NCBI GenBank assembly: GCA_903831865.1
Contig: CAIKZH010000172.1
Span: 1-43,203, forward strand
DNA length: 43,203 nucleotides
Source: an uncultured Coriobacteriia bacterium
Lineage (GTDB): Bacteria > Actinomycetota > Coriobacteriia > Anaerosomatales > PALSA-660
Reading direction: 5' to 3'
The notes below the pieces were generated by a model. It worked only from the letters and a program-made list of their open reading frames with translations, was not told the DNA's origin and did no database searches. Of this stretch, positions 1-43,203 are shown in pieces; position 1 is the stretch's first letter; each line of letters opens with the position of its first letter. A program made the translations under genes and the position numbers.

Positions 1-9
1 CCTAGTCAC

Positions 10-23
10 TATGAGATGGCCGG
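10..23 (+). repeat. left inverted repeat of the IS1111-type element
   Basis: TATGAGATGGCCGG is the exact reverse complement of 1411-1424. Confidence 0.85.
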
Positions 24-93
24 CCCGAATCCGCGTATACGTGGATCGTCCGCGGGAACGGGCCCGCGGCGCCGACAGACGGAGGGACCGGCC

Positions 94-1194
94 ATGGACC
101 AGCTTACGCACATCGGACTCGACGTGCACAAGGACACGATCGCGGTGGCGGTGTTGCGCCCGGACACCGTCGAGGTCGACGAGCGGGTGATCCCCAACAC
201 GCCTGCGGCGATCCGCAGGCTGCTCTCCCGCTACCCCGACCCCTCGCAGCTCTCCACCTGCTACGAGGCAGGTCCGACCGGCTACGACACCCACCGACTG
301 ATCACCTCGCTCGGGATCCCGTGTGATGTGATCGCGCCCTCACTGATCCCGAGAAGATCAGGCGTGCGCGTGAAGACCGACCGCATCGACGCACGCAACC
401 TCGCGCGGCTGCACCGGGCCGGCGAGCTCACCTGCGTGCGAGTACCCACAAATGCCGAAGAAGCGGTGCGTGACCTCATCCGCGTGCGTGAGGAGGTCAA
501 GGCCGACCGGCGGATCGCCCGTCAGCGGATACGAAGCTTCCTTCTGCGCTATGGATGTCGCTACCCCGGCGCATCCGATCGCTGGAGCACCAGATTCGAG
601 GTGTGGGCCCGGGCGCTGACCTTCCAAGAGCCATGCGCCACCGAGGCGTTTGGCCATCTGCTCGGAGCGTACTTCGTACGCGACTCCCAGCTCGTCGAGA
701 TCGGCAGGCGCATCGAGGAACTCGCGCTCGCCGAACCCTTCGCTGCTCCCGTCGCGCTCCTGCGCACGCTGCGCGGCATCGACACGCTGTACGCCATGAC
801 GATCGCGGCCGAGACGTGCGACTTCTGCCGCTTCCCGGATGCGGGCAGCTATATGGCCTTCACCGGGCTCACGCCCTCCGAGCACTCGAGCGGGGCATCA
901 AGGCACCAAGGCTCGATCACCAAGACCGGCAACCGGCACATCCGACGGGTGCTCGTGGAGGCTGCCTGGTCCTACCGGCACCTCCCGGCGGTGCGCGGTG
1001 CCCTGAAGAAGCGCCTCGAAGGACACAGCCCCGAGGTCGTCGCCTACTCGTGGGCGGCTCAGTGCCGGCTCTCCGGCACATTCCGAAGGGTCGCGGCAAA
1101 GAAGAACGCCCCCACAGCCGTCGTGGCGACGGCACGTGAGCTCTCGGGCTTCGTGTGGGGTCTCATGACCGAGAACATGGGCCCGAAGAGCTAG
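94..1194 (+). CDS. IS110/IS1111 family DEDD transposase (recombinase)
   Basis: The 366-residue protein has the two IS110-family domains. The N-terminal RuvC-like DEDD domain shows HIGLDVHKD (Asp), YEAGPTGY (Glu) and KTDRIDARNLA (Asp/Asp). The C-terminal transposase_20 domain shows the serine-recombinase-like stretch LRTLRGIDTLYAMTI and GSITKTGNRHIRRVL. I chose the ATG at 94 because GGAGGG lies 8 bp upstream and the protein then begins in the family pattern; an upstream in-frame start at 16 would overlap the terminal repeat. The enzyme would catalyse insertion without target duplication, in known members guided by an RNA from the element's non-coding end. The gene looks intact. Confidence 0.93.
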   Translation: MDQLTHIGLDVHKDTIAVAVLRPDTVEVDERVIPNTPAAIRRLLSRYPDPSQLSTCYEAGPTGYDTHRLITSLGIPCDVIAPSLIPRRSGVRVKTDRIDARNLARLHRAGELTCVRVPTNAEEAVRDLIRVREEVKADRRIARQRIRSFLLRYGCRYPGASDRWSTRFEVWARALTFQEPCATEAFGHLLGAYFVRDSQLVEIGRRIEELALAEPFAAPVALLRTLRGIDTLYAMTIAAETCDFCRFPDAGSYMAFTGLTPSEHSSGASRHQGSITKTGNRHIRRVLVEAAWSYRHLPAVRGALKKRLEGHSPEVVAYSWAAQCRLSGTFRRVAAKKNAPTAVVATARELSGFVWGLMTENMGPKS

Positions 1195-1410
1195 ATGTTC
1201 ATGCACGCGGGCGGGCGCCACACTCCGGAGAGATCCTCGACCACGTTATGCGACTCCAGCAAGCGCGCGCCTAGTGGGAGGCAGGCTCCGGTCCGACCGA
1301 GATGTGGGGTTGAAATCCCCGGATATCAGCATGGTCGAGCGCCGAATCCATGTGCCCGCCCGCTTGCAGCGACCCCGACCCCAAGACCTCCGTGAGGAGC
1401 ATCGGGTTGA
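1195..1410 (+). ncRNA. candidate bridge/seeker RNA region of the IS1111-type element
   Basis: This 216-bp stretch between the transposase stop and the right repeat has no credible gene. In IS1111 elements the guide RNA is known to come from this downstream end. GACCACGTT at 1239-1247 is the exact complement of AACGTGGTC at 1427-1435, the attC sequence just outside the right end. CCTAGT at 1270-1275 also equals CCTAGT at 1-6 in the left flank. RNA production and fold are inferred. Confidence 0.4.
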
Positions 1411-1424
1411 CCGGCCATCTCATA
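1411..1424 (+). repeat. right inverted repeat of the IS1111-type element
   Basis: CCGGCCATCTCATA is the exact reverse complement of 10-23 and lies directly outside the attC core at 1427. Confidence 0.85.
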
Positions 1425-1507
1425 TCAACGTGGTCCGCATCAGCGGCGGAACGCGCCGCTTCCTCTAGTCACCAGCTTACGCCGTCCGCTGGATGCGGTT
1501 GTTCGGC
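1423..1507 (-). repeat. attC site 1
   Basis: Integron recombination site for the cassette of 1518-2612. Read on the minus strand, the gene-proximal core is GCCGAAC and the distal core GTTGATA. The plus strand shows AACGTGGTCCGCATCAGC and GGATGCGGTTGTTCGGC with complementary inner arms. The distal core touches the IS1111-type element. Confidence 0.85.
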
Positions 1508-1517
1508 ACGGCGGCGC

Positions 1518-2612
1518 CTAGCCTGCGGGACGGCCGAGCGGGATCCTTCGCGGCCTGCTCATGGTGCTCGACATGATGACCAGCTGGTTCCTCTGGCGAT
1601 CGAAAGCCCAGGCGAAGCTGCCCGTGGACGGCTCACCATAGATCTCGTGGGCCCCGTCGCTGCCGACAACGTAGAGCGAGAACCTCGTCGTGGGGCCGTA
1701 CCGCGCTCTGGTTGCTGACCACACCACGTCTACCAGGAGCCGTCCATCGGGCAAGGACGCAATCTTGTAGCCAGGGCTCACCAGCCCTTGCGGCGTCGGG
1801 CTCCAATACGGCACGAGTCTGATCGTCCCTGGCGCGGCCACGTCCAGCTGCGAGCCTTGGGCGGTCTCCACCCACGCGAAGACCCGGCCGCTGCGGTCGC
1901 GAGCGTACGCCCCCGGTGCCAGCGGCACGACCTGTCCGCTGGCCGGTATCGCCCGCTTGGTGAACCGGCCGGTGTCGAGATCGAGAACATCGACCGCGCT
2001 CGGGGTCGCGTCCGGAGAGGCGTTGTCGACGAGGGCATGCCTGCCGTCGGTTGCCACGTCAAGGAAGGTGAGCTGCCCGTAGGTGCGAGGAGCGCCGCCG
2101 CCGGTGATCCCGGAGGCTGAAAACACGTCGGGCGGCCCCGTCTGACCGAGGAGCACGTGGCTCCCAGGCCTCCACGCGTCAACGATGAGATTGAAGATGG
2201 TGGGCTCCGTCACCTTGCCGGTCCGCGTGTCGTACACATCCGTGCCACCGGGCCCACCGGCGATGTCGGAGAAGGCCAAGAGTCTCTGGTCGGACGAGAG
2301 AGCGAGGGCAGTGGCCTCATCGCCGATCGTCGCGACTAATGCCGGCGTGCCGCTAGGAGCGCAGCGCCACAACTCGGACTCCGGGTCGTTTGGCGCGTAG
2401 GACGGCCGTCGCGCGAACCAGACGGTCCCGTCGTCCGCGACAACGAGCGGGCCGACGACCGATTGCGGCCGCACCCGATAGACAGCCGCAGACTGTGCCC
2501 CCCGAGAGCTAGGAGCTGTACAAGAAACGAGTGCAATCGCAACGAGGGCGGCGATTCCTGCCGCTATGGGCAGCGCAGCCCAAGTCCCTATGCGAGTCTT
2601 GCTCAGACCCAC
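1518..2612 (-). CDS. cassette gene: predicted beta-propeller-like lipoprotein
   Basis: A 364-residue protein starting at GTG with AGGAGG 5 bp upstream. A hydrophobic signal segment (about residues 12-30) ends in the lipobox LVSC, with Cys near residue 31. The rest contains repeated beta-rich stretches of the type DGTVWFARR, DVYDTRTGKV, DVLDLDTGRF and LPDGRLLVDV. These resemble WD40/TolB-like blades (inferred fold). It is probably exported and lipid-anchored. The stop lies 11 bp before attC site 1, so this is the most distal complete cassette. I do not recognise a specific family. Confidence 0.75.
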   Translation of the reverse strand: MGLSKTRIGTWAALPIAAGIAALVAIALVSCTAPSSRGAQSAAVYRVRPQSVVGPLVVADDGTVWFARRPSYAPNDPESELWRCAPSGTPALVATIGDEATALALSSDQRLLAFSDIAGGPGGTDVYDTRTGKVTEPTIFNLIVDAWRPGSHVLLGQTGPPDVFSASGITGGGAPRTYGQLTFLDVATDGRHALVDNASPDATPSAVDVLDLDTGRFTKRAIPASGQVVPLAPGAYARDRSGRVFAWVETAQGSQLDVAAPGTIRLVPYWSPTPQGLVSPGYKIASLPDGRLLVDVVWSATRARYGPTTRFSLYVVGSDGAHEIYGEPSTGSFAWAFDRQRNQLVIMSSTMSRPRRIPLGRPAG

Positions 2613-2677
2613 GGCCCCTCCTCAGCGCTCTCGCGCGAGCCGAACCGTTGTGCTTGCGATCCTAGCTCAACCGCTCT

Positions 2678-2763
2678 GCCGAACGTGGTGCGCATAACCT
2701 GCGCGACGTGCGGTCTCGATTGTGCGCCAGTGTGAACGCGTCAGGTTGATGCGCTGGTTAGGA
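2678..2763 (-). repeat. attC site 2
   Basis: Recombination site of the higBA cassette, 'long-arm' subfamily. The plus strand shows GAACGTGGTGCGCATAACCT on the left and TCAGGTTGATGCGCTGGTTA on the right; the arms AACCTG.CGCG and CGCG.CAGGTT can pair. Outer cores are GCCGAAC and GTTAGGA. Confidence 0.88.
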
Positions 2764-2777
2764 CAGGGCCCCGTTAC

Positions 2778-3089
2778 CTACGCCGCAGTGCCCGACCATG
2801 GGCGGATCCTGGCAAGCTCACCGGCGAGCCGCCTTTGGGCGACCTCAGTGTCGTGGGCGACCTGCGCGCGCAGCCAGTAGCCGTCCGACAGACCGAAGTA
2901 GCGGCAGAGCCTCAGGTCGGTGTCCGCCGTGATGGAGCGCTTGCCGGCCACGATCTCGCCGATGCGCTGGGCGGGCACGCCGATCTCCTTGGCAAGCCGG
3001 TACTGCGAGATGCCCATGGGGAGCAGGAACTCCTCACGCAGGAGCTCGCCGGGGGTGACGGGTGCGAGTGCGGTGGCCATGGTCTTCAC
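2778..3089 (-). CDS. higA: HigA/VapI-family antitoxin (XRE helix-turn-helix)
   Basis: A 103-residue DNA-binding antitoxin. The TPGELLREEFLLPMGISQYRL stretch starts the typical HigA fold, and SQYRLAKEIGVPAQRIGEIV with GKRSITADTDLRLCRYFGLS is the helix-turn-helix. It starts 3 bp after the higB stop, so the pair is translated together in the usual toxin-first HigBA order. It should neutralise HigB and repress its own promoter (family knowledge). It shares a cassette with higB, closed by attC site 2. Toxin-antitoxin pairs are thought to stabilise integron arrays. Confidence 0.93.
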   Translation of the reverse strand: MKTMATALAPVTPGELLREEFLLPMGISQYRLAKEIGVPAQRIGEIVAGKRSITADTDLRLCRYFGLSDGYWLRAQVAHDTEVAQRRLAGELARIRPWSGTAA

Positions 3090-3092
3090 CTT

Positions 3093-3371
3093 CTAGTGGT
3101 AGTCGACGATCTCTACGTCTTCGGGACCTGCCGAGGTCCAACGGAAGCAGATGCGGTACTGGTCGTTGATCCGGATGCTGTGCTGGCCGGCACGATCCCC
3201 TTTGAGCGCCTCGAGCCGGTTGCCGGGAGGGATCCGGAGATCATCGAGCCTGCCCGCGATCTCCAGCTGACGGAACTTGCGCCGCGCCACCTTCTCGATG
3301 GCGACGAAACGCTTGACGCGCGTGCCGCCAGCGAGGATCTCCGTATCGGTGTCGCGGAACGAGATGATCAT
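3093..3371 (-). CDS. higB: HigB-family toxin (RelE superfamily mRNA interferase)
   Basis: The 92-residue protein matches the usual HigB length. It opens MIISFRDTDTEILAGG, continues RVKRFVAIEKVARRKF and RLDDLRIPPGNRLEALKGDR, and ends HSIRINDQYRICFRW, all HigB hallmarks, including the C-terminal Arg/Tyr residues used for ribosome-dependent mRNA cleavage. I chose the ATG at 3371; the longer reading frame only adds 12 residues without family support. The antitoxin follows 3 bp downstream. Confidence 0.93.
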   Translation of the reverse strand: MIISFRDTDTEILAGGTRVKRFVAIEKVARRKFRQLEIAGRLDDLRIPPGNRLEALKGDRAGQHSIRINDQYRICFRWTSAGPEDVEIVDYH

Positions 3372-3452
3372 GTCGCAGATAGTAACGCCACGCGTTAGTA
3401 ACGTCAAGCATGACTACCTGTTGACGGTGCCGCGTCCACGATTCTGGCCTCG

Positions 3453-3538
3453 TCCTAACGTGTTCCGCATAACCCGCGCGACGTGCGCCTCCATTGTGCG
3501 CCAACTGTGAACGCGTCGAGTTGATGCGGTTGTTGTGC
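3453..3538 (-). repeat. attC site 3
   Basis: Recombination site of the cassette carrying 3559-4140, long-arm subfamily. The plus strand shows CTAACGTGTTCCGCATAACC and GTTGATGCGGTTGTTGTGC. The central part is nearly identical to attC sites 2 and 4. Confidence 0.88.
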
Positions 3539-3558
3539 AGACGGCAGAGCCGCAAGCG

Positions 3559-4140
3559 TCACCGAACGAGGAACACCGCAACGTCGCGCGGTTCGAGGCT
3601 CCACCTGAAGGTGAACTCTGCGCCGGCAGCCGGAACCTGCCACCTGCCGATCACGCTGATGTAGCCGTTCGGAGCGATTGCGTCCGGACGAAGTCCCGAG
3701 CTGGCTCGAGGCAGGTTGTCGTCAACATCTACGAAGGCAGCATCAAAGAAGATGTCGCGCATGCGGTGCCCCTTGGAATCGCTAACGGAGGGCGCGGTGT
3801 AGCCGTCGAGAGTGATGGTGTCCGCAGTGGAGTTGCGTGCGATAGCCACCAAGGTCAGAAACCGCGTCCCGGCAGCTGGCTTGGCGACAATTGCGGACGT
3901 GTAGCTGTTCCCGGCCCTGCCGCGGTCACCGCCGATTGCAGACACAACACTCGGAGCGGCCAGGTGCGGGTGCGCCGTGGTCTCAAGTGATACCGCGAGC
4001 CCGCCGAAATCGACGCGCTGGATGCGAGAACCTGCAGCCGGCCGCTGAGCCAGAGGCTTACTCTGACACCCCGGCACCATTGCCAGGACGAGCCCCGAAG
4101 CGATTGCCAGCGCGAGGATGCGGTGCGACACGGCGATCAC
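3559..4140 (-). CDS. cassette gene: DUF4352-like Ig-fold lipoprotein
   Basis: A 193-residue protein if started at the GTG at 4140, which follows GGGAGG; a second GTG at 4131 has looser spacing. The open frame continues upstream to 4497, but that part reads through attC site 4 and is not coding. A signal segment ends in a lipobox-like VPGC near residue 21. The mature part has TRFLTLVAIARNSTADTITL, a pattern of DUF4352/telokin-like beta-sandwich proteins, and ends FRWSLEPRDVAVFLVR. It is probably a surface lipoprotein of unknown role. Confidence 0.72.
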   Translation of the reverse strand: MIAVSHRILALAIASGLVLAMVPGCQSKPLAQRPAAGSRIQRVDFGGLAVSLETTAHPHLAAPSVVSAIGGDRGRAGNSYTSAIVAKPAAGTRFLTLVAIARNSTADTITLDGYTAPSVSDSKGHRMRDIFFDAAFVDVDDNLPRASSGLRPDAIAPNGYISVIGRWQVPAAGAEFTFRWSLEPRDVAVFLVR

Positions 4141-4154
4141 GTACCTCCCGTTCT

Positions 4155-4240
4155 GCACAACGTGGTCCGCATAACCTGCGCGACGTGCGGTTTCCATTGT
4201 GCGCCAGCGTGAACGCGTCAGGTTGATGCGGTTGTTGGGC
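4155..4240 (-). repeat. attC site 4
   Basis: Recombination site of the cassette carrying 4254-4682, long-arm subfamily. The outer cores on the plus strand are GCACAAC and GTTGGGC. Inner arms ATAACCTGCGCG and CGCGTCAGGTTGAT can pair. Confidence 0.9.
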
Positions 4241-4253
4241 GGGAGCACGCGCC

Positions 4254-4682
4254 CTAGGAAGCAGCCTGCGACTCCCCGCCCCCAAGCATCAGCGAGCGAG
4301 CATCGCGCCGCAGCAGATAGTAGACGCACCAGGCAGGAAGCACACACGGGATGATGACGAGGATCGCCGCGACGACGAAGACCTTGCCGATGCCCCCAGC
4401 AGGAGCGCCAAGCGTCGGTAGCGAAAGGAAGAAGAAGCTCGCAAGGACGTAGATGATGGCGGCGCTTTGGACCGTTAGTGCGACGTACCAAGACCAACGC
4501 AGGCTTCGCAGCAGCCCTACTCCCGCGACAACGTCAAGCACAACAAAGCCTACGCCGATCGCCGTTACCAGCGCGCTGGCCGGCGACTTCAGCAGAAGCG
4601 AGGACGCCAGTCTGACTAGACCGAGCAGCCCCACAAACACGAGGTATGCGCCGATGACGGTGATCCATGTCTTGACTGGCAT
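4254..4682 (-). CDS. cassette gene: four-helix membrane protein
   Basis: A 142-residue protein with four likely membrane helices: TWITVIGAYLVFVGLLGLV, ALVTAIGVGFVVLDVVAGVG, WYVALTVQSAAIIYVLASFF and VFVVAAILVIIPCVLPAWCV, then a short charged tail. GGGAG lies 8 bp before the ATG. It begins 22 bp from attC site 5 and stops 13 bp before attC site 4, so it fills its cassette. No family is recognised. Confidence 0.75.
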   Translation of the reverse strand: MPVKTWITVIGAYLVFVGLLGLVRLASSLLLKSPASALVTAIGVGFVVLDVVAGVGLLRSLRWSWYVALTVQSAAIIYVLASFFFLSLPTLGAPAGGIGKVFVVAAILVIIPCVLPAWCVYYLLRRDARSLMLGGGESQAAS

Positions 4683-4704
4683 TCGGTACTCCCGTTCACT
4701 CTCC

Positions 4705-4790
4705 GCCCAACGTGGTCCGCATCAGCGGCTGCCCGTGCGCCTGACTAGAGCGTAGCGCTTCCGCAGTCCGTCTGGATGCGGTTGTTCGCC
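4705..4790 (-). repeat. attC site 5
   Basis: Recombination site of the cassette carrying 4800-5495, second subfamily (central CAGCGGCTGCCCGTGCGCC / GCGTAGCGCTTCCGCAG). The left core GCCCAAC fits RYYYAAC exactly; the right core is GTTCGCC. Confidence 0.9.
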
Positions 4791-4799
4791 AGACGCGCC

Positions 4800-5495
4800 T
4801 CAGTCCGAGAAGTCCATGAACGTGTAGCCCTCAAACCAATGCGGTGCCACCCTCCTGATCTTGACGGGGTCACCCTGGATGAAGGCGTCCCAGGGGCCAC
4901 CACCTGGTGGCGTGCCGGTGGCGGAGTCTATGTAGTAGTCCCCGAGCTCGTCGCCAACGTTGGTGAACCGAGGGAAGTACACGGCCCGCAACCGGGGAGC
5001 CTGGATGTAGACCACGGACCCCGTGTCCGAGAGCCAGCCTTCAGAAGCTGGCAGCCCGATGCGCAGGGCGCGCACGCCAGACGAGTCGCGATACCTCTCG
5101 ATGACGGCCACCGCGACCCGCTGCCTTGCGGCCAGCTTCAAAGTGAAGTCCAGGTGAACGCACAAAGCGCCTAGCCCGGAGAAGAGCAACCCGGCCAGCG
5201 CCCAAGCGACGAGCGCTGACGCAGCCGGGATCAGCGCCCGCGAGCCGAGACGAGTGGCGAAGAGGGCGCCGGCGACGAGCAGGGCAACCGACAAGACCAG
5301 AAGAGCAAACTGGCTGAACACGTACAGGAAGCCCGTGAGCGAGGTGAATAGCGAGAACGTCCGAAGCACGAAGGCGACTAGGAAGATCAGCAAGAGGACC
5401 CCGCTGGCGGATACCCACAATCGCGCCGACAGCCATGGGACCCGTTGCGCTGTCGGCGCCTCCGAACTCTGTTCAGCGGCGGGACTCTCACTCAC
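4800..5495 (-). CDS. cassette gene: membrane protein with soluble C-terminal domain
   Basis: A 231-residue protein starting at GTG with GAGGTAG upstream. After a polar 25-residue tail come three hydrophobic segments (about 27-47, 55-80 and 88-112). A soluble beta-rich domain of about 115 residues follows, with RQRVAVAVIERYRD, SVVYIQAPRLRAVYFPRF and PHWFEGYTFMDFSD. No family is recognised. The stop is 10 bp from attC site 5. Confidence 0.7.
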   Translation of the reverse strand: MSESPAAEQSSEAPTAQRVPWLSARLWVSASGVLLLIFLVAFVLRTFSLFTSLTGFLYVFSQFALLVLSVALLVAGALFATRLGSRALIPAASALVAWALAGLLFSGLGALCVHLDFTLKLAARQRVAVAVIERYRDSSGVRALRIGLPASEGWLSDTGSVVYIQAPRLRAVYFPRFTNVGDELGDYYIDSATGTPPGGGPWDAFIQGDPVKIRRVAPHWFEGYTFMDFSD

Positions 5496-5512
5496 TAGCT
5501 ACCTCGGGTTCT

Positions 5513-5574
5513 GGCGAACGTGGTCCGCATCAGCGGCAAGCGTAGCGCAGTCCGTCTGAATGCGGTTGTTGGAC
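5513..5574 (-). repeat. attC site 6 (short form)
   Basis: At 62 bp this is the shortest site. It belongs to the second subfamily but lacks about 24 bp of the central stem: AACGTGGTCCGCATCAGCGG is followed almost at once by GCGCAGTCCGTCTGAATGCG. Outer cores are GGCGAAC and GTTGGAC. Confidence 0.88.
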
Positions 5575-5596
5575 AGCGCAGGAACCGCGCAGGCAG

Positions 5597-6121
5597 TTAC
5601 GGACTGCGCAGCTTGAAGACAAAGCGACGTCCCCCTCCCAGCGTCCAGACGACCGTAATCGGTCCTTTCTCCGACTTGGGTCGCTTGAAGCCGGCCAGGT
5701 AGAGGACCTTGCCGCCGGGCCCCACCGCATCCGCGTCGCGGTACCAATGCACCACCAGCCGGGCCAACACCGGCCTGCCAGAAGCCGTGAGGACCACCCT
5801 GTACGAGTCCCAGCGCTGCAGCTTCGCCCCGCCAGTGTCGATCACCACAGCCGGTATCTCAGAGACTGCGACCGAGGCATCGGTTGAGTTGGAGGCGGTA
5901 CCGTAGACGTACGCGAGCCGCTGCCCGTCGTCACGCTGAACAGGACGCAGACCGTACTCCCACATCGACATGGCGGCACCCGTCGTGGTCGTCTCGACGG
6001 TGACAGAGACGCCCCGGATGGACTTGATTGCACGCGACGGGAGCGTGGCGGCATGTGAGCATCCCGCGGCAAGGCAGACGGCGAACAAAGCGAACAGTAC
6101 GGCGAGCTTGGTTGGCCTCAT
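5597..6121 (-). CDS. cassette gene: small Ig-like lipoprotein
   Basis: A 174-residue protein from the ATG at 6121, preceded by AGGAGG at good spacing. An upstream in-frame ATG at 6178 lies inside attC site 7 and was rejected. The signal peptide ends in lipobox LAAGC (Cys near residue 21). The body has SVTVETTTTGAAMSMWEYG and LAYVYGTASNSTDASVAVSE, resembling the DUF4352-like pattern of the 3559-4140 product. The two may be distant relatives. Function unknown. Confidence 0.72.
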   Translation of the reverse strand: MRPTKLAVLFALFAVCLAAGCSHAATLPSRAIKSIRGVSVTVETTTTGAAMSMWEYGLRPVQRDDGQRLAYVYGTASNSTDASVAVSEIPAVVIDTGGAKLQRWDSYRVVLTASGRPVLARLVVHWYRDADAVGPGGKVLYLAGFKRPKSEKGPITVVWTLGGGRRFVFKLRSP

Positions 6122-6160
6122 CGAACCCAGCCTCCTCCGGACACCCTCCGTCTTGCGTCT

Positions 6161-6246
6161 GTCCAACGTGATCCGCATCAGCGGCTGCCCGTGCCCTTGA
6201 TCAGAGCGTAACGCTTCCGCAGCCCGTCTGGATGCGGTTGTTAGGC
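6161..6246 (-). repeat. attC site 7
   Basis: Recombination site of the cassette carrying 6260-6868, second subfamily. Both outer cores match consensus exactly: GTCCAAC (RYYYAAC) and GTTAGGC (GTTRRRY). It is the best-conserved site in the array. Confidence 0.92.
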
Positions 6247-6259
6247 GCGTCCGGCGAAG

Positions 6260-6868
6260 CTACTGGCGGGGGAAGCTGTTCGCAATCCGCACCGCGTCTT
6301 CGAGCGAACCCGTGTACCACAGATTGTGCATGATCCCGCCCTCCTTCCAGAGGACGGTCGCCTGCCCCTGCTGATCGCGCGGATTGATGGTCGCAGGCAG
6401 GCCGTGCACGGTCTGGGTTGCGACCATCCCCAAAGGCTGCCATCGCTCGTTGTTGAGCGGCCGCCACGCATCGAACTGCAGTCTGCCGCCCGAGTACACC
6501 GCCCAGAAGAGACCGCGCGAGTCTCGCGGACCCGGCGTTCCTGCCAGAAGGTACTCAAGCGATGTGCCTCCCGTGTCCCTTGGCAGACCGGGAGTGAAGC
6601 CGACGACTCGCGCAACTTCCTCCACGCTGGCGTACCTGTGACTACCCAGGACATGCAGCTGGACTGCGGAGAACCCTCGACTCGAGGAACCCGACACCCT
6701 GATCGGATCTCCAGCTGTGAGCGTTGGCGGCATCGCCGCGGAGGCGCTCGCCGAGCCGGAGCCAGAGGCCGGGCTTGACGTGCTAGCCCCTCCAGACTGC
6801 GGCCCTGCCGAGCAGCCGAAGACGGCGAGAGTAACGACGAGCCCGAGTACGACGCTGATGGTCTTCAT
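6260..6868 (-). CDS. cassette gene: lipoprotein with DUF4367-like C-terminal half
   Basis: A 202-residue protein with GGAGGG 5 bp before the ATG. A signal peptide ends in lipobox VFGC (Cys near residue 19), followed by a Ser/Gly/Ala-rich linker to about residue 45. The C-terminal half, with QGQATVLWKEGGIMHNLWY and GSLEDAVRIANSF, resembles DUF4367 domains of extracytoplasmic anti-sigma-like proteins (weak family match). Probably surface-anchored; role unknown. Confidence 0.72.
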   Translation of the reverse strand: MKTISVVLGLVVTLAVFGCSAGPQSGGASTSSPASGSGSASASAAMPPTLTAGDPIRVSGSSSRGFSAVQLHVLGSHRYASVEEVARVVGFTPGLPRDTGGTSLEYLLAGTPGPRDSRGLFWAVYSGGRLQFDAWRPLNNERWQPLGMVATQTVHGLPATINPRDQQGQATVLWKEGGIMHNLWYTGSLEDAVRIANSFPRQ

Positions 6869-6905
6869 GGCACCCTCCGTACCGCCGTGAACGTCTCTGG
6901 ACTGC

Positions 6906-6991
6906 GCCTAACGTGTTGCGCATCAGCGGCTGGCCGTGCGCCTGACGAGAGCGTAGCGCTTCCGCAGTCCGTCTGGATGCGCTTGTTCGAC
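6906..6991 (-). repeat. attC site 8
   Basis: Recombination site of the cassette carrying 7008-7343, second subfamily. The left core GCCTAAC fits consensus; the right core is GTTCGAC. Central part is nearly identical to sites 5 and 7. Confidence 0.9.
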
Positions 6992-7007
6992 GCGCCCGCA
7001 GCCGCTA

Positions 7008-7343
7008 CTACAGCGGCAGGTGCAGGACTTGGGTGACAAACAGCAGCAGGAGCAGACCGAACAAGAACATGGCTCCGATGGCAATCGCCAGTGCCCGCAC
7101 CGAGACCGGCGGAGGCGGCGGGGTCTTGCCGGACTCCTGCTCAACTAAGGCGTCGACCATGATCGACGACGCGGCGCCAATCATTGGACCGTCGAGCCCC
7201 GCCATCGAGCTGCCCGACGTCGGCTCCCTGCCGAACTCGCTAGCCGAGTGCTCCCGACGCTTCCTGCTCACGTGCTCCCCTATCTGCGGCCGCTGGATTT
7301 GGGCTGCGTCGAACAAGTAGTATGCGCTCCGTGTAAGGCGCAC
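7008..7343 (-). CDS. cassette gene: small single-helix membrane protein
   Basis: Up to 111 residues from a GTG at 7343; an ATG at 7205 would give 66 residues. Neither start has a clear ribosome binding site. One membrane helix near the C-terminus (ALAIAIGAMFLFGLLLLLFV) follows a PPPPP linker. The stop lies 16 bp before attC site 8, as expected for a cassette gene. No family recognised; the true start is uncertain. Confidence 0.5.
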   Translation of the reverse strand: MRLTRSAYYLFDAAQIQRPQIGEHVSRKRREHSASEFGREPTSGSSMAGLDGPMIGAASSIMVDALVEQESGKTPPPPPVSVRALAIAIGAMFLFGLLLLLFVTQVLHLPL

Positions 7344-7379
7344 GTTGACGGTCTCGATAAGACAATAGACCCATCTCGC

Positions 7380-7465
7380 TGCTTCCGCCTAGGACCGGAG
7401 GCAGGCGGCGATTCCCGCACGAACTCGCGCGCAGTCGCCAGCTTATGCGGTCCGCGTAACACCCT
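7380..7465 (-). repeat. degenerate attC remnant after brnA
   Basis: Positions 7433-7455 match 1467-1489 of attC site 1 at 20 of 23 bases (AGTCGCCAGCTTATGCGG...). TCCGCGTAAC follows. The outer GTTRRRY core is missing, so this site has probably decayed. It lies where the attC of the brnTA cassette should be. Confidence 0.45.
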
Positions 7466-7481
7466 CCTCTGGACTCCCGGG

Positions 7482-7709
7482 CTACGAGACTGTGTGCTCG
7501 AGCCTTTCGGCGATCCACACCTTGATGATCGACTGCCTGGTGACGCCGAGTCGCTGCGCCTCGGCGTCGAGCGACTCGACCATCCACGACGGGAAGTCGA
7601 CATTGACGCGGCGTGGCTCGCGGTTGGGGCGCGCCGCCTTCGGCAGATCGAGTTCGTCGGTGACGTCCTGACCGGCATCGAATCGCCGGTCGAATTCATC
7701 TGTCTTCAT
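7482..7709 (-). CDS. brnA: BrnA-family antitoxin (ribbon-helix-helix)
   Basis: A 75-residue protein. The C-terminal part PRRVNVDFPSWMVESLDAEA-QRLGVTRQSIIKVWIAERL is the ribbon-helix-helix DNA-binding motif of BrnA antitoxins. The start overlaps the repaired end of brnT (7696) by 14 bp, the usual toxin-antitoxin order. BrnA dimers bind BrnT and repress the pair's promoter. The palindrome upstream of brnT at 7976-7996 is a likely binding site. It remains intact although brnT is frameshifted. Confidence 0.88.
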   Translation of the reverse strand: MKTDEFDRRFDAGQDVTDELDLPKAARPNREPRRVNVDFPSWMVESLDAEAQRLGVTRQSIIKVWIAERLEHTVS

Positions 7710-7966
7710 AGACCGTCACCTCGCTTGGACGCGACCGGCGGACCGACACCAACCTGATACGCTGCTGACGATACGTGATGACCGCGGACCAGTGCGTGCC
7801 CGCGATGACGCCCACCATGAGGAAGCGCGCCTTGCCTTCCGTGCGCGCGGGGCACCTCCAGCAGATCATCGTCGAGCCAGAGCTCCTGGGCTGCAACGAA
7901 ATCGATACCATGCTTCGCCGCGTTGACGCGACTCTTCCGTTCAGCGAACTCGAACTCCGTCATCAT
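7696..7966 (-). pseudogene. brnT: BrnT-family toxin with a one-base frameshift
   Basis: The first frame starts at the ATG at 7966 (or 7963, after AAGGA) and reads EFAERKSRVNAAKHGIDFVA and LWLDDDLLEVP, typical of BrnT ribonuclease toxins. A run of four G on the plus strand (7849-7852) then shifts the frame. Removing one base restores ARTEGKARFLMVGVIAGTHW-SAVITYRQQRIRLVSVRRSR, the conserved BrnT C-terminus, ending at 7696. The break is either a true recent inactivation or an assembly error. As read, the toxin would be truncated and inactive. Confidence 0.85.
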
Positions 7967-7975
7967 GGTTCCTTT

Positions 7976-7996
7976 ATGGTATGAGAACTATACCAT
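7976..7996 (-). promoter_or_regulatory. brnTA promoter with overlapping palindromic operator
   Basis: ATGGTAT and ATACCAT form a perfect 7-bp inverted repeat with a 7-bp spacer. Read on the minus strand it contains TGGTATAGT, an extended -10 element, about 20 bp before the brnT start. No good -35 box is seen. The overlap suggests autorepression by BrnA, and this may also be the first promoter feeding the cassette array (inference). Confidence 0.6.
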
Positions 7997-8031
7997 TTGC
8001 GGTCACGAGCGGCACCGGGGAGCCTTCGCCC

Positions 8032-8048
8032 TGCCGCATCACAACCTG
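8032..8048 (-). other. weak attI core candidate at the intI stop
   Basis: Read on the minus strand, AGGTTGTGATGCGG overlaps the intI stop codon and holds GTTGTGA, which fits the GTTRRRY core poorly (five of seven). An attI site would be expected between intI and the first cassette in this layout. Support is weak. Confidence 0.25.
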
Positions 8049-9019
8049 TCGAGCGGACTCCTCACCCCTTGCCCGCCGGAGTTGAGCACGTGAGTGTAGA
8101 TCATCGTCGTGCTCAGGTCCTTGTGGCCGAGCAGTTCCTGGATCGTCCGGATGTCGTAGCCGGAGTCCAGCAGGTGGGTGGCGAAGGAGTGCCGGAACGT
8201 GTGGCAACCCACGTGCTTCGTCACGCCCGCCCTTGAGACTGCCGCCTTCACCGCGCGCTGCAGCACGGTCTCGTGCACGTGATGCCGCCCCTCGATACGC
8301 AGCCGTGTGTCCTTCCAGCGCCTGCGCTGCGGGAAGACCCACTGCCAGCGCCACTCCGCTGACGCGTTCGGGTACTTGCGCTCGAGCGCCCCAGGAAGCG
8401 GCACACGACCCCACCCCTCGGCGAGGTCCTGGCCGTGAACCGCCCTCGCGCGCTTCAGCTGCATCCGCAACTCGGGCTTCAGAGAGCGGGGCAGCATCGT
8501 CACGCGGTCCTTCGAGCCCTTGCCGTTGCGCACCATGATCTCGTTGCGCTCGAAGTCGATGTCCTGCACGCGCAGGCGAAGGCACTCCATCAGCCGCATG
8601 CCGGTGCCGTACATGAGGCTGGCCATCAGCCGCTCGTCGCCATCCATCTGATCGAGGACGACGCGCACCTCCTCGCGCGTCATGACGACGGGCAGGCGCC
8701 TGGTCCGGTGCGCGCGGACGAGGTCGCCCAGGCTGCCGACGTCGCGGCCGATGACGTTGCGGTACAGGAACAGCAGCGCCGAGAGAGCCTGGGTCTGCGT
8801 CGACGCGCTCACCTTGTCGACGACGGCCAGGTGCGTGAGGAAGGCGTTGATCTCTCGCTCGCCCAGTGCGGCAGGATGCTGTGTCTCATGGAAGTAGATG
8901 AAGCGCCGCACCCACAGGGTGTACGCCTGCTCGGTGCGACGGCTGTAGTGCCGCGAGCGCAGCGCGTCGCGCAGTTGGTCCATCAGTCGTGGCGAGCGGG
9001 CGGACGCGGACGGGTCCAT
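8039..9019 (-). CDS. intI: integron integrase (IntI-type tyrosine recombinase)
   Basis: A 326-residue tyrosine recombinase, the usual IntI length, starting at ATG with GGGGAG 5 bp upstream. The N-terminal SAM-like domain has [19 protein letters not shown]. Catalytic residues are Arg in [16 protein letters not shown], Lys in [24 protein letters not shown] and the nucleophile Tyr in STTMIYTHV. The insertion [20 protein letters not shown] is diagnostic for integron integrases as opposed to XerCD. The enzyme inserts and excises cassettes at attI and attC, the latter as folded single strands. The cassettes lie on its 3' side and run in the same direction. No LexA-box-like palindrome was noticed before the start. 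Confidence 0.97.
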
Positions 9020-9091
9020 CGTCTCCCCTCAAGCGACGCGATGGTCCCCCCACGATGGACGTCGGCGCTTACCGGGGGCTTGCCCGCCCCT

Positions 9092-9123
9092 GACCGGCCC
9101 GCGCTCGAAGCGGCGGGCCGGTC
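9092..9123 (-). terminator. strong hairpin between the 9135-9741 operon and intI
   Basis: GACCGGCCCGC (9092-9102) pairs with GCGGGCCGGTC (9113-9123) around a 10-nt loop. It lies 11 bp after the stop of 9135-9401. There is no T tract, so termination is inferred from position. Confidence 0.5.
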
Positions 9124-9134
9124 GTCGCTCCCCC

Positions 9135-9401
9135 CTAGCCGACTTGCTTCATCATCCGCTCGATGGAATCGACCCGCTCGCGCGTCGCGGCAAGATCGGA
9201 CTGGATCGTCAGGGTGGCGTCGCGCATCTCCTTGGCGAGCTTCTCGTAGTCCGCGGCGAGCATGCGGTACTGCTCGCCGTACTTGCCCTTGGCCTCTTCC
9301 TTGGCCACCTCGGACCTGCCGCTGATCACCGACATCGCGATCATGCCGATGAACGCGAGCGCCACGATCGCGATCCACATTGCGGGCCAACTGATGTTCA
9401 T
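9135..9401 (-). CDS. small membrane protein with coiled-coil tail
   Basis: An 88-residue protein: one N-terminal membrane helix (about residues 5-27, MWIAIVALAFIGMIAMSVI) followed by a charged helical tail of about 55 residues ending in DLAATRERVDSIERMMKQVG. This is the general architecture of small anchored coiled-coil proteins. It starts 19 bp after the ArsR-type regulator and is probably co-transcribed, so it may be a target or partner of that regulator. No family assigned. Confidence 0.75.
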   Translation of the reverse strand: MNISWPAMWIAIVALAFIGMIAMSVISGRSEVAKEEAKGKYGEQYRMLAADYEKLAKEMRDATLTIQSDLAATRERVDSIERMMKQVG

Positions 9402-9420
9402 CTCGTTCCCACCCTCTCGC

Positions 9421-9741
9421 CTACGACTTGCTCTGTGCGGTCAACGTCCTGACGGCTTCGGCGATGCGCTCCGCCGTGAGCTCCTCGGCGAACGCCGTCA
9501 CCTCGAAGTAGCGAAGCGCCTTGCCCTCCGCTGACACCTCATGGCGGCCGGTCACCAACCCCGCTCTCTCCAACTGCTTCAGGTGCATGTGCAGGAGCGG
9601 CCGACTCATCTCCAACTCGCGCGCCAGCTCGCTCACGTAGGCCTGCCTCTCGCTCAGCGCCGCGAGTATCCGCAGCCGATGAGGGTTCGCGAGAGCGCTC
9701 AGCATCGTCAGAAGCTGGTCGCCGGTCCGTTGACTCGTCAT
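9421..9741 (-). CDS. ArsR-like winged-helix transcriptional regulator
   Basis: A 106-residue protein with the winged helix-turn-helix pattern LLTMLSALANPHRLRILAAL, YVSELARELEMSRPLLHMHL-KQLERAGLV and a wing GKALRYFEVT. This matches ArsR/HTH_20 regulators. No metal-binding cysteine pair (CVC box) is present, so the inducer is unlikely to be arsenic. AAGGGAG lies 5 bp before the ATG. It heads a two-gene operon with the small coiled-coil membrane protein. Confidence 0.88.
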   Translation of the reverse strand: MTSQRTGDQLLTMLSALANPHRLRILAALSERQAYVSELARELEMSRPLLHMHLKQLERAGLVTGRHEVSAEGKALRYFEVTAFAEELTAERIAEAVRTLTAQSKS

Positions 9742-9846
9742 GCATCTCCCTTACCTGTCAGCAATACTTTACACATGACACTTCTTTGCGTCAACCGCTT
9801 CTTTCGGGAGGTGCTCGCGAGATGCGCGCGGCTCCTCGGGGCCGCG

Positions 9847-9878
9847 AAAAGGGCCCCCAGCGTCGCGCCGAGGGCCCT
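9847..9878 (-). terminator. Rho-independent terminator after leuD
   Basis: On the minus strand AGGGCCC and GGGCCCT enclose a GC-rich loop and are followed by TTTT. It lies 26 bp after the leuD stop, closing the 12946-9904 operon. The rest of 9742-9903 holds only the upstream region of the ArsR-type gene. Confidence 0.8.
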
Positions 9879-9903
9879 GAACCATGCGATCTTCCGCGCG
9901 AGC

Positions 9904-10404
9904 CTACAGCGCGAACCCGCCGTGCTTGCGGAAGTGCTCCACCAGCCCGCCGTCGGCCAGGAGCGTCGCCATCACGGGCGGCAGCGGCGCGAACGGGACG
10001 TCGATCCCCTTGGTGTGGTCGTGCACGACGCCGGCTTCGAGGTCCAGAGCGAGTTCGTCGCCGTCGTCGATGAGGTCGGTGTCGCACTCCACCACCGGCA
10101 GCCCGGTGTTGATGGCGTTGCGGAAGAAGATGCGCGCGAAGCTCTTCGCGAGCACCGCCTTGGTGTTGGAGTGGATCAGCACCAGCGGCGCCTGCTCGCG
10201 GCTGGATCCCATGCCGAAGTTGCGCCCCGCCACGAGGATCCCGCCCTGCGGCTTCACCTTCGCGAAGTAGTCGGGGTCCAGCTCCTCCATGGCGTGCGTG
10301 GCCATGTCGTCCATGTCGGTGGACTTGAACTTGTACTTGCCGGAGATGATGTAGTCCGTGTTGATGTCGTCGCCGAACTTGAAGGCGCGCTCTGCGATGG
10401 TCAT
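9904..10404 (-). CDS. leuD: LeuD-like aconitase-family small subunit
   Basis: A 166-residue small subunit (swivel domain) with FGDDINTDYIISGKYKF, the hallmark GRNFGMGSSREQAP and FARIFFRNAINTGLPVVEC. With the large subunit it isomerises isopropylmalate or homocitrate. ATG at 10404 shares one base with the leuC stop (TGATG), so they are translationally coupled. Length and motifs fit the archaeal-type LeuD/HacB group. The substrate depends on the synthase encoded upstream. Confidence 0.9.
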   Translation of the reverse strand: MTIAERAFKFGDDINTDYIISGKYKFKSTDMDDMATHAMEELDPDYFAKVKPQGGILVAGRNFGMGSSREQAPLVLIHSNTKAVLAKSFARIFFRNAINTGLPVVECDTDLIDDGDELALDLEAGVVHDHTKGIDVPFAPLPPVMATLLADGGLVEHFRKHGGFAL

Positions 10405-11684
10405 CAGCGCTCCCCTCCCTCGAAGTACTGGCGTGGGTCGGCGATGGCGCCCTCGATTACGCTCGCGGCCACTGTGGCGGGACTCGCGAGGTAGATGAAC
10501 GCGTTGCTGTTGCCCATCCTGCCCTTGAAGTTGCGGTTGGCGGTGGAGATCACGTTCTCGCCGTCCGAGGGCACGCCGTTGTGCGTCCCGACGCACGGCC
10601 CGCAGCCCGGCGTCACGACGGCGGCGCCCGCCTCCACCAGCGTCTGGATGAGTCCCGCCTCCATGGCGTCGAGGTAGATGCGACGGCTTGCGGGCGCCAC
10701 GATGAAGCGCACGCCGTCGGCCACCTTTCGCCCGGCCAGGATGCCCGCGGCGATCGCAAGGTCCTCGAACCTGCCGTTGGTGCACGTGCCGAGGAAGCCC
10801 TGCGCGATCGGCGTGCCGAGCACCTCCTCGATCGGTGCGGCGTTGTCGACGCTGTGCGGCTTGGCCACGTGGGGCCCGATCGTCCTCGCGTCGAGGGGGA
10901 CCTCGTCGCAGTAGACGGCGTCCAGGTCGGGGTCCACGGGGGCGGGAGTGCGCTCGCCACGGCCCTCGTACCAGGCGAGCGTCTTGGCGTCGGCGCGCAT
11001 GAGGCCCGCCTTCGCACCCATCTCGATCGCCATGTTGGAGATCGTCATGCGCGCTTCGACGGACAGGTCGTCGATGGTCGACCCGCTGAACTCGAGCGAC
11101 TTGTAGGTGGCGCCGTCAGCGCCGAGGCGCCCGGCCAGGTGGAGCACGAGGTCCTTGCTGAATGACCCGGGCGGCAGCTCGCCCTCGGCCACCACTCTGA
11201 TGGTCTCGGGCACCTTGAACCAGAGCTTGCCCGCGGCCATCGCCGCCGCGCCGTCTGTGGAGCCGACGCCGGTGGAGAAGACGTTGAGCGCGCCGTACGT
11301 GCAGGTGTGCGAGTCGCAGCCCACCATGAGGTCGCCCGGCACGACGTGGCCCTGCTCGGGTATCAGCTGGTGGCACACCCCGCAGCCGATGTCGTACACC
11401 TTCGCGCCGGTCCGCTTCCCGAACTCGCGCATGATCGTGTGGAGCGCGCTCACGCCCTCCAAGGGCGACGGCGACGAGTGGTCGATGACGAGCGCGACCT
11501 TCTTCGGGTCGAACAGCCCCTCCGCGCCCATCCGCTCGAACGCACGGATGGCCAGCGGCGAGGTGCCGTCCTGCCCCATCACGAAGTCGACGTCCGCCAC
11601 CACGATGTCGCCCGCTCGGGCGTCCATGCCTGCGTGCGCGGAGAGGATCTTCTCCGCGATCGTCTTGCCGGCTATCTCGCTCAC
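10404..11684 (-). CDS. leuC: LeuC/HacA-like aconitase-family large subunit
   Basis: The 426-residue protein begins GKTIAEKILSAHAG and carries HSSPSPLEGVSALHTIMREF, VGCDSHTCTYGALN, and the [4Fe-4S] cysteines in GTCTNGR and PGCGPCVGTH. This is the ~420-residue archaeal-type 3-isopropylmalate dehydratase/homoaconitase large subunit. I chose GTG at 11684; the frame is open further upstream but without a good start. It follows the synthase gene by 56 bp. Substrate cannot be settled from sequence: isopropylmalate, homocitrate or citrate are possible. Confidence 0.88.
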   Translation of the reverse strand: MSEIAGKTIAEKILSAHAGMDARAGDIVVADVDFVMGQDGTSPLAIRAFERMGAEGLFDPKKVALVIDHSSPSPLEGVSALHTIMREFGKRTGAKVYDIGCGVCHQLIPEQGHVVPGDLMVGCDSHTCTYGALNVFSTGVGSTDGAAAMAAGKLWFKVPETIRVVAEGELPPGSFSKDLVLHLAGRLGADGATYKSLEFSGSTIDDLSVEARMTISNMAIEMGAKAGLMRADAKTLAWYEGRGERTPAPVDPDLDAVYCDEVPLDARTIGPHVAKPHSVDNAAPIEEVLGTPIAQGFLGTCTNGRFEDLAIAAGILAGRKVADGVRFIVAPASRRIYLDAMEAGLIQTLVEAGAAVVTPGCGPCVGTHNGVPSDGENVISTANRNFKGRMGNSNAFIYLASPATVAASVIEGAIADPRQYFEGGER

Positions 11685-11740
11685 CCTCTCGGTCTGCGTT
11701 GTCTTCCGGGTCCGGTCGTGCGCGTCGCCGAGAGCGGTGA

Positions 11741-12946
11741 TCAGGAGGCCGAAGAGGCCGCGGCCGCCTGGTCCCTGGCGAAGTCCTTGTAGATGTAGAG
11801 GAGCTCCTTGTCGAACAGCGAGCGCTTGAGCTCGATCGACATGGTGCGGACGTAGGGCAGCAGAGCGCTCGCCTGCTCGTTCGTGAGCTCGATGCCGTAC
11901 TCGTCGAACTTCAGCAGCAGCGCCTTGGAGCCGGAGTGCTTGCCGATGACGATCTGCCTCGAGAGCCCCACCTCTTCGGGCGCGAACACCTCGTAGGTCT
12001 TCGGGTTCTTGATGACGCCGTCGGCGTGGATGCCGGACTCGTGCGCGAACATGTTCGTCCCGATGATCGACTTCCACGCGGGGATCGTGCGGCCCGCTGC
12101 CTGGGCGACGTACTCGCACAGCTCGCGGAAGCGCTTGGTGTCGTAGGGGAGGTCCTCGAAGCCCTCGACGTACTTGAGCGCCATGACGACCTCTTCGAGC
12201 GCCGCGTTGCCCGCGCGCTCGCCCAAACCCCCGACGGTGACGTTCACCCAGGTCGCGCCGGCGTGGATGCCCGCGAGCGCGTTGGCCACGGCCATCCCGA
12301 AGTCGTTGTGCGTGTGCATCTCGATGTCGAGCCCGGTGGCCTGGCGCAGGGCCCTGATGACGTCGTAGGTGCGGAACGGCTCCATCAGCCCGATCGTATC
12401 GCAGAACCTCAGCCGGTCGGCGCCCTCGGCCTTCGCGGCGAGTGCGTACTCCACCAGGAAGCCGAGGTCGGTACGCGACGCGTCCTCGGCGTTCACCGAG
12501 ACATAGACGTCAGGGCTCATGTTCTTCGCGAAGGAGACACTCTCACGGATCGTGTCGAGCACCCACTTGCGGTCCTTCTGCAGCTTCGTCTCGATGTGGA
12601 TGTCGGACGTGGCGAGCGAGATAGCGAGCGCGTCGACGCCGCACTCCAGCGTCGTCTTGATGTCCTTGACGTTCGCGCGGCTCCAGCCGAGCACGGAAGC
12701 GGTCAGGCCGAGGTGGGCGATCTCCTCGATGACGTCGCGCTCCTCGCCGCCCATGGCGGGGATGCCGGCCTCGATCTGCTCGATGCCGATCTCGTCGAGC
12801 AGCCGGGCGATGCGGACCTTCTCCTTGTTGGCGAAGACCACTCCCGCGGTCTGCTCGCCGTCGCGGAGCGTGGTGTCGTCGAGCTTCACCTGGACGCGGT
12901 CGATGTAGGTGTCGACAGCGATGTCGTGCGGGACGGTCGAGTCCAC
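11741..12946 (-). CDS. homocitrate/2-isopropylmalate synthase family enzyme (NifV-like)
   Basis: A 401-residue DRE-TIM metallolyase starting at GTG with AGGAGG 9 bp upstream. LDDTTLRDGEQTAGVVFANK opens the barrel, with the Arg-Asp active-site pair. GIEQIEAGIPAMGGEERDVI and RQIVIGKHSG are most like NifV homocitrate synthases, and MHTHNDFGMAVANALAG is the metal-binding HxH. It condenses acetyl-CoA with a 2-oxo acid. No nif gene is present, so homocitrate for nitrogenase is doubtful. Alternatives are 2-isopropylmalate synthase or Re-citrate synthase, a related enzyme of some anaerobes. It is followed by the two aconitase-family subunits, making a condensation-isomerisation module. Confidence 0.82.
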   Translation of the reverse strand: MDSTVPHDIAVDTYIDRVQVKLDDTTLRDGEQTAGVVFANKEKVRIARLLDEIGIEQIEAGIPAMGGEERDVIEEIAHLGLTASVLGWSRANVKDIKTTLECGVDALAISLATSDIHIETKLQKDRKWVLDTIRESVSFAKNMSPDVYVSVNAEDASRTDLGFLVEYALAAKAEGADRLRFCDTIGLMEPFRTYDVIRALRQATGLDIEMHTHNDFGMAVANALAGIHAGATWVNVTVGGLGERAGNAALEEVVMALKYVEGFEDLPYDTKRFRELCEYVAQAAGRTIPAWKSIIGTNMFAHESGIHADGVIKNPKTYEVFAPEEVGLSRQIVIGKHSGSKALLLKFDEYGIELTNEQASALLPYVRTMSIELKRSLFDKELLYIYKDFARDQAAAASSAS

Positions 12947-13065
12947 GGCTTGAACCTCCTTGAGGGCTTCCGGGCGAGCGCTCCCCCGGAATCCAACAGT
13001 CTAGCGGGCCGCACGCGGCAACGGAAGCGTTCACGCGCCGCGCGGGGATCCGGGCGCGCGCGACG

Positions 13066-13497
13066 CTATCGGGCGGGCGCGCTGTCCGCGTCGGCAGCGT
13101 CGACGCCGAGGTCGCACGTGCCCGCCGGGTCGCACTCGGGCTCCGGCGCGGCGTCCTCCGCGTCAGGAGCGGCCTCGTCGGGGATCTCGACGATCGAGAC
13201 GCCGCCGGCCTCACCGCGCACGGCGCGGTGCTGATGCGCCCATCGGTACGCGTCGTCGTGGTGCCCCACCCACAGCAGCACCAGCTCGCTGCCGGACTCC
13301 AGCGCGATGGCCCGAAGGTCCGAGCTCACGCGCAGCGACACGAAGTGCGCGTCCGCCGCGCGCTCGATGCGCTCGTAGTGCGCTCCGCCGCGGCCCACGT
13401 CGGCCAGCAGCCGGCCCACGAAGGCGAGCACCCGCTCGCCGTGCGGCCCGAGCTGGCTCCCGGACTCGAAGAACCTGCGGTCGATCACGACCTTCAT
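13066..13497 (-). CDS. stand-alone RelE-like domain protein with acidic tail
   Basis: A 143-residue protein. Residues 1-90 (MKVVIDRRFFESGSQLG, SLRVSSDLRAIALESGSELV, LLWVGHHDDAYRWAHQH) resemble the RelE-like domain found at the N-terminus of some UvrD-type helicases. The remaining 50 residues are acidic and low complexity, with two Cys. It overlaps the phosphoesterase stop by 4 bp (ATGA), so it ends a gatB-led operon. No adjacent antitoxin gene is present, so a toxin role is doubtful. Confidence 0.7.
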   Translation of the reverse strand: MKVVIDRRFFESGSQLGPHGERVLAFVGRLLADVGRGGAHYERIERAADAHFVSLRVSSDLRAIALESGSELVLLWVGHHDDAYRWAHQHRAVRGEAGGVSIVEIPDEAAPDAEDAAPEPECDPAGTCDLGVDAADADSAPAR

Positions 13498-14261
13498 GCG
13501 TCCCGCCTCCCGCGTCCCCGGCGCCGGCCTTCATCGTGGACCGTCACTTCGCCGGAGGCGACGACGGCATAGCGGCACGGCGGCGGGTCGGGGCGGCCCG
13601 CCTGCACCCACCCGCGCGTGAACGGGTCCACCATGTGCAGGCCGCGCCGCTCCAGCTCGCGCGCGGCGCGGCCGCGGCCGAGGAGCTCGATCGGCGTGTG
13701 ACCGGCGACCTGCCGCGCGCCGGGCAGCACGGAGTCCGCGAGCAGCGGTCTCCACCACAGCGGTCCCTCCGGCCCGAGGATCAGGCTCGCGCCCATGCCG
13801 AACTCGCCGCGCTCGGCGATCGGCAGTTCGGCCCGCCAACGCTCGTTCAGCATGTCTGCGAACGTCGCCGGATCGCGGTCCGCCCTCTCCCACATCGGCA
13901 GGAGCGCCCGCGAGATCCCCGCATGGGTGACGATCACGCCCTCGGCCTCCGCCGCCACCTTCCAGGCGCCGGCGAGCACGCGCTCCCGCACGAGGGCGAA
14001 CTGCGACGGGTCCACGTGCGGTCCCTCGTCGATGGTGTCTCCCGCGAAGAACGCCATCTCGTGGTTGCCGACGAGCACCTCCGCCCCCGAGGCCTCGACC
14101 GCCGCGACGCAGGCCGCGCCTCCCGGCTCCGCGCCGACGATGTCGCCCGCCACGATGAGCCGGTCCGCCCCGCGCCGGAACCCGGAGCAGGCCAGAGCGC
14201 GCTCGAAGACTGCGGGCTCCCCCTGCGGATCGGAGACGACGATCGTGCGACCCTCGGCCAC
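13494..14261 (-). CDS. calcineurin-like metallophosphoesterase
   Basis: A 255-residue phosphatase starting at GTG with AGGAGG upstream. The ordered motifs are IVVSDPQGE, VAGDIVG, VLVGNHEM, VIVTHAGIS and VAGHTP, the five metal-binding blocks of the family. The first block has Gln in place of the common His (D-x-H), a variation also seen in ApaH-type enzymes. The C-terminus is Arg-rich. Substrate unknown; diadenosine-polyphosphate or protein phosphatase activity is possible. It lies between a diguanylate cyclase and a RelE-like gene. Confidence 0.85.
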   Translation of the reverse strand: MAEGRTIVVSDPQGEPAVFERALACSGFRRGADRLIVAGDIVGAEPGGAACVAAVEASGAEVLVGNHEMAFFAGDTIDEGPHVDPSQFALVRERVLAGAWKVAAEAEGVIVTHAGISRALLPMWERADRDPATFADMLNERWRAELPIAERGEFGMGASLILGPEGPLWWRPLLADSVLPGARQVAGHTPIELLGRGRAARELERRGLHMVDPFTRGWVQAGRPDPPPCRYAVVASGEVTVHDEGRRRGRGRRDA

Positions 14262-14290
14262 GGCGGAAGTCCTCCTCGCGCCATCGAAAG

Positions 14291-15766
14291 CTACTCCCAG
14301 ATACGGAAGCCGCCCCTGCCCTCGCTCTTCATCCGGTACATCGCGTGGTCCGCCCGCTGAATGAGCGAGGCCGGATCGTAGTCCTCGGCGGAGGTGATCG
14401 AGAGCCCCGCGCTCGCTCCCATCGCGACCTCTTCGCCGTGGATGTCGAAAGGCTCGGCGAGAAGGGCGAGCAGCTTGCGCGCGACCGCCTCCACCTGACC
14501 GATACCCTCCACCTGCGGAAGAAGCACCATGAACTCGTCGCCACCGAACCTCGCGACGGTGTCGCCGGCCCGCGCCGAGGAGCGCAGACGCTCGCCGATC
14601 GCGGAGAGCAGGTCGTCGCCGAAGGCGTGCCCGAACCGGTCGTTGATCGGCTTGAAGCCGTCCAGGTCCACGAACAGCAGGCCCACGTTCACGCCGCCGC
14701 GCTGTGCGTTGGCCAGGGCCACGTGGAGACGGTCGTTGAAGAGCTTGCGGTTGGGAAGCTGCGTGAGCGGGTCGTGGTAGGCGAGATAGCGCACCTGCTC
14801 CTCGGCCTTGCGCTTCTCGGTCACGTCGCTGAAGAAGACGGTCATCGCGCCGGGCGCGGTCTGGAACGCGTGCAGCTCCAGGACGCCCTGGAAGAACTCG
14901 CCCTTGTAGGCAAGGTCCGGCGTGTCCCAGGTGCCGCCGTCGCGGGCGACCCGGTGGAGCTCCGTGTCCGCGCCCACCTCCACCAGCTGCGGGAACGCTT
15001 CTTCCAGCGTCATCCCCACGAATCGCTGGGCGTCGACTCCGATGATGCGGTCCGCGGAGCGGTTCGCCCCGGTCACCAGCAGACGGACACCGTCGCGAAG
15101 CTCGAAGCTGAACGCCGCGAAAGGAGCGTTGTCGATCACATCGCCCAACTTGGCCTGAGCAGCCCTGCGCCCGCGCGACTCCTTCTCGGCGCTCTCACGC
15201 GCTGCGCTCATGTTGCGTGCGATCACCACCACCAGGGCGCCGAGCACGCCCACCCAGCTCGCGATCACGACCGCCCGGGAGAAGGGCGTGTGCGTGAAGG
15301 CCGGCGCCGGCAGCACGCCGGCGGTCTGCGCCCACGCGAGCCCGAACACGGTGACCACGCACACGCCGGCGGCGACGAGTCCCTCCTCCCAGCCCAGCAC
15401 CATCGCCGCGATGACGGGGATCACCGGCTGCGCGACGATGGAGGGCGCGGACACCCCGCCCGCGGTCGCGGCCGCGACGGTCATCGCGAGCCAGGAAGCC
15501 ACCGCGAACAGCCGGCCTGCGGCCCTGGGGTGACCGAGACGCGCGAGCAGCAACAGGAGCGCGCACCCTCCGTCGACCGCCACCAGCAACACGATCCATC
15601 TGAGAGTGGCTGCCGGGACGAGCACGATGAGCAGCAGGTCGAGCGGGGTGACCACCACCGCGATGGCGACGGCGATCCCGCAGATCGTGCGGGTGATCGA
15701 GTACTGCCCAGGTCCGTCCGGTTCCGGAGGCGTCAGCCAGCTCCTGAGGGGCGCCGCCCGGCTCAT
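14291..15766 (-). CDS. membrane PAS-GGDEF diguanylate cyclase
   Basis: A 491-residue protein. About six membrane helices occupy residues 25-185, then a coiled linker, a PAS-like domain (FAAFSFELRDGVRLLVTGAN...VFFSDVTEKRKAEEQVRYLA) and a GGDEF domain (HDPLTQLPNRKLFNDRLH). The active-site motif RFGGDEF is intact at about residue 408. No RxxD product-inhibition site is evident. It should make c-di-GMP in response to a membrane or PAS signal. It starts 16 bp after gatB and is probably in the same transcript. Confidence 0.92.
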   Translation of the reverse strand: MSRAAPLRSWLTPPEPDGPGQYSITRTICGIAVAIAVVVTPLDLLLIVLVPAATLRWIVLLVAVDGGCALLLLLARLGHPRAAGRLFAVASWLAMTVAAATAGGVSAPSIVAQPVIPVIAAMVLGWEEGLVAAGVCVVTVFGLAWAQTAGVLPAPAFTHTPFSRAVVIASWVGVLGALVVVIARNMSAARESAEKESRGRRAAQAKLGDVIDNAPFAAFSFELRDGVRLLVTGANRSADRIIGVDAQRFVGMTLEEAFPQLVEVGADTELHRVARDGGTWDTPDLAYKGEFFQGVLELHAFQTAPGAMTVFFSDVTEKRKAEEQVRYLAYHDPLTQLPNRKLFNDRLHVALANAQRGGVNVGLLFVDLDGFKPINDRFGHAFGDDLLSAIGERLRSSARAGDTVARFGGDEFMVLLPQVEGIGQVEAVARKLLALLAEPFDIHGEEVAMGASAGLSITSAEDYDPASLIQRADHAMYRMKSEGRGGFRIWE

Positions 15767-15782
15767 CGACGCCCCGCCCGCT

Positions 15783-17330
15783 TCACTGCGCGAGCCGCCG
15801 CGCCAGGACCTCGTTCACGACGCCCGGGTTCGCCTGACCCTTCGTGGCCCGCATGACCTGTCCCACGAAGAAGCCGACGAGCGACGTCTTGCCTCCGCGG
15901 TAGCTCGCGACCTCATCCGGGTTGGCGGCCAGCACCTCGTCGACGATGCGCTCCACCTCGGAGGTGTCGGAGAGCTGCCGCATGCCCAGGCGCTCGACGA
16001 TGGCTCCCGGCGCGCCGCCGCCCTTCGCCATCTCGGCGAAGACGTCCTTGCCCTGCTTGCCGGAGATGGTCGCGTCCTCGATCAACCCCACGAGCTCGGC
16101 GAGCGCCGAGGGCGAGACGCAGGTCTCGTCCGCCTCCAGGCCGTTCGCGTTGAGGAACGCGGAGAAGTCGCCCAGCGTCCAGTTGCTCACCTGCTTCGAG
16201 CGCGCCACGCCCGCGGCCGCCACCGCACGCTCGTAGAACGCCGCGAGGGCCAGGTCGCCTGTGAGCGCGGTAGCGTCGCGGACGGGGAGGCCGTAGGCGG
16301 CGATGAACCGCGCCTTGCGCGCGTCGGGGAGCTCCGGCAACGTGGCCCGCATCCGCTCGACGTAGGCGTCATCGAAGGTGAACGGCACCATGTCGGGCTC
16401 GGGGAAGTAGCGATAGTCCGACGCGTACTCCTTGGTCCGCAGCGAGCTCGTGCGCTTGGCGCCGGCGTCCCAGTGCCGCGTCTCCTGCTCCACCTCGTGC
16501 CCGGAGGCGAGAAGCTCGGCCTGCCGCACGATCTCGAACGCCAGAGCGTCGTGCAGCGCCTTGAAGGAGTTCACGTTCTTGACCTCGGTCTTCACGCCGA
16601 GTTCCACGTCGCCGCGGCTGCGCACCGAGCAGTTCGCGTCGACGCGCATGGATCCCTCCTCCATGTTGCAGTCGCTCACGCCGAGGGTGAGCAGGATCAG
16701 CCGCAGCTTCTGGGCGAACCGGCGCGCCTCCTCCGGCGTGCGCATGTCCGGCTCGCTCACCAGCTCCATGAGCGCCGTGCCGGCCCGGTTGAAGTCGATG
16801 AGCGAGTGGGTCGCGCCGGCGATGCGTCCCTCCGCGCCGCCCACGTGGATCATCTTGCCGGTGTCCTCTTCCAGATGGAGGCGCGTGACGCCGATCCGGG
16901 TGGTGTAGGCGCCGTCCTCGGAGGGCCGCAGACCCGCGCGGTCCGCGCGCTCCCCGGCTCCGTCGCCGTCCACCTCGACATCCAGGTGCCCGCCGACGCA
17001 GAAGGGGATGTCGTACTGGGAGATCTGATAGTCCTTGGGCATGTCGGGATAGAAGTAGTTCTTGCGATGGAACTGGCTGAAGCGGCTGATGTCGCACTCC
17101 ATCGCCAGCCCCGCCAGGATCGTCGACTCGATGGCCTTCTCGTTGGGGACCGGCAGCGAGCCGGGCATGCCCAGGCACACAGGGCAGACGCGTGTGTTGA
17201 CCTCGCCGCCGAACGCCACGGGGCAGCCGCAGAACATCTTAGTGTTGAGCGAGGTGAGCTCCGTGTGGATCTCGAGACCGATGACGGCCTCCCACTCCTG
17301 CAGCACCTCGGCGAGACGGTCCTTCGCCAC
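15783..17330 (-). CDS. gatB: Asp-tRNA(Asn)/Glu-tRNA(Gln) amidotransferase subunit B
   Basis: A 515-residue GatB. EAVIGLEIHTELTS opens the kinase-like cradle domain, with CPVCLGMPGSLPVPN, KNYFYPDMPKDYQISQYD, DFNRAGTALMELVSEPDM and SMRVDANCSVR. The C-terminal YqeY-like tail includes RGGKTSLVGFFVGQVM. It activates the mischarged tRNA side chain for amidation by ammonia from GatA. I chose GTG at 17330, after GAAGG and close to the family start; ATGs at 17354 and 17366 are possible. Unlike many bacteria, gatB is separated from gatCA by a gene on the other strand. Confidence 0.97.
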   Translation of the reverse strand: MAKDRLAEVLQEWEAVIGLEIHTELTSLNTKMFCGCPVAFGGEVNTRVCPVCLGMPGSLPVPNEKAIESTILAGLAMECDISRFSQFHRKNYFYPDMPKDYQISQYDIPFCVGGHLDVEVDGDGAGERADRAGLRPSEDGAYTTRIGVTRLHLEEDTGKMIHVGGAEGRIAGATHSLIDFNRAGTALMELVSEPDMRTPEEARRFAQKLRLILLTLGVSDCNMEEGSMRVDANCSVRSRGDVELGVKTEVKNVNSFKALHDALAFEIVRQAELLASGHEVEQETRHWDAGAKRTSSLRTKEYASDYRYFPEPDMVPFTFDDAYVERMRATLPELPDARKARFIAAYGLPVRDATALTGDLALAAFYERAVAAAGVARSKQVSNWTLGDFSAFLNANGLEADETCVSPSALAELVGLIEDATISGKQGKDVFAEMAKGGGAPGAIVERLGMRQLSDTSEVERIVDEVLAANPDEVASYRGGKTSLVGFFVGQVMRATKGQANPGVVNEVLARRLAQ

Positions 17331-17534
17331 CTGCGCGCCTTCCCTTCCTCGCATGAGGCGCCGCATCCGCCCGCGTCACCGCGCCTCGCGCGTGCCCTCA
17401 CACGCCGCCTTGCGATTGTAGCCGAAGGTCCCGCCCGCTCCCTTCGTCGGCCTCGCCCCCGCGCCGGGTATACAGATGTCTCCAGGTATTGTGGCGACGC
17501 GCCACCCGGCGCGAGAAGCTGAAAGGAGCATTCC

Positions 17535-18230
17535 ATGTCACCTGACGAGACGCCGGCGGGTGCGCCGGAGGATGGGCCGTCGCAGAGCGATGACGGCGGC
17601 GTGGACGTCGACGTGATGTACGCGACGAGCACGGCGTTCGGCTCGGCGCACGTGGGAGAGCTGGAGGCCGCGCAGACGGCGGTCGGCAGCGCGTCGGTCG
17701 ACGGCGACGCCACGTTCAGCGCGTCCGCGGTCGGCATGCTGACGTGCAGGGACGTGTCGATGCGCCAGACCTACGCCGGGGCGATCATGGCCGAAGGCAA
17801 CGCCACCATGAAGCAGAGCGGCGCCAGCGCCATTCTGGGAGAGCGCATCGAGGTGAACAACGGAGGCGCCGCGATGCTGTGGGCGCAGGAGGTCTCCATC
17901 TCGCACGGATGGGTCGGCGTGGTGGCGGGCAAGGACGTGACCATCTCCGACGATTCGCGCGTGCTCATCGACGTGAAGGCCGCGCTCATCATCGCCGCGG
18001 CACTGTTGGGGGGGCTCGGGATCATCGCGCTGGTCGCGCTCGTCTCGGGCCGCCGGGTCGCGTCACGGCTCCCGCGACTGTCCGAGCTCAAGATGCCGGA
18101 CCTCCGCGGGCTGAAGCTGCCCGAGCTGGGCGGGCTCAAGATGCCGGACCTCTCGCAGCTCTCGCACGTCTCGGCGCAGGACCTGCACCGCATCGTGTCG
18201 AGATTGGCGAAGATGCGGCACGCGAGCTAG
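17535..18230 (+). CDS. beta-solenoid-like membrane protein with LKMPDL repeats
   Basis: A 231-residue protein with AAGGAG before the ATG. Residues 25-145 form about six rough 20-residue repeats (for example SASAVGMLTCRDVSMRQTYA, GAIMAEGNATMKQSGASAIL), suggesting a short bactofilin-like beta-solenoid. A membrane helix follows (AALIIAAALLGGLGIIALVA, about 148-170). The tail then repeats LKMPDL/LKLPEL three times and ends in basic residues. It stands alone between gatB and gatA, on the other strand. The upstream 17367-17534 is the divergent promoter region. Function unknown. Confidence 0.75.
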   Translation: MSPDETPAGAPEDGPSQSDDGGVDVDVMYATSTAFGSAHVGELEAAQTAVGSASVDGDATFSASAVGMLTCRDVSMRQTYAGAIMAEGNATMKQSGASAILGERIEVNNGGAAMLWAQEVSISHGWVGVVAGKDVTISDDSRVLIDVKAALIIAAALLGGLGIIALVALVSGRRVASRLPRLSELKMPDLRGLKLPELGGLKMPDLSQLSHVSAQDLHRIVSRLAKMRHAS

Positions 18231-18272
18231 GAGCGAGCCTTCGCAAGACGGCTGAGCGAGAAGATCACCGTG

Positions 18273-18295
18273 CGGGCGCCCCTCGGGGGCGCCCG
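18273..18295. terminator. bidirectional hairpin between convergent genes
   Basis: CGGGCGCCCC and GGGGCGCCCG form a perfect 10-bp stem with loop TCG, midway between 17535-18230 (plus) and gatA (minus). No T tract; termination is inferred. Confidence 0.6.
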
Positions 18296-18344
18296 TTCCA
18301 CGTCCCGGAGCGTGAGTCGAGCTCGCCCCGGCTTTCGAGCCGCG

Positions 18345-19835
18345 TCAGGCCAGGTCGCGCACGAGCGGCGGGACCGGGTCGAATGCGCTCACCTGCTCGA
18401 TCGCCCGGGCCACGCGAAGCACCGTGCCTTCGGCGAAGTGCGCGCCCATGACCTGCGCGCCCACGGGCAGGCCGTCGATGCTCCCGCACGGCACGCTCAC
18501 CGCCGGGATGCCGGCAAGGTTGACGGGGATGGTGAAGACGTCGGAGAGGTACATCGCCACTGGGTCCGTGGCCTTCTCGCCGATGCGGAACGCGGTGGTC
18601 GGCGAGGTCGGCGTGAGCAGCACGTCGAAATCGCGGAACGCTCGCTCGAAGTCGCGGATGATGAGCGTGCGCACCTTCTGTGCCTGGCCGTAGTAGGCGT
18701 CGTAGTAGCCCGCGGACAGGGCGTACGTGCCGAGCATGATGCGCCGGATCGTCTCGGGCCCGAACCCCTCCACGCGGCTGCGCAGGTAGAGGTCCATCAC
18801 GTCCTCGGCGTCCTTGGCGCGATATCCGTACCTGATGCCGTCGAACCTCGCGAGGTTCGAGGACGCCTCGGCCGGGCCGATGATGTAGTACGCCGGCAGG
18901 CCGAACTGCGTGGAAGGCAGCTCCACCTCGCCCACCTTGGCGCCCAGCTTGCCGAGCGCATCCGCCGTCTCGTAGACACGGGCGCGCACCGCCGGGTCGC
19001 AGCCCTCCATCTCGCACAGGTCGCGGACGATGCCGACGCGGAGGCCGTCGACACCCTGACCGAGCGCCGCGGTGAAGTCCTCCGCCTCGCGATCGACGCT
19101 GGTCGCGTCCATCGGGTCGCGGCCCGAGATCACGCCCAGCACCTGCGCGCACTCCTCGACGCTGCGCGTGAACGGTCCGATCTGGTCGAGCGAGGAGGCG
19201 AAGGCCACGACGCCGTAGCGGCTCACGCGGCCGTAGGTCGGCTTCAGCGCGACGGTGCCGGTGAACGACCCCGGCTGTCGGATCGACCCGCCCGTGTCCG
19301 AGCCCAGCGCGAGCGTCACCTCCCCGGCTGCGACCGCCGCCGCCGAGCCGCCGGACGAGCCGCCGGGCACGCGCTCCAGGTCCCACGGGTTGTGGCTGGG
19401 CCCGAAGGCGGAGTTCTCCGTGGAGGAGCCGAAGGCGAACTCGTCCATGTTGCACTTGCCGATGGGCAGCGCGCCCGCGTCGAGGCAGCGGCGCACCGCC
19501 GTGCAGTCGTAGACGCTTCGATAGTCGGCGAGGATCTTCGCGGAACAGGTCGTGCGGGTGCCGATCAGGTTCATGTTGTCCTTGAAGGCGACGGGCACGC
19601 CGGCGAGCGCGGGCAGGTCGTCGCCCGCCGCCGCGAGCGCGTCGACCTTCGCGGCCGCCTGCTCCGCAAGCTCTCGCGAGAGCGAGTTGAACGCGTGGAC
19701 CCCGCTCTCCACCGCGTCGATGCGCGCGTACGCCGCCTCGACCATCTCCGCCGCGGTCAGCGCGCCGGAGCGCAGGCCCTCGCGGACGTCGGTGACGCTC
19801 AGCGCGCTGAGATCCCTGGGCACAGGCGCGCTCAC
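18345..19835 (-). CDS. gatA: Asp-tRNA(Asn)/Glu-tRNA(Gln) amidotransferase subunit A
   Basis: A 496-residue amidase-signature protein. The Ser-cisSer-Lys triad is visible as Lys in VPVAFKDNMNLIG, Ser in LALGSDTGGSIRQPGS and the GGSSGGSAAAVAAG loop. It hydrolyses glutamine and channels ammonia to GatB. GTG at 19835 overlaps the gatC stop by 4 bp (GTGA). The start and end fit the family length. Confidence 0.98.
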   Translation of the reverse strand: MSAPVPRDLSALSVTDVREGLRSGALTAAEMVEAAYARIDAVESGVHAFNSLSRELAEQAAAKVDALAAAGDDLPALAGVPVAFKDNMNLIGTRTTCSAKILADYRSVYDCTAVRRCLDAGALPIGKCNMDEFAFGSSTENSAFGPSHNPWDLERVPGGSSGGSAAAVAAGEVTLALGSDTGGSIRQPGSFTGTVALKPTYGRVSRYGVVAFASSLDQIGPFTRSVEECAQVLGVISGRDPMDATSVDREAEDFTAALGQGVDGLRVGIVRDLCEMEGCDPAVRARVYETADALGKLGAKVGEVELPSTQFGLPAYYIIGPAEASSNLARFDGIRYGYRAKDAEDVMDLYLRSRVEGFGPETIRRIMLGTYALSAGYYDAYYGQAQKVRTLIIRDFERAFRDFDVLLTPTSPTTAFRIGEKATDPVAMYLSDVFTIPVNLAGIPAVSVPCGSIDGLPVGAQVMGAHFAEGTVLRVARAIEQVSAFDPVPPLVRDLA

Positions 19836-20119
19836 CCCCCGAACCGCGGGATGAGGAACGCGCCATCCTGCTGCTCGGGCGCGTTGAGCAGTGCGTCCTG
19901 CTGCGAGAGACCGGGAGTGATCTCGTCAGGTCGCGTGACGTTCGAGACGGCCACCGCGTGCGCTGTCGGCTCGACGTCGGTCAGGTCCAGCGCGCTGATC
20001 CTGTCGACCTGCACGAGGATGTCGTTGAGCTCGCCCGAGAGGGCCGCGAGCTGCTCGTCGGTGAGACCGAGGCGCGCGAGCATGGCGACGTGGTGCACCT
20101 GCTCATCCGAGATGGCCAT
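19832..20119 (-). CDS. gatC: Asp-tRNA(Asn)/Glu-tRNA(Gln) amidotransferase subunit C
   Basis: A 95-residue GatC: ISDEQVHHVAMLARLGLTDE at the start, VDRISALDLTDVEPTAHAV in the middle, and the C-terminal DALLNAPEQQDGAFLIPRF motif. It stabilises the GatA-GatB contact. ATG at 20119 follows AAGGA; an upstream in-frame ATG adds 10 unsupported residues. It lies 102 bp after the ferredoxin-CPBP gene. Confidence 0.96.
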   Translation of the reverse strand: MAISDEQVHHVAMLARLGLTDEQLAALSGELNDILVQVDRISALDLTDVEPTAHAVAVSNVTRPDEITPGLSQQDALLNAPEQQDGAFLIPRFGG

Positions 20120-20221
20120 GGGACCGGTCCTTCCGAAGAGCGCGTGCAAGGGTTGAAGGCGACAGCGACGATGATACCCGAGCGCCGCGCGGCGATGGAC
20201 CGCGGCGGGCGGCCGCGAAGG

Positions 20222-21186
20222 CTAGCGCGCCACCACGTGGATGGCCCAGATCGCCGAGACCACGAGCACAGCGTTGTAGACGACGTGCGCGATCACGGCC
20301 GGCCAGAGGCTGCGGCTGCGCACGGCGAGCCACCCCAGGACCAGCCCGAGCACGAGGAACGGCACGAGCGACCACAGGCTGCCGTGCAGAACCGCGAAGG
20401 CGACGGCGGAGACGAGCACCGCCGCCAGGACGCCGAACCGCTCGCGGACCGCGCCGAGCACGAGCCCGCGCAGCGCGGCCTCCTCCACCAGCGGCCCGAC
20501 GACGGCGACCACGAGCACCGTGGCGACCGTCCCGACCGCGCCGGCGCCGTAGAGGACCGCCAGATCGGTGCCCGAGCCCGCCGGCGGCGCGAACCCCAGA
20601 GCGAGCGCACCCATGCGGTACGCGAGCGAGAACGCCCAACACGCGACGGCCCCGAGCAGCGCGAGCAGCGTCCACTTCAGCTCGGGAGCCCGATCCAGCC
20701 GCAGCGCCGCGAGCAGGGGCGTCCTGCGCCACGCGCACAGTCCCAGGACGCAGACCGCGAGCACGGCATCGTAGACAAGCAGTGTCGCGCCTGCCGGCAG
20801 GGGTCGGCCCAGGATGACTGGCAGGGTCTGGATCCCCATGAGGAGCGCGAGGGCGACCACCAGCACGAGCGCCGCCTCCGGCAGGCTCCAGCGGGCGAGG
20901 ACCTCCCCGGGCGCGTCCGCGACCACGCGCTCCTGCGCCCGCGCGAAGTGCTCCTGGAACGTCTCGGGCACAGCCGCCACCGCCGTCGCGGAGGCCTTCG
21001 GCGTCCTCAGCTCGATAGCGCCCGACTCGCATTCGTCGGCGCACCGGCCGCAGCCGTCGCAACTCGCCCAGTCCACGAGCAGGTAGCCGGGACCCACGCG
21101 CAGGGCCTTCTTGCGACACGCCCGCGAGCAGAGCCCGCACCCGTCGCAGAGCGAGGGATCCAGGCGAAGAGGAGTGCCGTGAGCGG

Positions 21187-21190
<4 letters not shown>
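20222..21190 (-). CDS. ferredoxin-CPBP fusion membrane protein
   Basis: A 322-residue protein with an unusual fusion. Residues 13-55 hold two [4Fe-4S] motifs, CDGCGLCSRAC and CDGCGRCADEC, each followed by a distal Cys region. Then come about eight membrane helices of a CPBP-type (Rce1/CAAX-like) protease, with VVGPLVEEAALRGLVLG (EE...R), VAFAVLHGSLWSLVP and VIAHVVYNAVLV. The usual EExxFRG is EEAALRG. ATG at 21190 overlaps the upstream CPBP gene by 4 bp. The iron-sulfur head could sense redox state or pass electrons (inference). Confidence 0.85.
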
Positions 21191-24535
<3,345 letters not shown>

Positions 24536-24652
24536 GCTCACCGCCCTCTCGCGTGTCCCCGTCACTGCGGCGCCGCGCACCACCCATTGTGCCCCGCAGC
24601 CTCCGCCTCGTAGCGCTCCGCGACCGGCGCCCCACGCGCGTGCCGCACGCGC

Positions 24653-24658
24653 TACGAT
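24653..24658 (+). promoter_or_regulatory. possible -10 element for the ferritin-GGDEF gene
   Basis: TACGAT fits the TANNNT -10 pattern, 57 bp before the ATG at 24715. No convincing -35 box; the 24536-24714 gap is a divergent promoter region. Confidence 0.3.
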
Positions 24659-24714
24659 GGTAGTGCATGCGGGGGGCGTGCGCGCCTTCGACGAGCCGGC
24701 TCTAGGAGCGGACC

Positions 24715-25761
24715 ATGCGTGAGATCCTCGAGACGTGTGTTCGGTTCGATGAACTCGCGAACCAGGTCTACCTCGATCTGAAGACCCGGTGCGGCGACAC
24801 GGAGGTCGCTGTGCTCATGGGCAAGATGGCGGTGGAGGAAGCCTCCCACGTCGTGTGGTGGCGGGAACTCGTCGAGGCCTGGGACGGCGGCCTGCTGCCC
24901 GACCTGTGGCCCGACTCGAGCGACATCGTGAAGACGCTCGAGGCCGCGGTGACCGAGCTCGCGAGCCTCGTTCCCAGCGACGGCTCCCCCATCGAGGCCG
25001 AGCACGCGCTGACCACGGCGGCGCGTCTGGAGTTCTTCGCGCTGGACCCGATCTTCGGCCAGCTGATCGACCTCACGGAGCCCGAAGTGGGCCGGACCCG
25101 TCACACGGCCTACGACGGCCACGTGGACCGGCTCATCGACGCGGTCGCGGCGGCGTTCGCACCCGGCACCACGCAGGGCTTCCTCGCCCAGGTGCTGCGC
25201 CGCGCGCAGCAGGACAACAAGGTCCTCGCGCACTTCGCCACGCACGACCCGCTCACGGGGCTCGGCAACCGTCGAGCGCTCAGCGCCCAGGCCGCGCAGT
25301 GGACCGCGTGGGCGGCACGATACGGGCACGCGCTCTCCTTCCTGCTGCTGGACGTCGACAGGTTCAAGCGTGTCAACGACAGGCACGGCCACGTGAGCGG
25401 GGACCGCGCACTCAAGGCGCTCGCCGAGACGATCGCCGGCTCCATCCGCTCCGCGGACCTCGCGTCGCGCTACGGCGGCGACGAGTTCGCCGTGCTCGCA
25501 CCGGAACTCGGACCGTCGGGCGCGCGAGAACTGGCCCAGCGCGTGTTGGAGGCCGTTCGCCAGTTGCGGATCACGGCAGCCGACGGTACGGAGATCGGAC
25601 TCACCGTGAGCATAGGGATCGCCACCGTCTTCGACCCGCCGGACTCCGAGCCGCGCAAGGTCGACGAACTCCTCGCGGCCGCGGACCGCTCCCTCTACGC
25701 GGCCAAGCTCTCGGGACGCGGGCGGGTCGCCGACCCGGTGCTCCTCACTCGCGCGAGCTAG
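24715..25761 (+). CDS. ferritin-like domain fused to diguanylate cyclase
   Basis: A 348-residue protein with TAGGAG upstream. Residues 1-150 look like a four-helix ferritin-like (rubrerythrin-type) di-iron domain: Glu13 in CVRFDELANQVYLDL, EEASH at 41-45 (ExxH), Glu106 in ALTTAARLEFFALD and His130/His136 in RHTAYDGHVDRLI. Residues 175-340 are GGDEF: HDPLTGLGNRR, LLLDVDRFKRVNDRHGH and RYGGDEF at 252-258. It probably makes c-di-GMP under control of iron, oxygen or redox state (inference). Its stop overlaps the convergent lipA stop (CTAG). Confidence 0.85.
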   Translation: MREILETCVRFDELANQVYLDLKTRCGDTEVAVLMGKMAVEEASHVVWWRELVEAWDGGLLPDLWPDSSDIVKTLEAAVTELASLVPSDGSPIEAEHALTTAARLEFFALDPIFGQLIDLTEPEVGRTRHTAYDGHVDRLIDAVAAAFAPGTTQGFLAQVLRRAQQDNKVLAHFATHDPLTGLGNRRALSAQAAQWTAWAARYGHALSFLLLDVDRFKRVNDRHGHVSGDRALKALAETIAGSIRSADLASRYGGDEFAVLAPELGPSGARELAQRVLEAVRQLRITAADGTEIGLTVSIGIATVFDPPDSEPRKVDELLAAADRSLYAAKLSGRGRVADPVLLTRAS

Positions 25762-26657
25762 GCGGAGCGGGGTCCGGTCGCTGGGCCCGGCGCGCCGGCC
25801 GCCATCTCGGCCGCGTGATAGCTGGAGCGCACGAACGGTGCGCTCGCCACAGCCGCGAAACCCAGGGCGCGCGCCATGTCGGCATACGCCCGAAACGTCT
25901 TTGGACCGACGAACTCCGTGACCGGGAGGTGCTCCCGGCTCGGCCGCAGGTACTGGCCGATCGTCACCAGACTCACGCCCGCGCCCCGCAGGTCCCTGAG
26001 CGCATCGCGGACCTCGTCCTCCCTCTCGCCGAGGCCCACCATGAGCCCCGACTTCACCGGCAGCCCTGTACCGGCCGCCTGCGCAAGGACGTCGAGGGAC
26101 CGCCGGTAGTCGGCCTGAGGCCGCACCTCCGCGTAGAGCCTCGGGACCGTCTCCACGTTGTGGTTGAAGACGTCGGGGCGCGAGTCCGTCACGACCGCGA
26201 TGGACGCCTCGTCGCCGCCCATATCCGAGATGAGCACTTCGACGTGCGGCGTGGGAGTCAGCGCCCGAAGCGCGCCGACCACCGCGGCCACATGCCCCGA
26301 ACCGCCGTCGGCAAGGTCGTCACGCGTCACCATCGTCACCACGACGTGGCGCAGGCCCATGCGCCGCGCGGCTTCAGCCACCCGCTGCGGCTCGCCAGGA
26401 TCGGGCGGCACCGGCGGCGCCGAGGTGACCGCGCAGAAGCGGCAGTCGCGCGTGCACTGCCGGCCAAGCACGAGGAACGTGGCGGTCCCGGCCGCGTAGC
26501 ACTCTCCGCGGTTCGGGCACTTGGCCTCGGCGCACACTGTCTCGAGCCGTAGCTCAGAGAGCATGTCGCGCACCTGGGCGCCCCGGCCGGGCGCTTTCAG
26601 CGGCCGCCGCATCCATGACGGCATGCGCTTGGCCCCGTCGCCGTGCTCGTAGGTCAC
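25758..26657 (-). CDS. lipA: lipoyl synthase
   Basis: A 299-residue radical-SAM enzyme. The auxiliary cluster motif is CAEAKCPNRGEC (C-x4-C-x5-C), the radical-SAM motif CTRDCRFC (C-x3-C-x2-C), and the C-terminal cluster ligand lies in FVRSSYHA. It inserts two sulfurs into octanoyl groups on E2 or H-protein domains. GTG at 26657 overlaps the lpd stop by 4 bp (GTGA), so the two form an operon for lipoate-dependent complexes. Confidence 0.97.
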   Translation of the reverse strand: MTYEHGDGAKRMPSWMRRPLKAPGRGAQVRDMLSELRLETVCAEAKCPNRGECYAAGTATFLVLGRQCTRDCRFCAVTSAPPVPPDPGEPQRVAEAARRMGLRHVVVTMVTRDDLADGGSGHVAAVVGALRALTPTPHVEVLISDMGGDEASIAVVTDSRPDVFNHNVETVPRLYAEVRPQADYRRSLDVLAQAAGTGLPVKSGLMVGLGEREDEVRDALRDLRGAGVSLVTIGQYLRPSREHLPVTEFVGPKTFRAYADMARALGFAAVASAPFVRSSYHAAEMAAGAPGPATGPRSA

Positions 26658-28072
26658 GCGCCGCACTTCTCGGCGGCTTCGAGGCACGCCTGCCGCAGGC
26701 TCTCGCTGATCGTGGGGTGCGCGTGGACCGTCTCGGCGACATCGCGAACGGTGAGCCCGCCGCGCTTCGCAACGGCGATCTCCTGGATGACCTCCACCGC
26801 GTGCGGTCCGACGATCTGGCAGCCGAGGATCGTCCCCTTGCCCATCTCGGCCACGACCTGGCAGAAGCCCTCCGCCTCGCCCTCTGCGAGCGCCTTGCTG
26901 TTGCCGGCGAGCTTGGACACGACCTGCACGGCGTCCAGTCCGCCCGCCTTCGCCTCGTCCCGCGTGAGACCCACGGACGCAGTCTCGGGGAAGGTGTAGA
27001 CACACGCGGGCACGGCGGAGTAGTCGACGCTCTCGCGGTGCGGGACGCGGGAGAGCTTGCCGTCCTCGCCTTTGGAGGCCGCGAACTCGTGCTCGCGCAC
27101 GGCGTTGCGCGCGGCGCACACGCCCTCCTCCTCGGCCACGTGCGCCAGCATCATGCCGCCGATGAGGTCGCCGATCGCGTAGACGCCGGGGACGTTCGTG
27201 CGGAGGTACTCGTCGACCTTGACGGCCGCCCGGTCCATCGCGATGCCCGCCTCAGGGAACCCCATGCCCTCGGAGAGCGGCTTGCGGCCCACCGCCGAGA
27301 GCACGTACTCCGTCTCGATCATCGTGCCGTCCGCCAGGACGGTCTCCATCTTCTCGCCGAACTGGCCGATCGAGTCGGCGGCGTGCCCGAGGTGGAAGAC
27401 GACGCCCATCTTCTCCATGGCTTCCTGCATCGCGCGCTGCACTCTCTTGTCATGGCCCGGGAGTACGCTCGAGGTGAGCTCGACGACATGCACGTCAGCA
27501 CCGAAGGAGGCATAGGCGCAGGCGAACTCGAGTCCTATCACGCCCGCTCCCACGATGAGGATGGAGCGGGGCATCGCGAGCATCGAGGTGGCCTCGTCGC
27601 TCGTCCACACGCGCTCGCACGAGTGGTCGATGCCGGGCAGGCGGAAGACCTCGCTGCCGGTGGCGAGGATGACCGCGTCGCCCTCGTAGTCGCGCACCTC
27701 GTTCTCCAGCGTCACGCGTACGGCGTGCGGCGCCACAAGGGTCCCGGCGCCGTAGACGAGTTCCACCTTCAGCTTCCTTGCCGTCTGCTCCAGCTGGGCG
27801 CGAAGCTGCTCCACGATCGACTCCTTGCGGTCGAGCAGCCTCTCCTCGTCCACATCGGCGAGCGGCAGGCGCACACCGAACTCCGCGGCGTTGCGAGCGT
27901 CCCACGCGATCCGCGCGCTTCGAAGGATCGTCTTGGTGGGCACGCAGCCCCAGTTCAGGCAGGTGCCGCCGAGGTTCTCCTTCTCCACGAGAGTGACCGA
28001 GGCCCCAAGCCGCGCAGCTTCGAACGCCGCCGAGTATCCCCCCGGGCCTCCGCCGAGCACGACGATACGCAT
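26654..28072 (-). CDS. lpd: dihydrolipoyl dehydrogenase
   Basis: A 472-residue flavoprotein. FAD fold VVLGGGPGGYSAAFEA, redox disulfide GGTCLNWGCVPTK, NAD fold ILIVGAGVIGLEFACAYASF, AIGDLIGGMMLAHVA and the catalytic HAHPTISE. It reoxidises dihydrolipoamide in glycine cleavage or 2-oxoacid dehydrogenase complexes. AAAGGA precedes the ATG. Placed with lipA and near the metF-metV-metH one-carbon genes, a glycine-cleavage role is plausible but the other subunits are not in the window. Confidence 0.95.
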   Translation of the reverse strand: MRIVVLGGGPGGYSAAFEAARLGASVTLVEKENLGGTCLNWGCVPTKTILRSARIAWDARNAAEFGVRLPLADVDEERLLDRKESIVEQLRAQLEQTARKLKVELVYGAGTLVAPHAVRVTLENEVRDYEGDAVILATGSEVFRLPGIDHSCERVWTSDEATSMLAMPRSILIVGAGVIGLEFACAYASFGADVHVVELTSSVLPGHDKRVQRAMQEAMEKMGVVFHLGHAADSIGQFGEKMETVLADGTMIETEYVLSAVGRKPLSEGMGFPEAGIAMDRAAVKVDEYLRTNVPGVYAIGDLIGGMMLAHVAEEEGVCAARNAVREHEFAASKGEDGKLSRVPHRESVDYSAVPACVYTFPETASVGLTRDEAKAGGLDAVQVVSKLAGNSKALAEGEAEGFCQVVAEMGKGTILGCQIVGPHAVEVIQEIAVAKRGGLTVRDVAETVHAHPTISESLRQACLEAAEKCGA

Positions 28073-28160
28073 GGTGTGCGTCCTTTCCCACGAGAGACGA
28101 CCCGGTCGGCGCGCCAGATGTGCGCACGAGGATACCGTACCCGTCGACGGCGTTCACGCC

Positions 28161-28184
28161 CCGCGGCCGGTGTGCGGGCCGCGG
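28161..28184 (-). terminator. hairpin after metF
   Basis: CCGCGGCC and GGCCGCGG form a perfect 8-bp stem with an 8-nt loop, 11 bp after the metF stop. No T tract; a terminator role is inferred. The rest of the 28073-28194 gap holds the lpd leader. Confidence 0.4.
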
Positions 28185-28194
28185 CCCGGTCCCG

Positions 28195-29067
28195 TCAGCG
28201 CAACCCGGCCTCACGCACGATCTCGGGCACGGCCGCGTCCAGCCCCAGCGGCATGATGTGCACGCCGTCGGCGATCTCCCGCATCCACATCGCCTGCTCG
28301 ATCGCGAGCTCCACGGCTGCCCGCACCTGATCCTCGGCGCCGATGATGCGCGACGCGACATGCTCGGGCACCATCAGCCCCGCGAGCCGCTCGTTGATGA
28401 ACCGGATGGCTCGCTCGGAGCGGAGTATCAGGATGCCCGCGATCACCTTGGCACCGTGCGCGTGTGCGACCTCGACGGCTCGGACCAGGTTGTCGGGATC
28501 GAAGACCGCCTGCGTCTGGAAGAAGCGCACGCCCGCGGCGATCTTCTCCTCGATGCGGGCGCGCTGGACGTCCCACGGCTCGGCCTCCGGGAACATCGCC
28601 GCACCGATGAAGAAGTCGGTGGCGCCCTTGAGCGGCCTGTCCTTCATGTCGTGGCCATCGTTGAAGCCGGCGGCGACCTGCGCGAGCTGGGTGGAGTCCA
28701 GATCGAAGACGCCTTTCGCCTCGGGGTGATCGCCGCCACGAGGGTCATCTCCCGTCACCACGAGCAGGTTCCGGAGCCCGAGCGTCCACGCGGCGAGCAG
28801 GTCCGACTGGAGCGCCAGGCGGTTCCGGTCGCGGCAGGTCTGCTGGAAGATCGGCTCGACGCCCATCTCCAGCACCACGCGCGAAGCCGCGAGGCTCGAG
28901 AGGTGCAGCGTCGCACCCTGGTTGTCGGTGACGTTGACGGCGTCGCACACGGGCGCGAACGTCTCGACAGAGGTCCGCATGGCCGTGAGGTCGGTCCCCA
29001 GCGGCGGCGCGATCTCGCCCGTCACGACGAACCGGCCGGCGTCCAGCGCTTCACGCAGCGCGCTCAT
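28195..29067 (-). CDS. metF: methylenetetrahydrofolate reductase catalytic subunit
   Basis: A 290-residue TIM-barrel flavoprotein: FVVTGEIAPPLGTD, CDAVNVTDNQGA, QTCRDRNRLALQSDLLAAWT, LLVVTGDDPRGGDH and FFQTQAVFDPDNL match MetF. It reduces methylene-H4folate to methyl-H4folate. The ATG directly follows the metV stop with no gap. Pairing with MetV is known from acetogens and other anaerobes, where the complex can use electron donors other than plain NADH (family knowledge). Confidence 0.95.
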   Translation of the reverse strand: MSALREALDAGRFVVTGEIAPPLGTDLTAMRTSVETFAPVCDAVNVTDNQGATLHLSSLAASRVVLEMGVEPIFQQTCRDRNRLALQSDLLAAWTLGLRNLLVVTGDDPRGGDHPEAKGVFDLDSTQLAQVAAGFNDGHDMKDRPLKGATDFFIGAAMFPEAEPWDVQRARIEEKIAAGVRFFQTQAVFDPDNLVRAVEVAHAHGAKVIAGILILRSERAIRFINERLAGLMVPEHVASRIIGAEDQVRAAVELAIEQAMWMREIADGVHIMPLGLDAAVPEIVREAGLR

Positions 29068-29748
29068 CTAGGCACCGCCGTGTCTCGACTTCTTGCGTCC
29101 GGCCCGCATGTCGATGCTGCCGGGCTTCAGCTTCTTGCTGTGGTCCTTGGGCGGCAGCGGCACCGCCGACACTGCGCGGCCCTGGGCGGCGAGCCGCTCA
29201 CGGATGCGCACGTGCACGCACTCGCGGTCCCGCAGGACCTCGCACATGCCGTTCCACATCCCCCCGCACGGCCCGTTCAGCAGACCCTTCGGGCACGTGG
29301 TCACCGGGCAGATGCCCGCGGTGCGGTCGAGCACGCACTCGCCGCACATCTGGCAGCGCTCCTCGAACACCCCGTGGCGCACCACGGTGCCGAGGAAGAG
29401 CGAATCGAGCCCCGGCGTGACCGGCTTGTCCGTGACGTCGGCGGTGGTCTGCACCCCCGCGCCGCACGCAAGCACGAGGACGGCGTCGGCGGAGGAGAAC
29501 TCGCCGAAGTGCTTGCGCACCTCGAGGCGCTGACCGCTCGCGTGGCAGGCGACCTCGCCGATGGACCAGCCGGTCACCTCGACGCCCTCCTGCTCGAGCC
29601 GTGCCTTGGCCGCCAGGACCTCCTTCTCGCCGCCCGTCTCGGTCACGGTCGCGCACTGCCCGCACCCCATGATGAAGACGCGCTTCGCGTGCAGGTCCGC
29701 GAGTTGCGCGCGGACGAGCGCCCAGTCACGAGGTCGCGTGACGATCAC
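29068..29748 (-). CDS. metV: MetV, iron-sulfur partner of methylenetetrahydrofolate reductase
   Basis: A 226-residue protein of the MTHFR C-terminal (MetV) family: FIMGCGQCATVTETGGEKEV near the start, ADAVLVLACGAGVQTTAD, then the Cys-rich stretch CQMCGECVLDRTAGICPVTT followed by CPKGLLNGPCGGM. It probably carries an iron-sulfur or zinc site and feeds electrons to MetF. GTG at 29748 overlaps the metH stop by 4 bp. Gene order metH-metV-metF fixes its role. Confidence 0.93.
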   Translation of the reverse strand: MIVTRPRDWALVRAQLADLHAKRVFIMGCGQCATVTETGGEKEVLAAKARLEQEGVEVTGWSIGEVACHASGQRLEVRKHFGEFSSADAVLVLACGAGVQTTADVTDKPVTPGLDSLFLGTVVRHGVFEERCQMCGECVLDRTAGICPVTTCPKGLLNGPCGGMWNGMCEVLRDRECVHVRIRERLAAQGRAVSAVPLPPKDHSKKLKPGSIDMRAGRKKSRHGGA

Positions 29749-32138
29749 CGGCGCACCTCCGCCACGACCCGCGCGACCTCGTCGACGCAGCCCGGCGCGT
29801 CCGCCGAGTAGCCGTCGGCGCCGATCTGCCGTGCATACTCGGCCGTCACCACGGCGCCGCCCACGAGCACGGGCCGCCCGGGCGCCTCGCTGCGCACGAG
29901 CGCGAGAGTGCGCTCCATGGCCGGCAGCGTCGTCGTCATGAGCGCCGAGAGACAGACCACCTCGGCGTCGTGAGCGGCGCCGGCCACCACGCCAGGATCC
30001 ACGTCCACGCCAAGGTCGTTCACGGCGAACCCGCGCGACTGCAGCATCGAGACGCACACGTCCTTGCCGATCGAGTGGACGTCACCGTGGACGGTGGCGA
30101 ACACGACCCTCCCGGCATCCTCGTCCTCGCCCTCGGGCAGGTGACTCTTCGCACGCGTGACCGCGGCCTTCATCGCCTCAGCGGCCACCATCAGCTGCGG
30201 CAGGAACACCTCGCCCCGCCCGAACGCATCGCCCAGACGCTGGATCGCCGGCGTCAGGACCTGCGCGATCACCTCCCGCGCCTCGACGCCGGAGGCGATC
30301 ACCTCGTCCACGAGCCTTGGCGCTCCGTCTGCATCCCCGCGCAGCACCGCGTCCGCGAGCGCCTGCGACGGCGTCCCGCTCCCGGGGGCTGCGGGCTCGG
30401 CCGGCGTTCCCGAGCCGTCCGTGTGCCGGGCGATCCAGCGGGCCGCCTGCACGTCTCGGCCGAGCAGCACGTCCTCGGCATCGGCGGAGCGCACGGGCTC
30501 GGCGGCCTCAGGATTCGCGATCGCCAGATCCAACCCGGCCTCTCGGGCCAGTGCCAGCATCGCGGCGTTCAACTCGGGGCGCCCGGGAAGCCCGTGGCTC
30601 ACGTTGCTCACGCCGAGCACGGTGGCGAGCCCGCTCGCGTGCACTGACGCCACGGCCTCAAGGGTCACCGCCGCGGCGCCTCTGTCCGTCGCCGCGGTCA
30701 GCACGAGGCAGTCGGCGATCAGATCGTCGTCGCGCAGCCCGATGTCGCGCGCCGCGCTCCGCACCCGCTCCACGACGCCGACGCGACCGGCGGCGGTCTT
30801 CGGGATCCCCTCGTCGTCCAGCGCGAGGACGACCACGGCCGCGCCGAAGCGCTTCGCGAGCGGCAGCACCGCCGCCATCGAGTCCTTCTCGCCACTCACG
30901 GAGTTGATCAGCGCGCGACCGGGATACGCCTTCAACGCGAGCTCCAGCGCCGCCCTGTCCGTCGTGTCGATCACGAGCGGCAGACCGGTGAGGCCGGCCA
31001 GGGCGAGCACCGCGCGTGGCAGCACCTCAGCGGCTTGCACGCCGGCGGCGCCGACGTTCACGTCGAGCACGTCCGCGCCCGCCGCCTCCTGCGCCGAGGC
31101 GAGCTGACGCACGACCTCCATGGAGCCCTCGCGCAGCGAGGCGGCCAGCGCCTTGCGCCCCGTGGGATTGATACGCTCTCCGGCCACCGCGAGCGGCCTG
31201 CCGGCCCCGATGCGCACGGTCGCCCGCGCGCTCGCGAGCGCGACGCCCGTGGGCCGCGACCGCTTCTTCACGGGGCGCCACTTCGCCTCGTCGAGGATCG
31301 CGCCGGTGAACACGGGCGACGAACCGCAGCACGACCCTACGAGAGACGCTCCCGCGTCCACGAAGCGGCCGGCGAACAGGCCCATCTCCTCGGCCGTGCC
31401 GGGGAAGATGGTGACGCCGTCGACGATGCCCGGGATCCCGGCGTTCGGCTGCACGACGAGCGGAAGGTCGGTCGCGGCCGCCATCTTCTCCACCAGCGGC
31501 AGCATCTGCCCGGGCCCGAGGCCGCAGTTCATGCCGACCACCGATGCGCCGCACGCCCCCAGCACCACCGCCGCGGTCTCCGGGTCCGTCGCGGAGAGCT
31601 CGCTGCGCCCCGCGGCGCCGAAGGTCATCGAGGCGATCACCGGCAGATCGGTCACCGAGCGCGCCGCGAGAAGGGCGCATCGGATCTCCGCGAGGTCGGA
31701 GAAGGTCTCCAGCGCGATGGCGTCGGGCCCCTCGGCGACAAGCGCCGAGATCTGCTCGACGAAGACGGCGAACATCTCGTCGAAGGTCGCCGGACCCAGC
31801 GGTTCCATGACGAGTCCGGTAGGTCCCACGTCGGCGAGGATGTGCTGCGCGCCCGACGCGCGGGCCAGCCGGACGCCGGCCCGGTTGAGCTCCGCCACGC
31901 GGTCCCCGAGCCCGTACTCGTCGAGCTTGGGTCTGGAGCCGCCGAATGTGTTGGAGGAGATGCACTCGGCCCCGACCGTCACATACGACGTGTGGACCCC
32001 CAGCACCATCTCGGGATTCGTGACGTTGAGTTCCTCAGGGCACTGCTCCGGCGGCATGCCCGCGCGCTGGAGCATCGTCCCCATCGCACCGTCCACGATG
32101 AGCACCTCGCCAGCGAGCCGTCTCAGGATGTCGGGCAC
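29745..32138 (-). CDS. metH: short cobalamin-dependent methionine synthase
   Basis: A 797-residue MetH-like protein, against about 1200 for the E. coli enzyme. Homocysteine domain LIVDGAMGTMLQRAGM with zinc cysteines in GMNCG and GSCCGSSP. Pterin-binding domain AVAGERINPTGRKAL and VIDTTDRAALELALKAYPG. Cobalamin cap and B12-binding domain with VHGDVHSIGKDV (DxHxxG). The C-terminal SAM reactivation domain is absent, so a separate reactivator is needed. GTG start with GAGGCGG upstream. It leads the metH-metV-metF operon. Confidence 0.95.
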   Translation of the reverse strand: MPDILRRLAGEVLIVDGAMGTMLQRAGMPPEQCPEELNVTNPEMVLGVHTSYVTVGAECISSNTFGGSRPKLDEYGLGDRVAELNRAGVRLARASGAQHILADVGPTGLVMEPLGPATFDEMFAVFVEQISALVAEGPDAIALETFSDLAEIRCALLAARSVTDLPVIASMTFGAAGRSELSATDPETAAVVLGACGASVVGMNCGLGPGQMLPLVEKMAAATDLPLVVQPNAGIPGIVDGVTIFPGTAEEMGLFAGRFVDAGASLVGSCCGSSPVFTGAILDEAKWRPVKKRSRPTGVALASARATVRIGAGRPLAVAGERINPTGRKALAASLREGSMEVVRQLASAQEAAGADVLDVNVGAAGVQAAEVLPRAVLALAGLTGLPLVIDTTDRAALELALKAYPGRALINSVSGEKDSMAAVLPLAKRFGAAVVVLALDDEGIPKTAAGRVGVVERVRSAARDIGLRDDDLIADCLVLTAATDRGAAAVTLEAVASVHASGLATVLGVSNVSHGLPGRPELNAAMLALAREAGLDLAIANPEAAEPVRSADAEDVLLGRDVQAARWIARHTDGSGTPAEPAAPGSGTPSQALADAVLRGDADGAPRLVDEVIASGVEAREVIAQVLTPAIQRLGDAFGRGEVFLPQLMVAAEAMKAAVTRAKSHLPEGEDEDAGRVVFATVHGDVHSIGKDVCVSMLQSRGFAVNDLGVDVDPGVVAGAAHDAEVVCLSALMTTTLPAMERTLALVRSEAPGRPVLVGGAVVTAEYARQIGADGYSADAPGCVDEVARVVAEVRR

Positions 32139-32340
32139 CGCACCGCCTCACGTCCAAGGCCGTCGCTCACGCGGCGGCCGTTCTCGAGCTCCAGTATATA
32201 GATGCCGCCGGCCTCCACACCTTCTCCACATCCGAGACACGTCGCCACCATCCGGCCCGCGCATCATATGGTTGCGGCCGGAGGGACGGCCAGCCCCGCG
32301 AGACAGCGGGAAGCGGACTCGGAGAGGAGGTGTCGCGACG

Positions 32341-32601
32341 ATGATGTTCCATCCGATGTTGCTGGCGCCGCTCATGGGCCTGCGGATCGTGAGCGTGGCG
32401 GGAGGCATGATCATCGTGCCGGTCGTCGCGGCCGCCATGATCGCGTGGTCGATGCTCTCCGGGTCGAAGTCGCGGCTCGCCCAGGTCAGTTCGTCCCGCA
32501 TCGATGAGGCGGTCGAGATCGTGAGGCGGCGTTTCGCTCACGGTGAGATCGACGCCGCCGAGTACAACCGGATCGTGACGGGCCTCACGCGCCCGTCGTA
32601 G
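32341..32601 (+). CDS. small membrane protein with SHOCT domain
   Basis: An 86-residue protein after GAGGAGG. One or two membrane helices (MLLAPLMGLRIVSVAGGMII, VPVVAAAMIAWSML) precede a C-terminal SHOCT motif, IDEAVEIVRRRFAHGEIDAA-EYNRIV. SHOCT domains are short oligomerisation or targeting modules; the role here is unknown. Alternative start at 32344. The 32139-32340 gap is a divergent promoter region with metH; no riboswitch was recognised there. Confidence 0.75.
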   Translation: MMFHPMLLAPLMGLRIVSVAGGMIIVPVVAAAMIAWSMLSGSKSRLAQVSSSRIDEAVEIVRRRFAHGEIDAAEYNRIVTGLTRPS

Positions 32602-32683
32602 CACCCTCACACGACTTCCATATTCACATCTCCTCCCCTCCCTGCAGGTCCTGACCCGGGACGCCCCTCCCGGCGGGACCAGA

Positions 32684-32716
32684 AAGCGGCGGGACCTGCC
32701 CCGGGTCCCGCCGCTT
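32684..32716. terminator. strong hairpin after the SHOCT gene
   Basis: AAGCGGCGGGACC (32684-32696) pairs perfectly with GGTCCCGCCGCTT (32704-32716), loop 7 nt, followed on the plus strand by CCCCTTTCC. Probably terminates the SHOCT gene. Confidence 0.65.
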
Positions 32717-32742
32717 CCCCTTTCCTGGGCGAAGACGCACGA

Positions 32743-32765
32743 AGGCCGCGCAGCCTGCGCGGCCT
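32743..32765 (-). terminator. hairpin after the ApgM-like gene
   Basis: AGGCCGCGCA and TGCGCGGCCT form a perfect 10-bp stem with loop GCC, 32 bp after the stop of 32798-33979. No strong T tract. Confidence 0.55.
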
Positions 32766-32797
32766 CCTGTTCGTCTCGGCGAAGCATGACCGGCGGC

Positions 32798-33979
32798 TCA
32801 GACGGCCAGCAGGCTGTCCATCACCTGGTAGCCGGGATCGGCCATGAGACCGGTCGCCAGGGCGGCACTCTCGTCGAAGGACGAGGCACCGTTGTGTCTG
32901 ATACCCGGCCCGTGGAGAACGAACGGAACGGGCTCGCCGACGTGGGTCAGCAGCTCGATGGGTGTGGGATGGTCCGGCATGCACAGGACACGCGTGTCCT
33001 TCAGGCCGCGAAGCCGGCCGACGACCTCGCGATCGATCGCCTCGATCCCTGCGATCTTGCCCGCGATGTCCCCCGCATGCCCCGCCTCGTCCGGAGTCTC
33101 CACGTGGATCACGACAACGTCGTGATCCTTGAGGGCGGCGACGGCGCCCTTCGCCTGACCGGCGTAGTCGTTGTCGGGCCCGTCGGTCACGCCCTTGATG
33201 TCGAGACGGTCGATCCCGGTCAGCGTCGCGAGTCCGTTGAGCAGGTCCACACCGGAGGTGAGCGCGGCCTTCATGCCGCGCCGGTCCGCGAACGGAACGA
33301 TCCCCTTCGGTGCCGTGCCCGGCCAGAAGGGCCAGATGTCGGTGGCCGGCGCCGCGCCGCTCGCACGACGGCGGCGGGACGCGGGCGACGCCGCGAGCAC
33401 CTCATGAGCGCGGCCCATGAGGCCCGCGAGGATCTCCGAGCCCTGACCGGAGGGCAGATGGGCGGCGATCGGCTTGCCGGAGATGTCGTGAGGAGGTGTG
33501 TAGCGGGAGCGCAGAAGCTCGGGGTGACCGCCCACCACGAGAATGTGGCGATAGGCGACGCCGGGATGGAAGCGGAAGACGCCGCCGCCCAGCGCCTGAG
33601 AGAGGTCGCCCACGATCTCGCGGGCCTCGTCGGTGTCGATATGGCCGCACGAGTAGCTTGCCATCGTCCCGTTCTCGATGTGGACGAGGTTCATGCGAAG
33701 AGCGATCTCATCGTCGGCAAGGTGGATGCCCATGCTCGCGGCCTCGATGGCTCCGCGACCCACGGCGTCCGCCACCGGGTCGTAGCCGAGGATGGAGGTG
33801 CACGCCGCTGCCGAGGAGGGTTCGACGCCCGGCGGGACCGTGCGCGCGAGCCCCACTGTTCCCTCTCGGGCGAGCGCGTCGAGGTGGGGCGTCGACGCGG
33901 CTTGGAGCGTGGTCCGACCGCCGAGGCTCTTCAGAGGCCAGCCGGATGCCCCATCGAGGATGACGATGCAGTGCTTCAA
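32798..33979 (-). CDS. ApgM-family protein, probable homoserine kinase or phosphoglycerate mutase
   Basis: A 393-residue alkaline-phosphatase-superfamily protein of the archaeal-type phosphoglycerate mutase group. Metal and catalytic motifs: CIVILDGASGWP, the nucleophile region GVEPSSAAACTSILGYDP, VIHVETPDEAGHAGD and MPDHPTPIEL. Start is TTG with AGGGGG upstream. It is divergent from thrC. A subfamily of these proteins found beside threonine genes has been proposed to replace ThrB as homoserine kinase, and no thrB is seen here. Glycolytic mutase activity remains the alternative. Confidence 0.85.
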   Translation of the reverse strand: MKHCIVILDGASGWPLKSLGGRTTLQAASTPHLDALAREGTVGLARTVPPGVEPSSAAACTSILGYDPVADAVGRGAIEAASMGIHLADDEIALRMNLVHIENGTMASYSCGHIDTDEAREIVGDLSQALGGGVFRFHPGVAYRHILVVGGHPELLRSRYTPPHDISGKPIAAHLPSGQGSEILAGLMGRAHEVLAASPASRRRRASGAAPATDIWPFWPGTAPKGIVPFADRRGMKAALTSGVDLLNGLATLTGIDRLDIKGVTDGPDNDYAGQAKGAVAALKDHDVVVIHVETPDEAGHAGDIAGKIAGIEAIDREVVGRLRGLKDTRVLCMPDHPTPIELLTHVGEPVPFVLHGPGIRHNGASSFDESAALATGLMADPGYQVMDSLLAV

Positions 33980-34163
33980 TCCAACCCCCTGGACGCCGTC
34001 GGGCCGCGTGGACGCGGTCCACGGTTCTCCTCATGATGTCCTTGCATGTAAGAAAAGCGCAACGCTTCTGCGCTCTTCGGTAGGAGGGCGGCGGGAGAGC
34101 GAAGCGCCGTGCGTCGCGCAGCAGCGTCGCCGCGCCCGGTCGGGCACTGCTACCATGCGCGTC

Positions 34164-35711
34164 ATGGAGCCCATCCTCTATCGCGATACGCGCGGTCTGG
34201 ACCCGAAGCCGCGGACGTTCACCGAAGCGGTGATCGCCGGCATCGCGGAAGGCGGCGGGCTCTACGTCCCCGAGCGCGTGCCCGAGCTCACGCTGGCACA
34301 GATCGCCGGATCCGCGGACCTCACCTACGCCCAGCGAGCGACTGACATCTTCCTCAGATTCGGCATCGACGTGCCCGACGAACGGGTCGCGGAGCTCATG
34401 GAGCTGGCCTACGGTGCCGCCTTCGACACGACCAGCGTCGCGCCGGTGGTCGAAGTGGACAGCGGGACTCACGTGCTCGAACTCTGGCACGGCCCGACCA
34501 GCGCCTTCAAGGACATGGCGCTGCAGTGCATGCCGCTCTTCTTCTCCGAGGCCATCTCCATGCGCCTCGCCGCCGGCCGGAAGCTCGACGACTACCTGGT
34601 CCTCGTCGCGACCTCCGGTGACACGGGCAAGGCGGCGCTCGAGGGCTTCGCCGACCGGGACCACACACGCGTGGTCGTGTTCTATCCGGTCGACGGCGTG
34701 AGCGACATCCAGCGCCGCCAGATGGTCACGCAGCACGGCGGCAACGTGGCCGTCTTCGGTGTGCGCGGCAACTTCGACGACTGCCAGACAGCGGTGAAGC
34801 AGGCGTTCACCGATCCTGAGTTCGCGCGCACGCTGCACGAGCGTCACGGCCTCACGATGTCGAGCGCGAACTCGATCAACTGGGGCCGTCTGATGCCCCA
34901 GATCGTCTACTACATCTCCGCCTACGCCGACATGATCGCCGTCGGCGCCGTGAGGCCCGGCGAGCCCATCGACGTCTGCGTGCCGACGGGCAACTTCGGC
35001 AACATCCTCGCGGGCTACTACGCGAAGCGCATGGGCGTGCCCATCGGGCGGCTGCTGTGCGCGAGCAACGAGAACCACGTGCTCACCGACTTCCTGGGCA
35101 CGGGAGCCTACGACATCTCGCACCGGCGGTTCGTGACCACTCCGTCGCCCTCGATGGACATCCTCGTCTCGTCGAACCTGGAGCGCCTGCTCTTCGAGCT
35201 CTCCGGCCGGCCGGAAGACGTGCGCCACTGGCAGGAGGCGCTCACGGCGGGCGGTCGCTTCCTCGTCGACCGGCACACGTTCGAGGGGATGCGCGAGCAC
35301 TTCGCCGGCGACTGGGTGACCAACGACGAGTCGCTCGCGGTCATCCGCCGGGTCTGGGAGGACCACGGCTACCTGCTCGACCCGCACACCGCGGTCGCGT
35401 GGGAGGTGGCCGAGCGGCTCGCCACGGACGATCCGATGCTCGTCGTCTCCACCGCGCACTGGGCCAAGTTCGGCGAGGACGCCTACAAGGCGCTCAACAA
35501 CCTCGACTACGCCGACCCGCTTCCGGCAGAGGCTCGCGGCATGTCGGGCGTCGATCTGGTCGAGTGTGTCGCCCGTCTTGCTCCGGGCGCGGCTCCGATC
35601 CCCCGCAACCTCGCGACCCTCGGAGAGCAGCCGGTGCGCTTCGAAGACGTCGTGGACCCGGGCCGCGAAGGCGTCGAGACAGCGGTCACGGCCTGGCTCG
35701 AACAGGGCTGA
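34164..35711 (+). CDS. threonine synthase thrC: threonine synthase
   Basis: A 515-residue PLP enzyme. The N-terminal YRDTRGLDPKPRTFTEAVIA-GIAEGGGLYVPE matches the ThrC entry domain; the PLP Lys lies in GPTSAFKDMALQ; VATSGDTGKAALEGF is the phosphate-binding loop and CVPTGNFGNILAGYYAKRMG follows. It converts O-phosphohomoserine to threonine. ATG at 34164 is preferred; ATG at 34155 is also in frame and neither has a clear ribosome binding site. The 33980-34163 gap is the shared divergent promoter region with the ApgM-like gene. Confidence 0.95.
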   Translation: MEPILYRDTRGLDPKPRTFTEAVIAGIAEGGGLYVPERVPELTLAQIAGSADLTYAQRATDIFLRFGIDVPDERVAELMELAYGAAFDTTSVAPVVEVDSGTHVLELWHGPTSAFKDMALQCMPLFFSEAISMRLAAGRKLDDYLVLVATSGDTGKAALEGFADRDHTRVVVFYPVDGVSDIQRRQMVTQHGGNVAVFGVRGNFDDCQTAVKQAFTDPEFARTLHERHGLTMSSANSINWGRLMPQIVYYISAYADMIAVGAVRPGEPIDVCVPTGNFGNILAGYYAKRMGVPIGRLLCASNENHVLTDFLGTGAYDISHRRFVTTPSPSMDILVSSNLERLLFELSGRPEDVRHWQEALTAGGRFLVDRHTFEGMREHFAGDWVTNDESLAVIRRVWEDHGYLLDPHTAVAWEVAERLATDDPMLVVSTAHWAKFGEDAYKALNNLDYADPLPAEARGMSGVDLVECVARLAPGAAPIPRNLATLGEQPVRFEDVVDPGREGVETAVTAWLEQG

Positions 35712-35839
35712 ACCGCCTCTGAGCATGCATTTCGTCGGAAAGCCCCTCCAGTAGCTCACCTCTGAGTCCGATACAAGAATCGCTGCCGTCATCCGAAGAC
35801 GCGCGGCGACGAGTGGACGGATCCCAGGGGAGAGAGACC

Positions 35840-36832
35840 GTGGCACGGACACGACGCGTGATCGTTCTCGCCATCTCGTTCGCGTTGCTGCTGGCCATCG
35901 GCGCCGGCGGACAGAGGGCTCGCGCGGTGTCGGCCGCGCCGAACGGGTGGTACTGGCCCACCGGCAAGGTCATCGCCGCACCGGCACCCGGGTGGCTTCA
36001 GTCCAGGCCGACGCAGTACAAGCTCGGTCCCGCATGGCATGTGGCCTGGGACGATGTCGCCAGCCACAAGGCCGGAGACCCGTGCTATGCCCTCGATTGG
36101 GGCGTCGTCGTGCTCTCGCGCATGGACGTGAGCGGCTACGGACCGGGTGGCGGCAAGGGCGGAGCGATGGTCGTCAGGTACGACACCTCCGACGGCACCT
36201 ACTTCAACGCGCTGTACGGTCACGTCGTCATCGATCTCAAGAAGTTCAAGGTGGGCACCAAGGTGACGCCCGGCGAGCAGCTGTGCACGCTCAACAAGTA
36301 CAGCCCGCCGCACCTGCACTTCGGGATCCACCTCGGCACCGGCAACCCCAAGCCCCTTCCGTGGACCAAGCCCAAGTTCGTGAGCACGGTGAGCATGCTC
36401 ATGGGCCACACGTACGACACCACCAAGACGGCGAGCGGCAAGATCGTGCCCGAGACGTACGGCTTCACCGATCCGGCGGGCTTCCTGCTGAACCACACCC
36501 CGTGGATCGCGCCCCCCTCGAGTCTGACCACGCCCTCGGTACCGGCGACGTCGGCCCCCAAGTCGTCGTTCTACGGACGCGGGCTCCTCAGCCCGAAGCG
36601 TCCCGCGGGCTCCAAGAACATCCAGCTGATCTGCCAGCATCTCGAGAACGGCAAGTGGGTGAAGAAGGCGACGTTCTTCGCGACCGATGTGGACGCGACC
36701 GCCAGCCACTCCTCCTACGTCGCGACCGCCGGCCTGGCGATGACGGGCTCCTGGAGAGTCCAGGCGTTGGCCCCGGGGAACATGGACTTCCCGGCCAGGC
36801 AGTCCGGCTGGGCCTACCTCACCATCAAGTAG
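35840..36832 (+). CDS. secreted M23-like (LytM) domain protein
   Basis: A 330-residue protein. GTG at 35840 follows GGGGAG; another GTG at 35813 is possible. A signal peptide covers about residues 1-30 (VIVLAISFALLLAIGAGG). The central domain has YALDWGVVVLS, NALYGHVVIDL, KVGTKVTPGEQLCTLN and PPHLHFGIHLG, a LytM/M23 peptidase fold. The usual HxxxD zinc motif reads CYALD, so the first His is replaced by Cys. A C-terminal beta domain follows. It may be a cell-wall hydrolase or an inactive wall-binding relative. The 128-bp gap after thrC holds no gene. Confidence 0.8.
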   Translation: MARTRRVIVLAISFALLLAIGAGGQRARAVSAAPNGWYWPTGKVIAAPAPGWLQSRPTQYKLGPAWHVAWDDVASHKAGDPCYALDWGVVVLSRMDVSGYGPGGGKGGAMVVRYDTSDGTYFNALYGHVVIDLKKFKVGTKVTPGEQLCTLNKYSPPHLHFGIHLGTGNPKPLPWTKPKFVSTVSMLMGHTYDTTKTASGKIVPETYGFTDPAGFLLNHTPWIAPPSSLTTPSVPATSAPKSSFYGRGLLSPKRPAGSKNIQLICQHLENGKWVKKATFFATDVDATASHSSYVATAGLAMTGSWRVQALAPGNMDFPARQSGWAYLTIK

Positions 36833-36860
36833 GGCCGCTTGGAGCGCGCGCCTCGACAGC

Positions 36861-36915
36861 CGCTCACACAGATCGCCTTCCATCCGCTCCCGGTGGAAGG
36901 CGATCTGTGTGAGCG
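36861..36915. repeat. 22-bp perfect inverted repeat
   Basis: Arms at 36861-36882 and 36894-36915 are exact reverse complements (CGCTCACACAGATCGCCTTC... ) around an 11-nt loop, 28 bp after the M23-like stop. It could be a terminator without T tract or a protein-binding or mobile-element-derived site. Confidence 0.8.
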
Positions 36916-37078
36916 CCCCGAGCATGCCGCTTCCTTACTTGGCTCTCGCCAAGGTGTCTGTGTGGCGATGCGCGCCGGGATTCATCGGGCATACTGACCG
37001 GAGGCCACGCAGATGGCGGCCGCGCCGTCCGCTCGCCCGACATCCCTTGAGAGGACGGCCCCGCCAAGTTAGACTGGC

Positions 37079-37114
37079 TGTTTGTACGCTAAGGCGTCAC
37101 TTAGGAAACAAACA
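37079..37114 (+). promoter_or_regulatory. nested stem-loop in the leader of the 37242 operon
   Basis: TGTTTGT (37079-37085) pairs with ACAAACA (37108-37114); inside, CTAAG (37089-37093) pairs with CTTAG (37100-37104) around GCGTCA. The 3/3 internal loop is ACG/GAA. The stretch is AT-rich against its surroundings. It could be a leader RNA element or an operator. The rest of 36916-37241 has no gene; a further hairpin GGCCGGG..CCCGGCC lies at about 37191-37209. Confidence 0.45.
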
Positions 37115-37241
37115 CAGAGAGCGAGACCGTTCCAAAGACAGGGATCGGCGAGCCGGCTGAGTGACGGACGCGATCCATCGAGCGTCGAGTGGCCGGGGTG
37201 CTCCCGGCCATCGTTGTGCCCGCGAGGAGGAACCCGCGCAG

Positions 37242-37724
37242 ATGCGCCGCCGTGTCACCTACATAGTCCTCGCGGTGGTGCTCCTTGCGGTGGCCGGCGT
37301 GGCCTGGTACCTGCAATCGACCATGAACTCGCCGGGCGGCCTGGCCGCGCAGGGCAACAGGCTGGCGGGCATCACATCGCCGCCGGGATACAAGGTCACG
37401 GTCGTCGAGAACGGCCGCACGCGTGCCTCGTACACGCTGGCGGGCCTCGAAGCGATCGGGGTCAAGCACGTGGTGGTGCAGGGACAGCCGCAGGACGGCC
37501 CCACGCTGCTCTCAGTGCTGGCCAAGGCCGGGGTGAAGCACTTCACGGCGGTGGACGTTGTCGGCGAGGGCGTGCGCGACAGCGGCAAGATGACCCTCAC
37601 AAGGGCGCAGGTCGTGCCCGACGTGGTGCTCGCCGTAGCTCAGCGCGGCACGGTCAAGATCGCCGGCCCGGACATCCCGCAGGACCAGCGCATCCGCGAC
37701 GTGATCAGGCTCGTGGTGAGATGA
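37242..37724 (+). CDS. secreted SUOX-fold-like protein
   Basis: A 160-residue protein from ATG at 37242, after GAGGAGG. One N-terminal signal or anchor helix (YIVLAVVLLAVAGVAWYL). The body, with GYKVTVVENGRTRASYTLAG, DGPTLLSVLAKAGVKHF and RIRDVIRLVVR, resembles the small sulfite-oxidase (oxidoreductase molybdopterin-binding) fold, but it lacks the conserved cofactor Cys. It is first in a five-gene operon. The fold call is tentative. Confidence 0.6.
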   Translation: MRRRVTYIVLAVVLLAVAGVAWYLQSTMNSPGGLAAQGNRLAGITSPPGYKVTVVENGRTRASYTLAGLEAIGVKHVVVQGQPQDGPTLLSVLAKAGVKHFTAVDVVGEGVRDSGKMTLTRAQVVPDVVLAVAQRGTVKIAGPDIPQDQRIRDVIRLVVR

Positions 37725-38314
37725 CGGATCGCGTCAGCAAGCCCGCCCCCCGCGGCATCGCCGTGGCCGACATCACCGTCATCGCGCTGGTCGCGGTCAT
37801 GATCGTCCTGGGCAAGACCATCACCCGCATCCCGATCAGCGTGTCGGGCCACGGCGGCGTGCTGTGGATAGCCGCACTTGTGATCGGCCGCGCGATCGTT
37901 CGCCGCCCCTGGGCCGGCACTCTCATGGGAGTCGTCGGTGGCCTGCTGGTCGTCATGTTCCAGCCGAGCGAGGCGGGCCCGCTGTTCGGGGCTCTCAAGT
38001 ACATCGTGCCGGGCATGGTGCTCGACGGGCTCTATCCGCTTCTCGGAAGGTTCGATCAGGCCGTGCCGGCAATGCTCGCGGGAGCCGCCGCGCACCTGTC
38101 CAAGGTCGTCGTGGACTTTGTGCAATCGTTTCTCCTCGCCGGCGCGAACTCCAACGCCGCGAAGATCGCACTCGTGACTCTCGCCACCGAGACCCTGGGG
38201 CACCTGCTCTTCGGGATCCTCGGCGGGCTGCTGGCCGCATTCGTGCTGAAGGCGCTCATCCGGGCGAAGATCCCGCAGCTGCGCGGCAGACCCGAGGAAG
38301 GAGGCGCCACGTGA
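37721..38314 (+). CDS. ECF-type substrate-binding membrane protein (S component-like)
   Basis: A 197-residue protein with about five or six membrane helices: VADITVIALVAVMIVLGKTI, GGVLWIAALVIGRAIV, WAGTLMGVVGGLLVVMF, ALKYIVPGMVLDGLYPLLG and TLGHLLFGILGGLLAAFVLK. The pattern fits ECF S components. No ECF ATPases are nearby. ATG overlaps the previous stop by 4 bp. Ligand unknown; the operon context suggests work with the propeller and channel genes downstream. Confidence 0.65.
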   Translation: MTDRVSKPAPRGIAVADITVIALVAVMIVLGKTITRIPISVSGHGGVLWIAALVIGRAIVRRPWAGTLMGVVGGLLVVMFQPSEAGPLFGALKYIVPGMVLDGLYPLLGRFDQAVPAMLAGAAAHLSKVVVDFVQSFLLAGANSNAAKIALVTLATETLGHLLFGILGGLLAAFVLKALIRAKIPQLRGRPEEGGAT

Positions 38315-40305
38315 GGCGCCTCCTGACGGCTCTCGCCCTCGCGGCTGTGCTCGCCGTGTTCGCGGCGCCGATGACCGCGCTCGGCGGCGTCAGCTACATC
38401 CTCGAAGGGACGTCGGGCAATCCCTTCCACCTCGCTGCAGCCACCGCGGGGACAGACCTCGTGGTCCGAGGGACGACCGACCACCAGTCGCTGGTGATGC
38501 CGTACACCTGGAGCACGGTGTACCACGACTCCACCGCGGATCCACGCTCGATGCAGGTGCTCTCGGACGGCTCGGTGCTCTTCGCCGATGGGTTTAGCGG
38601 CCGTGTCCTGCGTGTGAGCGAGCCTGTAGACGGTCACCCCGGCACGTTGCTGTGGGAGTACGAGTACGTCTACCAGAACACGAGTCTTCAGCAGCCTTGG
38701 TCCGCCTGGCTACGGACTGACGGCCCCAACGCCGGAGACATAGTCCTCACTCTGCGCGGATCGGCGCAGCCGCCGACCTACGCGGCCGTGCTCGAAATCA
38801 AACCGACCACGACTTCCGGCGGTCTACCCGTCGGAACGGCCAACCCCACGAGCCAGGGCGCCATTCTCTGGCAATTCCCCGAGGTCCAGAACTCGACGGA
38901 TGTCTCGAGCGGCAAGGCTGCACTGCGCGATCCATTCTCCGCCGTTCCCGTTCCGGGCACGAACCGCACGCTGGTCTGCGACGGGAAGAAGGGCGGCGGG
39001 GGCTACCGCGTGGTGGAACTCGACCCGTCGCAGAAGATCGTGTGGAGCTTCGGGACTCTCGGGACCGCCGGGCGCACGGGTCAGCTGCTCGACGCTCCGC
39101 GAACAGCGCAACGCCTCCCGAACGGCGACACGCTCATCGACGACGAGGGGCCTGACAGCACGAGCCTGCCTTTCGACAAGGGCCGGGTCCTCGAAGTCAG
39201 GCCGGACCACACCATCAAGTCGATCTTCAGCGCCGGCCTCAACGCTCCGGGGGGCGCTTGGCAGCTGCCAAATGGCAATACCGTAATCGCCGACCAGAAC
39301 AACAACCGTGTGCTCACCATCAACAGCGCGCAGAATATCATCGACGTCTACCCGGACCTGAACGGGACCACCACCGACCGGATTTTGACCGGCGGCACGG
39401 TGCTGAACCCTCGCGCGGTCTACTGCACGGACATCGGCCTGCCTTCGCTCTACGCGGGTTGGACCTTCGTCGCTGACCAGCTGCAATCACGCGTCCTGAA
39501 GTACGGCTACGTTCCCGGCGCGACCGCGGTCTCAGCCGCGGCCATCGACCCGAACTCCGCCTACTTGGACAAGACCTGGGCGTCCATCCAGCTCGACTTC
39601 CACAACGCCGCGCACGGCACCGCCTCCGTCGAATACCGCATCGACGGCGGAGGCTGGGTGTCCGCCGGGCCGCCGCAGTCCTCCAGCCCCGCCATCTACG
39701 CCCTGGTCAACGCGAGCGGCCAATACGCCGTCGGGCGGGCCATCGAGTATCGGGTGAAGCTCACCTCTCTCCAGCACGACTCGGCGCCCGTGCTCGACGA
39801 CGTCAAGATCGGCTGGCTCCCGCCGGGTCAGGCGGTGCCCAGCCCCACCGGTACCAGCACGGTCCCGCCGGGAGGCGGAGCGGGTCCCGCCGGCAACGGC
39901 GTGGGTACAGGCCCCGGTGTCGGCAGCGGCGGCGGTAACACATCGATAGCCTCTGCCGGCCGAGCGGGTACGACCAAGAACAACCCCTCGAAGAACGGCA
40001 AGGGCGCGAGCGTCGGCAGCCTGGGAGCGTCGAATCAGGGCGGGACCGGCACCAATGTCCAAAGCGGCACGAAGGTGACCGGCTTCAAGCTGGAGGCGAC
40101 GAAGAGCACACTCACAGGCGGGCACTCGAACACCGGCCCCGGCGCCGCCACTGCTTCGGCGCAGGATCCCGCTCTCGGGGCCATCCCTGGCTTCATCCTG
40201 CTTGTCCTGCTCTACACCGTCGGCACGCTGTGGCCGCAGATCCGGCACGTCGTATCCGTACTCAATCCGCTCCCGCACCTGAAACCCACCGCTACGGAGG
40301 TCTGA
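38311..40305 (+). CDS. membrane-anchored secreted beta-propeller protein
   Basis: A 664-residue protein starting at GTG (GTGA overlap, GAAGGAGG upstream). A signal peptide (LLTALALAAVLAVFAAPMTA) precedes an NHL/arylsulfotransferase-like propeller with repeats such as MQVLSDGSVLFADGFSGRVL, RLPNGDTLIDDEG and QLPNGNTVIADQNNNRVL. A beta-sandwich-like part, a Gly/Ser/Thr-rich linker (about 500-620) and a C-terminal membrane helix (IPGFILLVLLYTVGTLWP) follow. The propeller would sit outside the cell, tethered to the membrane. It shares the operon with the channel genes. Confidence 0.8.
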   Translation: MRRLLTALALAAVLAVFAAPMTALGGVSYILEGTSGNPFHLAAATAGTDLVVRGTTDHQSLVMPYTWSTVYHDSTADPRSMQVLSDGSVLFADGFSGRVLRVSEPVDGHPGTLLWEYEYVYQNTSLQQPWSAWLRTDGPNAGDIVLTLRGSAQPPTYAAVLEIKPTTTSGGLPVGTANPTSQGAILWQFPEVQNSTDVSSGKAALRDPFSAVPVPGTNRTLVCDGKKGGGGYRVVELDPSQKIVWSFGTLGTAGRTGQLLDAPRTAQRLPNGDTLIDDEGPDSTSLPFDKGRVLEVRPDHTIKSIFSAGLNAPGGAWQLPNGNTVIADQNNNRVLTINSAQNIIDVYPDLNGTTTDRILTGGTVLNPRAVYCTDIGLPSLYAGWTFVADQLQSRVLKYGYVPGATAVSAAAIDPNSAYLDKTWASIQLDFHNAAHGTASVEYRIDGGGWVSAGPPQSSSPAIYALVNASGQYAVGRAIEYRVKLTSLQHDSAPVLDDVKIGWLPPGQAVPSPTGTSTVPPGGGAGPAGNGVGTGPGVGSGGGNTSIASAGRAGTTKNNPSKNGKGASVGSLGASNQGGTGTNVQSGTKVTGFKLEATKSTLTGGHSNTGPGAATASAQDPALGAIPGFILLVLLYTVGTLWPQIRHVVSVLNPLPHLKPTATEV

Positions 40306-40949
40306 TGAAAGCGTTCCTCGCAGGCGTCGGCTACTACATCGCCCACCCCGCGGCCCTCATGTACCCGGTCGCCACGATCCTCCTGTGGCCCATCCTGGTC
40401 ATCGAGGTGGCTGCGCTGTGTTTCGTGGTCTTCGAGTTCGGGCGCTTCACGATCGAGATGCTGCGCCGTGACAGGAAGCGTTCGCTCATCAGGATCGAGG
40501 CTGCGGCACGGCGCTCGCGCGCCGAGATCACCGCAAGGAAGGGCCGCGACGCGGTCACGAACCTGCGCGAGATCAGCGGGAACTGGCTGGTCGCGCACTT
40601 CGTGTCGCTATTGGGTGACGGCAGCGACATGAGCACAGCTCGTCTCGCAAAGGTCCTCGCCGAGACCGAGATGACAGCGACCAAGCGCCTCGACAGCACG
40701 CGGCTCTGGATCCGGCTCGGCCCGATGATCGGCCTCGCCACCACGCTCATCCCGATCAGCCCGGCCCTCGTCGCGCTCGCAAAAGGCGACCTCGCCACTC
40801 TGTCAGCAGAGCTCATCATCGCCTTCTCGACCACGGTCATCGGCCTCGTGATCTCGGCGGCTGCCTTCGTGATCTCCACGATCCGCGAACGCGTCTACCT
40901 GCAGGACATCAGCGACATCGAGTACGCACTCGAACTACTGGAGGGGTGA
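40305..40949 (+). CDS. MotA/TolQ/ExbB-family proton channel protein
   Basis: A 214-residue protein whose ATG shares one base with the upstream stop. Three membrane helices: MYPVATILLWPILVIEVAAL, GPMIGLATTLIPISPALVAL and AELIIAFSTTVIGLVISAAA, with a cytosolic loop of about 90 residues between helix 1 and 2. This is the ExbB/TolQ layout, including the GP..GL..T and STTVIGL signatures. Such proteins use proton flow to power a partner. The partner is probably the DUF2149 product, 3 bp downstream. Confidence 0.85.
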   Translation: MKAFLAGVGYYIAHPAALMYPVATILLWPILVIEVAALCFVVFEFGRFTIEMLRRDRKRSLIRIEAAARRSRAEITARKGRDAVTNLREISGNWLVAHFVSLLGDGSDMSTARLAKVLAETEMTATKRLDSTRLWIRLGPMIGLATTLIPISPALVALAKGDLATLSAELIIAFSTTVIGLVISAAAFVISTIRERVYLQDISDIEYALELLEG

Positions 40950-40952
40950 GAC

Positions 40953-41318
40953 ATGTCCGACACCACGGCACGGGATCCGGCCTGCGACATGCGGTTCATG
41001 CGCAAGCGTCGTCTGGTCAGTCGCGCCCAGCACGAAGACCCCATGGCCTCGATGGCCAACCTCTTCGACCTGATGCTTCTGCTGGCCGTCGGGCTGTTCA
41101 TCATGGCGCTCAGTTCGTACGGTCTGGGAGGCTTGCTCACGCAGAAGGACTTCAGCTTGGTCACGAATCCAGGCACCCAGAACGAGAGGATCGTCACGAA
41201 GAATGGGTCCACCATCACGACGCTGAAGCCGACGAGCAACTCTGTCACGGGCGTCGGCAAGCGGGTCGGATCCATCTTCAGCGTGAACGGCAATCTCGTC
41301 TACGTGCCGGGGCAGTAG
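40953..41318 (+). CDS. DUF2149 family protein, ExbD-like partner
   Basis: A 121-residue protein after GGAGGGG. DPMASMANLFDLMLLLAVGL starts a single membrane helix with an Asp in the position of the channel Asp of ExbD/TolR (xIDVMxxLL). A short extracytoplasmic part ends GKRVGSIFSVNGNLVYVPGQ, as in DUF2149. The family is known mostly from methanogens, where it also neighbours a MotA/TolQ/ExbB gene. The ExbD analogy is an inference. Confidence 0.85.
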   Translation: MSDTTARDPACDMRFMRKRRLVSRAQHEDPMASMANLFDLMLLLAVGLFIMALSSYGLGGLLTQKDFSLVTNPGTQNERIVTKNGSTITTLKPTSNSVTGVGKRVGSIFSVNGNLVYVPGQ

Positions 41319-41333
41319 GACACGCGGGGCCTC

Positions 41334-42467
41334 TCAGCCCGCGCCGACCTCCCGCACGCGCACTGCGCCCGCACGGAACAACGCGACCGCGGAGCTCCCC
41401 TCGGCGAGCCCGAGGTCCCGGACCGCGGCCCGCGACAGCGACGCGCCGAAGCGCACCCCCGGGGCCTCGCACACGACGTTCACGAGCGCGCCCTTGGGAT
41501 GAAGCTCCGCGACGGTGACGACGATCCGGTTCTCGGCCCCGTGCGCGCCCTCGTCTCCCCCTGAGCGTCGAAGCGCCACATCCTCCGGCCGCACCGCGAG
41601 GCTCACGTCGGCGCCCACGGCGACGTCCGCTGCGGCCTCGATCGCGGTGCCGCCGCAGTCGACCTGCACGACGCCTCCTGCGCTCGCGACCACGCGGCCG
41701 CGCATCGCGGGCTCCATGCCCACGAACGACGCGACCCACTCGTCCGCCGGCAGCCCCAGTGTCTCCTCGGAGTCCCCCTCCGCCACGAGGCGGCCGTCGC
41801 GCATGATGCCCACCACGTCGGCGACCACCGCCGCCTCGTCCTGGTCATGGGTGACGTACAGCGCGGTGACCTGCTCGCTCTTCAGGATGTCGGCGAACTC
41901 CAACGTGAGTCGCCAGCGCAGCAGCGGGTCCATGTAGGAGAGCGGCTCGTCCAGGAGCAGCAGCTCCGGGTGCACCGCCAGCGCACGCGCCAGGGCGATG
42001 CGCTGCGCCTCACCTCCCGAGAGCGTGAGCGCGCTGTGGTCCTCCCAGCCGGCGAGTCCCACGCGCTCCAGCGCCCAGGAGACGTCCTCATGACGGCGCT
42101 TGCGATGTATCCCGCGCAGCTTGAGCCCGTAGCCCACATTGTCGGCAACGGTGCCGCGCAGAAGGTACGGCTTCTGGAACACCGCGGACGTCCGCCGCCT
42201 GGCGGCGAGATCTCCCGCACGCATCTCGACGCCGTCGAAGAAGACGCATCCTGCGGAGGGGCGCTCGAGCAGGCCCAGCACGCGCAACAGCGTCGACTTC
42301 CCGGCGCCCGAAGGGCCGAGGAGCGCGTAGGTCCGCCGCGCAGGCAGTGTGATGTTCGGAATGTCGAGCACCGTGCGACCGCGATAGCGAACGGTCACAT
42401 CGGAGCCGCGGACCATCGGCGCCCCGTGACCCATCGCGTTCGACTCGTTCGGTCTTGGGTCGGACAT
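41334..42467 (-). CDS. tupC: tungstate/molybdate-type ABC transporter ATPase
   Basis: An approximately 377-residue ATPase. Walker A GPSGAGKST, Q-loop FQKPYL, signature LSGGEAQR, Walker B LLLLDEP and switch His in VTHDQDEA, then a C-terminal TOBE-like regulatory domain. ATG at 42467 starts 1 bp after the tupB stop; an ATG at 42479 would overlap it by 11 bp and neither has a clear ribosome binding site. Powers uptake of tungstate (or molybdate). Its 3' end is 15 bp from the convergent DUF2149 gene. Confidence 0.85.
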   Translation of the reverse strand: MSDPRPNESNAMGHGAPMVRGSDVTVRYRGRTVLDIPNITLPARRTYALLGPSGAGKSTLLRVLGLLERPSAGCVFFDGVEMRAGDLAARRRTSAVFQKPYLLRGTVADNVGYGLKLRGIHRKRRHEDVSWALERVGLAGWEDHSALTLSGGEAQRIALARALAVHPELLLLDEPLSYMDPLLRWRLTLEFADILKSEQVTALYVTHDQDEAAVVADVVGIMRDGRLVAEGDSEETLGLPADEWVASFVGMEPAMRGRVVASAGGVVQVDCGGTAIEAAADVAVGADVSLAVRPEDVALRRSGGDEGAHGAENRIVVTVAELHPKGALVNVVCEAPGVRFGASLSRAAVRDLGLAEGSSAVALFRAGAVRVREVGAG

Positions 42468-42468
42468 G

Positions 42469-43170
42469 TCAGGTCTCATAGACCACCGATGCGTTCTGCG
42501 AGATGGTCAGGACCGCGTTCACCACAAGGGCGATGCCGATGAGGATGATCGCCCACGCGAGCGCCCTCCCGAAGTCGCCGTACTGGGTCCAGAACCAGAT
42601 CGAGGTCGTCATCACGCGAGTGCGGCCCTCGATGTTGCCGCCCACGAGCATCACCGCGCCGACCTCGGAGATGACGCCGCCGAACCCGGCGATGACCGCC
42701 GCCATCACGCCCGTCCGCGACTCCGCGAGGACCGCCATCGTCTCCTGCATTCGTGACGCGCCCAGCGCCCTCACCTGGAGGCGGATGTCGCGCGAGACCC
42801 CGGCGACGGACGCGGTGGTCACACCGATCACAAGAGGCGCCCCGATGATCACCTGTGCGATGACCATGGCTGTCGGCGTGTAGAGAAGGTTGAGGTAGCC
42901 GACGGGTCCGCTGCGCGAGATGGCGATGTACACGATCAAGCCCACCACGATCGGCGGGAAGCCCATCGCCGTGTTGACGAGCAGCATGAGCGCGGCCCGG
43001 CCCCCGAACCTGCTGACGCCGAGAAGATAGCCGAGGGGAACCCCTATGACGGTGGCGATGAGCGTGGCGATCCCGGAGACCTGCAACGACAGCCAGATGA
43101 CCGGCCACACTTCCGGCGAGCCGCTGACCAGCAGTCGGATCGCAGCCAAGAACGAGGTCCAGAAGATCAC
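42469..43170 (-). CDS. tupB: tungstate-type ABC transporter permease
   Basis: A 233-residue permease from GTG at 43170, with ATGGAG 8 bp upstream. Five or six helices, with TLIATVIGVPLGYLLGVSRF, NTAMGFPPIVVGLIVYI, the coupling loop VRALGASRMQETMAVLAESR and IAGFGGVISEVGAVMLVGGN typical of TupB. The substrate-binding gene tupA would lie beyond the window edge. Tungstate supply fits a strict anaerobe with tungsten enzymes (inference). Confidence 0.88.
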   Translation of the reverse strand: MIFWTSFLAAIRLLVSGSPEVWPVIWLSLQVSGIATLIATVIGVPLGYLLGVSRFGGRAALMLLVNTAMGFPPIVVGLIVYIAISRSGPVGYLNLLYTPTAMVIAQVIIGAPLVIGVTTASVAGVSRDIRLQVRALGASRMQETMAVLAESRTGVMAAVIAGFGGVISEVGAVMLVGGNIEGRTRVMTTSIWFWTQYGDFGRALAWAIILIGIALVVNAVLTISQNASVVYET

Positions 43171-43203
43171 GTGGCGACTCCATCACATCCTGGGCGAAAC
43201 GAG

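Follow-up and report, generated by a model that had tools for sequence, protein, structure and literature searches.

The stretch of DNA analysed here (43,203 nucleotides from an uncultured Coriobacteriia bacterium, hereafter the window) carries at positions 37242-41318 a confirmed set of five tightly coupled genes, designated P1 to P5, in which a SUOX-fold protein, an ECF S-component, a membrane-anchored propeller and a pair of ExbB and DUF2149 proteins are brought together. Judged from their sequences, P4 and P5 are supported as a proton-motor pair of the ExbB/ExbD type, and the operon is strongly linked, by its neighbours and by riboswitches, to the Mo/W-cofactor regulon. The reading favoured here, with a probability of about 0.5, is that P1-P5 is a proton-driven uptake system of this regulon, in which the motor would work the propeller and a pterin- or oxyanion-type ligand would reach P1 and P2; we infer both the motor-propeller coupling and the identity of the ligand.

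Operon organization and genomic neighbourhood

The tight coupling claimed in a preliminary description holds, all five genes being on the forward strand with overlaps of 4, 4 and 1 bp at the first three junctions and a gap of 3 bp between P4 and P5. The same description made its case depend on conservation in relatives, and the five-gene order was found complete in 12 of the 69 genomes of the order, which argues that the operon is more than a chance arrangement. Upstream, a sigma-70-like promoter match (TTGAGA-17-TAGACT, 37047..37075, forward strand) is weak, being a consensus match only, with one found vs. 0.4 expected in shuffles. Downstream and convergent with the operon lies a gene pair (41334-43170, reverse strand) for a tungstate-type ABC ATPase (WtpC/TupC-like, TOBE; 41334..42467, the open reading frame possibly starting at 42479; NF040840, 1e-62) and a TupB-like tungstate-type ABC permease (42469..43170; NF041773, 9e-46), after which the contig ends before any TupA gene. 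These adjoining transporter genes, left out of the preliminary description, are the main clue to the substrate class.

In relatives, TupABC or ModABC adjoins the operon at loci L021, L022, L025, L026 and L032, a Moco riboswitch precedes TupA in L021, L022, L025 and L032, and full sets of Moco-synthesis genes lie nearby in L022 and L025. Besides, an HTH-PBP regulator occurs in 15/17 of the genomes that have this operon type, as against 8/52 of those that lack it (Fisher 9e-8, a statistic that ignores phylogeny), and a surface protein with CWB2/Fn3 domains adjoins the operon in relatives. In family f23, from another Actinobacteriota lineage, P2-like S-components and SUOX-like lipoproteins are immediately preceded by a Moco riboswitch (E 8.5e-13 and 1.4e-12, at 2/2 intact 5' ends); this S-component set is carried by only 3/35 genomes, and its members lack several conserved P2 residues, so that their ligand may differ from that of P2. 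Elsewhere, in genome G278, a P2-like S-component adjoins ModABC and a molybdenum storage protein. The three Moco riboswitches of the host precede genes of the AOR family, that is of aldehyde:ferredoxin oxidoreductase-type enzymes, which are classically tungstopterin enzymes; directly upstream of P1-P5, no Moco riboswitch was found in the window or in the Coriobacteriia loci examined. This Mo/W-cofactor setting, missed in the preliminary description, points to the likely substrate class of the operon.

The ExbB/DUF2149 motor pair

Regarding the motor, P4 (40305..40949, forward strand), a HmuU-like channel of the ExbB/TolQ/MotA type, matches PF01618 above its cut-off in a Pfam profile search (2.9e-7, 30.7 bits vs. 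22.9), in agreement with its earlier description as an ExbB-like channel. Its T147 and T177 align with the channel-lining threonines T148 and T181 of ExbB and are conserved in 16/16 sequences from Coriobacteriia, other Actinobacteriota and ANME archaea. P5 (40953..41318, forward strand), a HmuV-like protein with a single TM helix of the ExbD type, matches PF09919 (DUF2149; 2.3e-18, 66.7 bits vs. a cut-off of 27.1) and gave no match to PF02472, the canonical ExbD/TolR. Its transmembrane D39, already recognised as an ExbD-like Asp, proved invariant across phyla, together with N36, in 14/14 sequences covering the same lineages. By homology, a P4 ring of the ExbB type would enclose the P5 helices, in a presumed stoichiometry, and, given the residues in place, Asp39 of P5 would carry protons past Thr147 and Thr177 of P4. 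Neither canonical ExbD nor Omp85 had a match anywhere in the host genome, which is consistent with the monoderm setting that had been supposed. The statement that DUF2149 with such a partner is mainly methanogenic has to be abandoned, as the pair corresponds to HmuV/HmuU of the Bacteroidota heme operon (PMC10434189, PMC10100974) and also occurs across Actinobacteriota and in ANME archaea.

The propeller and the putative ligand-handling proteins

P3 (38311..40305, forward strand, GTG start) gave no Pfam match in a sequence search; its family profile matches NHL propellers at 2e-21 and, with a signal peptide, a Gly/Ser-rich linker and a C-terminal TM helix, it is indeed the large, secreted and membrane-anchored propeller previously described. 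It accompanies the motor even where the S-component is missing (second set of L021, and L023). In view of this linkage, P3, on its flexible linker and helix anchor, would be the extracellular working arm of the motor, holding the place that membrane-anchored HmuS/CobN has in Hmu-type systems. A juxtamembrane motif seemingly common to propeller, CobN, FmdE and Ig partners, just before the C-terminal TM helix, was convincing by eye and was dropped after a profile test (p 0.07-0.6).

P2 (37721..38314, forward strand) is a membrane protein whose six-helix model (pLDDT 81) bears out its assignment to the ECF type, the ten best PDB matches all being ECF S-components (probabilities from 0.94 to 1.00, E 9e-3 at best), with YkoE, of HMP/thiamine type, as the best one. 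While the window copy stays below the PF09819 cut-off (0.0065, 17.1 bits vs. 25.2), its homologue at L068 exceeds it (53.9 bits), and the family is linked to S-components adjoining EcfT/EcfA; a relation to DUF2162 was considered and none was found. In S-components, an AxxxA motif in helix 1 serves EcfT docking (PMC4820897); the P2 family has A-xxx-A/S/G in 9/12 sequences, and A-xxx-V in the window copy and its two closest copies. No EcfA or EcfT gene lies within the operon; the host genome has a general EcfAA'T module elsewhere (contig C76) and a separate CbiM-type cobalt set. P2 would move the ligand across the membrane, either via this general module or driven by the motor.

P1 (37242..37724, forward strand) is a small protein with an N-terminal TM helix and an extracellular domain. 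Its earlier designation as SUOX-like stands at the level of the fold, the best Foldseek match of its AlphaFold model (pLDDT 83) being PruR (7kos, 3.7e-5) with sulfite oxidases next, and not at that of sequence, where the SUOX signal in a Pfam search reached only 0.072. The conserved residues are R135, G136, T137, K139, R150, R152 and D153, and the protein is devoid of Cys, i.e. a SUOX-type fold without the Mo-ligating Cys, as in PruR. In the alignment, the column of the pterin-binding Trp160 of PruR is occupied by the invariant Arg150, and P1 is therefore termed PruR-like in fold rather than PruR. Tethered to the membrane and with its conserved Arg/Lys, P1 would, as its fold suggests, capture the ligand and hand it over to P2. 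A P-II assignment of P1 (Pfam 0.016) gained no support from the fold search, nor did profile-profile comparison support SUOX-like domains at the Eggerthellaceae-type loci L037 and L092 or at L089.

Comparison with known systems

With the HmuYRSTUV system of Bacteroidota, the operon shares an ExbB-family/DUF2149 pair, a large membrane-anchored extracytoplasmic partner and a membrane permease-like gene, whereas it has no TonB-dependent receptor, hemophore or CobN-like dechelatase (neither the CobN-like HmuS nor the receptor HmuR being found among its genes or their conserved neighbours) and has instead a propeller, a SUOX-fold domain and an ECF S-component, among Mo/W rather than iron/heme neighbours. 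The closest ExbB/DUF2149 relatives outside the class are the DUF2162-ExbB-DUF2149-CobN operons of ANME/Methanosarcinales and some Actinobacteriota, which in archaea likewise work without an outer membrane but hold a CobN/HmuS-like secreted chelatase and DUF2162 where P1-P5 has the propeller, P1 and P2. The channel Thr, the transmembrane Asp and the pairing of a three-TM with a one-TM protein are common to ExbB-ExbD(-TonB) and other 5:2 proton motors, although here a DUF2149 protein replaces PF02472 in a host lacking ExbD and Omp85 matches. P2 has the fold of the YkoE, ThiT, PanT and RibU S-components and a general EcfAA'T module is at hand, yet, unlike ECF transporters, the operon combines a lack of EcfA/EcfT with links to a proton motor and the Mo/W-cofactor regulon. 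As for the periplasmic pterin-binding PruR, P1 resembles it in its sulfite-oxidase fold, small size, extracytoplasmic location and missing Cys ligand, but differs in the Trp to Arg replacement and in its transport-type neighbours, instead of DcpA or a kinase.

Function and rival readings

Since the operon belongs to the Mo/W regulon, the ligand would most likely be a molybdo- or tungsto-pterin, a pterin precursor or a Mo/W species, which the cell would scavenge under W/Mo cofactor shortage, and in relatives the cell-wall-binding surface protein and the PBP-like regulator would complete the uptake system. The interpretation given in the preliminary description is partly supported, namely as regards the motor pair, the conserved operon, the linkage of the propeller and the lack of outer-membrane matches; that the motor may power the propeller or the ECF-like protein is a suggestion. 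Against import count the absence of a riboswitch directly before P1-P5, the Arg of P1, the missing EcfA/EcfT and the A-xxx-V of P2, as well as the P3-P5 sets without P1-P2, by which the motor may have another job.

MotA-like motors also act in gliding, and such a job could be a sensing or surface role, P1 sensing extracellular pterin and the motor-driven propeller serving attachment or wall/S-layer remodelling. PruR being a signalling protein (PMC13259868), other 5:2 motors driving motility (PMC12204202), the adjoining CWB2/Fn3 surface protein and the P3-P5 sets on their own all speak for this; it is nevertheless judged unlikely, for the conserved neighbourhood holds no DcpA-like, kinase or motility gene, and P1 and the importer-type P2 are co-translated in 12 genomes. 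Improbable to a higher degree is an Hmu-like acquisition of tetrapyrroles, with the propeller replacing HmuS and heme or corrinoid as cargo: the same motor pair serves in Bacteroidota heme operons (PMC10100974, PMC12583661), accompanies HmuS/CobN-like proteins in ANME archaea and, in other Coriobacteriia, lies beside a Peripla_BP_2-type ABC importer, but neither the operon nor the genes conserved around it include a CobN/HmuS-like, DUF2162 or TonB-receptor gene, P2 shows no relation to DUF2162 and the neighbours are Mo/W genes. Just as little credence is given to ordinary vitamin or cobalt ECF uptake by P2, e.g. of a thiamine precursor, with the motor genes as mere neighbours. The YkoE match, a weak Pfam match named ABC_cobalt and the EcfAA'T and CbiM-type sets of the host would fit, whereas the neighbours of the S-component family, which across three lineages are a Moco riboswitch, ModABC/Mo-storage or Tup genes, and a five-gene order kept in 12 genomes would not.

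The favoured uptake reading has a more specific and rather doubtful form, i.e. Ton-like import in cells that lack an outer membrane: the ExbB/DUF2149 motor would drive a wall-spanning propeller and bring a tungsto- or molybdo-pterin or a Mo/W complex from the surface to the SUOX-fold receptor and the S-component. If true, a receptor, a motor and a carrier would together provide energised uptake through the cell wall, not through an outer membrane, and a pterin metal cofactor would have an importer; to our knowledge no example of either has been described. In the literature, no title or abstract describing a Mo/W or pterin-cofactor ECF S-component was found, nor any joining ExbB, Coriobacteriia and proton channel, nor any paper with DUF2162. 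For the uptake of a pterin cofactor, the ECF S-component that has SUOX-like partners and stands under riboswitch control offers a concrete candidate.

The role usually assigned to motors of the ExbB/ExbD type is at outer membranes, and where the Ton systems of monoderms, Actinobacteria among them, are incomplete, they have been regarded as likely non-functional (PMC12204202). The conserved proton-motor operon P1-P5, from a lineage that lacks outer-membrane markers, includes an importer subunit and a receptor-like domain and belongs to a metal-cofactor regulon, so that its ExbB/DUF2149 pair must do something else. In gut Bacteroidota, HmuUV is assumed to energise the TonB-dependent receptor; judging from the archaeal and Coriobacteriia cases, a pair of this type may act directly on anchored extracellular partners.

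The P1-P5 operon and its motor pair

The operon P1-P5 occupies 37242-41318 on the + strand of the window, with overlaps of 4, 4 and 1 bp followed by a 3-bp gap, and encodes P1 (160 aa, N-terminal TM helix), P2 (197 aa, polytopic), P3 (664 aa, signal peptide and C-terminal TM helix), P4 (214 aa, three TM helices) and P5 (121 aa, one TM helix). In Pfam searches, P4 matched PF01618 (MotA/TolQ/ExbB; 2.9e-7) and P5 matched PF09919 (DUF2149; 2.3e-18), both above cut-off; the five-gene ExbB/DUF2149 operon of the preliminary description is confirmed. While single-sequence family searches gave no convincing match for P1, P2 or P3, the AlphaFold2 model of P2 (six helices, pLDDT 81) had ECF S-components as all ten of its best PDB matches, YkoE first (9e-3), then ThiT, PanT and RibU; the P1 model (pLDDT 83) matched pterin-binding PruR (3.7e-5 to 6.6e-4), sulfite oxidases and YedY, and the P3 family profile matched NHL propellers (2e-21). 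An 18-bp inverted repeat (36865-36911), perfect and with a loop of 11 bases, follows an M23-peptidase-like gene (35858-36832) and is single copy within the window.

As to the motor, T147 and T177 of P4 share alignment columns with ExbB T148 and T181 and are kept in 16/16 P4-family sequences, just as DUF2149 N36 and D39 are in 14/14 sequences; both sets span ANME archaea, Coriobacteriia and further Actinobacteriota. D39 of P5 occupies the position of the proton-carrying Asp of ExbD, bearing out the ExbD-like Asp first noticed in the DUF2149 helix. Neither a canonical ExbD nor an Omp85 was found in the host genome. Considering the conserved Thr/Asp residues and the lack of a canonical ExbD in the host, P4/P5 is predicted to work as ExbB/ExbD does, P5 itself not being classed as an ExbD.

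DUF2149 is present in 18 of the 69 genomes of the order and the complete P1-P5 order is conserved in 12, the operon being contig-truncated, reduced or of another type in the remaining DUF2149 genomes. P3-P4-P5 without P1-P2 was seen twice (L023 and a second set in L021), which ties the propeller to the motor.

Other settings of the ExbB/DUF2149 pair

In a GTDB-wide scan, the DUF2149/ExbB hosts were mostly Coriobacteriia or Actinomycetes MAGs, the nearest ExbB proteins outside these hosts belonging to Methanosarcinales/ANME. In the Bacteroidota hmu operon, the pair corresponds to HmuU/HmuV (PMC10434189, PMC10100974, PMC12583661). ANME archaea and part of the Actinobacteriota carry it beside DUF2162 and a secreted HmuS/CobN-like protein (L053 9295-15479, L086, L087), whose best PDB match in ANME is the HmuS dechelatase (7.7e-153), above CobN; this type is Hmu-like but without a TonB receptor. 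In host-associated Coriobacteriia, a second type (L037 9646-13737, L092, L113 3618-14123, L114 103-10785) combines the pair with a Peripla_BP_2-type ABC importer, an Ig-domain protein anchored at its C-terminus and a giant surface protein. In one further lineage, the DUF2149 locus holds an anchored FmdE-domain protein; there (L090 9288-13709), ExbB adjoins this 1062-aa protein, which bears TM helices at its N- and C-terminal ends.

Surveying the DUF2149 gene neighbourhoods, as first suggested, revealed several operon types. From these settings, the pair recurs with interchangeable membrane-anchored extracellular partners and importers, also in organisms devoid of an outer membrane. The initial interpretation stands as regards a proton-motor-type pair with a linked propeller but not for a pair known mainly from methanogens, given its occurrence in Bacteroidota and Actinobacteriota.

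Tungsten and molybdenum context

In the window, tungstate ABC transporter genes (WtpC/TupC-type ATPase and TupB-type permease) adjoin the operon convergently, the contig end interrupting the set. In the relatives' loci L022 and L025, the order is HTH-PF12727 regulator, cell-wall-binding surface protein, P1-P5, TiaS-like protein, TOBE protein, Moco riboswitch, TupABC, FdhD-MobA (a Pfam result) and Moco-synthesis genes (MoeA-, MobB-, MoaA-, MoaC- and MOSC-like, as read from sequence). Riboswitch-bearing TupABC adjoins the operon in L021 and L032, and ModABC in L026. The regulator occurs in 15/17 genomes with this operon type vs. 8/52 without (Fisher 9e-8), and the TiaS-like gene in 11/17 vs. 3/52 (Fisher 2e-6), both uncorrected for phylogeny. 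The latter encodes a 'DDTD' protein (L022 10228-10980, L093 11078-12088) that weakly matches TiaS and methanogenesis marker 11 and accompanies two distinct ExbB/DUF2149 operon types. In genome G027 (L116 8265-10457), the regulator, TiaS-like gene, Moco riboswitch and TupABC are present while the surface-protein gene and P1-P5 are absent; this natural operon-minus version indicates that the operon is an accessory of the Mo locus.

The three Moco riboswitches of the host (L124, L125 and L126, on contigs C77, C125 and C25) all precede pairs of ferredoxin-type and aldehyde:ferredoxin oxidoreductase-family genes, the latter family being classically tungstopterin enzymes.

Across the phylum, P2-like proteins are rare (9/396). 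In f23, another actinobacteriotal family, they adjoin SUOX-like lipoproteins in three genomes (PF00174 above cut-off in 2/2 tested), and hhalign relates them to P2 at 98.4% (8e-15). On the longer contigs L068 and L069, two ABC ATPases and a CbiQ/EcfT-type gene accompany the P2-like gene, with MobB in addition in L068. Two of the f23 operons retain their 5' end on the contig, and both are immediately preceded by a Moco riboswitch (L067 2540-2665, - strand; L069 7462-7585, + strand; E 8.5e-13 and 1.4e-12); such an operon is by itself a candidate Mo/W-cofactor ECF importer under riboswitch control. In genome G278 (L070 101-6143), a P2-like domain (hhalign, 94.7%) is fused behind a CbiQ domain, an EcfT-S-component fusion adjoining ModABC, an HTH-TOBE protein and a two-gene pair resembling molybdenum storage protein (1e-57). 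Evidence from these separate settings converges. Several residues that P2 conserves are missing from the f23 S-components, so that each subfamily may have a ligand of its own.

Ligand and proposed mechanism

PruR binds pterin through a Trp (PMC13259868), whereas the P1 alignment column holds the invariant R150; R135, K139 and R152 are likewise invariant in the P1 family, a hint that the ligand may be anionic. Cysteine is absent from P1. The probable ligand of the operon is either a pterin cofactor or a Mo/W species, considering the pterin-binding-type fold of P1, the P2 relatives under Moco riboswitches and the fact that TupABC or ModABC already serve free oxyanions.

Beyond homology, folds, motor residues and operon and regulon contexts, which were shown, the P4/P5 motor would energise the P3 propeller, and P1 would capture the ligand and hand it to P2, which could move it inward via the motor or via the general EcfAA'T, encoded in the host within a ribosomal-protein cluster (L098). 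What is new here is that an ExbB/DUF2149 (Hmu-like) pair is joined, within a W/Mo-cofactor regulon, to an ECF S-component. If a proton motor does drive a wall-spanning propeller to import tungsto-/molybdo-pterin or a Mo/W complex, P1-P5 would represent a type of system not seen before.
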